In this document: piece after piece, positions 1-64,000 of the stretch
Layout of the letters: the number at the start of each line of letters is the position of its first letter
How positions within the stretch are numbered: the first letter of the stretch is position 1
NCBI GenBank assembly: GCA_019637335.1
Contig: JAHBVV010000034.1
Coordinates: 1-64,000, forward strand
DNA from: Candidatus Hydrogenedentota bacterium
GTDB taxonomy: Bacteria; Hydrogenedentota; Hydrogenedentia; Hydrogenedentales; JAEUWI01
DNA: 64,000 nucleotides
Reading direction: 5' to 3'
Position numbers and translations under genes: made by a program
Notes under the pieces: generated by a model
Seen by the model: the letters and a program-made list of their open reading frames with translations, nothing else
Databases searched by the model: none
What the model was told of the DNA's origin: nothing

Positions 1-290
1 CTTTTTTGGTGGGTTTAGGCTGGAGGGCAGTTGAGAGTTGACAGTTGACAGTTGACAGTTGACAGTTGACGGCAGGGGCGGCAGGCGCGGCAGGGGCGGG
101 GTGGACAAGGGACAGCTTGACGCCTAAAGCCTCCAGCCTCCAGCCTCCAGCCTCCAGCCTACAGCCTACAGCCTACAGCCTCCAGCCTACAGCCTACAGC
201 CTGACGCCTCCAGCCTCCAGCCTCCAGCCTACAGCCTACAGCCTATTCGCGCATCTCCCCACAACAAAAAGTTGATCCGGCGCCCGTCCA
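1..290. repeat. Heptad tandem-repeat region, no gene
   Basis: Two heptanucleotide arrays fill this stretch. The first (about 36-72) repeats GTTGACA. The second (about 120-243) repeats CAGCCTC or CAGCCTA variants. Between them lies a GGCAGGGGC-type run. Frames through the region translate only to repetitive peptides and I see no credible gene. The GTTGACA unit recurs at 51730-51812 and the GGCTTTA/GGCTGGA form near 55118-55150, so these are dispersed families. Confidence 0.85.
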
Positions 291-301
291 TTGAGTAGAC
301 T
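272..301 (+). promoter_or_regulatory. Probable sigma70-type promoter of tRNA-Leu
   Basis: TTGATC at 272-277 and TAGACT at 296-301 are separated by 18 bp, and the mature tRNA 5' end lies 12 bp after the -10 element. Position and spacing suit a tRNA promoter, but this is an inference from sequence only. Confidence 0.45.
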
Positions 302-312
302 ATGCGTCCCTT

Positions 313-401
313 GCCGGAGTGGTGAAATTGGCAGACACGCATGGTTCAGGTCCATGTGCTCTTTACTGGGCGTGGAGGTTCAAGTCCTCTCTCCGGCACC
401 A
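313..401 (+). tRNA. tRNA-Leu (anticodon CAG)
   Basis: The sequence folds as a class II tRNA. The acceptor arm GCCGGAG (313-319) pairs with CTCCGGC (391-397), followed by discriminator A398 and an encoded CCA (399-401). The anticodon stem CATGG/CCATG encloses the loop TTCAGGT (345-351), giving anticodon CAG at 347-349, which reads CUG. A long variable arm and a TTCAAGT T-loop are present, as expected for tRNA-Leu. CUG is a natural major leucine codon in a high-G+C genome. Confidence 0.95.
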
Positions 402-416
402 TTATTGACATTGCAG

Positions 417-452
417 GCCCCAGGGTGGCATAACCACCTTGGGGCTTGTTCT
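417..452 (+). terminator. Intrinsic terminator after tRNA-Leu
   Basis: A 12-bp stem (417-428 with 434-445, one G-U pair) and a 5-nt loop are followed by the T-rich run TTGTTCT. It lies 16 bp after the tRNA and would end its transcript. Confidence 0.7.
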
Positions 453-587
453 ATGGTGCGCCGCCCTGTCGTGCGGGCTGGCGCGCGGTTCGGGGGGAGA
501 CACGCCGGTATGGCTCCGTGGGGGGCGCCCTGGCCGGGACGCGAATGCAGGAAATGGGAACGAGGACAGGGGCAGGAGTATTACTTC

Positions 588-1016
588 ATGCTGGAATGGA
601 TCAATCCCGAGAGCGACATCGCCGTATTCGTGCAAATCGAAAACGAGGTGCGCTTTGCGATCGCCTCGGGAGCCCTCAAGGGCGGCGACAAGCTGCCGCC
701 CGTGCGCGCCGTGGCGGAACGCCTCAAACTGAATCCCAATACCGTGGCGAAGGCCTACCGCGATCTTGAGATCACCGGTCTGGTCTACTCGCGCCGCGGC
801 ATGGGCATCTTCGTCCGCGATGGCGTCGCCGCCAAGTGCAAGTCGGATTGCCACGAGGACATCGCGCAGAAGATGCACACGGTAATCGCCGAAGCGAAGG
901 CGGCGGGCTTGAAGGAATCCGATATCCGGAACCTGACCAAAGCCTGCTTCGCCGCCAAGGCCGCGCCCTACGCAACGGCGCCCCGGAGCGTGCTGGCCGC
1001 GCTCAAGGGCAAATAA
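588..1016 (+). CDS. GntR family transcriptional regulator, YtrA subfamily
   Basis: The 142-residue protein has an N-terminal winged helix-turn-helix (about residues 10-75) with the GntR pattern LPPVRAVAERL, NPNTVAKAYRDLE and GLVYSRRGMGIFV. The short helical C-terminal tail of about 65 residues is the size of the YtrA group, which lacks a large ligand-binding domain. I chose the ATG at 588 because AGGAG lies at 574-578 and the domain starts just after it; a longer upstream frame would run through the tRNA. YtrA-type proteins usually repress nearby transporter or stress genes. Here the next gene is glpK, 129 bp downstream on the same strand, so control of glycerol catabolism is possible but unproven. 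Confidence 0.88.
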   Translation: MLEWINPESDIAVFVQIENEVRFAIASGALKGGDKLPPVRAVAERLKLNPNTVAKAYRDLEITGLVYSRRGMGIFVRDGVAAKCKSDCHEDIAQKMHTVIAEAKAAGLKESDIRNLTKACFAAKAAPYATAPRSVLAALKGK

Positions 1017-1145
1017 GCCGCTCGCGGAGTTCGCGCAGTTGGTCTTGCGGGCGCCGCCGGTGTATGGTGGAGGCCTGACAGGCGGAGTGTTGCGCGCGGT
1101 GTGATGGGCGCGCCTGCGCGCGTCCGCCCCAGCCAGGGGAACGCC

Positions 1146-2636
1146 ATGCGCTACGTACTCGCATTGGATCAGGGCACCACCAGCTCGCGCGCGCTGCTCT
1201 TTGGCCCGGACGGCCAGATTGCGGGTGTCGCCCAGACGGAATTCACGCAGCACTATCCCCGCCCGGGCTGGGTGGAGCACGATCCGGAAGAGATCTGGCG
1301 CACCCAGCTGGATGTCGCGCGGAAGGTCCTTGAGGAACAGGGGCTTGCCGCCGGGGATATCGCCGCGATCGGCATTACCAACCAGCGGGAGACGGCGGTC
1401 GTCTGGGATCGCGCGACCGGGAAGCCGCTGGGCAACGCCATTGTCTGGCAGGACCGCCGGACCGCGAGCCACTGCGACCGATTGCGCGAGGAGGGCCACG
1501 CCCGGCTGTTTCAGGAGAAGACCGGCCTTGTGCTCGACGCCTATTTCTCCGGCACGAAGCTCGCCTGGATCCTCGAAAACACCGAGGGTGCGCGGGAACG
1601 CGCCGAAGCCGACGAGCTCGCCTTCGGGACGGTCGATTCGTGGCTCGTGTGGAACCTGACCGGCGGGCGCCTGCACCTCACCGACGCCTCGAACGCCAGC
1701 CGGACCCTGCTCTTCAATATCCACACCGGCGCGTGGGACGATGAGATCCTCGAAGTGCTGAACATCCCGCGATCCATGCTGCCCGAGGTGTGCGATTCCA
1801 GCGCGGTGTACGGCGAGACCGATGCCGACCTGCTCGGCGCGCCCATTCCCGTCGCCGGCATCGCGGGCGACCAGCACGCCGCGCTCTTCGGCCAGCAGTG
1901 CATCGAGCCCGGCATGGCGAAGAACACCTACGGCACCGGCTGCTTCGTGCTGATGCACACCGGCGCCGATGCGGTCGCCTCGAAGAACAACCTGCTGACG
2001 ACGGTCGCCTGGCGCCTGAACGGCCGGCTCGAATACGCCCTTGAGGGCAGTATTTTCATCGCGGGGGCCGCCGTGCAGTGGCTGCGCGACGAGCTGGGCA
2101 TCTTTCAGGCCGCGCCCGATGTCGAGGCGCTGGCCGCGTCCGTGCCCGACAACGGCGGGGTCTACTTCGTGCCGGCCTTCGTCGGTCTCGGCGCGCCCCA
2201 CTGGGACCAGTACGCCCGGGGGGCCATCCTCGGCCTCACGCGCGGGTCCAACAAGGCCCACATCGCCCGCGCCGCCCTGGAGAGTATCGCCTTCCAGGCC
2301 GCCGACGTGCTGGAGGCCATGGAAGCCGATGCGGGGCGGCCCGTCGCGGAGCTGCGGGTGGACGGCGGCGCCGCCGCCAACGATTTGCTCATGCAGATTC
2401 AGGCGGACCTGCTCCAGGCGCCGGTTGTGCGCGCGCAGGTCTTCGAGACGACCGCCCTGGGGGCGGCCTACCTCGCCGGGCTCGCGACCGGATTCTGGAA
2501 GGATCGGGAAACCATCGCCGCGCAGTGGCAGGCGGCGGGCCGTTTCGAACCCCAAATGAAACCGGCCGATCGCGACGCACTCCACGCGGGCTGGCGGAAA
2601 GCCCTCGAGCGCGCGAAGCACTGGGAGGACGGATGA
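1146..2636 (+). CDS. glpK: Glycerol kinase
   Basis: This 496-residue FGGY-family kinase phosphorylates glycerol to sn-glycerol 3-phosphate with ATP in the cytoplasm. The N-terminal phosphate-binding motif [12 protein letters not shown] starts at Asp8. Later motifs include [11 protein letters not shown], the [11 protein letters not shown] segment and the C-terminal [16 protein letters not shown] and [15 protein letters not shown] segments typical of GlpK. Length matches the family (about 500). The start at 1146 gives the standard [13 protein letters not shown]-terminus; an ATG at 1101 would add an unrelated 15-residue leader. glpD follows after a 115-bp gap on the same strand, giving a two-step route to dihydroxyacetone phosphate. 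No glpF facilitator is present in the window. Confidence 0.97.
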
Positions 2637-2751
2637 ACGCATCGCTGGCCAATCGCGCACCGGCGCGAGGCCCCACTGCAATTACCGGCCTGTCCATCGC
2701 TCCAGTTCCTGCCGTCCGTGTAACCCAGGCCCAGGAGGCGCCATCCACGCC

Positions 2752-4311
2752 ATGAAACGCGAAGACATGATTGCCCAGCTTGAAGATCACCGCCAGCCCT
2801 GGGATCTGGCCATCATCGGCGGCGGGGCCACCGGCCTCGGCATCGCCATTGACGCGGCGGCGCGCGGCTACAAGACGCTTCTTCTTGAGCGCCGCGATTT
2901 CGCCCAGGGCACGTCCAGCCGCAGCACCAAGCTCGTGCACGGCGGCGTGCGCTATCTCCAGCAGGGCAACATTCCGCTTGTCATGGAGGCGCTCAAGGAA
3001 CGCGGGATACTCCGGCAGAACGCCCCGCACCTCGTGCGCGACCAGCCCTTTGTCGTGCCCAACTACGACTGGTGGGAGGCCCCCTTCTACGGCATCGGCA
3101 TGCGCGTGTACGATCTCCTCGCCGGCCGCTATGGCTTCGGCCCGTCGCGCAATCTATCGCGCGAGGAGACCATTGAACGCCTCCCCACCATCGAAACCGA
3201 GGGGTTGCGCGGCGGCGTCGTCTACCACGACGGCCAGTTCGACGACGCGCGCCTGGCCATCAACATGGCGGAAACCGCCGCGGAGCAGGGCGCGGTGCTG
3301 CTGAACTACATGCCGGTCACCCGCCTCATGATCACCGGCGACATCGTCACCGGGGTGGTCGCGCGCGATGCCGAAACCGATACCGAATACGAGATCGCCG
3401 CGCGCGCCGTGATCAACGCCACCGGCCCTTTCAGTGATGCTGTGCGCCGTATGGAAGATCCCGAAGCCCCCGCGCTCATCGCGCCAAGCCAGGGCGTCCA
3501 CCTCGTGCTGCCGAAGGAGTTCCTCCCCGGCGAGAACGCCATCATGGTCCCGCACACCGACGACGGGCGCGTGCTCTTCGCCATCCCCTGGCGCGGCCAC
3601 GTGGTCGTCGGCACGACGGACACCCCCATTGACGACATCCCCGAGGAGCCGCACGCCTTCCCCGAGGAGATCGAATTCCTCATGGGCCACGCCGCGCGCT
3701 ACCTGTCGCGCGATCCCGGCCCGGAGGACGTGCGCAGCGTTTTCGTTGGCATCCGACCGCTGGTCCGTGCGGCGGGCGCCGAAAACACCGCCGCCCTCTC
3801 GCGCGATCACAGCCTGATGATCTCCCGGGGCGGGCTTGTCAGCATCGGCGGCGGGAAATGGACCACCTACCGCCACATGGCCGAGGATGCAGTCGACCAG
3901 GCCGCCACCCTCGCCGGGCTGCCCGAACGCCCCTGCGTTACGCGCAACCTCAACATCCACGGTTACCATCAGCACGCGAGCGAATTCGGCGAACTCGCGG
4001 TCTACGGTTCCGACGCGGTCGAGATTCGCGCGATCGTCCGGGAAGACGCCACGTGGGCGGAGCCGATTCACCCCGCCCTGCCCGTTACCGGCGCGGAGAT
4101 TGTATGGGCGGCCCGCGAGGAAATGGCGCGGACCCTGGAGGACGTGCTCTCCCGCCGGACCCGCGCGCTCTTGTTCAATGCGCGCGCCAGCATGGAAGCC
4201 GCGCCCGCCGCCGCGCACATCCTCGCGCTCGTCCTCGGCCGCGACGAAGCCTGGCAGCACGCGCAGGTTGAAGCGTTCCGCGCACTGGCGGAGGGGTATA
4301 TGCTGCCGTAG
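2752..4311 (+). CDS. glpD: Aerobic glycerol-3-phosphate dehydrogenase (FAD)
   Basis: The protein (519 residues) oxidises sn-glycerol 3-phosphate to dihydroxyacetone phosphate and passes electrons to the quinone pool at the inner membrane. The FAD-binding Rossmann motif IIGGGATGLG lies at residues 21-30, followed by the family signatures TSSRSTKLVHGGVRYLQQG and, further on, IPWRGHVVVGTTDT. AGGAGG at 2733-2738 precedes the ATG by 13 bp. The length and C-terminal helical domain are normal for GlpD. With glpK it forms a glycerol-use pair. A short GC-rich hairpin follows the stop codon but has no T-run. Confidence 0.96.
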   Translation: MKREDMIAQLEDHRQPWDLAIIGGGATGLGIAIDAAARGYKTLLLERRDFAQGTSSRSTKLVHGGVRYLQQGNIPLVMEALKERGILRQNAPHLVRDQPFVVPNYDWWEAPFYGIGMRVYDLLAGRYGFGPSRNLSREETIERLPTIETEGLRGGVVYHDGQFDDARLAINMAETAAEQGAVLLNYMPVTRLMITGDIVTGVVARDAETDTEYEIAARAVINATGPFSDAVRRMEDPEAPALIAPSQGVHLVLPKEFLPGENAIMVPHTDDGRVLFAIPWRGHVVVGTTDTPIDDIPEEPHAFPEEIEFLMGHAARYLSRDPGPEDVRSVFVGIRPLVRAAGAENTAALSRDHSLMISRGGLVSIGGGKWTTYRHMAEDAVDQAATLAGLPERPCVTRNLNIHGYHQHASEFGELAVYGSDAVEIRAIVREDATWAEPIHPALPVTGAEIVWAAREEMARTLEDVLSRRTRALLFNARASMEAAPAAAHILALVLGRDEAWQHAQVEAFRALAEGYMLP

Positions 4312-4361
4312 GGGGGGTGAACCCCCGAAGTCCGGGCATCGAGAATCAGTGGAAAACGGCT

Positions 4362-4695
4362 GTGCCACGCGATTCCGCTTCAGGCGGATTCGTGTGCCCG
4401 TCCTCCAGCGCGCCCGGAGCATTCCAGACGCACGCCGGCCCGCGGCTTGTTCCAGCCGCTCACGCTTTTCGTGCGCCATGTCGCCCGCTTGATGAACGAC
4501 GGGCACACGAATCGGCGGCGCCGAATCGCGTGGCACGGGACAGGCCTCCGTGTTTTCAATACGGGCGATTTATGGATGGGATCCGCCAGCGCGCGGCGTA
4601 GTTCAGCCGCTTACGTTTTTCGTGCGCCATGTCACCCGCTTTTGGAAGGACGGGCACACGAATCGGCGGCGCCGAATCGCGTGGCACGGGACAGG
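4362..4695. repeat. Interspersed palindromic repeat cluster (three copies)
   Basis: Two direct copies of a block of about 104 bp lie at 4442-4545 and 4592-4695. Each contains GTGCGCCATGTC and ends in the core GGGCACACGAATCGGCGGCG followed by CCGAATCGCGTGGCACGGGA. The core is itself an inverted repeat centred on GGCGGCGCC. An inverted copy of the core occurs at 4362-4402, and a fourth diverged copy at 30930-30967. No gene is seen in the 4312-4697 gap. Confidence 0.85.
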
Positions 4696-4697
4696 GT

Positions 4698-5732
4698 TCA
4701 CCCCAGATTCGCAAGGTCCGCCAGCAGCGCGTCCACGTCTTCCGGCGCGGTGTTCCAGGAGCACATGAAGCGCGCGCCGCCGCCGCCGATGAACTCGTAG
4801 AAACGCCACCCCTTCGCTCGCAGGACCTTCGCCACTGGGGCATTCAAGCGCGCGAAGACGGCGTTGGCCTCGCGCGGGTAGAGCAGAGCGACGCCCAGGC
4901 GCGTGAAACCTTGCGCGAGTTGTTCCGCCCGGGCGTTCGCGTGCGCCGCGTGCCGCAGGTAGGCGCCGCTCTCCAGCACGCCGAGAAAGGGCGCGGCGAG
5001 AAAGCGCATTTTCGAGCCCAGCTGACCCGCCTGCTTGCAGCGGTAGCCGAATTCCTCGGCCAGATCCTTCCGGAAAAAGACGACGGCCTCGCCCGCGGCC
5101 AGGCCGGCCTTCGTGCCGCCGAGACAGAGCACGTCCACGCCCGCCTCCCACGTGATGGCGCGCGGCGGGACCCCGAGCGATGCGATCGCGTTGGGCAGGC
5201 GCGATCCGTCGAGGTGGATCCGAAGGCCATATTTTCGCGCCAGCGCCCAGACGTTCCGGAGCTCTTCGGGCGTGTACACCGTGCCCGATTCGGTGGCCTG
5301 GGTGATGCTGATGACGCGCGGCTTCGGGTAGTGGATATCCTGCCGCCGGGTGATCTGGTGTTCCAGCGCCGCCAGGTCCACTTTTCCGTTTGCTCCGCCC
5401 ACGGTCAGGATCTTCGTTCCGTTGGAGAAGAATTCCGGCGCGCCGCACTCGTCCGTCTCCACGTGGGCGCGCTCGTGGCACAGCACGCTGTGGTAGCTCT
5501 CGCAGAGGCTCGCCAGCGCCAGCGAATTCGCCGCGGTGCCGTTGAACACGAAGAACACTTCGCAATCCACCTCGAAGAAATCGCGGATGGCGTCGGCCGC
5601 CGCGCGGGTGTAGCCGTCCTCGCCATAGGCCGGGGCGAAGCCCGTGTTCGCGCGATCCAGCGCGGCCCAGGCCTCCGGACAGATCCCGCTGGCGTTGTCA
5701 CTGGCGAAGGCGTCGTAATTCGGCTCGGGCAT
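4698..5732 (-). CDS. Low-specificity L-threonine aldolase / beta-eliminating lyase family
   Basis: This 344-residue fold-type I PLP enzyme probably cleaves L-threonine or L-allo-threonine to glycine and acetaldehyde in the cytosol. The PLP lysine is K208 in CLGGTKAG, and the cofactor-binding Asp lies in HLDGSR (about 173-178). SDNASGICPE near the N-terminus and FNGTAANSLAL (about 63-73) are family features. The ATG at 5732 is favoured because AAAAGGAG lies just upstream; a longer frame extends to 6092 without family similarity. It stands alone, with repeats on one side and a phosphoesterase gene on the other, both on the minus strand. Related beta-eliminating lyases cannot be fully excluded. 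Confidence 0.85.
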   Translation of the reverse strand: MPEPNYDAFASDNASGICPEAWAALDRANTGFAPAYGEDGYTRAAADAIRDFFEVDCEVFFVFNGTAANSLALASLCESYHSVLCHERAHVETDECGAPEFFSNGTKILTVGGANGKVDLAALEHQITRRQDIHYPKPRVISITQATESGTVYTPEELRNVWALARKYGLRIHLDGSRLPNAIASLGVPPRAITWEAGVDVLCLGGTKAGLAAGEAVVFFRKDLAEEFGYRCKQAGQLGSKMRFLAAPFLGVLESGAYLRHAAHANARAEQLAQGFTRLGVALLYPREANAVFARLNAPVAKVLRAKGWRFYEFIGGGGARFMCSWNTAPEDVDALLADLANLG

Positions 5733-5806
5733 GTGGTCTCCTTTTGCTTGGCGCGTTCCTCCCCGTAGACCGCCCGCCATGCATACCGCGGCGCGCCCGC
5801 GGGCTG

Positions 5807-6973
5807 CTAGCGGCGGTTGCCCGGCCTCACGCGCCCGGGCCATTCCGATTGGTCCAGCGTGGTTCCGTCGAGCCCTTTCAGCTTCACCGTCATCCGCTCG
5901 CCCTCCCGGGGAATCTCGATCAGGATGTACGACGGATCCGGGCTGAAGAACTTCGATCCCGCGCGGTCCCGGTAGTCGTCGCCGGACTTGAGCCCCGCGT
6001 TGAAATAGGGGAAGCCCTTCACCTCGGCGCGCTCCGCGAAGCTGCCAAAGCCAGATAGTGCGGCGGAACCCTGGCGAATGGCGGTTTCCCACGCGCCGCC
6101 CGCCGCCGAGCGCACGTTGGCGTTGGACTCGTTGTAGTACGTGATCAGGAAGCGCTGGTGGCGGTTGCGGATCGCGTCGCGGTACCAGCGAAACTGTTCG
6201 GAGGCGCGATCGAGCGGGAGGCAGCTTTGCCGGGGCGTGCCGACATCGCGGATGTGGCTCAGGTCCAGCGCGATCAGCCCGACGCCGAACGCCGGCACGT
6301 CGAATTGATAGTAGCGCCCGTCACCCGGGAGCGGAAAGAAGGCGCGGAAGGCGGTCGCTTCCAAGTCGTACAGCGGCGATTCGTTCTCGTCTTCCAGATA
6401 GCGGATCTGGCGATCGTGGTTTCCCAGGGCCGGCAGAAAGGGCGTCCGCGCGAAGAGATCCGGATAGAGGCCCACCAGGCGCGAGAACGGCGCCGTGTAT
6501 CCGGGCGCGCCCGGCGACTCCAGCGAGGCCACGTCGATCACCATATCCCCGCAGGAAAGCAGCAGGTGCGGGTCATCCGCCAGGACCGCATCCAGGGACG
6601 GCCAGAGGTACCAGTTGGCCGCCGCCGCAATGCGCAGCGTGTCCCCCGAGTAGGACTTCACGGGGAACACCGCGGATTGCGCGTCGCCCGCCGTCACGCG
6701 GTAGTACAGCGCGCCCTCGGCGGGGAACGGGATAGACACGTGGTGTAATTGCACGGGCTCGGCGCGCTCGACCGATTCGCCCAGGGCTTCCGTGGGGCCG
6801 TACTCCACGCGCGACGGGCCCGGGGCGTCCGTTTCCCAATTCACCATCAGCTTGGACGGATCGCCGGTTTCGTGTGTGAGCCAGAGGCGCGTGATATCGG
6901 CCGCGTGCGCGTTTCGGGAGGCGGCGGAAAGGCACAACATCGCAATGAGGCAGGGAAAACGGTGGAGCGACAT
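5807..6973 (-). CDS. Exported metallophosphoesterase-like protein with missing catalytic motifs
   Basis: The 388-residue protein starts with a signal peptide (about residues 1-24, ending AHAAD). A fibronectin-III-like domain follows (about 25-105), then a calcineurin-like phosphoesterase domain as in purple acid phosphatases. Two metal-ligand motifs are visible: CGDMV and GNHD at 184-187. The first ligand motif (normally DxH or DxG) is replaced by AAAANWYLW. The late His motifs (normally an isolated H, then GHxH) are not found; ITYYNESN and GFPYFNAG stand in those places. It may therefore be a non-catalytic binding protein or an enzyme with altered metal coordination. It lies upstream of the threonine aldolase on the same strand but 74 bp apart, with no clear coupling. 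Confidence 0.75.
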   Translation of the reverse strand: MSLHRFPCLIAMLCLSAASRNAHAADITRLWLTHETGDPSKLMVNWETDAPGPSRVEYGPTEALGESVERAEPVQLHHVSIPFPAEGALYYRVTAGDAQSAVFPVKSYSGDTLRIAAAANWYLWPSLDAVLADDPHLLLSCGDMVIDVASLESPGAPGYTAPFSRLVGLYPDLFARTPFLPALGNHDRQIRYLEDENESPLYDLEATAFRAFFPLPGDGRYYQFDVPAFGVGLIALDLSHIRDVGTPRQSCLPLDRASEQFRWYRDAIRNRHQRFLITYYNESNANVRSAAGGAWETAIRQGSAALSGFGSFAERAEVKGFPYFNAGLKSGDDYRDRAGSKFFSPDPSYILIEIPREGERMTVKLKGLDGTTLDQSEWPGRVRPGNRR

Positions 6974-7176
6974 GGGCGATCCTCAGGGGTTTCAGAGAGT
7001 TGTTGCTTGTGGCCCGTATTATCCGGCCTGGCGCGATTGAAGACAACAAAACGGGCGGGGCGCGCGGCCGGCTGGCGCGGGCATTGAACACCGCAACAAA
7101 ACCGGTATACACTCCACGCAACACAACATTGTCCCAGGGGGCAGTTTGCCTGGGGCAGACACAAGGGGACCAACCC

Positions 7177-7566
7177 ATGCGCGCATCAAGTCTGCACCTC
7201 CAGCGCAGCGCCGAAGCCCTCCTCGGCTACCTGCGGGGGATCACCTGCGACGGCCACCTCAGCGACCTCGAAATCGCCAACCTCCAGGGCTGGCTCGAAA
7301 CCCACGACGCCCTCCGCCAGCACTGGCCCTTCGACGAACTCAGCGCGCGATTGGAATCCATCCTGCGGGATTCCGTCATCGATGAAGACGAGCGCGCCGA
7401 ACTCCTCGAATGGTGCGCCGACCTATCGCTGGATACCAATCCGGCCTACGATCTCATCGATATGGCCACGCGCCAACTGCACGGCGTCCTCCATGGGATT
7501 CAATCCGACGGCAAGGTCACCGAAGACGAGGTGTACGGCCTCCGGGATTGGCTTTCTGCCAAATAA
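7177..7566 (+). CDS. Small two-repeat helical protein, possibly TerB-like
   Basis: The 129-residue acidic soluble protein contains two similar helical repeats: LLGYLRGITCDGHLSDLEI (about 14-32) and LHGVLHGIQSDGKVTEDEV (about 103-121). The D-G-x-(L/V)-(S/T)-(D/E)-x-E pattern resembles TerB-like helical bundles and the helical segment found beside some BRCT domains. I chose the ATG at 7177, where AGGGGA lies about 7 bp upstream (7164-7169) and the first repeat begins shortly after. Base composition is host-like, unlike the STAND gene 61 bp downstream, so it probably predates that gene's arrival. Function is unknown; the family assignment is tentative. Confidence 0.6.
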   Translation: MRASSLHLQRSAEALLGYLRGITCDGHLSDLEIANLQGWLETHDALRQHWPFDELSARLESILRDSVIDEDERAELLEWCADLSLDTNPAYDLIDMATRQLHGVLHGIQSDGKVTEDEVYGLRDWLSAK

Positions 7567-7627
7567 TTGCGATCACATCGTTTTCAATGCGAAATCTCTA
7601 TCCATCACAAAAAGTGTGAGGTAAAAA

Positions 7628-10600
7628 ATGCCACTGCGCGGCGGATCTAGCGACAAATTAGGAAATCGCTATGAAGGTTGGTGGACCGTATCATGCCTTC
7701 TTGGCATCCTGGCAAGCGAGGCGGAATCAATCCGCATAGAGGAGCCAGGTGAAGACTCAATAGAATTCGTTCTCGTAAAAAGAGGCAAGAAGGAGTATCA
7801 CCAGGCAAAGCGGAACACGCCATTGGGCTCATGGACAATTGCAGCGCTTGGATCGACTAAAGTCGGTGTGCTGAAGGCAATCAAGGAAAAGCTCTCAGGC
7901 AGCGACTCGAAATTCTTATTCGTGTCTGGAAGCGAATCTCGCGAGCTTAAGGAACTTACTGATCGTTCGAGAGACGCCGAATCGTACGAAGAATTCACGA
8001 CCAAATTCCTTCAAGCCAAAGCTCATTCTGAGAATTTCCAAAAGCTCCAGCGATTTTGGGATGACGTCGCTCCCGAAGTTGCATATGAACTGCTGCAACG
8101 GCTAACCCTGAGGACAATTGACGAGCGAGGTCTCGTCGAAAGCACAAGAAATCATAGTCGGGCACTGTTTCTTGAAAGACCCGAGACCGTTCTGGCTGAA
8201 CTTCGAAGTATTGTACTTGATTCCGTTCATCAAACATTGACCCGGGACGATCTGATCACCAGCTTGAGAGACTCTGGAATTCAGCTCCGCAGGATTCAAA
8301 ATCCGCAAGATGTTCCGAACGTTGTCCGTCAGGCAACAGACGCGTACTTGGAGAGTATCCGTCGTAAGTTGATCGGCGGAACACTGATCCCGCGAGAGGC
8401 GGTGGAATCCCTATGCCAGAAGGTGCTGGCCAGCACGGAGAGTATGGAGATCGCCATAGTTGGAAAGGCTGGTGGTGGGAAGACTGCGAGCCTTCTTCAT
8501 CTAGCGCAGGGGCTTGTGGATGGAGGAGTTTCGGTGCTGGCATTCCGATTGTACCCATTGGAGCCCGTTTACAATTCTAAACAGCTTGGCGAAAAAATTG
8601 GCTTGGAAGAATCCCCAGCGCTCATCGTCTCCAGCTTGTCGGCCACTGGACCGTCGGCGATCTTAATAGACCAACTTGACGCGCTTAGCATAGTTTCAGG
8701 TCGTGGAACGGAAGCGTTCTACGAAACGTTGGAACAAGTCTTAAGCGAAGTGCGTGGATTGAGAACGCCGCATCCGATACATGTCATTGTTGCTTGCAGA
8801 AGTTTCGACTGGAGTAATGACGCGCGATTCAGGAGCATGCTGCGAAATAACCACTTGAACTTTGAAGTGTCTGACTTCTCCATGGATGAGGTCGAGCATG
8901 TGCTCTCGGACCACAGTTTTGACGTCAGCGGTTTTCAAGAGAGGCAGACTAGACTCCTGTGTCTTCCACGCAATCTATACCTGTTCCTCGAGTCCCACAT
9001 TGGTTCGGAACGGGAATTTAAGTTTCTGACCGAGAAGGACCTTTTTGACCAATACTGGGACGAAAAGCGAGGAGCGATAAATTCGCGATTGACGTCACAT
9101 CGAGACAACTGGGATGTCGTGATCCAGAGTATTGTCGAAATCATGAGAGACTCCGAACAACTATTCTCACCGAAAGAAAAGCTTGATGCCCTTGACCAAG
9201 TCTACTTGGACGCAATGTGCTCGGAGAGCGTGTTGACTTTCGATGGCAAACGATATGGGTTTGGTCATGAGAGTTTTTATGACTACTGTTTCGCTCGCAA
9301 ATTTGTTGCCAATGGTCAGAGCCTCTGTGAAGTGCTGAAGGAGGGCAGCCAAGGGCTCTTTGTCCGGTCTATGGTGAGACAGGTCCTTATGTACATGCGT
9401 GATTACGATTCTCCGACCTACATTCAACAAGTTGATTCGCTACTGAGTGATAACCACATTCGGATTCACATAAAGGACTTGGTGCTGGGGCTTTTGGCTT
9501 CAGCGCCACAACCAAAACTTGAAGAGTGGAAGCTCTTCAATACTCGAATCGATAATCTCTTCAAATTGGCCTCGGAGAATTCGCAATATGGGACCCTGGA
9601 AGCGTTAGTTTGGCAGTATTTTTTCTTGTCACCATCGCTTTTCGGAATGGCGCATTCCGAAGGCGACTTGAAGCGGTGGTTAGCGTCAGTCGGCGACCAA
9701 TCCATTAATATTCTTATTCACTACTTCTACTACGAACAGCGGCATCACGCGGAAGTGATCGCGGAATTGCTGGAACCGTACGTCGGAGTAAGTCCCGTCT
9801 GGGATGATCGATTAAGAAGAGTCATGGAAGGCGCCTCGAGTGGAGACAGTAGACGGTCGTTCGACTTATTCTTGAAATTGCTTGAACTTGGGGTGCTTGA
9901 CTCAGCCCGCGATAGATGGATCGGCAACGGAACATTCTGGTCAATGTGCAGTTCATGGTCGGACAGCAGGCCAGACTGGTTAGCTGAATTGATCGCACGG
10001 TGGTTGGCAAGACGACTTCAGTTGTTTTTGGATTCCGGCAGGTCTACATGCCAGCCTGCTTGGAGGGGATTCCTGGAGAATGACAGTGATGTGAAACATA
10101 TACTCATGGAAGTGGCGCAGAAGGCTCCAGCGGAGTATGTGAAATATGTATTGCCAGTTGTGTTGCAGATCATTGAGGAAGCTGTGGTTAAAGGCAGAGA
10201 TGAGCTACCACGGGTCGACTACGTGGAGAGGATATATCATGTCAGCGAGTCCAGTATGACCCGAGGCATCCTGAGAGAATCGCTTTTTTCTGCACTTGAT
10301 TCATTGCGGGGGGAGCGGGGAACCATATTCCTGAATGCCGTACAAGACTTGCGGGGCAGGAACACATATTTTTCGAACCATCTCCTGCTGCGACTTTACA
10401 CCAGTAGCGCGAGCCAATTAGCGGAAGTTGCGGCGGAACTGCTCTGTAATGAGCCATGGCGTTTGTCCTGCGGATACGCAGACAGCGAGTATTGGGTAGC
10501 GGCGAGGCTGCTGGGGGAGATTCTTCCCCATCTTGCGGCGGATGATCGTGAAAGGCTTGAGCGAGTTGTACTGGATTTTGTGCCGAAATGGGAGCGCCAA

Positions 10601-12181
10601 AGAAAACACAATGGATACTTGCAGCATGGGCAGGCATGCTTTGAACTGCTGTCCGGTATACCTGAGAAGCTATTAAGCCCAACTGGGCGAAAGCGTTTGC
10701 AGGAGTTGGTCCGCAAGTTTGGATCACCAAGCGGTCCGCCCCAAAACACAAGCGCGAGCTTCGTAACGTCGCCCGTTCCCCACGATGCAAGTGGGAAGAT
10801 GAGTAACGACCAGTGGATTCGAGCGATCAAGAAGTACAACGATGAGAGTTCCGGTAGGTGGTTCCAGACCCCGGGTAAGGGCGGACCAGCTCAGTTGGCT
10901 GGCGAATTGGAGCTTTGCGTCAAGAGTGAGCCGGAGAGATTTGCAAAATTGGCCCTGGTGTTTCCAAGCGGGACAAATCCCGTGTTTTTTTCCCGTATTC
11001 TGCGTGGATTGAAAGTATGCGAAGGTTTCGACAAGGTAAAAACAGAGCTGTGCCGAAGGGTGATCTCCGAGTATAAAGTAGAATGTGGCACGGAACTTGT
11101 CGAAATCTTACCGAGTTTTCAAGGTCCAATTCCTGAAGATTTGTTGGATTTCCTGCGGTGGACGATTGCAAATCACCCGGATCCGGCGACCGAATTGTGG
11201 GACCAGGACAGCAATGGGGGTGGAAAGTACTACGGAGGCGACATATACGATTGTGGACTGAATACAACCCGAGGCGCGGCGGCAGGCGTCCTCCGCGAAC
11301 TAGTCCGAAAAGAGCCAAAGCTCATAGATACCTTGAGAGATACGTTGACGAGACTAATCGGCGATCCAAGTATTGCGGTGCGCTCATGCGCGGCGACCAC
11401 ACTTCAGGTTGTTTACTGGCACAACGAAGACCTGGCAGTAGAATTGTTCCAAGAACTGGTCAACACAGACGAGCGCCTACTCGGAACTCATTATGTTCAG
11501 GAATTCCTGCACTGGTCACTTCGACACCACATTGAGGATGTGCGCAATATTGTATTGCGGATGTTAGTCTCTGGCCACAGTGAGGTGAGACGAGGTGGTG
11601 GACGTCTCGCGGGACTAGCGGAACTATACCATGAGAGCGAGGCAAGTCTAGCGGCGTCAGCGATGGCGGGGGACACGGCATCCCGCTTAGGAATTGCCGA
11701 AATTGCCGCAAAAAACCTTGGTATTCAGGATTGCCGGTCTTTGTGCGAAGATAAACTTCTCGTGCTCTTCAATGACGAAAATGAGGACGTTCAAAAGTGT
11801 GTGGCTACTTGTTTTCGTTCCTTGGAAGGAAAACCCGTTGAAGAATTTGAGAGACTGATTGAAGGATTTTGTCGAAGTAAAGCGTTCGAGACAGATTCGA
11901 GCGAACTTATCGAGTTGCTTGTCCAATCTACCTATCGTGTGCCAGGTGTGCTGGCAAGCACTTGTGAGCGGTATCTGAAGTGGTTTGAAAAGCGTAGCGA
12001 AACTGGGGCCAGAGACCTTGCGTATGGAGTAAGCATGAAACTAGTGTCGCAATTGATCTTCCGGATATATCAGCAGCATAAAGGAGACGTATGGGGCACG
12101 AAAGCCCTAGATCTGATTGACCGCATGTGCCTTGTGGGGGTCTCAGAGGTTAGAGGCGGACTTTCCGAATTTGATCGGTGA
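7628..12181 (+). CDS. Avs-like STAND NTPase with N-terminal Cap4-type nuclease domain (putative anti-phage protein)
   Basis: The protein has 1517 residues. Residues about 1-230 resemble the Cap4/DUF4297 dsDNA nuclease fold: GNRYEGWW with E16, then IEEPGEDSIEF and EYHQAK (Q59, K61) as a PD-(D/E/Q)xK-like active site. Residues about 270-620 form a STAND-type NTPase with Walker A GKAGGGKT (279-286) and Walker B AILIDQLD (D348, D351). The segments VIVACRSFDW and FGHESFYDYCFARKF are typical of NACHT/STAND proteins. The remaining 850 or so residues are helical, HEAT/TPR-like, including IAVRSCAATTLQVVY, and would be the sensor. Avs proteins of this plan bind a phage protein, oligomerise and degrade DNA. 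GAGG lies 6 bp before the ATG. G+C is about one half against about two thirds around it, a sign of transfer. Confidence 0.82.
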   Translation: MPLRGGSSDKLGNRYEGWWTVSCLLGILASEAESIRIEEPGEDSIEFVLVKRGKKEYHQAKRNTPLGSWTIAALGSTKVGVLKAIKEKLSGSDSKFLFVSGSESRELKELTDRSRDAESYEEFTTKFLQAKAHSENFQKLQRFWDDVAPEVAYELLQRLTLRTIDERGLVESTRNHSRALFLERPETVLAELRSIVLDSVHQTLTRDDLITSLRDSGIQLRRIQNPQDVPNVVRQATDAYLESIRRKLIGGTLIPREAVESLCQKVLASTESMEIAIVGKAGGGKTASLLHLAQGLVDGGVSVLAFRLYPLEPVYNSKQLGEKIGLEESPALIVSSLSATGPSAILIDQLDALSIVSGRGTEAFYETLEQVLSEVRGLRTPHPIHVIVACRSFDWSNDARFRSMLRNNHLNFEVSDFSMDEVEHVLSDHSFDVSGFQERQTRLLCLPRNLYLFLESHIGSEREFKFLTEKDLFDQYWDEKRGAINSRLTSHRDNWDVVIQSIVEIMRDSEQLFSPKEKLDALDQVYLDAMCSESVLTFDGKRYGFGHESFYDYCFARKFVANGQSLCEVLKEGSQGLFVRSMVRQVLMYMRDYDSPTYIQQVDSLLSDNHIRIHIKDLVLGLLASAPQPKLEEWKLFNTRIDNLFKLASENSQYGTLEALVWQYFFLSPSLFGMAHSEGDLKRWLASVGDQSINILIHYFYYEQRHHAEVIAELLEPYVGVSPVWDDRLRRVMEGASSGDSRRSFDLFLKLLELGVLDSARDRWIGNGTFWSMCSSWSDSRPDWLAELIARWLARRLQLFLDSGRSTCQPAWRGFLENDSDVKHILMEVAQKAPAEYVKYVLPVVLQIIEEAVVKGRDELPRVDYVERIYHVSESSMTRGILRESLFSALDSLRGERGTIFLNAVQDLRGRNTYFSNHLLLRLYTSSASQLAEVAAELLCNEPWRLSCGYADSEYWVAARLLGEILPHLAADDRERLERVVLDFVPKWERQRKHNGYLQHGQACFELLSGIPEKLLSPTGRKRLQELVRKFGSPSGPPQNTSASFVTSPVPHDASGKMSNDQWIRAIKKYNDESSGRWFQTPGKGGPAQLAGELELCVKSEPERFAKLALVFPSGTNPVFFSRILRGLKVCEGFDKVKTELCRRVISEYKVECGTELVEILPSFQGPIPEDLLDFLRWTIANHPDPATELWDQDSNGGGKYYGGDIYDCGLNTTRGAAAGVLRELVRKEPKLIDTLRDTLTRLIGDPSIAVRSCAATTLQVVYWHNEDLAVELFQELVNTDERLLGTHYVQEFLHWSLRHHIEDVRNIVLRMLVSGHSEVRRGGGRLAGLAELYHESEASLAASAMAGDTASRLGIAEIAAKNLGIQDCRSLCEDKLLVLFNDENEDVQKCVATCFRSLEGKPVEEFERLIEGFCRSKAFETDSSELIELLVQSTYRVPGVLASTCERYLKWFEKRSETGARDLAYGVSMKLVSQLIFRIYQQHKGDVWGTKALDLIDRMCLVGVSEVRGGLSEFDR

Positions 12182-12379
12182 CTAGGTCTCGGTCTGTTGA
12201 CGGGACCGCCAGTTTTTGTTCTTTAATTGTTGGGCATTTTCCCTTGCCTACAAAGGTAAACCTCCACCCCGCCGTTTGGTCTCTCCCGGCTTCCCAAGGC
12301 TCCCGAAAAGGGGGTACAATAATCGGGCCAGGCCGCTGTAATGTCACCTTGCTCGAATGAGCCCACGGGAGATTCGGAA
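12182..12379. other. Gap between defence gene and mntA
   Basis: I see no gene, repeat or clear terminator here. It separates the low-G+C STAND gene from the host-like nucleotidyltransferase gene. Confidence 0.5.
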
Positions 12380-12685
12380 ATGAGCCAGCCCAGAATCGCC
12401 ATACCGCAGGAGGAGATCGAAGCCTTTTGCCGGAAATGGCGCGTGCGCGAGTTTTCTCTCTTCGGCTCCGTCCTTCGCGACGACTTTCGCGACGACAGCG
12501 ATGTGGATGTGCTGGTGGAATTCGACGCGGCCGCCCCGTGGAGCCTGTGGGACTGGCCGTACATGATCGACGAGTTGAAGGCTGTTTTTGGCCGCGAGGT
12601 GGACTTGGTGGAGAAGGACGCCCTTCGGAACGAGCAGCGCCGCAGGGCCATACTTTCGGAGCATCGGGTGCTTTATGCCGCTTAG
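12380..12685 (+). CDS. mntA: MntA-like minimal nucleotidyltransferase (antitoxin)
   Basis: The 101-residue protein is a minimal nucleotidyltransferase with the motif GSVLRDDFRDDSDVDVLVEF, in which the GSxxR and DxD residues are intact, and a later DLVE acidic segment. In MntA-HepT modules this enzyme adds AMP residues to the HepT toxin and neutralises it. The start at 12380 gives the usual short N-terminus. The stop overlaps the start of the hepT frame by 11 bp, the normal arrangement of the operon. Because the toxin frame is interrupted, this antitoxin may now be solitary. G+C is closer to the host than that of the upstream STAND gene. Confidence 0.88.
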   Translation: MSQPRIAIPQEEIEAFCRKWRVREFSLFGSVLRDDFRDDSDVDVLVEFDAAAPWSLWDWPYMIDELKAVFGREVDLVEKDALRNEQRRRAILSEHRVLYAA

Positions 12686-13025
12686 CGAACGGGATACGGC
12701 GCTCCTGGAGGACATGCTCGTCCACGCCTGATTGATAAGCGCGTTCGTCGAAGGGATTTCCGTTGATCAGTATCTGGCGGACAGGAAAACCCAGCTTGCC
12801 GTTGAACGGCTCATAGAGATCATCGGGGAGGCGGCCCGGGGAATGTCCAAGGCTTTTCGGGACAGCGAACCTGACATACCCTGGCGGGGCATAATCGGAC
12901 AGCGAAACGTGCTGGCGCACGAGTACGGCGAAGTAAAGCAGGAACGCATATGGAATGTCGCGCCGCGAGAAATTCCCATCCTGATAGGGCATCTTGAACG
13001 GCTGACGTCCGCGGATCCCGAATGA
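12675..13025 (+). pseudogene. hepT: HepT-like HEPN toxin interrupted by an in-frame TGA
   Basis: From ATG 12675 the frame reads MPLSERDTALLEDMLVHA, meets TGA at 12729-12731, then continues in the same frame with LISAFVEGISVDQYLADRK and the rest of a HepT (DUF86) protein. The RNase-type HEPN motif RNVLAHEY (RX4HXY) and the IGEAARG and IPWRGIIGQRN segments are intact. The stop falls where many HepT proteins have an arginine, so a CGA-to-TGA change is the simplest explanation. A TTG at 12732 could start a 97-residue product, but it lacks helix 1 and a well-placed ribosome site. Either the toxin is dead, or translation restarts, or the stop is read through. The frame and motifs are seen; the consequence is inferred. 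Confidence 0.8.
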
Positions 13026-13139
13026 TGCGGGGGTGGGAAGCCGCCATTGATCGTGACGCAACGATTACCGCACCCGCGCCGCCGATGGAACCGTGAGGCA
13101 AGGGGGAGGCAGGCCGGATTCTCATGCCGCGGTTCTACT

Positions 13140-13802
13140 GATGTAGCCACAAAGAGCACAGGGCAGCCTCTGGCCGCAACCAAAAAAATAATCACCACGA
13201 AGGGCACGAAGGGCACGAAGGGCACGAAGAGAAAGGGAGAAGGGCTTTAACCGCAGAGAACGCAGAGAACGCAGAGGATGGCTCTTGTACGCAGATGAAG
13301 TAGTTGGTTGAATGGGGGTGCGTTTTTGACCACGAATGGACACCAATGCACACGAATGCGCCTCGAGCGGCCACTGGCCGCGATCAGGATTTGTGACCAC
13401 GGATGACACGGATGACACGGATAGCAATTGGTTCCGGTCGTTGAGGCGTGCCGGCGGCTGCGTGCGACTTTCGACGCAGCCTGTTCGGATTGTTCAGCAT
13501 CGGAATTGTAGCGGGGTTGATCGGGTGGCGGGCTGCTTCTTCTCGTTTTGTTCGAGTTTCGCTTCAATCCGTGTCATCGGTGTAATCCGTGGTCAATAGA
13601 AGAATATCGGCCACGATATTCATGGGACGACCCGGAAATTCTCCTTGGAGTTTCCAATTCGTAAATGCTTTTACAACAGATTGTTATGGAGATTTTGCGC
13701 GCAAGAACTTGCAGAAAAAACAAGAAAATGACGGATGGTAGTACAAAGTGCACAAGGAAACGCTGCAATGTTCTTTGTGCTCTCTGTGAACTTTGTGGCT
13801 AA
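13140..13802. repeat. Gene-free region of nested inverted and 9-bp tandem repeats
   Basis: No gene is seen in 13026-13805. An outer inverted pair, TAGCCACAAAGAGCACAG (about 13142) and CTCTGTGAACTTTGTGGCTA (about 13781-13800), encloses several 9-bp tandem runs. These are CACGAAGGG (13195-13230), CGCAGAGAA (13250-13275) and GACACGGAT (13400-13423). The last has an inverted partner, ATCCGTGTCATCGGTGTAAT, near 13568, which is followed by CCGTGGTC. This class of repeat occurs across unrelated bacteria and often yields false predicted proteins rich in LRALRALRG. Confidence 0.8.
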
Positions 13803-13805
13803 AAC

Positions 13806-14021
13806 CTATTCTTCCAGCGGCAGGGCGACGTCCTCGAAGTTGTCCATCATGCGATCGCCGCGCATGCGCTCGAGGGCCATGTGGGCGTCGCCGGCGCTTA
13901 GGGTCACCTGGTCTTTGCTGCAATAGCGCCGCCAGGTGATGTTGCCGTTTTCCTTTTCCTTGTTGCCGATGATCCAGATACTCGGCACCTTGTGGGTGAT
14001 GGCGTTGCGGATTGTTTTGAG
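13806..14021 (-). pseudogene. Divergent duplicate of the thrS 3' end
   Basis: On the minus strand this encodes about 70 codons matching the ThrRS anticodon-binding domain: IRNAITHKVPSIWIIGNKEK, ENGNITWRRYCSKDQ, and a family-like ending MDNFEDVALPLEE with a stop. It has no start codon of its own in frame with the domain. A 53-bp segment at 13927-13979 is identical to 14384-14436 inside thrS, while flanking bases have diverged. It may preserve the original 3' end of thrS. Confidence 0.75.
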
Positions 14022-14052
14022 TTCTGAGACCGCCAGCACTGCAGTTGTAGAA

Positions 14053-16089
14053 CTACCTAAGATACATTTTCCCTTTACAAACGGAACATTCTAGTTCTTT
14101 GCAGTTCATGTATTCGGCCAAGTCCAAGGCGTAAGTGATGTTATCGGCCTGAGAATCTGGAGCAACATTGGCGTTGTATTCATTAAGGTCGTGCGCACCA
14201 TCCACATCATCGGGAGAGCTTTGAGATCTTGGAAAATACAACGTTCTCAAGCCACAATCGGGATTTGAACATACGTAAAGTTTGGTCATCCTGAAATTGT
14301 CCATTGTCCGTTCTCCTCGAAGTTGTTCCATCAGCTTTTTTGCATTTTCGATGCTCATAGTCTCTTGGTCTTTGCTGCTATACCGCCGCCAGGTGATGTT
14401 GCCGTTTTCCTTTTCCTTGTTGCCGATGATCCAGATGTTCGGGATCTTGTGGGTGATGGCGTTGCGGATTTTTTTGTTGAAGCTCTCGTTGCTCTCGTCG
14501 ATCTCGGCGCGGAAGAGGCTTTCGCGGAGTTCGCCGGCGATCTGGTGGGCGTAGCCGGCGACGTCGTCGTTGACGGGGATGAGCTTGACCTGCACGGGGG
14601 CCATCCAGGTGGGGAAGGCGCCGCCGTAGAGCTCGATGAGGAAGCTGATCATGCGCTCGTGGGTGCTGAGGGGCGCGCGGTGGATGATGAACGGGGTCTT
14701 GTGCGATCCGTCGGAGTCCACGTATTCGAGGTTGAAGCGTTCCGCCACCACGAAGTCGAGCTGGCAGGTGGAGACGGTCTCTTCGCGGCCGAGGAGGTTC
14801 TTTACCTGGATGTCGATCTTGGGGCCGTAGAAGGCGGCTTCGCCTTTCTCCTCCTCAAACTCCACGCCGAGATTGTGCAGCACCTCGCGCACGACGGCCT
14901 CGCTCTGGAGCCATTCCTCGGTCTTGCCGGCGAACTTGTCCGACGCGGGGTCGTGGAGGCTCAGGCGCACGCGGAAGTTGCCCATGCGCAGGTGGCCGTA
15001 GTAGTAGCTGTACATGTCCATGACGGCGCGGAATTCCTGCTCCACCTGCTCGGGGGTGCAGTAGATGTGGGCGTCGTTCATGCACATGGCGCGGACGCGG
15101 AGCAGGCCCGCGAGGGAGCCGTGCTTCTCGTAGCGGTAGGTGTTGCCGTATTCCGCCAGGCGGAGCGGGAGGTCGCGGTAGGAGTGGGGCCGCGCCGCGT
15201 AGATCTTGTGGTGGTGCGGGCAGTTCATCGGGCGGAGGTAATATTCGTCGTGATCGTCCACCACCATGGCGGGGTACATGGAGTCGGCGTAGTAGGGGAG
15301 GTGCCCCGAGCGGTGGTAGAGGTCGCCGCGGGTGATGGCGGGGGTGCTCACGCGCTGGTAGCCCGCGCGGAACTCGATCTCGCGGGCCCACTGCTCCAGT
15401 TCGTCCCGCACCACGGCGCCATTCGGCATCCACATCGGCAGGCCCACGCCCACCTCCTCGTCCATGAAGAAGAGGTCGAGTTCCTGGCCCAGTTTGCGGT
15501 GGTCCCGCTCCATGGCGAGCTTGCGCCGCTCGATGTAGCCGTTCAATTCGGCCTTTGACTCAAACGCCAGCCCGTAGATGCGGGTGAGCATCGGCTTCTT
15601 CTCGTCGCCGCGCCAGTAGCTGCCGGAGATGCGGTCCAGCTTGAAGCAGGCCTTCGGCACCTCGCCGGTGTGCGCCAGGTGCGGCCCCTCGCACATGTCG
15701 ATAAAGGGGCCATTCACATAAAAGCCGAGGCCCTCGGGGCCCGCTTTCCCGGTTTCCACCAGTTCCCGCGCGTATTCGATCTTGTAGGTCTGGTCCGTCG
15801 CCGCGAGCAGTTCCCGCGCCTCTTCCAGCGACCTGTAGGACTGCTCGAAGGGCTGTTTTTCCTTGATGATGCGGCGCATGGCGTTCTCGATCTGTTCCAG
15901 GTCGCGCTCGCCGATGGGTTCGCCGCCGAAGTCGAAGTCGTAGTAGAACCCGAACTCCACGGGCGGGCCGAAGGCCATCTTGGCCTGGGGGCGGATTTCG
16001 AGCACGGCCTGGGCCATGATGTGGGCCAGCGAATGGCGCACTTTATAGATAAAAGACTGCTTCGGGTCGTCGTGGGGCTGGCTGCACAT
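14053..16089 (-). CDS. thrS: Threonyl-tRNA synthetase without TGS domain and with an unusual C-terminal tail
   Basis: This class II synthetase charges tRNA-Thr. It has the SAD editing-like domain (RHSLAHIMAQAV with conserved His), the catalytic core (MNCPHHHKIY zinc ligand motif, TYRYEKHGSLAGLLRVR, PLSTHERMISFLIELY) and the anticodon domain (ITHKIPNIWIIGNKEKENG). The ATG at 16089 gives MCSQPHDDPKQSF and no TGS domain; 16131 is an upstream alternative. After MDNF, where ThrRS normally ends, 78 residues are added. They start at an internal ATG at 14289 (MTKLYVCSNPDCGLRTLYFP) and carry five Cys in a CX4C...CX4CX2C zinc-ribbon-like pattern. The tail DNA is clearly lower in G+C than the core, and a copy of the normal 3' end lies just downstream. 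The tail therefore looks acquired. Core function should be intact. Confidence 0.93.
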   Translation of the reverse strand: MCSQPHDDPKQSFIYKVRHSLAHIMAQAVLEIRPQAKMAFGPPVEFGFYYDFDFGGEPIGERDLEQIENAMRRIIKEKQPFEQSYRSLEEARELLAATDQTYKIEYARELVETGKAGPEGLGFYVNGPFIDMCEGPHLAHTGEVPKACFKLDRISGSYWRGDEKKPMLTRIYGLAFESKAELNGYIERRKLAMERDHRKLGQELDLFFMDEEVGVGLPMWMPNGAVVRDELEQWAREIEFRAGYQRVSTPAITRGDLYHRSGHLPYYADSMYPAMVVDDHDEYYLRPMNCPHHHKIYAARPHSYRDLPLRLAEYGNTYRYEKHGSLAGLLRVRAMCMNDAHIYCTPEQVEQEFRAVMDMYSYYYGHLRMGNFRVRLSLHDPASDKFAGKTEEWLQSEAVVREVLHNLGVEFEEEKGEAAFYGPKIDIQVKNLLGREETVSTCQLDFVVAERFNLEYVDSDGSHKTPFIIHRAPLSTHERMISFLIELYGGAFPTWMAPVQVKLIPVNDDVAGYAHQIAGELRESLFRAEIDESNESFNKKIRNAITHKIPNIWIIGNKEKENGNITWRRYSSKDQETMSIENAKKLMEQLRGERTMDNFRMTKLYVCSNPDCGLRTLYFPRSQSSPDDVDGAHDLNEYNANVAPDSQADNITYALDLAEYMNCKELECSVCKGKMYLR

Positions 16090-16264
16090 GGTTCGGGGGG
16101 TCCTGTAAAAGTCGAAAAGGCGCCCGGCCACGTGAACACGGCCGGGCCTTAAAAGGGCGTCTGGAAAGCGCGTAGAATAGCAAGATCGGCGCTGTTAAGT
16201 CCATTGGCCATGCGCATTTTGCCACCTGACATGCGGAACGCTCTGCGTCAGTGGCGGCGGCAGA

Positions 16265-16798
16265 TTAGATGTATTCCGCCGCGGCACGACGACGCCAGAA
16301 GTTGGCCAACGCCTGATCGATGCTCTCCCGCTCGAACTCGTCGGCTTCGCGCATGAACTCCAGATAGGCGACGATGGCCGCCGACTGCGCCTTGTCGAAG
16401 ACGGCCAGCCTGTGGCTGGAAGCCTCGAAGCATGTCCGCTCCCCGTAGCGCTGCGGGTTGACCTTCGTCGCCCGGCCGGCGTCCGTCAACCCGTGGGTCA
16501 GGTGGAACACCGGAGTCGTCGACCCCAGCCGCCCGTCGAGGTCCGCGATCAGGTATGCGGGGAGGTAGAACCGAAACGCCTCGTCGGAGAAGAAGCTCAG
16601 CGCCGAGTGGTATCCGTCCGGGGCCTGGTCCAGAAAAGCGGGATCGAGCGCGCTCCAGTCGGTCTTCCCTTTGAACTCCTGCTCCAGCAGGTACGGCTCA
16701 TCACCTTCATCGCCCCGGCGCAAACACCAATCGCCCGGGTACTCGACTCCCGCAAACGCGGACCGGATCATCGACTTCAATGTCTCAGCGTCCACCAA
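16265..16798 (-). CDS. Hypothetical protein, DUF6714-like
   Basis: The 177-residue soluble protein begins at GTG 16798 with GGGGGAG about 7 bp upstream. Features include IRSAFAGVEYPGDWCL near the N-terminus, GYHSALSFFSDEAFRFYLPAYLI in the middle and a helical tail with FDKAQSAAIVAYLEF. I recall this layout from the DUF6714 family, whose function is unknown, and the match is from memory only. It lies between thrS and the low-G+C gene below, all on the minus strand, in a region rich in small accessory genes; a link with defence or toxin-antitoxin function is only a guess. Confidence 0.65.
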   Translation of the reverse strand: MVDAETLKSMIRSAFAGVEYPGDWCLRRGDEGDEPYLLEQEFKGKTDWSALDPAFLDQAPDGYHSALSFFSDEAFRFYLPAYLIADLDGRLGSTTPVFHLTHGLTDAGRATKVNPQRYGERTCFEASSHRLAVFDKAQSAAIVAYLEFMREADEFERESIDQALANFWRRRAAAEYI

Positions 16799-16873
16799 AT
16801 CTCCCCCTTTGAGGGCTCCGGTTCAGCAACAGGCCGCGCAGCGGACCGTCCGCTGCAACAGGTCATGAGTATT

Positions 16874-17398
16874 TCATTCAAAATAATCGATGAAAACATC
16901 TTTTTTGAAGTCTTTAAAGCACACACGATACCAATCATGGGAGTCGTCAAATATTCTATAAATATCTTCATATAGTGACGCTATGTTCTCCAAATTTTTC
17001 TCCACCTCTCCCAGAGTTGTCTTTTTGGTCAATTTGTGGACAATCTGATTTCGACGTTGATTGAAATCACTACATTTGCTGATAAACGATTCTTTTTCAG
17101 GAAACTCTATCCCATCACCCAATTCCGCTAAGGCAGAGCCAAACATCGGTCTATTTCTTTTTGGAAACTTTATCTTTGCCGGGTGAATGGATAACTCGAT
17201 AAAGAACCTCGAATCTGCAATTAGCAAACGCACCATTTCTTCACAGAGTTGATGATAAATAAGCAAGGCAGCAAGATAGCCCTCGATTGTGTTCTGCTTG
17301 ATCGCCCTGCTTGCCAGGTCGTCAAGTTCCTGCATGAAGTTCGGATTCTCGAAGGAAGGCCAATGCTCTGAATTGTTGATTTGTTGTATCAAATCCAT
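16874..17398 (-). CDS. Low-G+C hypothetical protein with possible HEPN motif
   Basis: The 174-residue protein has markedly lower G+C (near 42% by eye) than its neighbours, a sign of recent transfer. It is predicted mostly helical. The segment FNQRRNQIVHKLTKKT contains RNQIVH, an RX4H pattern like that of HEPN ribonucleases, placed in the second half as in HEPN folds. AAGGGG lies 8 bp before the ATG. No membrane segments or signal peptide are visible. Proteins of this size with HEPN motifs occur as toxins and defence components, but no partner antitoxin is adjacent (the Phd gene is 386 bp away). Family assignment is tentative. Confidence 0.6.
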   Translation of the reverse strand: MDLIQQINNSEHWPSFENPNFMQELDDLASRAIKQNTIEGYLAALLIYHQLCEEMVRLLIADSRFFIELSIHPAKIKFPKRNRPMFGSALAELGDGIEFPEKESFISKCSDFNQRRNQIVHKLTKKTTLGEVEKNLENIASLYEDIYRIFDDSHDWYRVCFKDFKKDVFIDYFE

Positions 17399-17709
17399 TC
17401 ATATACCCCTTAAGACTCATAAGGAAAACACGCAAGGAGCGGCTTGACTGGCGAGCAGCGGCTTAACTATATCACAGCGACGGGCACCCTTGACGGTCTG
17501 GATTTCGACTTTGATCGCAAGAAATTTCGTTGGGAGCGCCCGCCACACCCAGTTGTTGGACATGACCGCCCACGCCACCCCGGCGCGGGAACCGAACTGG
17601 CTGTTCGGGGTCACCCAAGCATCCCATGGCGAGGGCACCGCGATTCATGGGAAGCAATTGCGGCAGCCAAGTCATGCTGCGCTACTTGGGGAGTGCCGCC
17701 ACGTCGTAT

Positions 17710-17778
17710 TTACAGCGCCGGATCGTCCGCAAACCACCAGAGCACGGCATGGTTGCCCAGCAGCAAGTTCAGGTTTCC
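17710..17778 (-). pseudogene. Decayed VapC-type PIN toxin remnant
   Basis: Downstream of the Phd-like gene the minus strand reads LNLLLGNHAVLWWFADDPAL then TAA. This matches the PIN toxin start MNLLLDTHxLLWWxADDP, with ATG changed to CTG (17778-17776 region), the catalytic Asp of LLDTH changed to Gly, and a stop after 20 codons. A GGGGAGG ribosome site is still present upstream. The following 300 bp on this strand hold no recognisable PIN remainder. Confidence 0.75.
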
Positions 17779-17783
17779 TCCCC

Positions 17784-18008
17784 TCAGAAGGAACTAATGA
17801 CTTCCTGGGGCAGTTCGTCAAAGTCGTCAGCTATCCAGATTTTGCCCGCCCAGCGACCTGGCTCACGAGGGGCTTTGATTTCCGTATAGGCGACCAACTT
17901 TGCCACAGGCTCGCCGGCGTTTGCGATGACAATTTCCTCACCTTCCTTGACTTCCCGAAGAAGGCGCGACAGCTGTGTCTTGGCTTCGTGAATGTTGACG
18001 GTCTTCAT
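17784..18008 (-). CDS. Phd/YefM-type antitoxin
   Basis: This 74-residue protein begins MKTVNIHEAKTQLSRLLREV, the typical start of Phd antitoxins, and continues EGEEIVIANAGEPVAKLV. The N-terminal part (1-50) would form the DNA-binding dimer and the C-terminal tail would wrap a PIN or Doc toxin. AAGGAA precedes the ATG by about 8 bp. A perfect palindrome 17 bp upstream is the probable autoregulatory operator. The cognate toxin frame just downstream has lost its start and active-site Asp, so this looks like an orphan antitoxin that may still repress its own promoter or protect against a related toxin encoded elsewhere. Confidence 0.88.
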   Translation of the reverse strand: MKTVNIHEAKTQLSRLLREVKEGEEIVIANAGEPVAKLVAYTEIKAPREPGRWAGKIWIADDFDELPQEVISSF

Positions 18009-18024
18009 GGCCTATTCCTTAATT

Positions 18025-18043
18025 GACTAAACTAAGTTTAGTC
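18025..18043. promoter_or_regulatory. Palindromic operator upstream of the Phd-type antitoxin
   Basis: GACTAAACT-A-AGTTTAGTC is a perfect 9+1+9 inverted repeat ending 17 bp before the antitoxin ATG. AT-rich perfect palindromes at this place are typical Phd/YefM binding sites. Binding is inferred. Confidence 0.7.
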
Positions 18044-18209
18044 TAAATTGGAAGGTTGGTCAAACCCGATCTTTGTGCCCCTTAAGCACTTTGTGGTTGG
18101 CGTCTACATTCCTATCCACCGGTCCCGCGGCAGAGTAGCGCGCCCAAGTGCCCTTTTTTGCATTGGGTGCGGGTAATGTAGCATGGGGCGATAAGGAAAG
18201 GAGCATTGT

Positions 18210-19544
18210 ATGTTTGCGCAAGTACAGGGAATTCGTTGGGGGCTGGCCGGTGCGCTGGCGGTGCTAGTACTGTCCGGCTTCGCGCGAGCCGCGGAGCGGC
18301 CGCCAAACTTCATCGTCATCCTCACCGACGATCAGGGCTACGGCGATCTGGGCTGCTACGGGGCGGAGGGCATCAGGACGCCCGAGATCGATCGCATGGC
18401 GGCGGAGGGCACGCGGTTCACGTGTTTCTACGCGACCGCGCCGATCTGCACGCCGACGCGTGCGGCGTTGATGACGGGGAGCTATCCGCCGCGCGTGGGG
18501 CTGGGGACACCGCTGCACACGCCGGACAGGTACGGGCTGAATCGGGAGGAAATCACGCTGGCGGAGTTGCTGAAGGAGGCGGGCTACGCCACGGGGTGCG
18601 TGGGCAAATGGCACCTGGGCCACCACGAGCCCTTCCTGCCGTTGAACCACGGCTTTGACTTCTACTACGGCACGCCCATGGGGCACATGTTCTTTACCAC
18701 GGTCGAGGAATCCAAGCGGACGGATCACTTCCTGCGGAACGGGGAACGGATACCGCACCCCCCGGCGGAGGACTTGACGGAACTGTTCACCGACGAAGCC
18801 GTGGCGTTTATCGAGCGAAACCGCGAAAGACCGTTCTTCCTCTACCTGGCGCACACCATGCCGCACATCCCACTGCTGCCCCCGGCGGATTTTCGCGGGA
18901 AGAGCGAAGGCGGCGTCTACGGCGACATCATCGAATCGATCGACGCGAGCACCGGCCGGGTCTTGCAGGCGGTCCGCGACGCCGGGCTGGCGGAGAATAC
19001 CTACGTCATCTTTACCTCGGACAACGGCCCGAATCCCGGCGACGGATCGCCGGGGCCCTACCGGGGTGGGAAGCATGGCGCGTACGAAGGGGGCGTGCGC
19101 GTTCCGGGCATTGTGTGGGCGCCGGGGCGCGTGCCCGCGGGGGGCGTCTGCGATGAACTGGCGAGCACGATGGACCTGTATCCCACGCTGGCCAGGCTTG
19201 CAGGCGCGGAGGTCCCGGCGGATCGGATTATCGACGGTCGGGATATCACGCCGCTGTTTCACGGGGAAGCGGGCGCGAAATCGCCGCACGAGCAGTTTAT
19301 CTACTATGTGCGGGAGGGGAAGACGGGCGGCATCCGCGTTGGAGACTGGAAGTTGCTGGTGGATGTGAAGGCGGGGCCGTGGAATCATACCGGGGAGGCC
19401 CTGTACAACCTGGCGGAAGATCCGTCGGAACAGAAAGACCTTGCGGCGGAAAGGCCGGAGAAGGCCGCTGAATTGAGGAGGAAACTGGAGGCCGCGGACG
19501 GGGAGCTCCGCAGGAATGCGCGGCCGGCGGGAGTGCTGAAATGA
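18210..19544 (+). CDS. Exported arylsulfatase A-type sulfatase
   Basis: The protein (444 residues) has a signal peptide (about 1-27, ending ARAAE). It then shows the sulfatase start NFIVILTDDQGYGDLGCYG with metal-binding Asp pair, and the formylglycine signature CTPTR at C80-R84, so the C80 precursor needs a formylglycine-generating enzyme. Further signatures are GKWHLGHHEPFLP and TSDNGPNPGDGSPGPYRGGK. It would hydrolyse sulfate esters, probably on algal or host polysaccharides, in the periplasm. AAGGAAAGGAG lies just before the ATG. The stop overlaps the start of the PhoD-like gene (ATGA), so the two are translationally coupled. The substrate cannot be told from sequence. Confidence 0.93.
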   Translation: MFAQVQGIRWGLAGALAVLVLSGFARAAERPPNFIVILTDDQGYGDLGCYGAEGIRTPEIDRMAAEGTRFTCFYATAPICTPTRAALMTGSYPPRVGLGTPLHTPDRYGLNREEITLAELLKEAGYATGCVGKWHLGHHEPFLPLNHGFDFYYGTPMGHMFFTTVEESKRTDHFLRNGERIPHPPAEDLTELFTDEAVAFIERNRERPFFLYLAHTMPHIPLLPPADFRGKSEGGVYGDIIESIDASTGRVLQAVRDAGLAENTYVIFTSDNGPNPGDGSPGPYRGGKHGAYEGGVRVPGIVWAPGRVPAGGVCDELASTMDLYPTLARLAGAEVPADRIIDGRDITPLFHGEAGAKSPHEQFIYYVREGKTGGIRVGDWKLLVDVKAGPWNHTGEALYNLAEDPSEQKDLAAERPEKAAELRRKLEAADGELRRNARPAGVLK

Positions 19545-21478
19545 ACGGATGGAGGGAATTCCGAGCGCGGCCTGGATATCTCCGGGCGCCGCGATTCCAG
19601 TTCGCCGCATTGTTGGTGTCTATTGCGGTGTTTTTTCCACCGGAAAAGACTTTCGCTCAGATCCGGGCGCTCGGCTGGCCGGATGCGACGGCGAATGACG
19701 TAATCCCGTACGACGGCAGCGGGCTGACCCATGGCCCCTTGCTCGGGCGCCCGGCGGCCACGAGCATGCGGGTGTGGGTGCGGACGGCGGCGCCGGGACC
19801 TTTCCGGGTGGTGTATGCCCCTTCGCTGCCGCTCTCGGCGGACGGGCCGGGCGTTGCGGGCGAGACGAACGCCGGGGACGACAACACCGGCGTCGTGGAC
19901 CTGACGGGATTGGCGCCCGACACGCGGTACTACTACGGCATCGTACTTAACGAACGCATCGTGGATACCCGGAACGATTTCGCGCCCGGCTTCCCTTCCT
20001 TCCGAACGCTGCCGGACTGCGCGTCCTACGCGGACGAACGATACAACCCGGACGGCCGCTTCAATTTCAGCTTTGGCGTCGGCTTTGGCGCGCGGCAGAC
20101 CTCCAGCGAACCCATGTACCGCGATGCGCCGGGTTTCCACTCGCTCAATGCGCGCTATGCGGACCGGCTGTCGTTTTTCATCATGAACGGCGACTACATC
20201 TACGAGGAATTCCGAACGGCACAGAACCGCCCGCACGAGGCGGAGATGTTCCGCGCGGACTACCGGAGCTACATGGAGCACGGGCTCGCGATGACGGAAT
20301 TTCAGCGCCGCGTGCCGTGGCTCTACACCTACGACGACCACGAGACCTTCAGCGACCTCGAAGGCGCCGGCGAGATCGGCCTGAAGCAGGGCAAGTGGCT
20401 CTACCGGGATCGATCGCTCGGCCCCTGGTATGAATACGCGGGATGGGCCAACTACCCCGGCCCGCAGCGTGGCGAAATCTACCGGGGCGAGGCGGAGGTC
20501 AAAGCGGGCGGCGATGTGCTGCACGATCCCAACGCCGATTTCACGCAACTGCGCCCCGAAACCATCAGCACCCTGCTCGTGGACATGGGCCAGAAGAACC
20601 AGGGCGTCTACGGCTTGGTGGAAACCATCGACGCGCATCATGTCCGCGTAACGCCGGCCTTCGCCGAGAATGAAACCTGCACCTACAGCATCGGCACACA
20701 CCACTATTTCGACTGGCGCGTTGGCAACTGCCATTTCTTCGCGCTGGACACGCGCGGCGAGCGCACGCGCTACCTCGCGAAGAAGGTCAACGATCCCGAT
20801 CGCTTCCTGCTCGGCGCAACGCAGGAGAAATGGCTGCTGGACGGCATCGCGGGAACCGACGCCGACTTCATCTTCATCGTGTCGAGCGTGTCCTGGATGA
20901 TCTACCACACGAACTTTCACATGTATAAGGATCCGGCGGAGATCCCGCCCGGCCCCGCGGCCAAGGAGGACGGCTTCCTCGGGGCGATCCAGGAGCGGGA
21001 TCGCCTGTTGGCGGCCCTGGATGCCATCGAGAAGCCGGTGATCATCTTCACCGGCGACCTGCACAACGCCTTCGCCGTTCAAATCAGCGACAACGTGTGG
21101 GAATTCATGACGGGGCCCTTCAATTCCTTCAACCACCCCATTCTCACCGCCGGCAATCCGCCGCCGCCCTACGGCGGCTGGTTCGACTCCGCTGGCACGA
21201 ACGTGAAGATCAAGTGGGTGGCCGGATTCCCCAATGAAATGAGCTACCAGCGCCTTACCAACAAGTACTACGGAATCGTACAGGTAAACAACGCCCTCAA
21301 GTCGGGCCGCCAGGAGGGCCCGGGCCTCCACTGGGTCGCCTACGACGAGCCCCAGGTCATCGTGCAGTTCATCGACGCGTACACCGGCGAAATGGTCTAC
21401 GCCGAAGGCATCTCAACCGCCGATGCGAAGCCCGCTTCACAGGGGGGACGCGGGGCGGCCAAACAAATCGATCAGTGA
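19541..21478 (+). CDS. PhoD-like alkaline phosphatase / phosphodiesterase, exported
   Basis: The 645-residue protein has a hydrophobic N-terminal export signal (about 18-40). An Fn3-like PhoD N domain follows (GLTHGPLLGRPAATSMRVWV). The PhoD metallophosphatase domain shows GDYIYEE, TYDDHETFSDLEG, SSVSWMIY and FTGDLHNAF, which carry the metal ligands. PhoD-type enzymes release phosphate from phosphodiesters or wall polymers in the periplasm. The segment from about residue 300 to 385 is an insert between the usual motifs and may shape substrate access. It overlaps the upstream sulfatase by 4 bp, which suggests joint removal of sulfate and phosphate groups from the same substrate class. Confidence 0.88.
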   Translation: MNGWREFRARPGYLRAPRFQFAALLVSIAVFFPPEKTFAQIRALGWPDATANDVIPYDGSGLTHGPLLGRPAATSMRVWVRTAAPGPFRVVYAPSLPLSADGPGVAGETNAGDDNTGVVDLTGLAPDTRYYYGIVLNERIVDTRNDFAPGFPSFRTLPDCASYADERYNPDGRFNFSFGVGFGARQTSSEPMYRDAPGFHSLNARYADRLSFFIMNGDYIYEEFRTAQNRPHEAEMFRADYRSYMEHGLAMTEFQRRVPWLYTYDDHETFSDLEGAGEIGLKQGKWLYRDRSLGPWYEYAGWANYPGPQRGEIYRGEAEVKAGGDVLHDPNADFTQLRPETISTLLVDMGQKNQGVYGLVETIDAHHVRVTPAFAENETCTYSIGTHHYFDWRVGNCHFFALDTRGERTRYLAKKVNDPDRFLLGATQEKWLLDGIAGTDADFIFIVSSVSWMIYHTNFHMYKDPAEIPPGPAAKEDGFLGAIQERDRLLAALDAIEKPVIIFTGDLHNAFAVQISDNVWEFMTGPFNSFNHPILTAGNPPPPYGGWFDSAGTNVKIKWVAGFPNEMSYQRLTNKYYGIVQVNNALKSGRQEGPGLHWVAYDEPQVIVQFIDAYTGEMVYAEGISTADAKPASQGGRGAAKQIDQ

Positions 21479-21616
21479 ACGCGCGCAACAGAAACATTCT
21501 TGTCGCGTATGGTTATTCGCCCGATCATTGATCGGGCGTCCGCCACGGCAATCGCATTTAAACGTCCAACTCGAGCCGAGCGCCACATGAACCACCTTCA
21601 ATGTTATAAAGGGCGC

Positions 21617-21688
21617 GTGTTGGAGCGCTGGCATTTCGCCTGTGGCGAATCCCTGACCTTGCCGGCACAGATGCCGGCGCTCCAAAAC
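21617..21688. repeat. Imperfect inverted repeat
   Basis: GTGTTGGAGCGCTGGCAT (21617-21634) pairs with ATGCCGGCGCTCCAAAAC (21671-21688) around a GC-rich loop. It lies between the PhoD-like gene and the palindromic element and could act as a bidirectional transcript end, but it has no T-run. Confidence 0.6.
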
Positions 21689-21764
21689 GCTCACAATCGT
21701 TGATTCAAGGTTCCAAATCGAATCAAATCTACGCCCATATACCGAGATCGAGTTTAAATGCGGC

Positions 21765-22260
21765 TCATCCGGTTTGAGGGTACATCGGCAACGATGGCGG
21801 CAAATAGGAGTAGTTTGCTGGGTTCTCTTTTCCGGGCGGCGATGCTATGAGCGGATAGAAGATTCTCTGGAGCTTGTCTGTAGCGCAGACGGTATACTCG
21901 GCAGCAGAACTGGATGCCAACGCATTCTTTCGGCCCGAAGGGCCAACGCAGTTTTCAGCCCCGGGCAACGCCCGGGGTTTAAGCGACGGGTTTCTTATAC
22001 GCCCTGAAAGGGCAGCGCAGTTGCACTTCAGAACCGCTGGGCTGGCTCACCACTGCGCTGCCCTTTCAGGGCGGGGAACGTGGTGTCCCCGTGTTCCCTG
22101 GGCGTTGCCCAGGGCTGGGAGCTGCGCTGGCCCTTCGGGCCGAAAGACCAGTCGATACGATTACTCCGACAGAGGCCCCAACCAGCATACATTGGCGGTT
22201 CCGGATAATTCGGGCACGGAGAAACGCCTGTGAATAGTCCCGTACGCTCAAACCGGATGA
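21765..22260. mobile_element. MITE-like non-coding element with terminal inverted repeats
   Basis: Terminal inverted repeats of 19 bp (21765-21783 and 22242-22260, 18/19 identical; TCATCCGGTTTGAG core) bound a 496-bp non-coding segment. The 9-mer TTAAATGCG lies just outside both ends (21754-21762 and 22264-22272) in direct orientation, like a target-site duplication. Inside, 21927-22146 is one large imperfect palindrome. Its arms carry CTTTCGGCCCGAAGGGCC, CCCGGGCAACGCCCGGGG and GCCCTGAAAGGGCAGCGCAG with their complements. No transposase frame is present. Confidence 0.6.
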
Positions 22261-22373
22261 TCCTTAAATGCGATTGCCCTGAGCGTCCCGCGCCTTGACG
22301 CTCCTTTGCCCGCGCGTGTAGCGTATGGGTCCGCGAGAAACACCCCTTCGCCGGAAGAAAGGACCGCCGCCCC

Positions 22374-24884
22374 ATGCCCGCCAAGACCCTATCCGCCAGG
22401 ACCCTATCCGCCAAAGCCAAGCCCCGCCGCAAGGTCGCCAAGAAGCCGCAGCGCACGTCCCGCACGCGAAAGCCGCTCTCGATGACGCTGGAGGCGTGGC
22501 AGGTGGCGCTGCGGCGGGAGTACGGGCGCGAGCAGAACTTCCGCGAGCGTAACCTGGGCGAGGACCCGATCTTTTCCTCGTTTACGGTGCACAATCCCGG
22601 GAGCGGGCGGACCTACCGGGTGGCGATCCGCGGGGCGAATCTGGGGGACAATTTCTGTTCGTGCCCGGATTTCGCGGTGAATACGCTCGGAACGTGCAAG
22701 CACATCGAGTGGCTTCTCGCGAAGCTGGCGCGCAAGCGCGGGGGGAAGAAGGCGCTGCGCGAAGGCTACCACCCGCCCTATTCCGAGGTGTACCTGCGCT
22801 ACGGCGCCGAGCGCGCGGTGCACCTGACCCGCGGATCGGCGTGCGACGTGCGCGCGGCGCGCCTGCTGGATCGCTACTTCGACGCCGAAGGGCGCCTCGG
22901 CGAGAAGGCGGCGGAGTCGTTTGAAAAATTCGTGCGCGAGGCGCGGCGGCAGCCCCACGAAATCCGGATCTACGAGGACGTGCTATCCTTCGTCGCCGCC
23001 CGCCGGGACGACGCCCACCGCGCGGCGCGTATCGCGAAGGACTACGGGGGCCGGGGTGGGGCGGCGCGGCTGAACAGCCTGCTGCGCGTGAAGCTTTACC
23101 CCTACCAGCGCCAGGGCGCGATCTTTGCGGCGAAGGCGGGCCGCAGCCTCATCGCGGACGACATGGGCCTCGGGAAGACGATCCAGGCGATCGCCGCCGT
23201 CGAAATTCTGGCCCGGGTTGCCGGGGTCGAGCGCGTGCTCGTGGTCTCGCCCACGGCGCTGAAGCACCAGTGGCGCCAGGAGGTGGAGAGGTTCGCCGGG
23301 CGCGACGCGGCGGTGGTGGAAGGCCTGTGGCCGCAGCGGAAAGCCACGTACGCCAGCCCCTCGTTCTACAAGCTGACCAACTATGAGACCATCGAGCGCG
23401 ACATGGAGCTCATCCGCGAATGGGCGCCGGATGTGGTCATCCTGGACGAGGCCCAGCGCATCAAGAACTGGGACACCCGCCGCGCGCGGGCGATCAAGCA
23501 GCTCGATTCCCGCTTCGCCATCGTGCTCACGGGCACGCCGCTGGAGAACCGGCTTTCCGAACTGCATTCGATTATGGAGTTTGTGGACAAGTTCCACCTC
23601 GGGCCCCTGTTCAAGTTTCTCCATGCCCACCAGCACGTGGACGAATCCGGGCGGGTCATCGGCTACCGCGATCTCGACAAGGTCAAGGAGAGCCTGGCGG
23701 GCGTCCTGGTGCGCCGGCGCAAGGCGGACGTGCTCCAGGAGCTGCCGGATCGTTCGGATAGCTACCTGTTCGTGGATATGACCCGCGAACAGCGGCAGGT
23801 CCACGACGACGCCGACTATCTGGTGAAAAAGATTCTGGCGAAGTGGCGGAAGTATGGCTTCCTGACCGAAGAGGACCAGCGCCGGCTCATGTGCCTATTG
23901 CAGACCATGCGCATGGCCTGCAACAGCACCTTCCTCGTGGATAAGGAAACCGACCACAGCACCAAGATGGACGAATGCGCGCTGCTGCTTGACGATGTGC
24001 TTGCGGATCCCGAGAGCAAGGTGGTTATATTCAGCCAGTGGCTCGGGACCCACGAGCAACTTATCCGGCGGCTCGAGGCGGAGGGGCGCGGCTACGCCTA
24101 CTACCACGGATCCCTCGACGGGAAGAGGCGCAAGGAGGCGCTGGAGCGGTTCAAGGGCGACGCGGATTGCCCCATCCTTCTCTGCACCGACTCCGGCGGC
24201 GTGGGCTTGAACCTCCAGGAGGCTTCCGCCGTTATTATCATGGACCAGCCGTGGAACCCCGCCGTGCTCGAACAGCGCATCGGGCGGGTGCACCGGCTCG
24301 GCCAGCACCGACCCGTCTCGGTTTACCATTTTATTTCGCGCGGGGGCATCGAGGAGGGGATGCTCGACACGCTCAAGTTCAAGACCTCGATGTTCGAGGG
24401 CGTGCTCGACGGGGGCGAGAGCGAGGTCTTTCTCGGCGGCACCCGCATGCAGAAATTCATGGAAACCGTCGAAAAGGTCGTCGCGGCCACCCCGCAGGAT
24501 GCGCCCGTCGCCGAAGCGGGCGACGCGCGCGACGGCGGGCCCGCGGAAGCGCCGGCGGCGGATGCGGACAGCGGGGCTCCGGTGGAGCCTGCCCGCGCGC
24601 CGGGCGCCGCGACAACGGAACGGCCCGCCGCAGCCGAGGAGGCGCCGTGGAATGCGCTGCTTCAGGCCGGCCTCGCGCTGCTCGGCGAGATCGAGAAGCG
24701 CGGCGGCCAGGGCGCGGCCCGAAGCGCCGGTGGAAACGGCGCTTCCCGTTTCGTTCACGAGAACAAGGAAACCGGGAGGCCCGAACTGCGCCTGCCCATG
24801 CCCGACCCGGACACCGCCGCGAAAATCGGCGAGCTTCTCGGCGGGATCGCGGGCGCGTTGCAGCGCCTCGGCGGGGGGCGGTAG
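22374..24884 (+). CDS. SNF2-family helicase with N-terminal SWIM zinc finger
   Basis: The protein has 836 residues. A basic N-terminus (residues 1-35) precedes a SWIM zinc finger with C95, C97, C108 and H110. The SNF2 ATPase shows Walker A DDMGLGKT (about 262-269), Walker B DEAQRIKN and the conserved LTGTPLENRLSELHSIMEF. The C-terminal helicase lobe shows GVGLNLQEASAVI and QRIGRVHRLGQ. The last 160 residues are Ala/Pro-rich and of low complexity. Bacterial SNF2 proteins of this plan act as DNA translocases in transcription recycling, repair or defence. No methylase, nuclease or other defence partner is adjacent, so a housekeeping role is as likely. It is monocistronic, with the palindromic element upstream and a gene-free gap downstream. 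Confidence 0.9.
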   Translation: MPAKTLSARTLSAKAKPRRKVAKKPQRTSRTRKPLSMTLEAWQVALRREYGREQNFRERNLGEDPIFSSFTVHNPGSGRTYRVAIRGANLGDNFCSCPDFAVNTLGTCKHIEWLLAKLARKRGGKKALREGYHPPYSEVYLRYGAERAVHLTRGSACDVRAARLLDRYFDAEGRLGEKAAESFEKFVREARRQPHEIRIYEDVLSFVAARRDDAHRAARIAKDYGGRGGAARLNSLLRVKLYPYQRQGAIFAAKAGRSLIADDMGLGKTIQAIAAVEILARVAGVERVLVVSPTALKHQWRQEVERFAGRDAAVVEGLWPQRKATYASPSFYKLTNYETIERDMELIREWAPDVVILDEAQRIKNWDTRRARAIKQLDSRFAIVLTGTPLENRLSELHSIMEFVDKFHLGPLFKFLHAHQHVDESGRVIGYRDLDKVKESLAGVLVRRRKADVLQELPDRSDSYLFVDMTREQRQVHDDADYLVKKILAKWRKYGFLTEEDQRRLMCLLQTMRMACNSTFLVDKETDHSTKMDECALLLDDVLADPESKVVIFSQWLGTHEQLIRRLEAEGRGYAYYHGSLDGKRRKEALERFKGDADCPILLCTDSGGVGLNLQEASAVIIMDQPWNPAVLEQRIGRVHRLGQHRPVSVYHFISRGGIEEGMLDTLKFKTSMFEGVLDGGESEVFLGGTRMQKFMETVEKVVAATPQDAPVAEAGDARDGGPAEAPAADADSGAPVEPARAPGAATTERPAAAEEAPWNALLQAGLALLGEIEKRGGQGAARSAGGNGASRFVHENKETGRPELRLPMPDPDTAAKIGELLGGIAGALQRLGGGR

Positions 24885-25204
24885 CCGCGATAGGGGGGAG
24901 GCGTCGGCCATTCTATCGGAATGCTCTCCGGGTCGTGGGTGTCGTGGAGCTGTCGCGGCGGGGCCGAGTTGCGCCGTTGCCCGCGACGTTCGCGACTCGC
25001 CGCCCGCCAACGATTCCGGTTCGCGGGGTTGCGGGAAGGGCCGACGACATGGTAGTCTTGCGGTTTGCGGCGCGCAATTTGCGCCGCGGCTGTCCGGCGC
25101 CGGACAAAATCGGCCCGGAATCGGGTATGGACATACAGGCGCGTTGCCGGGATGCGACGCGGTTGGGGACGCTGATTCAATTCGAATTGGCCGAATTCAA
25201 ACTA
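24885..25204. other. Gene-free gap after the SNF2 gene
   Basis: Frames through this GC-rich stretch show no domain or ribosome site. I see no repeat and no clear terminator. Confidence 0.5.
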
Positions 25205-25234
25205 TTGACATTCCGCCGGCAGATCGTGTAAAGT
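25205..25234 (+). promoter_or_regulatory. Strong sigma70-type promoter
   Basis: TTGACA (25205-25210), an 18-bp spacer and TAAAGT (25229-25234) form the best promoter match I saw in the window. The -35 is a perfect consensus. It would drive the 49-residue peptide unit with a leader of about 185 nt. Confidence 0.6.
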
Positions 25235-25357
25235 ACGCACAAGGTCTAGTGGTGGTCGGTTCATATTTGTGCCAATTGCCCAAACCTGTAGTGTCCGGCC
25301 CATACGAAAACATTCCGTGTGTAACGTTTATGCCGGATGTAGGTAAGGTGTGGTGAC

Positions 25358-25399
25358 CGCGCTCTGGAGGCGCGATTGCTCGAGTACAACTTAAGTTGT
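25358..25399 (+). promoter_or_regulatory. Structured leader: hairpin and palindrome before the small peptide gene
   Basis: CGCGC (25358-25362) pairs with GCGCG (25370-25374) around a 7-nt loop. ACAACTTAAGTTGT (25386-25399) is a perfect 14-bp palindrome ending 11 bp before the AAGGAG ribosome site. They could be an RNA structure that controls translation or a DNA-binding site; neither is shown. Confidence 0.45.
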
Positions 25400-25424
25400 G
25401 TGTCAGAATGAAGGAGAAATGATC

Positions 25425-25574
25425 ATGCACAGTGACGGAAACCTTTTCGAGAACATCTTCAACGCCATCGCCACAGGCATCGAGAACAGCATTGCTGCTT
25501 TCGTGACCGGCCTGATCCTTGGCCTGATCAACCCCATCCTTACGGGTATCGGCCTGCCGGCGATCGAACTGTAA
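25425..25574 (+). CDS. 49-residue hydrophobic small protein
   Basis: The frame encodes MHSDGNLFENIFNAIATGIE, then NSIAAFVTGLILGLINPILT, then GIGLPAIEL. The second half could form one membrane helix or an amphipathic helix; the first dozen residues are polar. AAGGAG (25411-25416) lies 8 bp before the ATG at 25425, while an ATG at 25419 is too close to it, so 25425 is preferred. A consensus-like promoter lies about 190 bp upstream and a strong intrinsic terminator follows 17 bp after the stop, which defines a stand-alone, probably highly expressed unit. It matches no family I know. It could be a membrane-associated regulator, a peptide toxin or a secreted peptide. Confidence 0.65.
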   Translation: MHSDGNLFENIFNAIATGIENSIAAFVTGLILGLINPILTGIGLPAIEL

Positions 25575-25590
25575 TTTACACGTTCGACAG

Positions 25591-25632
25591 GCCGCCTGCG
25601 CAACGCTTGACGTTGGGCAGGCGGTTTTTTTT
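25591..25632 (+). terminator. Intrinsic terminator after the small peptide gene
   Basis: GCCGCCTGC (25591-25599) pairs with GGCAGGCGG (about 25616-25624) and is followed at once by eight or more T. The T-run is on the plus strand only, so it serves the peptide unit and not pheA, which converges from the other side. Confidence 0.88.
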
Positions 25633-25655
25633 GTGTCTTGGAGGGGGATGGGTGG

Positions 25656-26723
25656 TCAGGAGGGCAGGGGGGCCCGGGGGAAGGAACCGAGCACCTTCAG
25701 GGTGTGCACCTGGTCCTCGAGTTTCGCCAGGGCTTTCTGGACGGGCTCGTCGTCGATGTGGCCCAGTATGTCGATGAAAAAGACGTATTCCCAGGCCTTT
25801 TTCTGTGACGGCCGCGACTCGATCCGGGTGAGCGAGATGCCGGCTTCGGAAAAGGGCACGAGCAGGTTGAAGAGGGCGCCGGGTTTGTCCTTGATGGACA
25901 CCATGATTGACGTTTTGTCGTCGCCGGTGGGCTTCACCGGCTGGCGTCCCAGCACCAGGAAGCGGGTGAAGTTGTGGGGCGCGTCCTCGATGCGTTCGGC
26001 GAGGAGCTTCAGCGAATAGGTCGTGGCGGCCATCTTGCTGGCGATGGCGGCGGCCCCGGTTTCCAGCGCCGCGCGGCGGGCGGCCTCGGCGGTGCTGGAG
26101 GTTTCGATGAGCTCCGCGCCGGGCAGGTTCGCCCGGAGCCAGTTGCGGCACTGGAGCAGGGCGTTGTCCTTGGAGTAGACGCGCTTCACCTCTTCCAGCG
26201 GGCAGGCCGCCAGGAGGTTCTGCGTGACGTGGAGGAGCATTTCGTTGATGATCTTGAGGTCGGACGAGATGAAGCGATCCTGGGTGTCGCTTACCGAGCC
26301 GCCCATGGAGCTTTCCACGGGCACGATCCCGTAGTCGACGCGGCCGCGCTCGACCTCGGTGAAGATGTCGGTGAAGGAAGGCAGGGGATGGTATTCGGCG
26401 GAGCCGCCGAAAACCTGCATGGCGGCCATGTGGCTGAAGGTATCGCGCGGGCCGAGGAACGCGACGCTGATCGGGCGCTCCAGGGCGATCATGGCGCTGA
26501 TGATTTCGCGGTAGATCGCGGTCATGGCGCTGTCCGGCAGCGGCCCTGTGTTCAGGCGGGCCAGCTTCTCCATCACGTCCTTTTCCCGCTCGGGAACGTA
26601 GATCGGGGCGTTCGATTCCTTTTTGATCTCGCCGATCTTCTGCGCGTAGCGCGCGCGTTCGTTCAGCAGGCGGACGATGTCCCCGTCGATCCGGTCGATT
26701 TCGTTGCGGCATTCTTCCAGCAT
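25656..26723 (-). CDS. pheA: Bifunctional chorismate mutase / prephenate dehydratase (P-protein)
   Basis: The 355-residue enzyme converts chorismate to prephenate and then to phenylpyruvate in phenylalanine synthesis. Residues 1-85 form the AroQ chorismate mutase domain (CRNEIDRIDGDIVRLLNERA and KIGEIKKE). About 88-270 is the prephenate dehydratase domain (VAFLGPRDTFSHMAA, YGIVPVESSMGGSV, HNFTRFLVLG). About 275-345 is the ACT domain for feedback by phenylalanine (KPGALFNLLVPFSEAGISLTRIESRP). Its ATG overlaps the stop of uvrD by one base (TGATG), so it is translated by coupling from the helicase gene, an uncommon pairing. An AAGGAAAAGG site also precedes it. Confidence 0.96.
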   Translation of the reverse strand: MLEECRNEIDRIDGDIVRLLNERARYAQKIGEIKKESNAPIYVPEREKDVMEKLARLNTGPLPDSAMTAIYREIISAMIALERPISVAFLGPRDTFSHMAAMQVFGGSAEYHPLPSFTDIFTEVERGRVDYGIVPVESSMGGSVSDTQDRFISSDLKIINEMLLHVTQNLLAACPLEEVKRVYSKDNALLQCRNWLRANLPGAELIETSSTAEAARRAALETGAAAIASKMAATTYSLKLLAERIEDAPHNFTRFLVLGRQPVKPTGDDKTSIMVSIKDKPGALFNLLVPFSEAGISLTRIESRPSQKKAWEYVFFIDILGHIDDEPVQKALAKLEDQVHTLKVLGSFPRAPLPS

Positions 26724-28858
26724 CAGCGGCCTTTTCCTTCCAGTATTTCCAGCGGCGCCTGCTTGACCATGAGCAACGCCGTACGGCCCGTCTTGAAGCG
26801 GATCCGCGCCTTCAACTTGTCGCCCGAACCCGAGGTAAACATTACCGTACCCGGGCCGAACTTTGCATGCCGGACCTGCGTGCCGATTCTCAGCGCGGGC
26901 TCCGGCGCGTCCGCTTCGTTCGGCGGCGCGGCTTTCACCACCGGGGCGGTGGTGCGCGTGTTGAGGTGCTCCAGGCGGTTGCGCCCGGCCTCGCCCACGA
27001 ATCGGGACACGGTGCGGTTCGGGTGGGTGCGCCCGTAGAGCATCCGCGAGGTGGCCGCCGACAGTACGAGGCCCTGGCGCGCGCGCGTCATGGCCACGTA
27101 GCAGAGCCGGCGCTCCTCTTCGAGGTTGTCTTCCTCGCCGAAATCGACGCCGAAGGGCAGAAGGCCCTCCTCCAGACCGATCAGGTACACATAGTCGAAT
27201 TCGAGGCCCTTCGCGCTGTGGATCGTCATGAGGGTGACGGCGGGCACGTCGCTGTCCCAGGTGTCGACGTCGGCGATGAGCGAGAGATCCTGTAGAAACG
27301 GCAGGAGGCCACGCTCGCCTTTCGCGTCGCGCGTGCGGCAGGAGACCACGAATTCGTCCAGCGATTCGAGGCGCGTGCGGAAGTCCTTCTCGTCGCTCTG
27401 CTGGATGAAGTCGCGGTAGCCGGTTTCGTCGAGCAGTTTTTCGACCAGGTCGCCGAGATCGAGTTCCTTCGCGTCCAGGGCGAGGTCGTCGATGAGGTGG
27501 ACGAGTTCGCCGGCGGCCTTGCGCGCGCGCCCCGGGAGGGTCTCGTCGAGTTCGGTGTCGCGCATGACCTGCAAGAGGGAGCACTTGCGGAGCTGGGCGT
27601 ATTCCTCCAGGCGCTCCTGGGTGGTCGCGCCGATGCCGCGCGCCGGGACGTTTATAATGCGGCGCAGGGCCTCGTCGTCGATCGGGTTGGCGAGCACCCG
27701 CAGGTAGGCGAGCACATCCTTGATTTCCTTGCGGCTGTAGAACTTGATGCCGCCGACCACGGTGTAGTGGATATCCTTCGCGCGCAGCGCCTCCTCGATC
27801 AGGCGGGCCTGGTTGTTGGTGCGGTAGAGCACCGCGACCTGCGCGGGCGAATAGCCTTTCCGGGCCATGTGCCGGATGACGAAATCCGCCTCCTCCTCGC
27901 CGGTCTCCGCCAGGTAGAATCCCACCCGGTCTCCCGGGCCGCTTTCCGTGCGCAGCGTCTTGCCCAGGCGGTTGATGTTGTGCTGGACCACGTTGTTGGC
28001 GGCGTCGAGGATCGTCTGGGTGCTGCGGTAGTTCTGCTCGAGGCGGACGACCGAGGCGTCCGGAAAGTCCCGGGAGAAATCGAGGATATTGTTGATATCC
28101 GCGCCGCGCCAGGAGTAGATGCTCTGGTCCTCGTCGCCCACGGCGAAGATATTGCCGTGGCCCTCGCTGAGGTAGCGCGCGATCAGGTACTGGGCGCGGT
28201 TCGTGTCCTGGTATTCGTCCACGAGCACGTGTCGGTACCGCTGCTGGTAGCGTTCGCGGACGTCCGGGCAATCGCGCAGCAACTCCACCATCAAGACGAG
28301 CAGGTCGTCGAAATCCACGGCCGAGGCGGCCTTCAGCGCGGCGTGGTACGCGTCCCAGAGGTAGCGGCAGGCGATCTCGGCGCGGTCGTCGGGCTCGGCC
28401 TCGTGGTCCGGGGCTTTCACCTCCTGCTTGAGGTTGCTGATCCAATGGAGTGCGTCGCGCGGGGAGACCTCGGCCATTTCCCGGGGCATCGCCTTGACGA
28501 GCCGCTTCATGAGGCTGAGCTGGTCGGCGGCGTCGAAGACGGTGAAGTTCCGGTTTCGGCCCAGGTGTTCGATTTCCCGGCGGAGGACGAAGAGCGCGAA
28601 GCTGTGGAAGGTGCCGAGCCACGACGCCACGCGATCCACTTCCAGACGGCGGGCGAAGCGTTCGCGCATTTCCGCCGCCGCCTTGTTGGTGAAGGTCAGC
28701 GCGAGGAGGTAGCGGGGGTCGACGCCCCGCTCCTCGACGAGCCAGGCCATGCGTTCGATGATGACGCGCGTCTTGCCGCTTCCGGCCCCGGCAAGCACGA
28801 GGAGCGGGCCGTCCGCGGCGGTTACGGCGGCTTTTTGTTCTCTATTCAGTGAAATCAT
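26723..28858 (-). CDS. UvrD/PcrA-type DNA helicase
   Basis: This 711-residue superfamily 1A helicase unwinds DNA 3' to 5' in repair and replication restart. Visible motifs are Walker A LAGAGSGKT (22-30), LTFTNKAAAEMRER (motif Ia), VDEYQDTN (motif II), GDEDQSIYSWRGA (motif III), YRSTQTILDAANN (motif IV), TIHSAKGLEFDYV (motif V) and VAMTRARQGL (motif VI). The C-terminal VRHAKFGPGTV segment resembles the Tudor-like RNA polymerase-binding tail of PcrA, which favours PcrA. The start at 28858 gives the standard MISLNREQKAAV; upstream in-frame codons run into unrelated low-complexity sequence. Confidence 0.95.
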   Translation of the reverse strand: MISLNREQKAAVTAADGPLLVLAGAGSGKTRVIIERMAWLVEERGVDPRYLLALTFTNKAAAEMRERFARRLEVDRVASWLGTFHSFALFVLRREIEHLGRNRNFTVFDAADQLSLMKRLVKAMPREMAEVSPRDALHWISNLKQEVKAPDHEAEPDDRAEIACRYLWDAYHAALKAASAVDFDDLLVLMVELLRDCPDVRERYQQRYRHVLVDEYQDTNRAQYLIARYLSEGHGNIFAVGDEDQSIYSWRGADINNILDFSRDFPDASVVRLEQNYRSTQTILDAANNVVQHNINRLGKTLRTESGPGDRVGFYLAETGEEEADFVIRHMARKGYSPAQVAVLYRTNNQARLIEEALRAKDIHYTVVGGIKFYSRKEIKDVLAYLRVLANPIDDEALRRIINVPARGIGATTQERLEEYAQLRKCSLLQVMRDTELDETLPGRARKAAGELVHLIDDLALDAKELDLGDLVEKLLDETGYRDFIQQSDEKDFRTRLESLDEFVVSCRTRDAKGERGLLPFLQDLSLIADVDTWDSDVPAVTLMTIHSAKGLEFDYVYLIGLEEGLLPFGVDFGEEDNLEEERRLCYVAMTRARQGLVLSAATSRMLYGRTHPNRTVSRFVGEAGRNRLEHLNTRTTAPVVKAAPPNEADAPEPALRIGTQVRHAKFGPGTVMFTSGSGDKLKARIRFKTGRTALLMVKQAPLEILEGKGR

Positions 28859-29181
28859 TCGGATCGTTACCGGGAATCGGGGTGCTTTTCGAGGGTGCGG
28901 GCGGCGGCGCAACCACACGGTGGCCCGCCGCGGCTGAGGCGGGCTTTCGCCTGCCACGCAATCGGCAAAACGGCGCGCCCTTGCGCGCGCGGGTATTGAA
29001 TCAAGGCGGGAGACGGTCCCGAGCTTCCGCCCGAGGGGCACTTGCCCATTCAGGCCGGACGCCACCGCGCGGGCGCCTGATCCTACGTCAGCCCGGGGCC
29101 TATTTCAAGTTGCCGTTTGGCGTGCGGGCTGGTACCATGGCGCGGAAACCAGGCTGTGTCACGCAGAACAGGGAGAGTGGA

Positions 29182-29943
29182 ATGCTCAAGCGCATCGCCG
29201 TCGCAGGTACCGAAACCGTGGATAAGGCGCTTGCCGCCGAGGCGGCGGAACAGGGCCTCCAGCTCAAGCCGATGCCGTTGGGCGCGGCGCTGCCGCCGGG
29301 ATCCGGCGCGACGCTGGCGCCCGCCGAGCCGTCATCGCTCGCGGCGGCCGCGGCGATGGCGCTGGCGCACGACAGCCTGCTGGTGTTGCTGGCGGAGGCG
29401 GTGGACAGCCGCGAGGGGCTCGTGATGGGATCCTCGGAGCGCCTTCGCGATCACGCGACGCGCTTTTCGAAGGCGCTGGGGCTCAACGCGGATGAGCAGT
29501 TTTCGCTCGAACGCGGCGCGCTGCTCCACGATGTGGGGAAGATCCTGTTGAGCAACGAGGTGTTGCTGAAGAAGGCCGTGCTCGATTATGAAGACTGGCT
29601 GCTGCTTCAGGCGCACACGACGATGGGGGCCGACCTCCTCCTGGAGCACCAGATCCATGCCGACGTGGCCGATATTGTCCGTTACCACCACGAATGCTGG
29701 AACGGCGAAGGGTACCCGAAGAACCTGGAAAAGGGCGCGATCCCGTTGCTTGCCCGGATCATGAAGGTGCTGGATGTGTATTGCTCCATGACGAGCCCGC
29801 GGCACTACCGGAGCGGCCACGCGAGCCACGAGGAGGCCATCAAGCACCTCAAGGAAGAACGCGGGGAGCGGTTCGACCCCGAACTCGTCGACGCGTTCCT
29901 GAAGTCCGATGTGGGCCGCCCCTTCGACTGGGCGGGGGAGTGA
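29182..29943 (+). CDS. HD-GYP domain protein (putative c-di-GMP phosphodiesterase)
   Basis: In this 253-residue protein, residues 1-60 are a short Ala-rich N-terminal region without a recognisable receiver domain. The HD-GYP domain covers about 65-245: LLHDVGK with H116-D117, and RYHHECWNGEGYP with H169-H170 and GYP at 177-179. Such enzymes hydrolyse cyclic di-GMP and control motility and surface polysaccharide. GGGAG lies about 7 bp before the ATG. The domain stands without a visible sensor module, so the input signal is unknown. It is divergent from the uvrD-pheA operon and has a convergent TlpA-like gene downstream. Confidence 0.88.
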   Translation: MLKRIAVAGTETVDKALAAEAAEQGLQLKPMPLGAALPPGSGATLAPAEPSSLAAAAAMALAHDSLLVLLAEAVDSREGLVMGSSERLRDHATRFSKALGLNADEQFSLERGALLHDVGKILLSNEVLLKKAVLDYEDWLLLQAHTTMGADLLLEHQIHADVADIVRYHHECWNGEGYPKNLEKGAIPLLARIMKVLDVYCSMTSPRHYRSGHASHEEAIKHLKEERGERFDPELVDAFLKSDVGRPFDWAGE

Positions 29944-29949
29944 GGGGCG

Positions 29950-30672
29950 CTATTCGGCGGGCGGGATGGGCGTCCTGCCGGGCTGGGTTGGTTCCAGGGG
30001 TTCGGGCGGGGCTTCGGTTTCGGCCGGCGGCGCCGGTTCACGTTGCGCGGGCGGCGCCGGCTCGCTGGTCTGCGCCAGCGATTCGAGAAACCCGCGCGCG
30101 TCGGGGCTGTCCCAGTCCATCGCGCCGGCGTGGCGGAACACGATGAAGCCGTCCGGCGCGATGATGTAGGTCGTGGGGGTGCTGTGCGCCTCGAAAGCCG
30201 AGGGGATCTCCGCTGATTTTCCGGTAAAGACCGGGAACTCGACGCCGTGCAGCGCGACGGCGTCGTCCAGATCGGCATCCGGATCGAGCGCCACGGAAAC
30301 GAAGGCCAGGTCGAGGTGTTGCGTATCGTTGTAGAGCGCGTTCAGGCCGGGTATTTCGGCGACGCACGAGACGCACTCTGGACGCCAGAGGTGCAGGAAG
30401 ATCGCGCGGCCCCGCAGCGCGCGGAGGTCCACCGGCTCGCCCGCGGCGTCTTCCAGCATCCAGCCGTAGTCCGCCAGCAGCCGGACCGGTTTCAGTTCTT
30501 TCGTTTCCGCCATTTTGTGGATGGCCTCTTTCTGGTAGAAGGCGTAGAGCCCGAGCAGGGCGGCCAGCAGCAGGGCCGCGCCGGTCACCACGCCCACGCA
30601 GCCCACGGTGACAACGTGTTTCCAGGTTGACGGCTTTCTTTCCGGCGGTGTGGGATTGGGTGGTTCTGTCAT
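29950..30672 (-). CDS. Membrane-anchored TlpA-like thiol-disulfide oxidoreductase
   Basis: The protein (240 residues) has a cytosolic N-terminus rich in proline and one membrane helix (about 20-47). A periplasmic thioredoxin-fold domain carries CVSC (C100-C103) in LWRPECVSCVAEIPGL and the cis-Pro region STPTTYIIAPDGFI. The last 40 residues are a Pro/Glu-rich low-complexity tail. Proteins of this type reduce cytochrome c apoproteins or other periplasmic disulfides. WRPEC instead of the common WxxWCxPC is a modest departure. It converges on the HD-GYP gene with only 6 bp between stops. Confidence 0.88.
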   Translation of the reverse strand: MTEPPNPTPPERKPSTWKHVVTVGCVGVVTGAALLLAALLGLYAFYQKEAIHKMAETKELKPVRLLADYGWMLEDAAGEPVDLRALRGRAIFLHLWRPECVSCVAEIPGLNALYNDTQHLDLAFVSVALDPDADLDDAVALHGVEFPVFTGKSAEIPSAFEAHSTPTTYIIAPDGFIVFRHAGAMDWDSPDARGFLESLAQTSEPAPPAQREPAPPAETEAPPEPLEPTQPGRTPIPPAE

Positions 30673-30797
30673 AGTTCACGGCGCCTTCTCTGCTGGGTGG
30701 AAATCGACTTTGCGGCTCCATTCTACCGTAATTTGGCCGGATAAGGGGAGCAGGGCAACCCGGGGTTCGCTTCGACCCGCGCTCCCCGTGGTTCGCG

Positions 30798-31263
30798 CCT
30801 CCCGCCGCTACCCCGACCGGGACAGGCGCGCGCACCGGCGGTGTTCGGGAAGGGCGGCGGTCGCATGCGCGGGACGCCGGTCTATGTGCGTGGGGTCGAG
30901 GTGAGCAGCGCGCACCCGTCCCTTGGCGGCGCCACGCAATTCCGCCTCCGGCGGATTCGTGTGCCTGGAGCAACGCCAACCGACCGCCGCCATCAACATC
31001 CTACACGAGCGGCGAAATCGCCCCATGAATCCAAGCCTCTCCGCAGGTGTGCCACGGACAAGCCCGCAAGGGCTTGCCCGTGCCAAGTCTTCCCCGGGGA
31101 CCGACACGCCAAAACCACGACAATCATGCCTCCCACCGCTACCCGGACCGGGACAGGCGCGCGCACCGGCGGTGTTCGGGAAGGGCGGCGGTCTCTTGCG
31201 CGGGACGCTGGTCTATGTGCGCGGGTTCGAGGTGGCCGGCGCGCACCCGTCCCTTGGCGGCGC
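30798..31263. repeat. Direct duplication of a 135-bp block
   Basis: Blocks 30798-30932 and 31129-31263 are nearly identical, from CCTCCCxCCGCTACCC to CCCGTCCCTTGGCGGCGC. Between them lie a diverged copy of the 4362-type palindrome (30930-30967) and a hairpin, GGCACGGGCAAGCCCT-like, near 31051-31083. No gene is seen. Confidence 0.8.
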
Positions 31264-31280
31264 AGACGTCCACAAGAGCG

Positions 31281-31395
31281 CCCGAGGGACGTACCCGCGC
31301 ACAGGCGCCAGACGTTGCGGCAGGCGCCCTCGCGTCCAATGGCGCCCGGAGCGTCAACGCGTCACGCCGCGGCGCGGGGGTATGTCCCGGTCGGT
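31281..31395. repeat. Hairpin-repeat copy (GGGACGTACC ... GGTATGTCCC)
   Basis: The stretch begins with GAGGGACGTACCCGCGCACA and ends with GCGCGGGGGTATGTCCCGG. The two ends are inverted relative to each other, and the unit is related to the tandem pair at 40811-41065. It is non-coding. Confidence 0.65.
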
Positions 31396-31570
31396 GGCGG
31401 GCCGTCGCGCGCGGGATGCATCGGCATCAAGGGGCGAAATTGCTGCCTGCTCCTTGCTTTTTCAACGCATGCCCCCACCACTTCCGTGCCACGGGGTTCG
31501 GGGCGTCCCGCACCAGTTCCAACTGCCCGCCGCCGCCGCAGCTCGGATCAGCGCCAAGCGTCCGCCGTGG

Positions 31571-31660
31571 CGAATATTCGAACTCCGTAACCTTACCCCG
31601 CGGGTCCGTCATCTCAATCATGGCACCGAAATCATCATTGACGTAACAGGTGGTGATGTC
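31571..31660 (-). pseudogene. RHS/YD-repeat remnant
   Basis: The minus strand reads DITTCYVNDDFGAMIEMTDP followed by RGKVTEFEYS, a recognisable YD-type repeat as in RHS proteins. Stops bracket it within about 100 codons and no longer RHS frame remains. It is probably a relic of a large surface or polymorphic-toxin gene. Confidence 0.55.
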
Positions 31661-31680
31661 CAGACCAAGAGATAGATTAA

Positions 31681-31705
31681 TGGGTGGCTGTCCCTAGTTA
31701 TTCGT
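31681..31705. repeat. REP-like sequence
   Basis: TGGGTGGCTGTCCCTAGTTA resembles the REP-like end at 34261-34290 (ATAGGTGGCTGTCCCCGGTT). It lies beside the RHS remnant and may mark an older insertion of the same transposase family. Confidence 0.55.
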
Positions 31706-31901
31706 GGGCCGTCGACTTCGGAGCGCCACACGAAGTCCTGCTTGAAGCCATTGTTGCACTTGACGGTTGAATCTGCCTTTCCGAAATAGATCGTCGTGCA
31801 AGCGCTTTCATGGCCTATAGCGAACGCTTCCGATAGTTCCCGGTGGGTTGTTGTCGAAGAATTCGGTAATCGAGGAATAGCCTGCGCCAACGCCGAGGCA
31901 A

Positions 31902-33239
31902 TCAAAGCTCTTTCTTGCGAAGCTCGGCGTTTGGAAAACCATCCGTCACGTCTACAAGGCGCACGCCATCCATCGCGATGCCGTTGGGCTTGTGGCCCGT
32001 CAGGCGGACGCAGAAAAACACGGCGGTCTTGGATTCGCCGAGAACGATGTCTTTCTGCGGAATTTCGCTCTCTTGCCCTCCGGTCTGGTTCATGATCCAG
32101 TCGTCCGTGTGCTCCATCGTCTGGTCAAAGCGCCACTTCGAAATTTGTTCCCCGTTCGCCTCAAGTTCCGCCCAGGCGTCCGCCGTCACGATGCGCGTGG
32201 CGTTGTCCATTTCGTAGGCCCGCTCCGGGTCCACAACCCCCGTCATGATCTCAAAGGCCCACTCACCCTCGAATTCCTGCGCCTCTTCCATAATGTGACA
32301 ACGCAACGCGGGCCGAAAGATCCGGCCCGGCGTCTGGGCAATGAAGAATCGATACATGCCGCCATGGCTATTCGGGCTTTCGCTCAGAATTGACTGTGCG
32401 CACCGGCTCACGAGCTCTCGAGTATGGCCCATCATCCCCGCTTGGGTTTCCGTGACGGACTCCATATCAGGATAGATCTGTTCTCTAAAGACTAGCGGCG
32501 AATCCTGCGAATTCCAGCCGGTCCAATTGGACGCGATGCCATTGGTAAAGGGGTGGTAGAAATACTCTATCTGGTCGGTCTCGCACGTGTATATATAAGA
32601 AGCGTTCGTCGGGAGGCCATCCTTGAATCCAACAATATACGCATAGCGATATATGTTGGAGCCTAATCTTCCGGCAGGCACGGAGTGAAAGGGCCTTGGA
32701 TCCTTGATATCCCTCGTGCCGCTAACTGGAACACCCCCGCCTCCCAACCCACATGCATAGACCGAGGTGTAGCGATGTTTCTCGTGCCAGCGGAACGTGT
32801 GGCGGTGCTGTTTCGCGTCATAGCCCGCGCTAACACTGCCCACGGGCGGTAACAGCCCGAGTCCCGTTTCTGTACCGCCGATGACGACCTCCCCGCGAGA
32901 GCCCGCCAGGTATAGGCCAGGTATCCGCGACCATTTTTGACGGTAGTCTGGATCAAGACGTGTGGCGACCGAAGCGAAGAAATCTTCCACGGGAAAAGCC
33001 AGCAAGCCTTCCCTAATCGCTGCCCGAATTAGGTCATGGGAATCGCCGGGCTTCGTGACGACCTTGATCGAGGCATGGGCCTCATGCCGCTTGTGGACAA
33101 TTTCAAGCGTTCCACCGCTGGCCGCCCCGGTAAAATTGAACTCGGCGCTCGGAGTCCAAGACCAACCTTGAGCGGGTGACCAAAGAGCAACACCCAAGGA
33201 CACCGCGGCGATAAACGTATGTACAGTCAAGAATCGCAT
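31902..33239 (-). CDS. Exported hypothetical protein of lower G+C
   Basis: The protein (445 residues) has a signal peptide MRFLTVHTFIAAVSLGVALW with a cleavage region near AQGWS. It has no domain I recognise. It contains four cysteines after the signal (in YACGLGGG, YTCETDQ, SRCAQS and LRCHIM) and a late FFCVRLTG segment, and many aromatic residues, so a beta-rich secreted fold is likely. The ATG at 33239 is chosen for the signal peptide; an upstream start would add an unlikely leader. Base composition is clearly lower than the surrounding genes. It lies between an RHS-like relic and an ORF fragment next to a transposase, which marks it as accessory. Confidence 0.65.
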   Translation of the reverse strand: MRFLTVHTFIAAVSLGVALWSPAQGWSWTPSAEFNFTGAASGGTLEIVHKRHEAHASIKVVTKPGDSHDLIRAAIREGLLAFPVEDFFASVATRLDPDYRQKWSRIPGLYLAGSRGEVVIGGTETGLGLLPPVGSVSAGYDAKQHRHTFRWHEKHRYTSVYACGLGGGGVPVSGTRDIKDPRPFHSVPAGRLGSNIYRYAYIVGFKDGLPTNASYIYTCETDQIEYFYHPFTNGIASNWTGWNSQDSPLVFREQIYPDMESVTETQAGMMGHTRELVSRCAQSILSESPNSHGGMYRFFIAQTPGRIFRPALRCHIMEEAQEFEGEWAFEIMTGVVDPERAYEMDNATRIVTADAWAELEANGEQISKWRFDQTMEHTDDWIMNQTGGQESEIPQKDIVLGESKTAVFFCVRLTGHKPNGIAMDGVRLVDVTDGFPNAELRKKEL

Positions 33240-33279
33240 GTATGGGGACCTCCATTCCTCAATATGCGCATTTTCACAG

Positions 33280-33503
33280 CTACCAGTCACGCTCATGGGG
33301 AGGAACATACCCCGCTTCTGCCAATGTCATGCCGCAAGGTCCATTGGCGACAATTTTTTCGCCGCTGTCTGTACTCGAATTTCCCGTATAAAACTCTTTG
33401 AAGCTGGACTCCCAATCCATTACCTTTGCGTAATTTGGATCACCTGTGTCAATGACCCCTTCATTGCAAGCTGACCCTGCACACGGATTATCACGTGTTG
33501 GAT
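33280..33503 (-). pseudogene. 3' fragment of an unidentified gene cut by the REP/transposase element
   Basis: The minus strand reads NPCAGSACNEGVIDTGDPNY, AKVMDWESSFKEFYTGNS and MTLAEAGYVPPHERDW before a stop at 33280. The frame continues upstream only through the transposase end, in another frame. It looks like the C-terminus of a larger protein, possibly an RHS or secreted protein, truncated by the insertion. It ends 41 bp before the exported-protein start. Confidence 0.4.
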
Positions 33504-34290
33504 GGGGACACAAATAGAAACAGACACCTAGTTTCTCCTCCCGCCACCCGTCTTTATCTTCCGCGGGCGGCCGACGGGCAGGGCGCGGAGGCGGCGGCCG
33601 AGTTGGGCTTCCAGCATACTCAGGAAGCCGGCCGTGCCCAGGGGGCGGCCGGTGTGGGTGTTCCGGCGGAAGGTTTCGGCGAAATCGGGGTCGATCCCCT
33701 GCTCCAGCACCGCGCGCCAGCGGGCTTCGTTGCCGTGGATCTCGCGCCAGCGGTCGAGGTCGAGCAGGCCGTCGTCCTTTCGCTCCCCCACATGCACGGC
33801 GGCACTGGACCACGGGTATCGCCAGGGCTTCCGCACCATCTTCGCGCGGACCGGATTTTGTTCCACGTAGTGCATCGCGTTGCCGTAGTGGGCTTCGTCG
33901 AGCGTGCAGGAGTGGAAACGCCCCTGCCAGAGATGGCCGCTTCGCTGGTGCAACTGGTTGATGTACTGGCTGTAGCGGAAGTGCGTACGCCCGATGGCGT
34001 TGGCGAGGGCCTCCTCCACCTCCGGCACGGCAATGATATGCACGTGGTTGGTCATCAGACAGTAGCCGTGGATGCGGAGCCGATAACGCTTCGCGTATTG
34101 CCGCAGAAATTGGAGGTACACCCGCCGGTCGTCGTCCACAAAGAAGACGTCCTGCTGGTTATTACCGCGCTGGGTGATGTGGTGGGGCTCTCCCGCCACC
34201 ACGATGCGTGCGAGTCTTGGCATGGAGCAAGTATAGCGCGGGAGCGGGTATTTGTCAAGAATAGGTGGCTGTCCCCGGTTGTTCCGGGCG
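33504..34290 (-). mobile_element. REP-associated tyrosine transposase (RAYT) element
   Basis: A Y1 transposase gene is bounded by REP-like sequences: 34261-34290 (ATAGGTGGCTGTCCCCGGTT) upstream of its start, and 33504-33530 (minus strand TAGGTGTCTGTTTCTATTTG) at its end. Total length is about 787 bp. RAYT genes flanked by such sequences mobilise or maintain REP elements. Confidence 0.65.
33528..34223 (-). CDS. REP-associated tyrosine transposase (Y1/IS200-like)
   Basis: The 231-residue protein has the Y1_Tnp fold. It begins MPRLARIVVAGEPHHITQRG and carries the metal-binding HUH motif in LMTNHVHIIAVP. The nucleophile region is YVEQNPVRAKMV, and HLWQGRFHS and PWRYPWSSAAVH are typical of the RAYT branch. 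The C-terminal basic tail (GRPRKIKTGGGRR) fits DNA binding. The frame is intact, so it may be active. Unlike IS200 transposases, RAYTs are usually single copy and act on REP hairpins, copies of which lie at 34261 and 31681. Confidence 0.92.
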   Translation of the reverse strand: MPRLARIVVAGEPHHITQRGNNQQDVFFVDDDRRVYLQFLRQYAKRYRLRIHGYCLMTNHVHIIAVPEVEEALANAIGRTHFRYSQYINQLHQRSGHLWQGRFHSCTLDEAHYGNAMHYVEQNPVRAKMVRKPWRYPWSSAAVHVGERKDDGLLDLDRWREIHGNEARWRAVLEQGIDPDFAETFRRNTHTGRPLGTAGFLSMLEAQLGRRLRALPVGRPRKIKTGGGRRN

Positions 34291-34373
34291 ATTCCGAGCC
34301 GGTTTTTCTGGATTTCCCTGCGTGATATGGGTAGTTTGTCGCAAAATGGGATCGATCCATCCCCCCCGCGCCC

Positions 34374-35933
34374 TCACCGCGGCGGGGCCCACCGTTCCCG
34401 GGCGCGGGCTCGAATATCGATCGCGTCCGTGTCGTTGGGCTGTGCGGGGCCCGCCGTGCTCCGGCCCTCCTCCACGTAGCGCTCCAGCAGCGCGAGCAGG
34501 CGATCGGCGATGTCGGGATGCGCGTCGCGGACGTTGCACGTTTCTCCCGGGTCGTCTTCCAGGTTGTAGAGTTCGAAGACGGGTGGCGTGTCATAGTCGA
34601 CGAGGATGACCAATTTCCAGGGGCCCTGCCGGATCGCGAATCCGCCCCGCGTATCGTGGTGGACGATCGCGTCCCGCGGCGGAACCCCGACGCCGCCGGT
34701 CAGGACGTGCAGCATGTTCACGCTGTCCTCGCCGGCGTTGTCCGGCAATCGCTCATCCACGATGGCGGCGGTTGTCGCGAACAGATCGTTCAGCCCAATC
34801 AACTGATCGTTCCGCGTTCCCGGGGCCACGACGCCCGGCCAGCGCACGACCAGAGGGACTCGGTGGCCCCCTTCCCAGATCTGCGCCTTGCGCCCCCGGT
34901 ATGGCCCGCTGGATTGGTGGCCGTGCTCCAGGAGCGTGTCCATGCCCGTGTAGTGAGAGGCGCCGTTGTCGGCGGTGAACACGACCAGGGTGTCCTCCGC
35001 GACGCCCGCTTCCTCCAGCGCCTGAATCACCCGGCCCGCCGACCAGTCGGTCTCCATGATGAAGTCGGCAATCGGGGCGATGCCGCTGGCGCCGCGAAAG
35101 CGCGCCGACGGGGAAATAGGCTCGTGCGGCGAGGTCATGGAGAAAAACAGGAAGAAGGGTTCCGCGGCGCGCGCGCGTTCGTGAACATACGAGACCGCGC
35201 GATCGGTGATCGTTGGAAGTATCTCGTCGAAGCGCCAGCCCGGCGCCATGGGCGCCCCGTCGTATCCCACGATAATTGTGTCGTCGGCCGTATTCCTGTC
35301 CGTGGGCTGCACAACAACGCGGTCGTTTTCGATGAAGGTGAACGGCGGAAAATTCGGCACGTCCGTACCGAAGTAGTAGTCGAAGCCCCGCGTCGTCGGC
35401 CCGCCCGCGATGGGCGCGTCGAACACCGCCTGTTTCTCCGGCCCGTCCCCCTCGCCGGCCCAGTCCCAGCCAAGATGCCATTTTCCGATGCACGCCGTGT
35501 GGTAGCCGCGCCCTTGGAGCATTCCCGGCAGCGTCAGCCGGTTGGGCGCGATGAGCGGGGGCTCGTACGGGGCGATCACCCATCGCTGCAGCGTCGTGCG
35601 CCACGCGTAGCGGCCCGTCAACAGCGCGTACCGGCTCGGCGTGCAGACGGCGGAGGCGCTGTGCGCGTCCGTAAACGCCATGCCCTCGCGCACAAGCGCG
35701 TCGAGATGGGGCGTCGGAATCTTCGCGTCCGGATTCAGCGCGTTAATGTCGCCCACGCCCAGGTCGTCCGCCAGAATGACGACGATATTCGGCGTCCGCT
35801 TCGCGGGCGGCGGGCCAGTCCGCCCGGTATGCGCGCACCCGAAAAGCATCGCCGCGCCGGCCGCGCCGGCAAGCCCGCTTAGAAAGGCCCTGCGATTGCA
35901 CACCGTTCCCGAAGTCATTGGCTCCCAATGCAT
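34374..35933 (-). CDS. Exported sulfatase with Tat-like/lipoprotein leader
   Basis: The protein has 519 residues from the ATG at 35933; an ATG at 35918 is an alternative. The leader CNRRAFLSGLAGAAGAAMLF resembles a twin-arginine signal and runs into a lipobox-like LFGC (C33). The sulfatase domain begins NIVVILADDLGVGDINALN. The formylglycine signature is CTPSR with C97, and GKWHLGWDW and FTADNGASHYTGM carry further active-site residues. It would hydrolyse sulfate esters in the periplasm or at the membrane. It lies 37 bp downstream of the PVC-type dehydrogenase gene on the same strand, so the two probably share a transcript. Confidence 0.92.
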   Translation of the reverse strand: MHWEPMTSGTVCNRRAFLSGLAGAAGAAMLFGCAHTGRTGPPPAKRTPNIVVILADDLGVGDINALNPDAKIPTPHLDALVREGMAFTDAHSASAVCTPSRYALLTGRYAWRTTLQRWVIAPYEPPLIAPNRLTLPGMLQGRGYHTACIGKWHLGWDWAGEGDGPEKQAVFDAPIAGGPTTRGFDYYFGTDVPNFPPFTFIENDRVVVQPTDRNTADDTIIVGYDGAPMAPGWRFDEILPTITDRAVSYVHERARAAEPFFLFFSMTSPHEPISPSARFRGASGIAPIADFIMETDWSAGRVIQALEEAGVAEDTLVVFTADNGASHYTGMDTLLEHGHQSSGPYRGRKAQIWEGGHRVPLVVRWPGVVAPGTRNDQLIGLNDLFATTAAIVDERLPDNAGEDSVNMLHVLTGGVGVPPRDAIVHHDTRGGFAIRQGPWKLVILVDYDTPPVFELYNLEDDPGETCNVRDAHPDIADRLLALLERYVEEGRSTAGPAQPNDTDAIDIRARARERWAPPR

Positions 35934-35970
35934 GGCGAACCTTTCGGCGCTATGGCGTTCGAGCGGTAGT

Positions 35971-38900
35971 TCACCGCGCCGGCGCGAGGCGCAGGCCACG
36001 GATATCCGCCAGCTCCTGTTTCAGCGGGCCGTCGGGGCGCAGGATGATGAGGTTGAGGCCGGCGCGCAGGGCCAGCCGCCCGCTGGGCTGCTCCTGGAAG
36101 CGATCGTAGCCGCCGGTGTCCGGCACTTCACCGCGCGCGCGGCTGCCCTCCGTCTCGATCGCGTAGAAATCGCCCGCGGACCGGCTGTCGGCGGCAAGCA
36201 GCACGGCGACGTCGTAGTCGCCCGCTTCCGCGACCTCCACCCGCCACTCGGCGATGTCCTCGGCGACGACCCACGGCGCGAGCACGTCGAGCGCGGGGCG
36301 GTAGGCAAGGCGCTGCCCGAAGACTGAGGCCAGGCGGGCGGGCAGGTCGATCGCGCCGTCCTCTCCGGGGCGGATGGCCTCGGGCGCCTCCTCGGGCGCG
36401 ACGAGCGCGAGTTCCTCCGCGCGCCAGGGCAGCGTGCGCCCGGCGGACTCCTGGCGGACGGCTGCGGCGAGCGCGGGGTCCACGGGCGCGGCGGCGTTGC
36501 CCCAGGCCCGGCGGATGTAGCTGAGGACGCTGGCGACCTCCTCGTCGGTGTAGACGCCGAACGCGGGCATGCTCAGGTTCCAGGTCTGCCCGTTCACCTC
36601 GATGGGGCCGTAGAGCCCGTTCAACACAATGCGGATCAGGCGCTCCGGCGGCCCGCCCACCCATTCGCTGTCGACGAGGGGCGGCGCGACGCCGGGCACG
36701 CCGCCGCCGTGGGGCTGGTGGCACGAGGTGCAGGCCTGGGCGTAGAGCTCCTGGCCGGCGCGCACGCGCGCTTCCTCTTCCGGCGTGAGCGGGGGCGCGT
36801 TCCGCGTCAGGGTGTCGGGCAGGGTCGCGCCGGGCCACGTGAACTGGTTGAGCGCCGCCAGCACCCGCTCGCGCGTGTTCACGTCGGGCGCGCGCAGGAG
36901 CCCGGTCAGCGCGGCGGGCTCTTCGGCCAGTTCGAAAGGCTGGGGATAGCGGATCCTCGCGAAGGCGTCGAGCAGCGCGTCCCGCCGCCACGCCTGATCC
37001 TCCGGGGTGGCCTCGAACAGCGTGAACAACGCCGCGACCCGCGCCGGCGCGGCCTCCTCCAGCACGCACTGCGCGATGAGCGAAACAAACGCGCCATCTT
37101 CCACGCCGAGGTCCAGCCAGCGCCGGAGGAAATCCAGCTCGCGCCCGGCCAGCCCGGTCAGCGCGGCGGTGCGGAACAGGGGATGCGCCTCGCGCGCGAC
37201 GAGATCCGCCAGCGCCGCCTCGGCCTCGGGCTCGTCCAGCGCGCCCAGGGCCATCGCCGCGTGCAGCCGCGCCATCGGGCCCGGATCGGACGCCACAGCC
37301 AGCACATCCGGCAGCATCGCGGAGTCCGCACCCGCCAGGCGCGCGGCGGCGGCGCGCACGCGTTCATCGCCGCTTGCGAGCGCCGCCCGCAGGCTGTCCG
37401 CGTCGAGGGCGTCGAGGCCGTGCAGCGTCCAGATCGCGTGCAACTGCGCGAGCGGATTGGACCCGCCGGCGGCCGCGCGCAGCAAGGGGACCGCGGACGC
37501 GTCCGCGCGCTCGACGAGCAGGCGCTGCGCGGTCAGGCGATGCCAGCCGTTCGGGTGGCCGAGCGCCGCCACGAGTTCTTCCGTCGAAGCCGTGGAGAGC
37601 GCGGGGGATCGCCGGTCGATGGGCCGGTCCTCCGCGACCACGCGCCAGATGCGCCCCAGGTCGTTCCCCTCGTTCAGCTTCCGCTCTTCGATCTGTTTCG
37701 TGAGCCACGGCACCATGAAGATCACGTGCTCGATGATCCCGTGGTACATGTCGGCGATGTACAGGGCGCCGTCCGGCCCCACCCGCGCGTTCACGGGACG
37801 AAACCGCTCGTCCGTGGACGCGAGAAATTCCTGCTCCGGCGGGTAGTGCCGTGCGGCCTCCGGCGCGATCCCCTCATCCAACACGAGCCGCCCGATCAGG
37901 TGCCCGCCCGACTCCGGCACGAACACATTCCGTCGCGCGTCCTCGGGGAACTGGTGGCCGTCGTAGTAGCAGGTCCCGCTCGCGATGGTGTAGGTCTGGA
38001 GGCGCCCGTCGTCGCGCAGCTCCAGCGCGCCCAGGGTCACCGCGGGCGTCACGCGGATGGGGAAGACCTCCTGCGCGTTCGCCGCAAAGTCCACGTTCAC
38101 GCCGAAGCCCCGCCGGTCCGCGCCGCCCCGCTGAAACACGCGCACGAGATGCGGGTTCCGCAGCAAGACGTCCGCCGGCAGATAGTCGCCGAAGAGCGCC
38201 CGGTTTTCGTAGCACGTCATGAAGCGCCCGGTCTCGTCAAACGTCACGCCGAACTGGCCGCGCTTGATGGTCGCCTCCTCCTCCAGCGCGCCGTCCCGCC
38301 AGCGGTAGCGCTTCCCCCAGTCCGCGCAGTGCAGCCAGTTGTCGATCCCGTAGCGCAGGCCGTTCGCCGTGTGTTGCGGATTCCCCGCCACGCCCATCTC
38401 GCCCACCTCAATGCGCCGGTCGGCCTGGAGGTCGCCGTCGGTGTCCTCGCAGAACCAGAGGAGCGGCGGCTCCTGCACCAGCACGCCGCCCTCCACAAAG
38501 GCCAGCGATCGCGGCATCACGAGGCCATCCAGAAAGACCGTGTGCTTGTCCGCGCGCCCGTCCCCGTCCGTATCCTCCAGCACCACCACGCGGCAGATCG
38601 GGTCGTCCTCGCCGCTGCCCGCGAGATCGCGCATGTAGCCCTGGTACTCCACCACCCAGATGCGCCCGTCGGGGTCGAACTCGAAGAAAATCGGGTTCTG
38701 CACAAACGGCTCCGCCGCCACCAGCTCCACGCGGTAGCCCGGGGCCACCCGGAACGATTCCAGCGCCTGCTCGGGTGACAACACCGGCGCGGGCGGCACG
38801 TCGATGCGCTTCAGCAGTTCTTCGCCCCGCTCCCAGTCCGCCCAGCCCGTCAGCGCGGAAGGCGGGCGCACGCGGGGACGCTCCGCCGGAACGCCCTCCT

Positions 38901-38991
38901 GCGCCGGCGCGGACGTTACGAAGGGAATCACGGCAATAATCAGGAGGCCGGTTGCGCGATACAGGGTGTTGCTTGTGTTCATAGAACCCAT
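35971..38991 (-). CDS. PVC-type membrane-associated dehydrogenase with HEAT repeats and cytochrome c domain
   Basis: In this exported 1006-residue protein, a signal peptide (about 5-30) is followed by a beta-propeller dehydrogenase-like domain (about 75-450: FRVAPGYRVELVAAEPFVQN, DPDGRIWVVEYQGYM, VVLEDTDGDGRADK). HEAT-like helical repeats follow (about 480-700). The cytochrome c domain carries CTSCH in QACTSCHQPHGGGVPG, and a beta-rich C-terminal domain has the pattern of a carbohydrate-binding module. This layout is characteristic of Planctomycetes, Verrucomicrobia and relatives, where many paralogues exist and the substrate is usually unknown; a sugar or polyol is likely. Two close starts exist (38991 and 38982) and neither has a strong ribosome site. 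Confidence 0.9.
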   Translation of the reverse strand: MGSMNTSNTLYRATGLLIIAVIPFVTSAPAQEGVPAERPRVRPPSALTGWADWERGEELLKRIDVPPAPVLSPEQALESFRVAPGYRVELVAAEPFVQNPIFFEFDPDGRIWVVEYQGYMRDLAGSGEDDPICRVVVLEDTDGDGRADKHTVFLDGLVMPRSLAFVEGGVLVQEPPLLWFCEDTDGDLQADRRIEVGEMGVAGNPQHTANGLRYGIDNWLHCADWGKRYRWRDGALEEEATIKRGQFGVTFDETGRFMTCYENRALFGDYLPADVLLRNPHLVRVFQRGGADRRGFGVNVDFAANAQEVFPIRVTPAVTLGALELRDDGRLQTYTIASGTCYYDGHQFPEDARRNVFVPESGGHLIGRLVLDEGIAPEAARHYPPEQEFLASTDERFRPVNARVGPDGALYIADMYHGIIEHVIFMVPWLTKQIEERKLNEGNDLGRIWRVVAEDRPIDRRSPALSTASTEELVAALGHPNGWHRLTAQRLLVERADASAVPLLRAAAGGSNPLAQLHAIWTLHGLDALDADSLRAALASGDERVRAAAARLAGADSAMLPDVLAVASDPGPMARLHAAMALGALDEPEAEAALADLVAREAHPLFRTAALTGLAGRELDFLRRWLDLGVEDGAFVSLIAQCVLEEAAPARVAALFTLFEATPEDQAWRRDALLDAFARIRYPQPFELAEEPAALTGLLRAPDVNTRERVLAALNQFTWPGATLPDTLTRNAPPLTPEEEARVRAGQELYAQACTSCHQPHGGGVPGVAPPLVDSEWVGGPPERLIRIVLNGLYGPIEVNGQTWNLSMPAFGVYTDEEVASVLSYIRRAWGNAAAPVDPALAAAVRQESAGRTLPWRAEELALVAPEEAPEAIRPGEDGAIDLPARLASVFGQRLAYRPALDVLAPWVVAEDIAEWRVEVAEAGDYDVAVLLAADSRSAGDFYAIETEGSRARGEVPDTGGYDRFQEQPSGRLALRAGLNLIILRPDGPLKQELADIRGLRLAPAR

Positions 38992-39042
38992 TCTGTCGTG
39001 AATAGTGGCAATTCTGGCCCACCCTCACAGTTTTTCAGGGAC

Positions 39043-39136
39043 GGCAGGGACATCAGGGACTTCAGGGACGGCAGGGACGTCAGGGACATCAGGGACATCA
39101 GGGACATCAGCGACATCAGCGACATCAGCGACGGCA
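39043..39136. repeat. 9-bp tandem repeat GGGACATCA
   Basis: About ten units of GGGAC(A/G)TCA, GGGACGGCA and CGACATCA variants stand between the end of the DMFase-like gene and the start of the dehydrogenase gene on the same strand. It is non-coding, with a 9-bp period like the other nonamer arrays in the window. Confidence 0.85.
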
Positions 39137-39170
39137 GATTGTACGATTCTGAAGTCCCTGCCGGCCCTGC

Positions 39171-40613
39171 CTACTTTGACAGCCGGTCGAGTATATTCTT
39201 CGTGATCCGCTCCACTTCCGGCGTTCCGCCCCGCAGGCCGTGCGCCCAGTCCGTCGTGCCCGAGGTGAACACCGTGCCGCCCCCGGGGGATGTGTACAGC
39301 CCGAGGCACGCCGCGCCCGTGCGCCCTTTTTCCCAACGCTCATACCACTCGCTGTCGCCCGGGTGCCAGCGCGCCGGCGCGGTGCAGAGCACGGTGAAGC
39401 TCTCCGGCGTCCCGTCCCGGTGCGTGGGGTAGGGCAGGCCATCGCGCCATTCGAGCTCGGCGCCGTCGCACTCGTACCCGGCGATCGTGTTCTCCCCGCC
39501 GAACTCGTCGCCCCGCTTCAGGCCCGTGCCCTCGAAGATCCAGTGCTCCGGACGGTGCACTGTCAGCGCGCCGCTCCCGTCCATGAATTGGTCGTGGCTC
39601 TTGTGGAAGCCGCCCCAGAGGAAACCGACGCCGGTGAGCTGGTTCTCCGGACGCCGCACCAGGTGGTGGCTCCAGAGCGTGGTGAGCAGCGTATAGTCGC
39701 CCGTCGCGAAAACGGGATCCTTGAAGTAGTTTTCCTTCCAGCACACCAGCGCGCGCCCCGCGTCCTCGCTGCGGACCTGCCAGCAGCAGGTGTTGCCGCT
39801 GAAAAACGCCACGTTTCCGCCTTTCGCGATAAACGCCTCCAAATGATCGCGCATCGGCGTGGACCAGTACTCGTCGTGGCCCACGCTGAGCACGAGCCGG
39901 TAGTTCTCCAGGAGTTCCGGCCGGAATTCAAGGTCCGAGTTCACCGCGAAGTCGAGCGTGTAGCCGTTGCGCTCCGCCCACTGCACGAACGGCAGCTCCC
40001 AGTTCGAGAACTGGCTGCCACCGGGGCGATCGAAGGATACGCGATTGCCCTGCACGCCCGCGCGCCCGTTGTACGCATACAGGCTCAGGCCGCCCCAGTT
40101 GTTGTAGGCGTTGTAGGTGTTTGTGGTGAGTTGCAGGAGGATCTTCGTGTTCTGGCCGGGCGCCGCCGGGCGCACCACGAAGTACGCGCTCGACTCCGCC
40201 GTCCGGCGTCCCCGGTGCGTGAACTTCCCGCCGCCGTCCGACGCCCGAAACACCACGTGGTAGTAGCCGCTGCGCCACTCGGCGGGCACGGTCACGCGGA
40301 AGGACTCCGGCCACTGGCACCCGTGGGAGGAGGCGTTCTCCGGAATCGGGTGGGCTTGCCCGGGGAGATCCTTCCCGATCCAGACGGTCTCGTTTTCCGC
40401 GCCGAGGCGCACGATCTCCGCCTCGAATTTCGTCGCGCCGGACGAAACGTGAAAGCTGACCTCCTCGCCCGGCGCAACGCTCAACTGGCCGGCGTAGCCC
40501 TCGATAAACAGCGGCGTCGCCGCATCCGCCCCGGCGGACACCCCCGCCAGCAACCCCGCGCAAACTACAAACACCCGAAGTGCGGCGCGCAACGCCGCGA
40601 AAGCATGAATCAT
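39171..40613 (-). CDS. Exported protein with N,N-dimethylformamidase beta-subunit-like domain
   Basis: The protein (480 residues) has a signal peptide (about 1-31). An N-terminal Ig-like domain (FIEGYAGQLSVAPGEEVSFH) is followed by a glutamine-amidotransferase-like region seen in the large subunit of dimethylformamidase: TNTYNAYNNWGGLSLY, SVGHDEYWSTPMRDHLEAFI and NVAFFSGNTCCWQVR. The histidine and aspartate of GHDEYW are strongly conserved in the family. Most members outside methylotrophs have unknown substrates and are exported, as here. The ATG at 40613 is chosen because it starts the signal peptide. It sits in a run of minus-strand exported catabolic genes. Confidence 0.82.
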   Translation of the reverse strand: MIHAFAALRAALRVFVVCAGLLAGVSAGADAATPLFIEGYAGQLSVAPGEEVSFHVSSGATKFEAEIVRLGAENETVWIGKDLPGQAHPIPENASSHGCQWPESFRVTVPAEWRSGYYHVVFRASDGGGKFTHRGRRTAESSAYFVVRPAAPGQNTKILLQLTTNTYNAYNNWGGLSLYAYNGRAGVQGNRVSFDRPGGSQFSNWELPFVQWAERNGYTLDFAVNSDLEFRPELLENYRLVLSVGHDEYWSTPMRDHLEAFIAKGGNVAFFSGNTCCWQVRSEDAGRALVCWKENYFKDPVFATGDYTLLTTLWSHHLVRRPENQLTGVGFLWGGFHKSHDQFMDGSGALTVHRPEHWIFEGTGLKRGDEFGGENTIAGYECDGAELEWRDGLPYPTHRDGTPESFTVLCTAPARWHPGDSEWYERWEKGRTGAACLGLYTSPGGGTVFTSGTTDWAHGLRGGTPEVERITKNILDRLSK

Positions 40614-40810
40614 CGTGTAACTGTCCCGTGTATCGTGCTGCGGCGCGCGGCATGCCACCGCCGGAAACTGAGCGCACGCCCGGACGGCGCCGCCAGCGCG
40701 CCGCCGCGTTCCCAACATCCCGGGCCGCTCAACGGAAACAGTTAATCAGAACCCCTCCGGTGAATCAAGGAAACCGAGCTCCGGGCAGGGGACGCACCCC
40801 GCACAAACGC

Positions 40811-41065
40811 CACCAAGGGACGTACCGCCGCACAGAAGCCAAACCCCACCCGGCAAACCGACCGTCCAACCCAACTCCCACGCACCAGCCACAATACCCA
40901 AAACGCGGGGGTATGTCCCGGCCCGAGCCCACCGCGTCACGCGATGGCGCAACCAAGGGACGTACCGCCGCACGGACGCCATACCCCACCCAGAAAACCG
41001 CCCGTCCAACTCAACTCCCAATCCCAGCCACAAAACCCAAAACGCGGGGGTATGTCCCGGCCCGA
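40811..41065. repeat. Tandem pair of 115-bp hairpin repeats
   Basis: Two units (40811-40926 and 40951-41065) each start with CCAAGGGACGTACCGCCGCA and end with AACGCGGGGGTATGTCCCGG. Within a unit the ends GGGACGTACC and GGTATGTCCC are nearly inverse, so each can form a long-range hairpin around an AC-rich loop of about 80 bases. A third copy is at 31281-31395. No gene is seen in 40745-41092. Confidence 0.8.
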
Positions 41066-41092
41066 TCCACCAACGCCACCCCGAACGCCTCC

Positions 41093-42580
41093 CTACTTCA
41101 ACAGCTTACCAGTCGACGACATAATGCCCGACATCACCCGCTCAAAGGCCTCGGCGTCGGCGCATGCCGAAATCGCCTCGGCCTTCTCGACAATACCGGC
41201 CTTGAAAAGCTCCACCGCGTACTGGTCGAAGCTCTTCATCTCGCTGTCCTGCTCCATGATGCCGTGCAGTTTGTCGAGATCGCCCTCGACGATGGCGTCG
41301 CGCACGATGGGGCGTCCGCCGATGAGGACTTCAACGCAGGGAATACGCCCGCCGCCCTTGCGCTTGAGCAGGCGCTGGCAGACCACCGCCGCCAGGGTAT
41401 ACGCAAGCTCCTGGCGGACCAGATCGCGCTCGCTCTGCGGGAAATAGCTGATCATGCGGTTGATCGTGTCGATCGCCGTGGTGGTGTGCAGCGTGCTGAA
41501 CACCATGTGCCCCGTTTCCGCCGCGCTCAGACCCGCGCGGATCGTGTCCACGTCGCGCATTTCGCCCACCAGGATCACGTCCGGGTCTTCGCGGAGCGCC
41601 CCGCGCAGCGCGTTTGCGAAGGAGAAGGTGTCCCGGCCCACCATGCGCTGGGAGATGATGCTCTTCTTGTCCTTGTACACGAATTCGACCGGATCTTCCG
41701 TCGTGATGATGTGCGCCTGGCGCTGCTCGTTGATGAAATCCACCATCGCCGCCAGCGTCGTGGACTTGCCGCTGCCCGTAATCCCGCACACGAGAAAGAG
41801 GCCGCGGTGCATCCAGCAGATCTTCTCGACGGTCTTTGGGAGGTCAAGCTTGTGGAGCGGAATCGGCTCCTCGGGAATCAGGCGGATGGCGAGCGCCATC
41901 GCGCCGGATTTGATATAGCCCGAGCAGCGGAGGTAGCCCACCCCCGCCGCGTGGTACTGAAAGCTGGATTCCTTCTCGGTTTCCAGCAAATGCATCTCGG
42001 ATTCCCCGCCAAGCTCCAGCACGATCTGCCGCATGTCGTCGGCGGAGATGATGTTCAGATCCAGCGGCAGCAGGTCCCCGTCGATCCGGATATAGGGCCG
42101 GTTGCCCGCGCGCAGGTGCAGATCGGAGGCGCCGCGCTGCTCCATCATTTCAATGAGCACGTTGATGTTGAAGTCCGACTTTACGAACTCGTCCGCGCGG
42201 AGCGTCCAGGTCATGGATCGCAGGCTCTCGGCCACGTACCGCTCGATTACCCCGTCGATGGGCGCCAGATGCTTGACCTGGCGCAACTCGAAGGGCGGCA
42301 CCGTGATCGTGCACTTGCCGTTCTTCCGTTCAACGCGGCATTGGATATTGGTCTCCTTCAGGGCGGCGTCGATCTCCTCCATGTTCACCCCGTCGCGGAG
42401 ATCGAAGGTTACCTTGAGCACATCGACGCGCCTGGTTAGATCCGGCGCCTTGGCGACCATCGTAGCGTTGGCCGTGGTGAAGGTCACCGCGGTGGGCATA
42501 CCCATCTCGCGAATCAGGTTCTCAAGACCGATCTTGAATACGTCAAAGACGGTGCTGTCCGACTTACTACCGATAAACAT
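41093..42580 (-). CDS. PilT/PilU-type twitching ATPase with a novel N-terminal domain
   Basis: The protein has 495 residues. Residues from about 140 form a PilT-like retraction ATPase: Walker A GITGSGKST (266-274), the Asp box ITTEDPVEFVY, Walker B DPDVILVGEMRD and the His box TGHMVFSTLHTTTA. ATPases of this family disassemble type IV pili at the inner membrane. About 135 extra residues precede the normal start and resemble no PilT N-terminus I know; they contain a beta-alpha segment (DVLKVTFDLRDGVNMEEIDA). No other pilus gene lies nearby, but a GspB-like gene is about 5.5 kb away. The assignment to PilT rather than PilU cannot be settled. Confidence 0.87.
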   Translation of the reverse strand: MFIGSKSDSTVFDVFKIGLENLIREMGMPTAVTFTTANATMVAKAPDLTRRVDVLKVTFDLRDGVNMEEIDAALKETNIQCRVERKNGKCTITVPPFELRQVKHLAPIDGVIERYVAESLRSMTWTLRADEFVKSDFNINVLIEMMEQRGASDLHLRAGNRPYIRIDGDLLPLDLNIISADDMRQIVLELGGESEMHLLETEKESSFQYHAAGVGYLRCSGYIKSGAMALAIRLIPEEPIPLHKLDLPKTVEKICWMHRGLFLVCGITGSGKSTTLAAMVDFINEQRQAHIITTEDPVEFVYKDKKSIISQRMVGRDTFSFANALRGALREDPDVILVGEMRDVDTIRAGLSAAETGHMVFSTLHTTTAIDTINRMISYFPQSERDLVRQELAYTLAAVVCQRLLKRKGGGRIPCVEVLIGGRPIVRDAIVEGDLDKLHGIMEQDSEMKSFDQYAVELFKAGIVEKAEAISACADAEAFERVMSGIMSSTGKLLK

Positions 42581-42806
42581 TCGGGGGGGCCTTTCTCTGA
42601 AGGAAGCGTGCGCTGAAGGGCGTCGCGGCGACGCAGGGGGCAGTCTAGCACGCGTTCTGTAAAACTGTCAAACGGTTGAACCGTAAGTATTGCGCCCCGG
42701 TCACCGCCTGTGGTACAGTTTTTTACCGTATTCGCAGACTCGCGCCCCCGGCGCCCCCGTCCGGCGTTCCCGGGATGCGCGCGACCGCCACAACCGGAGC
42801 CCGCCC

Positions 42807-43814
42807 ATGCCGGTTTCCCTTTTGTTCGTCATCGGTTCGCCCCGTTCGGGAACCACCTTGCTGGAGCGCATGCTCGACGCGCATCCCGCGGTCCAGGGCG
42901 GGCCCGAACCCCACCTGCTCACCCCGCTTGCGCACCTGGGCGTATGGAATCAGGTCGACAAGGCGCCCTATGACCACGTGCTCGCGGCGGAATCGCAAAA
43001 ACTCTTCGTGTCGAAGCTTCCGAACGGGGAGGAAGACTACTGGAAGGCCTGCCGCGCCTACTGCAACGTGCTCTACGGCCAGTACATGGCCGGGTCGGCG
43101 GCGCGCCTGTGCCTGGACAAGACGCCAGCCTACGCCCTTATTCTACCGTTTGTCGCGAAGGTCTTTCCAGACGCCAACTATGTTGTGCTGACCCGGCATC
43201 CGGCGGCGATCTTCGCGTCCTACGCGAACTCCTTTTTCGGCGGGGACTACGCCGCCGCCCAGGCCTACAACCCGATCCTGAACCGTTACGCGCCGGCGCT
43301 GGCGGCCTTCCTCCGGCAGGACGCCGTACCGTTCATCCATGTCCGGTATGAAGACCTGGTGGCGGACCCCGCGTCCGGTTTCCGGGCCATCTGCGACCAC
43401 CTTGGTATTCCCTTCGAAGAAAGCGCGATCGCGTACGGCGCATCACGCCGCACGGACGAAGGCGGCCTGGGCGATCCGATTGGGGTGAACCAGCACGACC
43501 GCCCCACCACGGCCTCGGTCGACAAGTGGGCGCGCGAACTGGCGGCGGACCCCGCGAAGCGCGATTTCGTGCGCGGCATTGTGGACAGCCTCGACCCCGC
43601 GGACCTGGCAACCCTGGGCTACCCGCCTGAAAGCCTGTGGGCGCCGCTGGAGGCCGCCGGCGGCGCGACGCAGCCAAAGCCGCCCCGGCTCAGTTGGTAT
43701 CGCATCCAGCGCAAGCTGATCGTGGGGCTCCGTGGCCAGGCGCAACGCCGGCCGCTGTTCCGCAAGGCGCTTCAGCGCGCCCGGCTCGTTTGCGACGTGC
43801 TCCTGCGGGAATAG
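42807..43814 (+). CDS. PAPS-dependent sulfotransferase family protein
   Basis: The 335-residue cytosolic protein starts MPVSLLFVIGSPRSGTTLLE. The 5'-phosphosulfate-binding loop is GSPRSGTT (10-17), and the 3'-phosphate-binding region is YVVLTRHPAAIFASYANSFF. HVRYEDLVADPASGF is the third conserved segment. It would transfer sulfate from PAPS to a sugar, lipid or protein. GGAG lies about 9 bp before the ATG. It may decorate the organism's own surface glycans, in contrast to the sulfatases that remove sulfate. Its stop is one base away from the convergent GH95 gene's stop. Confidence 0.88.
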   Translation: MPVSLLFVIGSPRSGTTLLERMLDAHPAVQGGPEPHLLTPLAHLGVWNQVDKAPYDHVLAAESQKLFVSKLPNGEEDYWKACRAYCNVLYGQYMAGSAARLCLDKTPAYALILPFVAKVFPDANYVVLTRHPAAIFASYANSFFGGDYAAAQAYNPILNRYAPALAAFLRQDAVPFIHVRYEDLVADPASGFRAICDHLGIPFEESAIAYGASRRTDEGGLGDPIGVNQHDRPTTASVDKWARELAADPAKRDFVRGIVDSLDPADLATLGYPPESLWAPLEAAGGATQPKPPRLSWYRIQRKLIVGLRGQAQRRPLFRKALQRARLVCDVLLRE

Positions 43815-43815
43815 C

Positions 43816-46107
43816 CTACCGCGCGCCCCCGCGCCGGATTTCCGGGGCGTCGAAGGTTGCGTGGAATTCCTCCACCCCGCCCGGCTCCAGCACCACGTCG
43901 AAAAGGCGTCCCGTAACCCAGGACCGGAACTTCACCGATCCGCCGCGCGTTGCCTCGATGCGCACCGTCTGCGCGCGGCTTCCCGATCGGGACGCGGACA
44001 CGATCCACCCGCCGCGCGCGCGCAGGTTGGTGAAGGACAGGGCGCGCCAGCGCTCGGGCACGGCGGGAAACACCTCGATAACCCCGGCGTGGCTCTGCAA
44101 CAGCATCTCCTGGAGGCCGGCCGCGTACGCAAAGTTGCCCTCCAGCGTGAACGGGCGGTAGGTAAAGTCGCTGATGCCCGCGCCGCTCTGGTCGCCATTG
44201 CAGTGGAAACTGTTTCGCAGCACAAAGGCCGTGGCGAAGGTGCGGAGCGCTTCGGCCGCCTTTTCGCCGTCGCCCGCGCGCGCATACATGCTCGCAAGCC
44301 AGGAGAAGCTGTAACCGGTCCATTTCTTCGTGCCGTGCGCCTCCAGATCCGCCAGGGACGCTTCTATGATCCGCGCGTCGGCTTCGCCGTTCGCGCGGTC
44401 GATGAGGCCGAGCGGGTGAATCGCCATCAGGTGCGAGAAGTGGCGGTGCGAATACGGAAGCGGGTAATCGGGCGCGATCAGGAGCTTGCCGTCGTCCCCC
44501 AGGCTCCACCCCGGCAGTTCGTCGCGCACCGTTCGCCAGCGCGCCGCATCGTCCGGGTTCCCGGTCAGTTCCGCCAGTTCCGCCGTGGCCCCGAGCAGCC
44601 AGCGCATCAGCGCCAGGTCGTAGTTCGTGATCCCGTCAAACCACGCCTCGGGTTTGTTGTCGTTCACCTCCGGCGAGGAACTTAGCGGCAGCGTGCGGCG
44701 CCCGTTCGCGCCCTTCTCGGCGGTCACCGCTTCGATAAACACCGCGCAGTCGCGGAGGTAGGGATAGGCGCGGTTCCGGAGGAAGTCCACATCGCCGCTG
44801 AACTGCCAGTGCAGGTAGAAATGGTGCGCAAGCCACGACGCCGTCGTCGCGGAATGCGTGTACTGCCGCCAGCCGCCGATCTGGTTGTTGTTCAGGTCGG
44901 CCGTCATCGGCACGTTCATGCCCGGCATTTTGAAGAAGCGCTGCGTCCAGTCCCGGCACGCCTCCCGCGTCTCCCAGAGCCAGTCCACAAAGTTCTGGCC
45001 CTCCTCCAGGCGGTTGCCGCTGTAGGCCGGCCAGTAGCTGAGCTGCGTGTTCAGATCGTGGTGGTAGTCGCCCTTCCACGGCGGGAGCTTGCCATCGTCC
45101 GCGGTCCACGGCCCCTGCAGCGTGATCGGCGGGGATCCCTGGCGGCTGGCCGCGCCAAACTTGTATGTATCGAGGTACCACTGCCGCTCCACCACCGGAT
45201 CCGGAACCGCCACCAGCGACTTCCCCCAGTAGTGCTCCCACCACGCCGCGTGGCTCGCTTCCAGGGCCTTGCGTTCGCCGCCAAAGGCCCGCGCCACCTG
45301 CGCCTTCGCCGCCTCAAACGGGTCGGCGCCCCCATTGTTCGTCGCAATGCTCCACGCCCCCTCCCACGCGCCATCGCGCTCGCGCCAGCCGAGGTAGACC
45401 GCAAACGTGAAGCCGCCCCAGCCTTCCTGGATCCACGCCCGCCAGCCGTCGCCGCTCCGGGTCTCCGGCGGGCCGTAGCCGAGCTGCGCCAGATCGCCGG
45501 CGCTGATGGCGGGCTTCGCTTCGCCGGGCTCCTGGCCGCCAAAGGCTGGGGCCTCCAGGGCGACCGCCTCCGGCTTCAGCCCGGTCAAGCGGATGAAGCC
45601 GACCGGCTCCGTGGCGTGAATCCACACGCGGGCGGCGCCGCCCTGGAACCGCACTATCGCCGCCGGATTGCGCGCGCCCAGCTCGGCCCGCTCGAAGGCC
45701 GCGCCCGCGGGCAGGGTCAGGGCGATCCGCCCTGCGGGTATCTTCGTGGGCGCGGGCCGGTGGTAGGGGTTGTCGTAGAGCCGCAACAGGTCGTCGATGC
45801 GCCCCTCCTTCTCCCATTGTTGCATCGTTGCGTAGTCGTATTCCTCGCTGTGGTATTCGGGCACCGGCCGCAAATCCCACAGGTCCGTGCGGTCAAGCGA
45901 AATGCGCAGCGGTCGGCCATCGCCCCACACCAGCGCCCCCAGCGCGCCATTGCCCAGCGGCAGCGCCTCGTCCCAGACCCGCACCGGCGTGTCGAAATCC
46001 AGCAAGGGTTCGTGTTTTTCGAGACGTTCAAGGCCCGGATAGGAATTGGCCCGCGCGAACGGCGCGAACAGCAGCGAGAGGGTGAGGAGCGGCAGCAGGT
46101 ACTTCAT
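43816..46107 (-). CDS. Exported GH95-like glycoside hydrolase (alpha-L-fucosidase type)
   Basis: The 763-residue protein has a signal peptide (1-20). The N-terminal beta domain begins with the family pattern TPVRVWDEALPLGNGALGAL. The (alpha/alpha)6 catalytic domain follows with NTQLSYWPAYSGNRLEEG, PMTADLNNNQIGGWRQYT and SSSPEVNDN, and HFSHLMAIHPLGLI lies near the acid-base region. The C-terminal beta domain ends the protein. GH95 enzymes remove terminal alpha-L-fucose or alpha-L-galactose from glycans. Related GH65-like folds are possible, but the WDEALPLGNGxLGA start is a GH95 hallmark. It fits with the sulfatases as part of a fucan or mucin-type glycan degradation set. Its stop lies directly against the convergent sulfotransferase gene. 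Confidence 0.85.
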   Translation of the reverse strand: MKYLLPLLTLSLLFAPFARANSYPGLERLEKHEPLLDFDTPVRVWDEALPLGNGALGALVWGDGRPLRISLDRTDLWDLRPVPEYHSEEYDYATMQQWEKEGRIDDLLRLYDNPYHRPAPTKIPAGRIALTLPAGAAFERAELGARNPAAIVRFQGGAARVWIHATEPVGFIRLTGLKPEAVALEAPAFGGQEPGEAKPAISAGDLAQLGYGPPETRSGDGWRAWIQEGWGGFTFAVYLGWRERDGAWEGAWSIATNNGGADPFEAAKAQVARAFGGERKALEASHAAWWEHYWGKSLVAVPDPVVERQWYLDTYKFGAASRQGSPPITLQGPWTADDGKLPPWKGDYHHDLNTQLSYWPAYSGNRLEEGQNFVDWLWETREACRDWTQRFFKMPGMNVPMTADLNNNQIGGWRQYTHSATTASWLAHHFYLHWQFSGDVDFLRNRAYPYLRDCAVFIEAVTAEKGANGRRTLPLSSSPEVNDNKPEAWFDGITNYDLALMRWLLGATAELAELTGNPDDAARWRTVRDELPGWSLGDDGKLLIAPDYPLPYSHRHFSHLMAIHPLGLIDRANGEADARIIEASLADLEAHGTKKWTGYSFSWLASMYARAGDGEKAAEALRTFATAFVLRNSFHCNGDQSGAGISDFTYRPFTLEGNFAYAAGLQEMLLQSHAGVIEVFPAVPERWRALSFTNLRARGGWIVSASRSGSRAQTVRIEATRGGSVKFRSWVTGRLFDVVLEPGGVEEFHATFDAPEIRRGGAR

Positions 46108-46228
46108 GGCGGTTCCCCGGCGGCTGTTACAAACACCGCCTGTTGGTATACGATGGTCAGGGGGGTATTGTAAGTTTCGGGAGCGCGCGGCGCAATTAAC
46201 GCGCGACACGCATTGGGAGATTCGTTCC

Positions 46229-46582
46229 ATGGAAATGACGTGGCAGGCGTTCAAGGCCGTCATGAAGGAAGTGCTGCACGAGGAGATGGGCGCCGGGCGC
46301 CATTTCATCGCGAAAAAATTCGACGGGGGCATGCTCGTGCTCAAACCGGCGGACCCCGCCCACCAGGCCAAGGAGATTCCGATCGACGTCTTCTTCAAGA
46401 AGATCACGTCGGTGCGCGAGAAGCTGCGGGTGCTCGAACAGAAGCTCAACAACCACGCCGGGCTGAGCGAGTCGGAAAAAGCGGAGTTGCAGTTGTACAT
46501 CACGCGGGCCTACGGCAGCCTGACGACGTTTAACGTGCTCTTCAAGGAAGACGACGACAAGTTCGTTGGCGCGAAAGGTTAG
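46229..46582 (+). CDS. Conserved-looking hypothetical protein
   Basis: This 117-residue soluble protein begins MEMTWQAFKAVMKEVLHEEM and contains GGMLVLKPADPAHQAKEIPI and a helical stretch, VREKLRVLEQKLNNHAGLSE, that could form a short coiled coil. I do not recognise a family. The start is the first ATG after a GGGAG about 10 bp upstream. It ends 4 bp before the exported TIM-barrel-like gene, so the two are co-transcribed and possibly coupled. Codon use is host-like. Confidence 0.7.
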   Translation: MEMTWQAFKAVMKEVLHEEMGAGRHFIAKKFDGGMLVLKPADPAHQAKEIPIDVFFKKITSVREKLRVLEQKLNNHAGLSESEKAELQLYITRAYGSLTTFNVLFKEDDDKFVGAKG

Positions 46583-46586
46583 TACC

Positions 46587-47999
46587 ATGCAGCACCGCTG
46601 TTCTTACGCGATTCTTGCCGCCGCGCTCGCGCTTTCCGCCCTCCACGGACACACCGCCGAAATGACCATCGACCCGGACGGGATGGCCGTGGTGAATGGC
46701 CAGCGGACCTTCATTATCGGCCTCTACGAAAACCCGTCCGATGACGCGGCGCTCCAGGACGCGGTGAAATCGGGCGTCAACCTCGTCTATGCCTCCCCAA
46801 CAGGGGAATCGCTGGATCGCCTGCATGCGGCGGGCGCCTGGGCGTGGCTTAACACGGGCTACAACATCGATTTCAGCGAGGACCGCGGGGCGCGCGAGGC
46901 CCGGCTCACCGAGGCCGTCCGTGCCCACGGCGATCACCCCGCGCTGCTGGTGTGGGAAGTGCCCGACGAGGCCCTGTGGAACGCCTGGTATATGGCGGAT
47001 GTCTGGCGGGGCAACGAAGAGCCGAAACAATTGGACGCGGCAATCGGCGCACTGGAGGATGCGGACCTGGCGGCGCGCCTGCGGGCGGACCTGGATCGGG
47101 TCCTCGACTTTTACCGATTCGGGCGGTTCGCCGAGGGCGAGGCGCTGGCGGATTCCATCTGGACCGCGCTCGGACAGGCGATTCCAAGGCCGGGCTTCGG
47201 CCGCGCAAACGCCCCCGAACGCGCGGCAAAACTCGGCGAAGGTATGATCGAAGGCTACCGCGCGCTGCGCACGCTGGATCCGGCCCACCCCGTGTGGATG
47301 AATCACGCCCCCCGAAACACCATCGAAGACCTGGCCTTCTTCAACCGGGGCGCGGACATCGTGGGCTGCGACATCTACCCCGTGCCGGAATCGGCCATGG
47401 CGCGGCACTCGGACCTGGCGAACCGCACGATGGGATCGGTGGGCGCCTACACGTTGCGCATGCAGGCCGCCGCCCCCGACAAGCCCGTATGGATGGTGCT
47501 TCAGGGCACGGGCTGGGGCGACTTTCAGACCGACCGGACCGACGAGGAGCGGGCCTTGTTGCGCCGCCCGCGCAAGGACGAAACCCGCTTCATGGCCTAC
47601 GACGCCATCGTGCACGGCGCGCGCGGCGTTCTGTACTGGGGTTCGCACTACGTGGAGAAGGACTCCGAATTCTGGCGGGAATTGCTGGAGGTGATTGCTG
47701 AACTGAAATCATTGCAGCCGGTGCTCGCCGCGCCCGACGCGCCCGCGCCGCCGGTGGCCATTGGCCCCACCAACGGATCGCTGGACCGCTCGGTGGCCAT
47801 CCGCAGCAAGGCCGCGCCCGACGGCGTGTGGCATATCGTGGTCAATGAATTCGAACGGCCCCTTCGCGTGCGCGTGGCGGCGGAAAACGCCGGGGACTAC
47901 CGCGCGCTGGAAACGGACACCGTGCTGACCGCGGAAGGAGGCGAGATCGTCCTTCAGATACCCGCCTACAGCGTGGCGGTGCTCCGGCCCGCGCCATAG
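46587..47999 (+). CDS. Exported TIM-barrel glycosidase-like protein
   Basis: The protein (470 residues) has a signal peptide (about 1-24). A barrel-like domain follows (about 30-380) in which VWEVPDEALWN, DIVGCDIYPVPES, PVWMVLQGTG and GARGVLYWGSHYVEKDSEFW lie at the expected strand ends for a clan-A-type glycoside hydrolase. The C-terminal beta domain (about 390-470) resembles glycosidase accessory domains. The acidic residues in VWEVPDEA could be catalytic, but I cannot place it in a GH family. It is coupled to the small upstream gene (4-bp gap, with AAAGG in that gene's last codons). Role in glycan use is inferred. Confidence 0.68.
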   Translation: MQHRCSYAILAAALALSALHGHTAEMTIDPDGMAVVNGQRTFIIGLYENPSDDAALQDAVKSGVNLVYASPTGESLDRLHAAGAWAWLNTGYNIDFSEDRGAREARLTEAVRAHGDHPALLVWEVPDEALWNAWYMADVWRGNEEPKQLDAAIGALEDADLAARLRADLDRVLDFYRFGRFAEGEALADSIWTALGQAIPRPGFGRANAPERAAKLGEGMIEGYRALRTLDPAHPVWMNHAPRNTIEDLAFFNRGADIVGCDIYPVPESAMARHSDLANRTMGSVGAYTLRMQAAAPDKPVWMVLQGTGWGDFQTDRTDEERALLRRPRKDETRFMAYDAIVHGARGVLYWGSHYVEKDSEFWRELLEVIAELKSLQPVLAAPDAPAPPVAIGPTNGSLDRSVAIRSKAAPDGVWHIVVNEFERPLRVRVAAENAGDYRALETDTVLTAEGGEIVLQIPAYSVAVLRPAP

Positions 48000-48127
48000 C
48001 CCGCTGCCCCGCGCGAAAGCCGAAACCGGCCGCGGGCAAAACTGGCGTAACCCGGCCCCGACCAGTACAATAGGCGCTGCCGGCGGATGCAGCCGGGCAG
48101 ACGCAGATGACGTTTGAGGTTCCGGGC

Positions 48128-48952
48128 ATGAGCTCCATTCTGGAAGCCCTGAAAAAACTTGAGGCGGAGAAACACGCCCAGGCGGCGCCCCCGATCCGCG
48201 AGCCGGAGCTGGCCACCGCGCCGGACTTCAGCGCGGCATCGCTGCTGGCTGGATCCGCGCCCGCCCCGCGCGACCGCGTTCACCTGGCCCCGGTAACCCT
48301 GGTGCTGGCGGGCGGCGTTTTCACCATGCTCGTCATCGGCGTGTCTGTAGTCCTCTCTATTCTGCTGCTTCGCTCCGCCCAACCTTCCGCCGCCACAGGT
48401 TCGCCGCCACACGTCGCGCCGGCCATGATGGCGGCGGCGCCCGCGCTCGCGCCGCCTGCCCCCGACCCGGCCAGCGCCCCGGCGGAAACCCGGCCGCCGG
48501 AGGAACCCCCGGCGGAGGAAGCTCCCCCGGCGCCTGTCAAGACCGCCGCGCGCACGGAATCGCGTCCGCCCCGCCCCGCTCCCAGGCGGGAAGAGCCGGT
48601 CAGCGAATCCCCGGCCGTCGTCGCTTTCACCGAGGAGGTCCGCTACGAGCGCTTTGTGCCCGAGCCCGCCCGGGACGACACCCGGCCGGCGCGCCCGGTT
48701 CCGGAGGACATCCGGAGCCTGCCGATGCTGAGCCGGAGCGAGAAAGCGCAATACCGGCTTGATACGCTGAAATTCAATATGTTGAACGAGGCGAACGCGC
48801 AGCGCCCGATGGGGAGCGCGGTGATCAACCTCGAAAAGATCTTTATTGGCGAGACGCTTCCCGGAACCAATGCGAAACTGATCGACGTGCGCAACCACGG
48901 AATTGCCGTGGAGATTCAGAGCACCCGGCAGCAGTATTACATCCCGAGGTGA
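48128..48952 (+). CDS. GspB-like secretion-associated membrane protein
   Basis: In this 274-residue protein, the N-terminus MSSILEALKKLEAEK matches the cytosolic start typical of GspB and related general-secretion proteins. One membrane helix (about 55-82) is followed by a Pro/Ala/Glu-rich periplasmic linker (85-190). A compact C-terminal domain comes last: KFNMLNEANAQRPMGSAVIN and GETLPGTNAKLIDVRNHGIA, the PilP/GspC-like HR-type fold. GspB helps the type II secretion secretin to assemble. No other secretion gene is adjacent. An ATG 21 bp upstream is possible but the family start fits 48128. Confidence 0.78.
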   Translation: MSSILEALKKLEAEKHAQAAPPIREPELATAPDFSAASLLAGSAPAPRDRVHLAPVTLVLAGGVFTMLVIGVSVVLSILLLRSAQPSAATGSPPHVAPAMMAAAPALAPPAPDPASAPAETRPPEEPPAEEAPPAPVKTAARTESRPPRPAPRREEPVSESPAVVAFTEEVRYERFVPEPARDDTRPARPVPEDIRSLPMLSRSEKAQYRLDTLKFNMLNEANAQRPMGSAVINLEKIFIGETLPGTNAKLIDVRNHGIAVEIQSTRQQYYIPR

Positions 48953-48984
48953 GCCGCGTAACCCGAAACGGAAGGATTTTGACC

Positions 48985-50037
48985 ATGCAGGTTGTACCGT
49001 TTTTCACCACAGGTTCCTGGAACGTCCGCCCTGCGCGGCGCCTGGCGGGCGCGTTGATGCTCGCGGTGGCCGCCGGCCTCGCGCTGCCCGGCTGCGGCGG
49101 CCAGCCCGCCGGCGCGCCGGCGCCCGGCGCGGCGCAACCCGGCGGAGAGCCGGCCGGCCGCGCGCTGCGCATCGCGGTCATCCCCAAGGGCCTCGCGCAC
49201 CAGTTCTGGTTGACGATCAAGGCCGGCGCGGAAGCGGCGGCGGCGGAGGGCGGCGCACAGGTCATCTGGCAGGGCCCCGCGAAAGAAACCGAAGTCGAAA
49301 AACAGATCAACATCGTGCAGGACATGATCGCCACCCGGGTGGACGCCATCGTGATGGCCGCCTGCGACGAGCAGGCCCTGATCCCGACCGTGCAACAGGC
49401 CGTCAACGCGGGCATCCCCGTGATCACTATCGATTCCGGCGTGGCCTCCGATCTGCCCGCCTCCTTCGTGGCGACCGACAACGTGGCCGGCGCGAGCATG
49501 GCCGCGGACACCCTGGCCGATCTCATCGGCGGTAGCGGCAGCGTCGGGCTGATCCCTTTTATCAAGGGCGCGGCGACCTCGAACATGCGCGAAGACGGCT
49601 TCCTCGAAGGCATCGCGGCCTATCCGGATATCCGGGTGAGCGCGACACTGTATTGCCAGAGCGACGTGGAGAAGGCCATGTCCGTGACGCAGGACATGCT
49701 CGTGCAGGATCCGAACATGAAAGGCATTTTCGCCACGAACGAACCGGCGGCGATCGGCGCGGCGCAGGCGCTGAAGGCGGCGGGCCGCGCCGGCGAAATC
49801 AAGCTGGTGGCCTTTGACGCCGCCGAGGAGGAGATCCGGGGCCTTCAGGACGGTTCGATTCAGGCGCTCATCGTACAGAACCCTTACCGCATGGGTTATC
49901 TCGGTGTGAAGGCCGCGCTGGACGCCATCGCCGGCAATCCGGTGGAAAAACGCATCGACACCGGCGTCACCGTTGTCACCATGGCGAATTTCAACGACCC
50001 CGAGATCCAGAAGCTGCTCTTCCCGATGGCGCAGTAA
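48985..50037 (+). CDS. Sugar-binding periplasmic lipoprotein (RbsB-like)
   Basis: The 350-residue protein has a lipoprotein signal with lipobox ALPGC (C37) and a type I periplasmic binding fold of the ribose/galactose class. Visible segments are LRIAVIPKGLAHQFWLTIKA, RVDAIVMAACDEQALIPTVQ, GIPVITIDSGVASDLP and IFATNEPAAIGAAQALKAAG. The ATG at 48985 has GGAAGGA about 8 bp upstream; the frame also opens at 48949. It would deliver a pentose-like or inositol-like sugar to an ABC importer. No permease or ATPase gene follows, so the importer must be encoded elsewhere or the protein serves as a sensor. Confidence 0.87.
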   Translation: MQVVPFFTTGSWNVRPARRLAGALMLAVAAGLALPGCGGQPAGAPAPGAAQPGGEPAGRALRIAVIPKGLAHQFWLTIKAGAEAAAAEGGAQVIWQGPAKETEVEKQINIVQDMIATRVDAIVMAACDEQALIPTVQQAVNAGIPVITIDSGVASDLPASFVATDNVAGASMAADTLADLIGGSGSVGLIPFIKGAATSNMREDGFLEGIAAYPDIRVSATLYCQSDVEKAMSVTQDMLVQDPNMKGIFATNEPAAIGAAQALKAAGRAGEIKLVAFDAAEEEIRGLQDGSIQALIVQNPYRMGYLGVKAALDAIAGNPVEKRIDTGVTVVTMANFNDPEIQKLLFPMAQ

Positions 50038-50085
50038 CGTGAGCGCCTTCCGGGTATCCCGGAGCGAGTCCCGGCGGGAGCCGCA

Positions 50086-51669
50086 ATGAACCCCGTTACC
50101 GAGTACCAGGAAAACGCGCTGCAAGCGCGGGCCCACGAGGAGCGGGTCTTTGCCGGCCTCCTGTTTTTCCACGCCGCCCGCCGCGCCCTCGACAAGCTGG
50201 ACGCGCTGGCGACCGATCTCGACCCGAAGAACGAGCAGGACCTGCTGGCCTTCGAGCTATTCCAGGGCACGTCGCCCGGCGCGCTCCTGCCGCTCGCGGA
50301 CGCGGACACGGAACCGTGGATCCGGCATGCGCTGTTGAAGGCCTTCCTGAATCGGGGCGACACCGACGGCGCGCTCGGCCTCTGGAACAAGTGCCTGCAA
50401 TGGCAGGTTCCCGATACGCTGTCGGCCAACCTCCTGATCCCATACCTGCTGCGCGAGGGCGCCTTCGAACAGGCCGGGACGGTGTCGGCGGTCTCCCTGA
50501 AACTTGCAAACGCACAGCGCGACGTCACGCTCTGGAAGGCCCAGGCCCAGGCCGCACAGCGCTACACGGGCGACCTTTACCTCGATCCGCTCCCCCGGGA
50601 GTGCAGCGTCGCCGTGGCGCTGCCGCTGCGGGACAACGCGCCGTACCTCCGGGACATCCTCGCGGGGGTGGTGGAGCAGTATTACCCAATCACCGAATTG
50701 ATCCTCGTCGAGGATGCGGAGGATCCGGCCTTCGAAGCCATCGCCGGCGCGCCGCCCTGCCGCGCCGTGCGCGCCCAGCCGGGCGAATCCTGGATTGCGC
50801 GGGCCCTGGCGGAAACGCGGGCCGAATTCCTGGCGACCCTGCCCGCCACGTGCGCCCTGGCGATCGACGCGCTCCCGTATTTCATGCTGGCGCTGGAACA
50901 TGGCGCGGAACGTCCCGCCTGCGCCGGCGGCCGCGTGGAGGACTTCCACCAGGACAAGCCCGGAGACCGCTGGCGCGTCGCGCGCCTCAACCCCGCGGCC
51001 GGCATGGCGCGCTCCACCGCCGCGGAAGCCGTCGCCAACGAGGCCCTCTGCATCGATACCGCCGCGTTTCGCGCACTCAATATCTCCGTACCGCGTGAAC
51101 CCGAAACAATAGGAACGACGACCCGCGAGGCGGGCGGGGAAACACACTACATTCCGGAGGCGGTGGCCTGTTGTCTGCGCGAGGACACCATCGAAAGCGC
51201 CCTGGACACCTTCTGGCAGCGCCGCCTGGCCGAACGGCTTCGCGCCGGGGCCTTCGCGTCGCCCGCCGCGCTGGTAACCGATCTGGCCACGCTCAAGGAA
51301 GCAATGGTCGCGTTCATCAACGACGACATCGACCAGGGCAACACCAGTCTCGTCTTTCCCGACTTCTTCCTCTTTTTTCACAACACCGTGCTCGACTTGC
51401 AGTATGGCGTGAAGCGCGGCCTACTGGACGAGGCCGCCGCCCGCGCCGTACAGGACGCGTTCCTCGGCGCCATCGGCCCGATGGACGCGCGCTACAAGCG
51501 GGACCTGCGCGGCAAAGTGGAGAAAATGCTTGGAAAGCGCCTGATCGCCGCCGCCCCGGCCAGCGAACTGCCGCCGGATCTGCGCGCCGCGCTCGAAAAC
51601 GCGGTGAAGTCGCTGGAATCCCTCTTCGAAGCCTTTCCGCAGGACCTCTACCTCGCGATATATGGCTAG
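50086..51669 (+). CDS. Glycosyltransferase-2-like protein with N-terminal helical region
   Basis: In this 527-residue protein, residues about 1-160 are helical and TPR-like (ALLKAFLNRGDTDGALGLWN, LLREGAFEQAG). About 165-380 resemble a GT-A fold: CSVAVALPLRDNAPYLRDIL, GVVEQYYPITELILVEDAED, ESWIARALAETRAEFLATL. A DxD motif is not obvious, so catalysis is uncertain. The remaining C-terminal part is helical. No membrane segment is seen. GGGAG lies just before the ATG. It follows the sugar-binding lipoprotein by 48 bp and may be co-transcribed with it. It could be a cytosolic transferase or a non-catalytic relative. Confidence 0.6.
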   Translation: MNPVTEYQENALQARAHEERVFAGLLFFHAARRALDKLDALATDLDPKNEQDLLAFELFQGTSPGALLPLADADTEPWIRHALLKAFLNRGDTDGALGLWNKCLQWQVPDTLSANLLIPYLLREGAFEQAGTVSAVSLKLANAQRDVTLWKAQAQAAQRYTGDLYLDPLPRECSVAVALPLRDNAPYLRDILAGVVEQYYPITELILVEDAEDPAFEAIAGAPPCRAVRAQPGESWIARALAETRAEFLATLPATCALAIDALPYFMLALEHGAERPACAGGRVEDFHQDKPGDRWRVARLNPAAGMARSTAAEAVANEALCIDTAAFRALNISVPREPETIGTTTREAGGETHYIPEAVACCLREDTIESALDTFWQRRLAERLRAGAFASPAALVTDLATLKEAMVAFINDDIDQGNTSLVFPDFFLFFHNTVLDLQYGVKRGLLDEAAARAVQDAFLGAIGPMDARYKRDLRGKVEKMLGKRLIAAAPASELPPDLRAALENAVKSLESLFEAFPQDLYLAIYG

Positions 51670-51729
51670 GAACGTACTCCCCCAGACAAGCGTGTCCGTT
51701 TGATCGCCGCAAGGTAGCGCGCGGGCCAG

Positions 51730-51812
51730 CGTGGCAGTTGGCAGTTGGCAGTTGGCAGTTGACAGTTGACAGTTGACAGTTGACAGTTGGCAGTTGGCAG
51801 TTGGCAGTTGAC
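51730..51812. repeat. Heptad tandem repeat GTTGGCA/GTTGACA
   Basis: About eleven heptads lie between the convergent ends of the GT-like gene and the flippase-sulfatase-like gene. The GTTGACA unit is the same as in the array at the window start. Confidence 0.9.
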
Positions 51813-51838
51813 AGGCGGGGGGCATCGGTCCTTTGGGG

Positions 51839-54800
51839 TCAGTTGTCTAGGTAGCCGATGGCGTCGAGGGCTTCGAGGGTGGCGGCGTCGATTTCCACGT
51901 GGGTGGGGTCGATGGCGTTTTCTTCGCAGATTTTGAGGTAGCCGTCGATGGTCTGGTCGAGCTGGGACTGGATGGGGGCCAGCGCGGGCTCGCCGTCGCG
52001 GCTGGTTTGTTCGCGGGGGTCGGCGACGAGGTCGTAGAACTCGCGGGGGGCGAGGTTGCGCTTGTTGCCTTCGTTGGCGCGGATGAGTTTGTGGGTGGGG
52101 GTTTGTACGGACTGGAGCACGATGCCTTCGAAGTTATTTTCGGCGTAGCTGTAGCCGATGTTGGCGTTGGTGGGGTTGCCGGCGGCGTCGAAGAGGGCCT
52201 GGCCCTGCATCATGGCGCCTTTTTCGAGTCCGGCGAAGTGGAGGAAGGTGGGGGCCAGGTCGAGGTTGCGGGCGAAGTGGGGGTTGACCTCGCCGGCGCG
52301 GGCGTTGCCGGGGAGTTTGATGATGAAGGGGACGCGGGTCTGCTCTTCGTAGAGCGTCTGGCCGTGCCACCAGCCGCCGTGTTCGTGGAATTCCTCGCCG
52401 TGGTCGGCGGTGAGCACGATGAGGGTGTCGCCGTAGAGGCCGCGGGCCTTGAGCCCGGCGAAGAGCTCGCCCAGGGCGGCGTCGAGGCGTTCGATCTCGA
52501 GGATGTAGGCGCGGCGCATTTTCTCCAGGTAGATTTCGGGGTCGGGGTTGCCCAGGCGCTTACGCCCGTAGCCGCCGTCGGGGGAATCGGGGTCCATGAA
52601 GGGGTCGTGCGGGTCCATGAAGTGCGCGAAGAGGAAGAAGGGGGTTCCGTCGGGGGCGGCGCCGCTGTCGAGCCACCGCAGGACCTCGTCCTTCACGGCG
52701 GGGGCGGGCTGGTAGTAGTCGGTGACTTCGATGGGGCGGCGGAGGCGGCGGTTGGCGATTTCGCGGGCCTTGAGGAGCACTTCGTACATGGCGAGCTTTG
52801 CTGCGGAATCGGTGGCTCCGAAGCGGAGTGATTTCTTGAGGTCGACGTACTCGACGAAGCCCTGGTCGTAGCCGAAGAGGGCGGTGATGTTGGGGTTGTT
52901 GGCGAAGCCCTGGGTGTAGTAGCCGCCGGCCTGGAGGAGTTCCGCCACGGTTTCGACGTCCTCGGGGAGGCGGGCGGTCTTGGTGAAGGCGGTGTGGCAC
53001 TCGGGATACATGCCGGAGAAAATGGAGCCGAAGGAGGCCTTGGTCCACGAGGCCTGCGCATAGCCGCGTTCAAATCGGATGGCGTCGGCCAGGAAGGCGT
53101 CGATATTCGGGGTGCGCGTTTCGATTTCGGGGTTGTAGGCGGGGAGGTAGTCCGCGCGGAGCGTATCCACGGCGATCAGGATGAGGTTGGGGCCGTTTGC
53201 GCCGGGGACCGGAGTGAAGGGGGCGGCCGCCAGGGCCGGGGCGAGGCTGCGCGCGAGGGCCAGGCCGGCGAGGATGAAGATCCCGTAGAGCGCGACGCCC
53301 GCCGCGATCCGGGGCAGGGGGCGCGCGGTGACGCGGTCCAGCGCGCGCGCGAGGAGGAAGAGGAGCGCCGCGCCCACCGCCGCGAGGGCGAGCGCGCCGC
53401 CCGCGAGCATGGCCAGGGCGGCCGCGTCCGGCATGTGTCCGTCGAAGACGTCGCGCCGCACGCGGTAGAGCCCGATCACCGCGCCGCCGGCAAAGGCCGC
53501 GGCGGCGAAGGCGAGCGCATAGGTCCAGCGCACGGGCGGGAAGCGATCGGCCAGGAGATAGAGAAAGACGAGGCCCAGGGCGGCGCCCTTTCCCGCGGCG
53601 GCGAAGATCAGGCCGTAGACGAGGACGGGCCATAGGAAGATCCCGGCGTCGGCCAGGCCGGGGAGGGTGCGCCAGACCCAGCCCGCTTCCACGAGTCCGA
53701 CGGCGGCGCCCGCGATCAGGCCGGCGAGCGCCCCGGCCCAGAGCGCACCCAGCACGAGGCCGCGGTATTGCTTGAGGACCTCCGGGGGGAGCTGGTGGTC
53801 CGCTTCGCCATCCGCGCCCGCGCCGGCCGCCGCGCGGACCTCGGCGATCTCTTCGAGGAGCGCCTCGCGGTTGGGGCGTCCGGTGAGGATGAGGAGGGGG
53901 AGGCTCAGGATGAAGGGGATGACCTCGCCGAACCACATGCCCAGGTGGCCGAAGAGCAGGGCCTGCGCGTGGCCGGCGCCGGGTCCGAGCAGGGTGGTCA
54001 TGACGACTTCGCGGACGCCGACGCCGCTGACGGTGGGGGCGAAGACGGAGCCAACGATCAGGAGGGGGCTGGCGAAGAGGATTTCGAGGATGCCGGTGTT
54101 TTCCGCGCGGATGGCGGAGGCCGTACCGAAATACATGAGGCAGATGCCGAGGTGGACGCAGAGGCCGAGGCCGAGGGCGCGGAAGAGGGCGCCCCGGTGC
54201 GCGCTGTAGGCGGTTGCGGCGACGGCGAGCTTGTTCACCTTGCCGCGGAGGGATCCCGGTACGGGCAGGGACGCGACGAGCACCTGGATGATCCGGGGCT
54301 GGAGGAGGAGCAGGAGCGTACCGGCGATGAAGCAGGCGAGGACGAGGAGCACGGCGGCGAGGAGGGCCAGGTTAATCGGGAAGAGGCGCAGGCCGAGGGG
54401 CAGCGTGAGGAAGACGAGCGAGAACAGCGCGATGAAGCCGGTGAGCTTTTCCACGGCGATGACCGTGGCGCATTTGATCACCTCGCCGGTGTGCCGGGAG
54501 GACTCCACGAGCCGGTAGCCGTCGAGCCCGAGTGTGCCGGGGAGGACGAGGCCGATGGCGCGGCCCCAGAACCAGCACTTGGTGAGGTACCAGTAGGGGA
54601 TATGGACGCCCTGCGCGCGCAGGAGGATGCGCCAGCGGGTGATGCCGGCGAAGATGCCTGCGAGCTTCATGACCATCGCGAAGCCGAACCAGAAGGCGGC
54701 GGTGGCGGGGTCGATCGCGCGGACGGCGGCCCATACCGACGCGGGGGTCAGATCCTTGAAGAGGCCGCTGTCGAGGCCGAAGGTCTGGGGGCGGAAGAGG

Positions 54801-54892
54801 AAGACGAAGAGTGCGGCGATAAAGGCGAGCTTTGCGCCGATGACTGCGATGGTTTTCCAGTTTTTTCGGAGAAAGGGTAGGAATTTGGACAT
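51839..54892 (-). CDS. Fusion of a UPF0104/LPG-synthase-type membrane domain with an alkaline-phosphatase-superfamily domain
   Basis: The protein has 1017 residues. About 1-340 form a multi-pass domain like the flippase-type UPF0104 family (IPYWYLTKCWFWGRAIGLVL, FAPTVSGVGVREVVMTTLLG). Further membrane helices follow (about 390-560). From about 575 a sulfatase-like domain begins: NLILIAVDTLRADYLPAYNP, HFMDPHDPFMDPDSPD and LTADHGEEFHEHGGWWHGQ supply metal ligands. At the nucleophile site the sequence is WTKASFGS (T617), not CxPxR, so it resembles phosphoethanolamine transferases or phosphatases using threonine. It may move a lipid-linked substrate across the membrane and modify or cleave it outside. 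The start at 54892 gives MSKFLPFLRKNWKT. Confidence 0.82.
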   Translation of the reverse strand: MSKFLPFLRKNWKTIAVIGAKLAFIAALFVFLFRPQTFGLDSGLFKDLTPASVWAAVRAIDPATAAFWFGFAMVMKLAGIFAGITRWRILLRAQGVHIPYWYLTKCWFWGRAIGLVLPGTLGLDGYRLVESSRHTGEVIKCATVIAVEKLTGFIALFSLVFLTLPLGLRLFPINLALLAAVLLVLACFIAGTLLLLLQPRIIQVLVASLPVPGSLRGKVNKLAVAATAYSAHRGALFRALGLGLCVHLGICLMYFGTASAIRAENTGILEILFASPLLIVGSVFAPTVSGVGVREVVMTTLLGPGAGHAQALLFGHLGMWFGEVIPFILSLPLLILTGRPNREALLEEIAEVRAAAGAGADGEADHQLPPEVLKQYRGLVLGALWAGALAGLIAGAAVGLVEAGWVWRTLPGLADAGIFLWPVLVYGLIFAAAGKGAALGLVFLYLLADRFPPVRWTYALAFAAAAFAGGAVIGLYRVRRDVFDGHMPDAAALAMLAGGALALAAVGAALLFLLARALDRVTARPLPRIAAGVALYGIFILAGLALARSLAPALAAAPFTPVPGANGPNLILIAVDTLRADYLPAYNPEIETRTPNIDAFLADAIRFERGYAQASWTKASFGSIFSGMYPECHTAFTKTARLPEDVETVAELLQAGGYYTQGFANNPNITALFGYDQGFVEYVDLKKSLRFGATDSAAKLAMYEVLLKAREIANRRLRRPIEVTDYYQPAPAVKDEVLRWLDSGAAPDGTPFFLFAHFMDPHDPFMDPDSPDGGYGRKRLGNPDPEIYLEKMRRAYILEIERLDAALGELFAGLKARGLYGDTLIVLTADHGEEFHEHGGWWHGQTLYEEQTRVPFIIKLPGNARAGEVNPHFARNLDLAPTFLHFAGLEKGAMMQGQALFDAAGNPTNANIGYSYAENNFEGIVLQSVQTPTHKLIRANEGNKRNLAPREFYDLVADPREQTSRDGEPALAPIQSQLDQTIDGYLKICEENAIDPTHVEIDAATLEALDAIGYLDN

Positions 54893-55117
54893 GAACTCAG
54901 ACGGCTTTCCTGGGGCACTGCGGGTAGGTTCTGCGAGAAAGCGGCAGTGTAGCATATCGTGAAAATGAAAAACGCGGCGGGGAGGAAGGAAGGGAAACCT
55001 CTCCCGCCGCAGAAAGACCACGGGGCCGGTCTCGGGAACCGGCCTGCGGCCTGGTTAAGGGCATTGTTTGTGTGTATGGCTGTATTTTATACCGAACGTT
55101 AAGTACCTGCAAGTTCT

Positions 55118-55262
55118 TCAGGCTTTAGGCTGGAGGCTTTAGGCTTTAGGGGGATAGTGGACGGAGTGGACGGAGTGGACGGAGTGGACAGAGTGGACTG
55201 AGTGGACTGAGTGGACGGAGTGGACTGAGTGGACTGAGTGGTTGGGGTGGATGGGGCGGATG
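55118..55262. repeat. Heptad and nonamer tandem repeats between divergent genes
   Basis: GGCTTTA/GGCTGGA heptads (about 55118-55150) are followed by 9-bp units GGAGTGGAC and TGAGTGGAC (about 55155-55262). They sit between the flippase-fusion gene and the polysaccharide operon, where both promoters must lie. Confidence 0.88.
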
Positions 55263-55362
55263 GGGTGGTTCGATTGGTTTTTGGCGGTTGTCATTTTGCC
55301 GGGGTGGCCGTTATACTGCGTTTTTATGGCGGGCCGTGTGTGAAACCCGCTTCCGAGGAGCT

Positions 55363-56355
55363 ATGGAAACCACCCCCGTCGCCGCCGATACGAGCACGCC
55401 GAGTGTGAGCGTGATCTGTCCGATGTACAACGAGGGCGGGGGGATACGGGACCATGTTCGGCGTTTGGTGGCGGCGCTTAACCGGCTGCCTCGGTCGTGG
55501 GAACTGATTGTCGTCAATGACGGGAGCACGGACGATTGCGGCGAGAAGGTGGCGGAATTGGCCGCCGACGAGCCGCGCATCCGGCCCTACGGCTACCCGC
55601 GCAACCGGGGGCGGGGTTACGCGCTTCGAACCGGCTTCGGGCATGCGCGCGGGCGGATCATCGTGACCACGGAGTCGGATCTGAGCTGGGGGCCGGATAT
55701 CGTCGAGACCCTGCTGGAGGCGCTGGAGGCGCAGGGTTGCGATGTGGTGGTGGCGTCGCCGCACGCGCCGGGGGGCCGGCTGGAGAACGTGCCGCTTTAC
55801 CGCGCGCTCCTGAGCCGGGTGGGCAACCGGATCCTGCGCTTTGCGTCCGCCTCCCAGATCACGATGCTCAGCGGAATGACGCGCTGCTACCGGCGGGAGG
55901 TGATCGACGCGTTGTATCTCGAATCCGATGGCAAGGAGATCCACCTGGAGATCATCTCCCAGGCGGAGGCGCTTGGCTTTCGGGTGGGTGAGGCGCCGGC
56001 GGTGCTGCGCTGGGAGAAGGGCGCGCGCAAATCGAACTTCAACGCGCCGCGCTACATTTACTCGCACCTGATGTTCACCTTCAGCCAGGCGCCGTTTCTG
56101 CTGATGGGCACGGCGGGGCTGATCAGCATATTGGCGGGCGTGTTTCTGATGGCGGCGCTCGCGTACCAGTCGATCGCGCACGGCATCCGCGCGGGCGGGC
56201 GTCCGCTGTTGATCGTCGCCTTGCTGCTTATTGTGAGCGGGGTGCAGTTTCTCCTGTTTTCCTTCAGCGCGGGGCAGGTGGTGCAATTGCGGCGGCTGGT
56301 GCTGCAATTGCGCAACCGCGTGCTGGCGCGGGACCGGACCCGGGGCGGCGCATGA
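55363..56355 (+). CDS. Membrane-anchored family 2 glycosyltransferase
   Basis: In this 330-residue protein, the GT-A domain begins VSVICPMYNEGGGIRDHVRR and contains LIVVNDGSTDDCG and TTESDLSWGPD (the E-S-D metal site). NRGRGYALRTGFGHARG and the late EIHLEIISQAEALGF are typical of dolichol-phosphate-mannose-type GT2 enzymes. Two C-terminal membrane helices lie at about 248-275 and 285-312. It probably makes a polyprenyl-phosphate sugar or builds a lipid-linked glycan. GAGGAG lies just before the ATG. The stop overlaps the next gene's start (ATGA), first of a coupled chain of genes. Confidence 0.9.
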   Translation: METTPVAADTSTPSVSVICPMYNEGGGIRDHVRRLVAALNRLPRSWELIVVNDGSTDDCGEKVAELAADEPRIRPYGYPRNRGRGYALRTGFGHARGRIIVTTESDLSWGPDIVETLLEALEAQGCDVVVASPHAPGGRLENVPLYRALLSRVGNRILRFASASQITMLSGMTRCYRREVIDALYLESDGKEIHLEIISQAEALGFRVGEAPAVLRWEKGARKSNFNAPRYIYSHLMFTFSQAPFLLMGTAGLISILAGVFLMAALAYQSIAHGIRAGGRPLLIVALLLIVSGVQFLLFSFSAGQVVQLRRLVLQLRNRVLARDRTRGGA

Positions 56356-58544
56356 AGGTATTGACGCAGAATTTCAAGACGGGGGCGCTGGGTGTGGACG
56401 AGTACCCCGTGCCCGCGTGCCCGGTGAATGGCGCGCTCGTGGCGACGACCTGCTCGGCGGTGAGCCTGGGCACGGAGCGCGCGGTGTACCAGCTGGCGGC
56501 CGCGCCGCCCTGGGAGAAGGCCCGGCGGCGGCCCGATTTGGTGAAGCAGGTGTGGAACCGCGCGAAGAACGACGGGCTGCTGAATACGATCAGCGTGGTG
56601 CGCAACCTGGTGAGCAGTCCCGTGGCGCTGGGCTACAGCAGTTGCGGCGTGGTGCTGGAGGCGGGTTACCGCTGCGCGGGGGTGCGGCCGGGCGATCGCG
56701 TGGCGTGCGCGGGCTTCGAATTCGCGAACCACGCCGAGGTCAATGCCGTGCCGCACACGATGCTGGCGGGGATCCCCGATGGCGTGCCCGACGAGGCGGC
56801 CTGTTTCGCCACGGTGGCGAGCGTATCGCTGCACGCGCTGCGGCTTTGCGGCGCGCAGACGGGCGAGACCGTGCTCGTGCTTGGTCTGGGATTGCTGGGC
56901 CACCTGAGCGCGTCGCTGGCCGAGATACAGGGCGCGTCGGTTTTTGGCTACGACCCCGACCCGGCGCAGGCCGCCTCTGCCCGCGCGCGGTATCCTCGGG
57001 GCCAGTTTTTTGATGATCCGGCGGCGCTGGCGGGCCACCTGGGCGCGGGCGCGGATCACGTGCTGGTGTGCGCGGCCGGCGGGGGCGCGTCGCTCTTTCG
57101 CCTGGCCGGGGAATTGGCCCGGGATCGGGGCACGGTGGTCGTGGTCGGCGACGTGGAGTGCGCCCTACCGCGCCGGCTGTATTACGAGAAGGAATTGCGA
57201 GTCCAGTTTTCGCGCGCATACGGTCCGGGCCGTTACGATCCCGCCTACGAGCGTGCCGGCCAGGACTATCCGATCGGGTATGTGCGCTGGACCATGCAGC
57301 GGAATATGGAGGCGATCCTCGGGCTGATCGGGTCGGGCCGGCTCGATGTCGCGGGGCTTATCACGCACCGGATCCCGATTGCGGACGCGGCGGACGCGCT
57401 CAAGCCGCTTTTTGAGGGCGGCGGCGATCGCGCGCTGGGCATTGTAATCGAATACCCCGGCTATGACCTGGCGTCGGACGCGCCAATCCCGCTGAAGGCG
57501 GATTCCGGCGCGGTGCGGTCCGGCGCGTCCGGCCGCATGACGCCCGCCGGAAAGCAGGCGGTGGATTCGGTTCGTATCGGGTTGATCGGCGCGGGGCGTT
57601 TCGCGCAGGGGGTCCTTATACCAGCCTTCCGGCGCGCAGGCGCCGATGCCTTCACCCGGATCGCGAGCGCGGGCGGACTTTCGGCAGTCAGCGCGGGCCG
57701 GAAGTTCGGCGCACGGGAGGCGGTCTCCCGCCCGGAAAACGTAATCGGCGATCCGGACACGAACGCGCTGATTATCACGACGCGTCATGGCGAGCATGCG
57801 GCGTTGATTTGCGCGGGGCTGGCGGCCGGGAAGCACGTGTTCTGTGAGAAGCCGTTGTGCCTGAACGCGGCGGAACTGGAAGCCATCGAGGCCGCCGAGC
57901 GCGCTTCCTCGGGGATTTTCATGGCCGGATTCAACCGGCGTTTCTCCCCGATGCTGCTGGCGCTGCGCGACTACCTCCAGTTCTCCAATGAACCGGCGAT
58001 GATCCTGTACCGGGTGAACGCGGGCGCGCTGCCGCCCGAGCACTGGGTGCACGACGAGCGAGAAGGCGGCGGGCGCATTATCGGCGAGTGCTGCCACTAC
58101 CTGGACGTTGCCGGTCTTCTGATCGGGGCGTCGGCTATGCGGATCCATGCGACATCGATCACGGGCGCGGCGGGGACCGGCTATGATACGGTGACGATCA
58201 CCGCGCAGTACGCCGATGGCGGCGTCGCCACGATTGTATTTGCGGCCAACGGCAACACGGCCTTTCCCAAGGAGTATCTCGAAGTGCATCGCGCCGGCAG
58301 CAGCGCCTTTTTATACAACTACCGCCGCCTCGTGGCGAAGGGCCCGGGCGGGCGGCTTCACCGGCGCGCGCTCTCGCAGCAGAAGGGCTTTGTGGAGGAG
58401 GCTCGGGCGTTTCTGGATGGCTGCCGCGGCGGCGCGGCGCCGATCCCGATGGCGGCCATGACGTCGGTCACGCGGCAGACCTTCGCGGCGATGGAATCGC
58501 TCCGTACCGGGATGCCGGTGGACCTGGATCCGGGGAGCGCCTGA
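56352..58544 (+). CDS. Bi-domain oxidoreductase: zinc-type alcohol dehydrogenase fused to Gfo/Idh/MocA
   Basis: In this 730-residue protein, residues 1-385 are a medium-chain dehydrogenase with its nucleotide motif VLGLGLLGHLSASLAE (about 177-192). About 405-725 are a Gfo/Idh/MocA oxidoreductase with IGLIGAGRFAQGVLIPAF and HVFCEKPLCLN. The middle linker (385-400) is short. Such fused proteins occur in surface-polysaccharide clusters beside heparinase-like and glycosyltransferase genes, and probably oxidise and epimerise a sugar. It overlaps the upstream GT2 by 4 bp and the downstream gene by 1 bp (TGATG), so expression is tightly coordinated. Each domain retains a nucleotide-binding pattern, so both may be active. 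Confidence 0.9.
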   Translation: MKVLTQNFKTGALGVDEYPVPACPVNGALVATTCSAVSLGTERAVYQLAAAPPWEKARRRPDLVKQVWNRAKNDGLLNTISVVRNLVSSPVALGYSSCGVVLEAGYRCAGVRPGDRVACAGFEFANHAEVNAVPHTMLAGIPDGVPDEAACFATVASVSLHALRLCGAQTGETVLVLGLGLLGHLSASLAEIQGASVFGYDPDPAQAASARARYPRGQFFDDPAALAGHLGAGADHVLVCAAGGGASLFRLAGELARDRGTVVVVGDVECALPRRLYYEKELRVQFSRAYGPGRYDPAYERAGQDYPIGYVRWTMQRNMEAILGLIGSGRLDVAGLITHRIPIADAADALKPLFEGGGDRALGIVIEYPGYDLASDAPIPLKADSGAVRSGASGRMTPAGKQAVDSVRIGLIGAGRFAQGVLIPAFRRAGADAFTRIASAGGLSAVSAGRKFGAREAVSRPENVIGDPDTNALIITTRHGEHAALICAGLAAGKHVFCEKPLCLNAAELEAIEAAERASSGIFMAGFNRRFSPMLLALRDYLQFSNEPAMILYRVNAGALPPEHWVHDEREGGGRIIGECCHYLDVAGLLIGASAMRIHATSITGAAGTGYDTVTITAQYADGGVATIVFAANGNTAFPKEYLEVHRAGSSAFLYNYRRLVAKGPGGRLHRRALSQQKGFVEEARAFLDGCRGGAAPIPMAAMTSVTRQTFAAMESLRTGMPVDLDPGSA

Positions 58545-60187
58545 TGCCGATATCGCCCCAGGAAGCGGCCGAGCGATTCGCCGGGCCGATGATCGACCAG
58601 ATCCCGCGGCTGCTGACGCAGGTGGATCGGAATCTCCACTCGCCGACCTATGGCTGCTGCTGCCGTAACCACTGGCACTACCGCATCGAGGACATCCCCA
58701 ACGCGCAGATGCAGGAGCTGGTGCTGGCGCTGGCGCTGGTGTGGAAGCTCGACCTGCCGCCGAATCCGTACTTCAAGATGCCGGATCTGCTGGATTGGAT
58801 CGAGGGCATCCTGGCGTACACGGCGGACATCCAGCGGCCCTCGGGCTGCTTCGACGAGGTGTACCGGGGCCAGGACTCCTACGCCGCCACGGCGTTTGTG
58901 GGTTTTTGCGTTTCCGAGACCCTGCTGCAACTCGGGCCGAATCTTACGCCGGCGGTGCGGCGGGACGCGCTGGACATGCTCAACCGCGCGGCGGGCTGGC
59001 TTTCGCGGACGGACGAGGCCATGGCGGGCAACCAGGTGGCGGGGGCGGCGGCGGCCTTCATGAACCTGCACGCGCTCGATCGTAAGCCGGGCTATGACCA
59101 CGGGATGCAGGCGCTGCTGGAGCGATTGGAGGAAATGCAGACGACGGAGGGCTGGTTTCCGGAGTATGGCGGGGCGGATATCGGGTACAGTTCACTGGCG
59201 CACAGCTATCTCGCGCTGATCGCTGGCCGCACCGGGGATACGCGCGCCCGCGCCATGGCGGACCGGTGCGCCGGTTTCCTCCAGCATTTCCTCCACCGCG
59301 ACGGCACGGCCGGCGGCGAGTACGGCAGCCGGAACACGGAGTACCTGATTCCGCTGGGGGCGGTGCTGGACGCCGAGACGCACGACGCCGGGGCGCGGCT
59401 GTACAACTTTCTTGTGACGCACCTGGAGGGCGAGTACCACGCGATCATCACGCGCTGCCTCGACGATCGCTACCTGGCGTACCTGAGCCCCTTCTATCTG
59501 CTCGCGGCGCAGGCCGTACTCGACCACACGCCAAAGCCGTGGCCGGCGCCGCCGCGCAAGGGCACGACCTGGTTCGAACAGGCGGGGCTGTGGTCCGTGG
59601 AATCGCCCTCGGTGAAGCTCGTCGCGAACCTGCGCAAGGGCGGCGTCTTCCACCTGGACCTCGGCGAGCACAGCTATGTGGACTCCGGCTACTTCGGCGA
59701 CATTCCCGACGGCCAGATCGTGACGACGCAGCACCTGGACGCCGGCGCCGATGCGCGGGCGGAAGGCAACACGGCGCGGCTTTCCGCGCGGCTGGTGGTG
59801 AACCGTCCGGTGCGCGTGACGCCGTGGCGCAATGTCGCGCTGCGCGTGCTGAACCTGGCGGCGCCGGCTGTTCTTCGCCGCGCCCTGCTCGATTATCTGC
59901 GCAGCCGCGCGGTGGCGGCGGGACCGGGCGTGGGCCGGGTGCACCGGCAGATTGTGGTGGAAGACGACGCGGTGGAAGTGACCGACTTCATCGAGATCTC
60001 CGAGCCGGTGGTGCAGCTTGCGCTTCAATTGACCCGGGAGCGGGCCTTTTCTTTCGCATCGACGGGCTTTTTTCAGCCGCAGGAGCTGGAGACCGAGGCG
60101 GAGCTGGTCGGCGTGGACATCGTGGAGGGCAAGGCGGTCCTCAAGCGCCGCTACACGCGCGAGGGCCTCGAGATCTTGCCAACTTAG
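58544..60187 (+). CDS. Alpha/alpha-toroid-like protein of the polysaccharide cluster (heparinase-like?)
   Basis: The protein (547 residues) has no signal peptide. Residues about 1-340 are helical with regular spacing (YDHGMQALLERLEEMQTTEG, FPEYGGADIGYSSLAHSYLA), as in alpha/alpha toroids. From about 340 a beta-rich part follows (FHLDLGEHSYVDSGYFGDIP). This two-domain plan resembles heparinase II/III-type lyases, and such genes often neighbour the bi-domain oxidoreductase, but the catalytic residues of known lyases cannot be placed and the export signal is missing. CCCRNHWHYR near residue 40 is Cys/His-rich and may bind metal. It is coupled to the gene upstream. Confidence 0.6.
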   Translation: MPISPQEAAERFAGPMIDQIPRLLTQVDRNLHSPTYGCCCRNHWHYRIEDIPNAQMQELVLALALVWKLDLPPNPYFKMPDLLDWIEGILAYTADIQRPSGCFDEVYRGQDSYAATAFVGFCVSETLLQLGPNLTPAVRRDALDMLNRAAGWLSRTDEAMAGNQVAGAAAAFMNLHALDRKPGYDHGMQALLERLEEMQTTEGWFPEYGGADIGYSSLAHSYLALIAGRTGDTRARAMADRCAGFLQHFLHRDGTAGGEYGSRNTEYLIPLGAVLDAETHDAGARLYNFLVTHLEGEYHAIITRCLDDRYLAYLSPFYLLAAQAVLDHTPKPWPAPPRKGTTWFEQAGLWSVESPSVKLVANLRKGGVFHLDLGEHSYVDSGYFGDIPDGQIVTTQHLDAGADARAEGNTARLSARLVVNRPVRVTPWRNVALRVLNLAAPAVLRRALLDYLRSRAVAAGPGVGRVHRQIVVEDDAVEVTDFIEISEPVVQLALQLTRERAFSFASTGFFQPQELETEAELVGVDIVEGKAVLKRRYTREGLEILPT

Positions 60188-60243
60188 CCGTCTGAAGTAA
60201 GGTGTTCGCCGATACGAGATGATTTACTTACATTGGATGTATT

Positions 60244-60329
60244 CGTCATTCCCGCGAAGGCGGGAATCCAGTGGAATTCGAAGGTTTGTGCGTTCGCGTC
60301 GCTGGATCCCCGCGTTCGCGGGGATGACG
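60244..60329. repeat. Dispersed inverted repeat CGTCATTCCCGCGAAGGCGG
   Basis: The arms CGTCATTCCCGCGAAGGCGG (from 60244) and CCCCGCGTTCGCGGGGATGA (to about 60327) are near-inverse around 30 bp. A further partial copy is at 60382-60400. This type occurs in many bacterial genomes as a long hairpin. The 318-bp gap it occupies holds no gene. Confidence 0.85.
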
Positions 60330-60505
60330 GATCTGCTCACTCCTTCCATAGTGTAGGGTGAGTTAAGTAAGCCGACAGCCACATTCGTGGGGATGACGGT
60401 GTTCGATCACCCAGAGCCGCCACGGTTGGGTGCGACGAGGGTAACAGTTTCAGACGGCCAGAGAATTACCAAACCTGAAACGTTGGGAACGAGGAGGGAG
60501 CAATA

Positions 60506-61891
60506 ATGGCCGCCACGCGGTGCGACGCCCTGGCCTACCTGAACGACCGCATTATCCAGGGCGGCCTGTGCACCCGCTGCGGGGCCTGCGCGGGGATATG
60601 CCCCGCGGAGAAGATCAGCTTCCGGGACCCGCTTGGGGCGTGCCTGCCCGCGATTGACGATTCCGTGGATTGCGGCGATTGCGGCGGCCTGTGCCGCGAC
60701 GTTTGCCCGGGGGAATCGGTCGATTTTGCGGCCCTCAACCGCGCGGTGATGGGGGGCGTGCCGGCGGACATGCTGCTGGGCCATGCGGAGTCGTGGCATG
60801 TGGCGTGGGCGAGCGACCCGGCGGTTCGCGCGGGCGGCGCGAGCGGCGGCGCGATCACGGCGATGGCGCTGCACCTGCTGGAGTCCGGGGCGGTGCAGGG
60901 GGTTGTCTGCCTGATCGACGATCCGGCGGCGCCGCTGTTGCCGCGCGCGGTCATCGCGACGGATCGGGATACCCTGATGCTATCGCAGCAGAGCAAGTAT
61001 TCGCTCGCGCCCCTGCTCACCGTGCTCCGGGAGATTGAAGTCTTTCCCGGTCGTGTGGCGATTGTCGCGCTGCCCGACCAGGTGCACGCGCTGCGCAAAC
61101 TGGAGCGGATCGGGCATCCGGCCACGGCGAAGATCGCGGTGATCCTCGGTTCCTACTGCGGCGCGATCCAGCATTTCACCGCGGTGTCCGCGTTTCTGCG
61201 CAAACACGGGATCCGCGATCTGGACGAAGTGTCGAAAGTCGAATACCGCGCGGGGGCCTGGCCCGGCAGGCTGCGGGTGACGCTGCGGAACGGAACGGCG
61301 CTGGAACTGGATAAGTTCTACGCCAACTACATGACGTTGTTTTATTCCGTGGAGCGTTCGCTGCTCTGTGTGGACCTGACCAACGAACTGTCCGACATCG
61401 CGTTCGGCGACGCGTGGGCCCCGCGGTACGAGGCGCGGCACGAGGGCTTCAGCCTGATTGCGGTGCGCACGGCGCGTGGCGCGGAGGTGTTCGGCGATTG
61501 CGTTCGGGCGGGGGTTATTGCGGCGGAAGAAACGGATCGCGACGATGCCCGGGCGATGCACGCGCACGGCCTGTACAACAAGAAGATCGCGGTCTGGAGC
61601 CGGATTCAATTGCGTCGCTGGATGGGGAAGGCTGCGCCGGAGTACGGGTACACGGCGGTCCGCACGCGGAAACAGCGCGCGGTGGGGCTGGGCATCGCGC
61701 TGGTGTTCTGCCTGGGCCGCACGCGGCTGGCCCGGGGCGTGGTTCAGATCCTGCCGCTGGAGTGGACGGGGCGCATGTTTCTGTTTGTGCGGACGCGCTG
61801 GCGCAACGCCACCCGCCCGAAGCGCCGAAGCCAGGTGGCGGACTACACGGTGCGGTGGACTGAGTCGCAATGGGAGAAGACGAATGGCTGA
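60506..61891 (+). CDS. FrhB-family (coenzyme F420 hydrogenase beta-subunit-like) iron-sulfur flavoprotein
   Basis: In this 461-residue protein, two 4Fe-4S motifs open it: CTRCGACAGICP (C22, C25, C28, C32) and CGDCGGLCRDVCP (C56, C59, C63, C67). Next come the FrhB N and C domains with AGGASGGAITAMALHLLESG, QQSKYSLAPLLTVLREI and SDIAFGDAWAPRYEARHEGF. Members in polysaccharide clusters, away from methanogens, are thought to act as reductases in glycan or pyruvyl decoration; the reaction is unknown. Its last 8 bases overlap the next gene. The operon context suggests a cytosolic redox step on a sugar intermediate. An AGGAGGGAG site precedes the ATG. Confidence 0.88.
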   Translation: MAATRCDALAYLNDRIIQGGLCTRCGACAGICPAEKISFRDPLGACLPAIDDSVDCGDCGGLCRDVCPGESVDFAALNRAVMGGVPADMLLGHAESWHVAWASDPAVRAGGASGGAITAMALHLLESGAVQGVVCLIDDPAAPLLPRAVIATDRDTLMLSQQSKYSLAPLLTVLREIEVFPGRVAIVALPDQVHALRKLERIGHPATAKIAVILGSYCGAIQHFTAVSAFLRKHGIRDLDEVSKVEYRAGAWPGRLRVTLRNGTALELDKFYANYMTLFYSVERSLLCVDLTNELSDIAFGDAWAPRYEARHEGFSLIAVRTARGAEVFGDCVRAGVIAAEETDRDDARAMHAHGLYNKKIAVWSRIQLRRWMGKAAPEYGYTAVRTRKQRAVGLGIALVFCLGRTRLARGVVQILPLEWTGRMFLFVRTRWRNATRPKRRSQVADYTVRWTESQWEKTNG

Positions 61892-63581
61892 AGCGACCGC
61901 CGTTTGGCGCGGGATCGATCCGGTGCGCTGGCTGCTGGCCTACGACGCGGTCGAGGCCGTGGGGTATGGCGAAGCGCGCGCGCGCGTTGCCCGCCGCGTC
62001 GCCTGGGCGCTGATCGCCTTGTTCCTGCTGTTCGGCCTGGCGGCGGTGTGGTTTCGGTGGACCGACAACAAGCCCACGGTGGCGAGCACGGGACTCGTGA
62101 CCGCCCACAGGCTGGTGGCGCTGGACTGGGGCGGGTGGTTTCGGGAGAACATCTGGTGGCGCGGCAAGCAGACCCCGGCGCCGCTGACCTATACCGTGCA
62201 CGGGCTGTTCTTCACGCTGTTCGGCTACAGCGTGCGCGGCATTCTGGTCTTGCACGCCGTCACGGGGGCCGCGCTTCTGGCGTTTCTCTACCGCGTTACG
62301 GCGCGTCGCGCGGGACCCTGGGCGGGGGCCGCTGCGGTTGCCTGGTGCCTGGGCATGCCGCTGTTCCACTACGTCACGCTGTCCGGGTGGACGTTCATCT
62401 GGGCGACGATGTTCCTCTTGCTGGCCGTGGACCTGGCGGATCGCGCCGCATTGACCGGCCGCGCGCGCTGGTTGCTACTGGCCGGAATCGCCGTCGGGTG
62501 CGCCGGGATGAGCCGCCCGGAAAACTACGCCACTGCGTTGCTGTTCGCCGCGCTTGCGCCGTTTGCGATGCGGTATCGGGTTGCCTTCCTGGCGATCGCG
62601 TTTTCGTGGCCGACGGCGCAATTCTTTGTGAACCAGGTGTTGCACGGCGCGGATCCCGGCCTTCGCATCCTCGACGATGCACGAAGCGCCATGGGCTTTG
62701 CCGAACTCTTCGAGGAATGGCTGGCCCGCGTGCGCCGGGCCGTGCTTAACCGGAATTTTTCGACGCCCTTGCAATGGCTCCTGCTGCCCGCAATCCTCGC
62801 TTTTGGTTTGCCGCGCCACCGGCTGCTGGCGGGCATTGCGCTTTATTTCTGGGTGGCGTTTTTCGCGGCCTACGCCATGCGCCGGATTTCCTTCAATCAC
62901 GAAGGCTACTACTTCGCGCATGTGGTGCTCGCGATGCCATTCCTCGGCGCGCTCACCGTGTGGGCCGCCGGGCGGGTCCGGGCGATGCTCCAGCGGGCGG
63001 GGATGGCGCCCGCGCGCGCCGCTGCGGTTGCGCTGGTTGTCGTGGCGGCCGCATTTTGTGTGGAGCGGGTCACGCTGGGGAGCGCGTGGAAGGAGCGCGT
63101 GTTCTACCGCGTTCCGGCGCCGGTCCGCGCGCTTCGGGATGCGCTTCAGGGGCAGTTGGGGCCCGGGGACGCCATCATGCTGGACTATTTTCCGGAGGTG
63201 TCGTGGCTGCTGGCGGAAATCGAGGGTCCGGGCGGACGAAATGCCTATTACTACAACGTCGCGGTGACCGGTACGCCGCGGCCGCGTGTGAATGCCGCGC
63301 GCAAGGACCTCACAGACGAGGAAATCTTGCCGGTGAATCGTTGGGTGGCCGAAAATCTGGATCGCTGGTTTGAGCACAACGTTCCGCGCTATCTCGTGAT
63401 GCTGGCGCCGGACGTGTGGGAGCGGGAGATGGGTCGAAAGCGCGCGATGGGGCATTACCGGATGTTTGGCCTGCGCGCCGCGGCGCCGTATGCGGCGACG
63501 GCGGCGGCGTGGGCCGGTGGGGACGTTGGGGAGGTGATGTTTGAGAATGAGGATTTTCGGATTGTTGCGCTGGATGAGTGA
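61884..63581 (+). CDS. Multi-pass membrane glycosyltransferase (GT39/ArnT-like fold)
   Basis: The 565-residue protein has about eight to ten membrane segments (first at about 38-58) and a soluble C-terminal region (about 405-565). The loop after the first helix (WTDNKPTVASTGLVTAHRLV) and HGLFFTLFGYSVRGILVLHA resemble the GT-C fold of PMT/ArnT-type enzymes, which use lipid-linked sugars on the periplasmic side. I do not see the usual DE or DD motif clearly, so the donor is unknown. It overlaps the FrhB-like gene by 8 bp. With the GT2 upstream it may complete a lipid-linked surface glycan. Confidence 0.78.
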   Translation: MAEATAVWRGIDPVRWLLAYDAVEAVGYGEARARVARRVAWALIALFLLFGLAAVWFRWTDNKPTVASTGLVTAHRLVALDWGGWFRENIWWRGKQTPAPLTYTVHGLFFTLFGYSVRGILVLHAVTGAALLAFLYRVTARRAGPWAGAAAVAWCLGMPLFHYVTLSGWTFIWATMFLLLAVDLADRAALTGRARWLLLAGIAVGCAGMSRPENYATALLFAALAPFAMRYRVAFLAIAFSWPTAQFFVNQVLHGADPGLRILDDARSAMGFAELFEEWLARVRRAVLNRNFSTPLQWLLLPAILAFGLPRHRLLAGIALYFWVAFFAAYAMRRISFNHEGYYFAHVVLAMPFLGALTVWAAGRVRAMLQRAGMAPARAAAVALVVVAAAFCVERVTLGSAWKERVFYRVPAPVRALRDALQGQLGPGDAIMLDYFPEVSWLLAEIEGPGGRNAYYYNVAVTGTPRPRVNAARKDLTDEEILPVNRWVAENLDRWFEHNVPRYLVMLAPDVWEREMGRKRAMGHYRMFGLRAAAPYAATAAAWAGGDVGEVMFENEDFRIVALDE

Positions 63582-63585
63582 GTGG

Positions 63586-63742
63586 ACAGCGTGGACGTAG
63601 TGGACAGAGTGGACGTAGTGGACGTAGTGGACGTAGTGGACGTAGTGGACAGAGTGGACAGAGTGGACAGAGTGGACAGAGTGGACAGAGTGGACAGAGT
63701 GGACAGAGTGGACGGAGTGGACGGGGTGGACGGGGTGGACGG
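63586..63742. repeat. 9-bp tandem repeat AGAGTGGAC / GTAGTGGAC
   Basis: About seventeen 9-bp units (GTGGACGTA, GTGGACAGA, GTGGACGGG) begin directly after the polysaccharide operon. The same core is present at 55155-55262 upstream of the operon, so the operon is bracketed by related arrays. Confidence 0.92.
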
Positions 63743-63851
63743 GGGGCTTCTTTAATCGTATCCGGGGCGGGCGTTACAATGCGCTGGGCGGTCTGGCGCA
63801 TGTCCTTGTGGGCGCGGGCGCTGGGTGGCGCCGCAAACGTTGAGGGCTATC

Positions 63852-64000
63852 ATGTTGTTATCGTCCCGTCTGGAAGCCATGTTGGAGCGGATGCGGGTAT
63901 TGGTCTCTGTCGCGCTGGTGGCCGGGGTGCTGGCCGTTCACGCCGCGGCGCCCGCGCAGCCGGCGCTGGAGCAGGGCGCGCCCGAGCGGGTGGAGGAATC
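63852..64000 (+). CDS. Start of an exported protein, cut by the window end
   Basis: The frame opens MLLSSRLEAMLERMRVLVSV and continues ALVAGVLAVHAAAPAQPALE, which is a signal peptide with an AHA/APA-type cleavage region, then runs open to the edge. An inner ATG at 63879 is an alternative start. The mature part is too short to identify. It lies about 110 bp after the tandem repeat that follows the polysaccharide operon. Confidence 0.6.
   Translation, partial: MLLSSRLEAMLERMRVLVSVALVAGVLAVHAAAPAQPALEQGAPERVEE

Follow-up and report, generated by a model that had tools for sequence, protein, structure and literature searches.

A candidate Avs-like nuclease–STAND protein with a predicted HEAT solenoid, probably acquired horizontally by a Hydrogenedentota bacterium

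Sensors of the Avs type join an N-terminal effector—mostly a nuclease—to a central STAND ATPase, and in Avs2–Avs4 a helical-repeat region follows. For types 1–4, the phage terminase or the portal acts as the trigger, upon which the proteins oligomerize. The known Avs sensors respond to a small set of conserved phage proteins, and those studied best do so with TPR-like arms; Avs1–4 recognize phage proteins directly (PMC12931631). bNACHT25 is a PD-(D/E)xK bacterial NLR-related protein that needs host DnaJ for phage sensing and, like bNACHT32 of the same clade 6, combines a NACHT module with a PD-(D/E)xK DNase (PMC12169576). AbpA is an anti-phage nuclease with a Cap4-like domain (PMC12278908).

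Here, we describe a gene with a related plan in a window of 64,000 nucleotides—the whole stretch of DNA that was analyzed—from a Candidatus Hydrogenedentota bacterium. Its open reading frame starts with ATG and is intact over 1517 codons. Judging from full-length, co-linear homologues with up to 42% identity in many phyla, it is a genuine gene and not a chance frame. Promoter and terminator scans gave counts close to the shuffled expectation. The following features were assigned:

7617..7622, forward strand: Shine–Dalgarno-like TGAGGT, 5 bases 5' of the ATG, read from the sequence
7628..12181, forward strand: whole gene (nuclease–STAND ATPase–HEAT solenoid, 1517 aa), from the open frame and full-length homologues
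7628..8122, forward strand: putative Cap4/AbpA-type PD-(D/E)xK nuclease domain, residues 1–165 (E16, E38, E46, Q59, K61), from conservation, profile matches and the predicted core
8123..8377, forward strand: helical linker, residues 166–250, from the structure model
8378..8827, forward strand: STAND ATPase core, residues 251–400, from nSTAND_NTPase5 (3e-5, below the Pfam cut-off) and fold matches to Avs4 and NLRs
8462..8485, forward strand: Walker A GKAGGGKT, residues 279–286
8669..8680, forward strand: Walker B region DQLD, residues 348–351
8828..9562, forward strand: lid and winged-helix region, residues 401–645, with H547 within GFGHESFYDYCFA, from the model and the invariant H547 and D552
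9563..12178, forward strand: HEAT solenoid and proposed sensor, residues 646–1517, from the model, fold matches and Pfam HEAT

We assign a probability of about 0.72 to the reading that the gene came in by horizontal transfer and by itself encodes an abortive-infection sensor of the Avs-like (bacterial NLR) type. For the resting state, we infer an inactive protein whose STAND pocket holds ADP. A protein from an invading phage—or from another mobile element—would bind the C-terminal HEAT solenoid, and this binding would lead to nucleotide exchange and oligomerization. Hereby, the Cap4-like nuclease domains would be brought together and cut double-stranded DNA, upon which phage production would stop and the cell would usually die. 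The sensor reading is preferred because of the motif conservation, the match to AbpA, the Avs4/NLR fold, the HEAT solenoid, and a match to the phage-defense candidate PDC-M54A, and likewise because of effector swapping among relatives, integrases and restriction and abortive-infection genes beside these relatives, foreign composition, and patchy distribution. Against it speak the following: in the literature consulted, no protein from precisely this family is reported to protect against phage, the PDB search gave no sequence match to the trigger-binding regions of Avs3 or Avs4, and the nuclease match is remote.

The original prediction had described a PD-(D/E/Q)xK nuclease-like N terminus, and its key residues hold up among 51 homologues: E16 is E in 47, Q59 is kept in 48, and K61 in 50. 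Two further near-invariant acidic residues absent from that prediction are E38 (E in 49/51) and E46 (E or D in 49/51), while G6 and G12 are invariant throughout. The family profile of residues 1–165 matches AbpA (8zue) at 7.1e-5 over residues 4–76, with the GG..K.G motif, E38, and QxK aligned. Three of 48 family members match LmuA (best 2.5e-5) and two match PF14130 (Cap4_nuclease) weakly (best 0.0017); a Pfam search of the window protein itself returned no nuclease-domain match. The predicted core follows the order helix-strand-strand-strand-helix-strand and bears the putative catalytic acidic residues and the (D/E/Q)xK motif. Since motif conservation, the AbpA profile match, the LmuA and Cap4 matches in relatives, and the predicted core coincide, we accept the N terminus as a remote Cap4/AbpA-type PD-(D/E)xK nuclease that would cleave DNA. 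AbpA, Cap4, and LmuA have the GG..K.G motif, E38, and QxK in common with it at the level of a remote match, but their nucleases are joined to other sensors (a helicase partner, a CBASS signal, and Lamassu, respectively). A Cap4 family scan of 68 genomes of the phylum gave no signal, with the controls equally silent, and is therefore uninformative.

In the center of the protein, both motifs of the predicted STAND ATPase (Walker A at 279–286 and D348/D351) were found at the residues originally named. G282, G284, K285, Q349, D351, R391, D394, and H547 are invariant in the 51 proteins, and D348—which sits together with D351 within ILIDQLDAL—is kept in 50 of them. Around H547, the FGHESFYDYCFA motif resembles the histidine-bearing motif in the winged helix of NACHT proteins. 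In the PDB fold search, the structure model of residues 1–645 (mean pLDDT 90.2) is best matched by Avs4 in complex with a phage portal (E 1.9e-11); NLRP3, NLRP9, and NLRC4 come next, and EfAvs5 ranks lower. The Avs4 match has a low TM-score (0.29 by query; NLRP9: 0.46), which points to a local fold agreement with domains placed differently. NACHT profiles match 27 of 48 members. Motifs and model confirm the center as a STAND ATPase of the NACHT-like type, with a histidine in its winged helix. bNACHT25/32 have NCH1 helical domains; the window protein bears no NACHT Pfam match above the cut-off.

The C-terminal helical-repeat region comprises about 870 residues. In the model of residues 625–1517, it is nearly all helical (mean pLDDT 88.9), and most of the fold matches listed are solenoids of the HEAT type, among them CAND1, importins, SF3B1, and the PP2A scaffold; the top 50 contain no Avs protein. 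As solenoids easily match one another, these matches support the repeat type and not an ancestry. Pfam HEAT hits lie at residues 1214–1282, and a PDB profile search also returns HEAT/ARM-type repeats. Sequence profiles and predicted fold thus agree with the expectation of a helical-repeat C terminus unlike the TPR arrays of Avs2–4, and we are confident in assigning a HEAT-type solenoid rather than a TPR array. Among close relatives, residues 801–900 form the least conserved stretch of the protein and the winged-helix region the most conserved one; W1063, P1102, N1212, and G1216 in the C-terminal half are invariant in the 51 proteins. It is a reasonable guess that the variable stretch would meet a changing ligand, and that the conserved core would serve folding, autoinhibition, or a constant partner.

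The sole solved full-length relative found is the 1523-aa 'AAA family ATPase' of PDB entries 9n00, 9n01, and 9yix. It falls into the same length class, is co-linear, and keeps QxK; in the PDB profile search, 9n00 matches the nuclease–STAND part at 2.7e-64 and the C-terminal half at 3.2e-22. Nevertheless, the relationship is remote, with no alignment at about residues 645–940 and Q in place of E16. 9n00 is absent from the fold-search matches, for which the fold library ends on 8 April 2026. The best named profile is PDC-M54A of PADLOC (8.6e-23), which also matches 41 of 48 relatives and is of similar length (1621–1657 positions), but the match is partial, lying mainly at residues 206–608, and this phage-defense candidate carries no function description.

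The Avs-type plan of nuclease, STAND ATPase, and helical repeats was upheld with independent tools. The window protein has this plan in common with Avs2–Avs4—with Avs4 as the best fold match for residues 1–645—and differs from them in its sensor, a HEAT solenoid instead of a TPR-like one. On the level of sequence, the Avs2 profile reaches E 0.005 over residues 234–420 only, and no Avs profile matches the whole protein. At 0.001, 9 of 48 relatives match the Avs2 profile in their N-terminal part, and weak Avs2/Avs4 profile hits occur in some relatives. Among the hits listed in the PDB search, there is no sequence match to solved Avs3 or Avs4, including their phage trigger-binding regions. EruA (NCBIfam NF058535) was rejected, its match amounting to 15.7 bits over residues 366–476 only against a family cut-off of 1000 bits; the literature consulted contained no publications on 9n00, PDC-M54, or EruA. 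The two outcomes named in advance as speaking against the prediction did not appear: the N terminus stays inside PD-(D/E)xK folds, and no non-defense family matches the whole protein, as no Pfam or NCBIfam family covers its full length.

A genome scan with the single window sequence as query gave no matches; a five-sequence alignment including plasmid homologues then brought up 100 relatives in genome contigs, and 80 of them were retained. About 20 of these match over the whole protein with 31–42% identity. Full-length relatives occur in Omnitrophota, Geobacteraceae, Binatota, Acidobacteriota, Rhodothermota, Spirochaetota, Latescibacterota, Verrucomicrobiota, Chlorobiota, and Gammaproteobacteria. 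The family is widespread across bacterial phyla and barely studied. A viral scan with two conserved peptide patterns found no homologues in phages or viral contigs.

The effector varies within the family, while ATPase and solenoid are kept. In relative L078, the N terminus is swapped for an Mrr-type nuclease (4.2e-7), with weaker Mrr signs in L082 and L086, and in L044 it is a CHAT domain (4.2e-23). L008, L037, and L080 are without a recognized effector at the N terminus, and among the plasmid-borne relatives some carry annotations as caspase-family or SEFIR-domain proteins. Avs-like immunity typically shows this pattern, in which effectors are exchanged while the sensor chassis stays constant. 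Genes adjoining the relatives include HsdM, AbiEii, AbiLi, RhuM, HEC-01A matches, restriction-like pairs, and integrases, which is a statement of occurrence and not of enrichment. Among roughly 80 surveyed loci, no neighbor family recurs at more than five, and the one that does reach this number looks integrase-like; most likely, the protein hence acts without a partner.

Which element would act as the trigger is left unspecified by the architecture. The same NLR-like nuclease switch might hence be aimed at plasmids or conjugating elements, or might be triggered indirectly as a guard by the disturbance of a host process. Several relatives are plasmid-borne, and the dependence of bNACHT25 on host DnaJ offers a precedent for indirect sensing (PMC12169576). 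However, the characterized proteins of the same plan, Avs1–4, recognize phage proteins directly (PMC12931631), and we regard a plasmid-directed or guarding switch as a considerably less probable explanation than the phage sensor.

A further tentative proposal, held at somewhat less than even odds, is that the family makes up a class of bacterial NLRs of its own that crosses phyla. Here, the TPR sensor would be replaced by a HEAT solenoid, the trigger would be a phage (or mobile-element) protein outside the known Avs set, and the effector would be freely exchanged. If true, bacterial pattern recognition would reach further phage parts through a widespread sister design that carries a HEAT arm. 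Numerous full-length sequences, confident models, and a solved, if distant, relative are at hand, so that the trigger is open to a direct search.

The base composition was originally claimed to be far from that of the neighbors, and this is borne out on the left, where glpK, glpO, and a phosphoesterase gene show 67–69% GC and 86–88% GC3 compared with 50.4% GC and 53.5% GC3 for the gene; the short MNT and HEPN genes on the right are intermediate (57–60% GC). In the sister genome G001 of the same genus, the MNT–HEPN pair, thrS, and a Phd antitoxin gene follow in the same order with the phosphoesterase on the other side, and metabolic-type genes (rhamnosidase, BNR protein, hydrolase) between MNT and phosphoesterase replace the gene, of which the matching locus bears no trace. 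The N-terminal profile found no match in 67 other genomes of the phylum. Because of the roughly 50% GC amid 67–69% GC neighbors and the absence both from the sister locus and from these 67 genomes, the gene was probably acquired horizontally, in line with the original prediction. No integrase lies beside it within the window, and only short, chance-like repeats flank it where terminal repeats or a target duplication were sought. In a 49-row tree, many phyla are mixed within the clade closest to the window protein, and Pseudomonadota alone require at least four changes on starred branches. More than one change on a tree is no proof of transfer by itself; together with composition, sister locus, and absence from the phylum, it fits horizontal spread.

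This distribution also bears on the reading as a STAND protein for regulation or development, in which the nuclease would serve host DNA processing or a cell-death control unrelated to mobile elements. STAND ATPases do also serve as regulators, and the host is a bacterium with a large genome. Yet, absence from 67 genomes of the phylum and scatter over unrelated phyla do not fit a housekeeping role, nor do the effector swapping in relatives and the match to a defense-candidate profile, which makes such a role improbable. That the gene is a decaying or silent import without a present role is more improbable still, since its foreign composition and lone position among metabolic genes are set against 1517 intact codons, a full set of motif residues, and a good ribosome-binding site.

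Several smaller observations concern the surroundings of the gene. From about 7550 on, GC falls, close to the 3' end of a small high-GC open reading frame (7178–7566, forward strand; 128 residues, without Pfam match) that stops 61 bases 5' of the gene; its sister-genome relative lies on a different contig in a frame with one TGA. On the 3' side, 12341–13025 (forward strand) encodes the MNT and HepT-like HEPN toxin–antitoxin pair, which is older than the import, as it is found at the same place in the sister genome. Further downstream, the 3' end of thrS (14053–16131, reverse strand) is duplicated: 13806–14039 (reverse strand) repeats it with 92% over 117 bases, and thrS itself carries a C-terminal extension of roughly 76 residues outside the matches to sister genomes. 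Duplication and extension together look like the footprint of a small insertion. Next to thrS, a foreign-looking gene of low GC (39%; 16874–17398, reverse strand) gives a weak RiboL-PSP-HEPN match. The Phd/YefM antitoxin gene at 17784–18008 (reverse strand), without an obvious intact toxin partner, is conserved in the sister genome.

Follow-up and report, generated by a model that had tools for sequence, protein, structure and literature searches.

Foreign DNA carrying an orphan cysteine tail has probably replaced the 3' end of thrS in a Hydrogenedentota bacterium

How can the gene of an essential tRNA synthetase have its end recently exchanged for foreign DNA and yet read as one gene? This question is raised by a locus in a Candidatus Hydrogenedentota bacterium, in a stretch of 64,000 nucleotides (contig JAHBVV010000034.1, positions 1 to 64,000) that we analyzed as a whole and refer to as the window. 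In a preliminary description of this DNA, the threonyl-tRNA synthetase (ThrRS) gene thrS was seen to run on into a foreign-looking tail, with a second ThrRS C-terminus downstream, and it was proposed that an insertion or recombination event had fused a small zinc-ribbon gene to thrS and displaced the native end. We conclude that foreign DNA with an orphan tail did take the place of the thrS 3' end, probably recently, and that the case is a single one. The locus is a natural test of tolerance, and what is at issue is whether a ThrRS anticodon domain can work when its last helix is swapped and a further domain is attached.

The thrS reading frame and its duplicated 3' end

The open reading frame at 16131..14053 is the sole full-length thrS that we found in the genome. 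Its product scores above the cut-offs of the Pfam families PF00587, PF03129 and PF07973, matches the NCBIfam model TIGR00418 over residues 32-601 (625 bits, against a cut-off of 384), and matches the solved ThrRS proteins 1nyq and 1qf6 among PDB sequences; by Pfam and NCBIfam, residues 32-602 make up a complete ThrRS. The domains of a bacterial ThrRS–catalytic core, second additional domain and anticodon-binding domain–are all found in it. The frame continues, as first described, into a tail of 78 codons (14289-14056) of which the first is ATG and five encode cysteine. The G+C content of the tail is 0.43, compared to 0.64 in thrS upstream of the junction. The features of the locus, all on the minus strand, are as follows.

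14053..16131 (-), thrS open reading frame of 692 codons, consisting of the native core, a replacement 3' end and the 78-residue tail
14366..14476 (-), block A of the duplicated thrS stretch, identical to block B at 104 of 111 bases
14384..14436 (-), copy A of a 53-bp exact repeat, the putative crossover region
14290..14365 (-), replacement thrS 3' end of foreign composition, differing from the native copy at 34 of 76 bases
14313..14317 (-), AGGAG, resembling a Shine-Dalgarno sequence
14053..14289 (-), orphan cysteine tail of 78 residues plus stop codon, C-x4-C ... C-x4-C-x2-C
14020..14052 (-), spacer of 33 bp from the tail stop codon to the displaced copy, with an A-rich junction to thrS-like sequence
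13806..14019 (-), displaced native thrS 3' end (block B and the native end to its stop codon), with no known start of its own
13927..13979 (-), copy B of the 53-bp exact repeat

The second ThrRS C-terminus, with its 53 identical bases, is located where the preliminary description put it, 33 bp past the stop codon of the tail. The two thrS ends align without gaps (13836-14019 against 14293-14476) at a constant spacing of 457 bp, which counts in favor of insertion, and they have exact runs of 53, 25 and 13 bp in common. When we shuffled the 41 differences over the 187 aligned sites, a run of at least 53 bp was seen in 0 of 20,000 shuffles. The displaced end contains no stop codon or frameshift, so the insertion event looks recent.

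The downstream copy is the native end

To establish which of the two ends is native, we compared the thrS ends of relatives, as the preliminary description had proposed. Among 27 readable relative genes (L003-L029), 26 stop 2-12 residues past the motif (M/P)DNF, mostly with an end of the form '(x)DVxLPL', and the remaining one is truncated at a contig edge. Exactly such an end (DNFEDVALPLEE) is found in the downstream copy, whereas the fused copy runs from MDNF into the tail, and therefore the downstream copy is the native thrS end. In the congener G001 thrS is uninterrupted, and positions 13814-14012 and 14366-16220 of the window align to one continuous gene there; the proposal that an insertion or recombination displaced the native end thus holds. 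The flank beyond the displaced end also has a counterpart in the congener, in the following feature.

12368..12516 (+), stretch in the MNT gene that is also found downstream of thrS in G001, at 89% identity

Because this fragment follows thrS in both genomes, the flank past the displaced end belongs to the native sequence, and it is the 457 bp that were added. Its retention also rules out a rearrangement on the 11-kb scale, which we had considered.

The tail, which would be an ancient feature if all relatives had it, was found in only 1 of 68 genomes of the phylum, the source genome, and in 0 of the 67 others. Similarly, although 51 of the 68 genomes searched have some match to the thrS 3' end, two strong copies occur in the source genome only; two other genomes have two matches, with E-values above 0.004. 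The structure of the locus, the polarity of the change, the native state and the absence of the insert from the relatives compared are what the sequences show. Among the relatives, thrS of L028 (G036:C47:23869-25712) lies in two adjoining pieces with separate open frames of 445 and 197 amino acids, so it appears to be split by a frameshift or an assembly error.

The insert brought a thrS 3' end of its own

The differences between the fused and displaced copies are distributed very unevenly: there are 7 in the 111 sites left of ~14365 and 34 in the 76 sites right of it, with a single sharp change-point, best placed at 14365 (Fisher P = 4.7 x 10−10, uncorrected for choosing the point). Right of this point, the displaced copy differs from G001 at 15 of 76 sites and the fused copy at 33 of 76. 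Over the last 30 codons to 14290, the GC content at third codon positions (GC3) is 0.50 in the fused copy, compared to 0.90 in the native end. Nevertheless the replacement is recognizable as a ThrRS end, matching the displaced copy at 15 of 29 residues and G001, its best match among relatives, at just as many. The differences between the fused and native ends fall 9, 8 and 18 times at codon positions 1, 2 and 3, and the frame and motif are kept. Since the replacement still reads as a ThrRS end and its differences favor codon position 3, the foreign DNA must have come with a thrS 3' end of its own. Judging from these alignments, the last ~25 codons of thrS are replaced by a homologous, low-GC3 version. 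The preliminary description was thus right that the tail is foreign and was added to thrS, but the tail was not joined onto the native end, and the foreign stretch starts earlier than the tail, near 14365. The differences between the copies are not restricted to the adenines of either copy, which rules out diversity-generating hypermutation, a candidate that we had considered.

In the left-hand blocks there are, left of the 53-bp run, four differences between A and B within 9 bp, and at three of these sites the displaced copy has the G001 base. The left arms thus resemble two different alleles, which is what one expects of a single crossover. The displaced copy also has a serine at the KxPN site that is absent from the 21 relatives compared. 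These sites suggest that the displaced copy received its left arm together with the insert, an outcome expected if a circle or tandem was taken in by a single crossover. The displaced left arm is little diverged and the fused right arm very diverged, so the donor piece would itself be a mosaic. This counts against a single crossover, and so does the distance between left blocks A and B (7/111), which is not far below their distances to G001 (14/111 and 13/111).

The alignable ThrRS core, by comparison with solved structures, reaches ~residue 595-606, and the foreign part starts near residue 589, so ThrRS should tolerate the swapped end. We take the E. coli anticodon contacts Glu600 and Arg609 to correspond to GNKE and WRRY here, both of them upstream of the change. 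The enzyme would then stay functional, only its last helix being swapped, beyond the aligned core of the anticodon domain.

The cysteine tail and a possible second start

The cysteines of the tail are laid out as C-x4-C, 50 residues, and C-x4-C-x2-C. In its first CysX4Cys motif ('YVCSNPDCG') and a second, CysX2Cys knuckle the tail resembles Ogr/Delta-like and other small zinc-ribbon proteins, but it differs from the Ogr/Delta-like zinc ribbons in having 55 residues between the knuckles, HMM matches below threshold and no confident fold. No Pfam family matched it above the cut-off, the best being Ogr_Delta (16.2 bits, cut-off 26.3) and DUF7559 (15.9 bits, cut-off 27). Searches of NCBIfam, PADLOC and PDB sequences gave no match, and the best E-value among PHROGs was 1.5. 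Single-sequence AlphaFold runs, on the tail alone and on the anticodon domain joined to it, gave uninformative models with pLDDT values of 40.8 (tail) and 37.1 (second run). The cysteine spacing and the sub-threshold matches therefore suggest a zinc ribbon, and we do not consider the earlier assignment to be established. The reading frame itself is unlikely to be open by chance, because only 152 of 20,000 mononucleotide shuffles kept all 78 codons open.

The preliminary description recommended a search with the 78 residues alone. This search returned an orphan but no donor: within its own genome the tail matched only itself, and it had no relative in the collections that we searched (order and phylum genomes, viral contigs, phages and plasmids), to which this absence is limited. 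The sole match among genome contigs (L044) is spurious, being a match to an acidic stretch and antisense to a long open reading frame that looks to us TldD-like. In the literature on ThrRS extensions and zinc ribbons, such a ThrRS tail is undescribed among the matches listed, as far as the portions available to us go.

The replacement end contains an AGGAG motif 8 nt before an in-frame ATG (14304-14302, codon 610), at which a protein beginning MDNFRMTKLYVC... could start. Among 521 sampled long ATG-started reading frames of this genome, AGGAG peaks 5-9 nt before the ATG, with 33 cases at these five distances compared to 0-1 at those farther away; the motif is absent from the native thrS end. 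A free protein of 83 residues is therefore possible, and the tail could also be started in this way from the internal AGGAG-ATG. The tail may be produced fused to ThrRS and perhaps, in addition, as a free, putatively metal-binding protein. A scan for promoters and terminators turned up nothing promoter-like, and its one terminator-like site does not stand above shuffles. Should the tail be expressed, it would be a ThrRS extension newly gained in this lineage and seen near its origin, with the old end still adjacent.

How the foreign DNA may have entered thrS

We think it fairly likely that foreign DNA with its own thrS 3' end and a cysteine-rich frame entered thrS by a single crossover in the region ~14384-14436. 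The incoming DNA would have been circular or a tandem, and the exchange at the core either site-specific or of the RecA type on a small circle. The present order is native thrS, core, foreign thrS end and tail, 33 bp, diverged left arm, core, native end. Elements that integrate into the 3' ends of genes supply a replacement end, and two features of such elements are found here: direct repeats of the thrS end flank the insert, and thrS is completed in frame by the homologous end that the insert carries. The insert is probably a remnant of a mobile element that lands in gene 3' ends and restores them. Other observations count against this. The six frames of the 457-bp insert contain no integrase, and 457 bp is very small for a circle. 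Genome-wide there are only two PF00589 proteins, which look like XerC and XerD by their size and sequence, and neither is near thrS; three PF00239 proteins are all on contig C7, again none of them near thrS. We found no donor or related element among viral contigs, phages, plasmids or genome contigs, and the viral contigs contained 0 occurrences of the core DNA pattern and 0 relatives of the thrS 3' end.

The event is of a known kind, in an unusually small and bare form. The sections available to us describe e14 and phage 21 as using the icd gene (PMC12803456) and SGI1 as using the trmE 3' end (PMC8409611). As in those systems, the 3' end of a gene is directly repeated on both sides of the insert and the upstream gene is completed by the element's version, but here the insert is 457 bp long, lacks an integrase and any other gene of an element, and extends the product by 78 residues instead of giving it a matching end. 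Our literature searches found no paper on thrS as an attachment site, nor on ThrRS in Hydrogenedentes.

Three other explanations have to be weighed against the single crossover. One is homology-facilitated illegitimate recombination, by which small foreign DNA enters during transformation through homology on one side (PMC3240628, in the part available to us). Linear DNA from an unsampled lower-GC relative with a naturally tailed ThrRS would have undergone homologous exchange in the core and end-joining at the A-rich site near 14020. Small foreign DNA and one-sided homology fit this process, the order does include thrS genes of lower GC content (GC3 0.34-0.52 in L009, L021, L022 and L024), and the A-rich similarity at the 14019/14020 junction recalls the micro-homology of 3-10 bp described for illegitimate ends in the accessible part of the same paper. 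However, the process is there said usually to pair an insertion with a deletion of similar size, and here the insert is flanked by a duplication. None of the 26 fully readable relative genes is tailed, the twenty-seventh being cut, the clustered allele differences in the left arm are unexpected if both arms derive from the recipient, and no Ku was found in the genome. We consider this route rather unlikely.

If the thrS 3' end was duplicated locally in tandem in this lineage, and the upstream copy then diverged and gained a tail from junk, the core sequence that both copies have in common and that differs from G001 would be accounted for. Such a duplication would leave unexplained why divergence ends sharply at 14365, why the native end is much closer to its congener (15/76) than to the fused right part (34/76), why the fused part has a foreign GC3 of 0.50, and why the DNA after the tail is not duplicated past the native stop codon; we regard it as hardly credible. 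An assembly chimera, in which two molecules were joined at a common 53-bp stretch, is improbable to a lesser degree. An exact repeat of this length can confuse short-read assembly, but the path core-tail-core requires a real molecule with both junctions, the frame is kept across the junction, the replacement makes sense as a ThrRS end, with 15 identical residues in 29, and the genome is assembled in 55 contigs, of which C1 alone is 973 kb.

Other gene-end copies in the genome

We scanned the genome for C-terminal peptides that recur downstream, outside other open reading frames. The scan covered 2,470,178 of 7,157,908 bases (~35%) and 1,545 open reading frames of at least 150 amino acids, and it returned 26 rows, most of which were by eye intergenic repeats or paralogs. 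Two presumably Rnk/GreA-like genes that lie in tandem on C7, spaced at 457 bp like the thrS ends, proved on inspection to be ordinary paralogs. Three cases involve the ends of other genes.

G000 C2:260237-263944 (-), metH (by Pfam), with its copy at 256865-256957 (L109/L110)
G000 C3:154555-154740, 158029-158163 and 159917-160013, the carboxyltransferase-like case (L125)
G000 C8:90585-90688 and 94128-94231, the DUF1501-like case (L160, approximate)

The 3' end of metH recurs ~3.4 kb downstream over 93 bp (89% identity, including a 33-bp exact run that ends at the stop codon), and this copy adjoins a Y1-type transposase gene. A DUF4034-like gene that lies between the metH copies also follows metH in G001, so the metH case differs from that of thrS. 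In the second case, the 3' end of a gene that we take from its sequence to be carboxyltransferase-like recurs ~3.5 kb downstream as 135 bp at 97% identity. In addition, inserted DNA of ~5.2 kb is flanked there by a 97-bp stretch that covers the junction of this gene with a convergent LRR-type gene. In the third, the last ~90 bp of a presumably DUF1501-like gene, together with ~10 bp past its stop codon, recur 3.5 kb downstream as 104 bp at 93% identity.

When we scanned for repeats in general, we obtained 44 low-copy direct-repeat pairs, from which the DUF1501-like case is missing, probably lost to the copy-number filter. Seven of the pairs join a 3' gene end to an intergenic site and four a 5' end, so there is no clear excess of 3' ends. 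We do not count the copies at the metH, carboxyltransferase-like and DUF1501-like genes as support for our reading of thrS. They do raise the question of what repeatedly brings DNA into gene ends here, given that the two PF00589 proteins of the genome, its only ones, look like XerC and XerD. One could imagine an undescribed class of cassette-sized, recombinase-less elements that target the 3' ends of genes, bring a replacement end containing a ribosome-binding site, and deliver a small metal-binding protein both as an extension of an essential enzyme and free, with the three other gene-end duplications as traces of the same activity, but we consider this very doubtful.

Neighborhood of thrS

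The intergenic region between thrS and the MNT/HepT pair (13180-13600 in the window) contains short repeats of the type 'ACCACGAAGGGCACGAAG'. The HepT-like frame beside the MNT gene (12675-13025) is interrupted by an in-frame TGA 18 codons in, which makes the HepT partner of MNT look broken. Next to this pair, positions 7628-12181 encode a protein of 1517 residues with weak matches to STAND NTPase and HEAT models and a PADLOC match to PDC-M54A (E = 8.6 x 10−23), which makes it a possible candidate defense gene.
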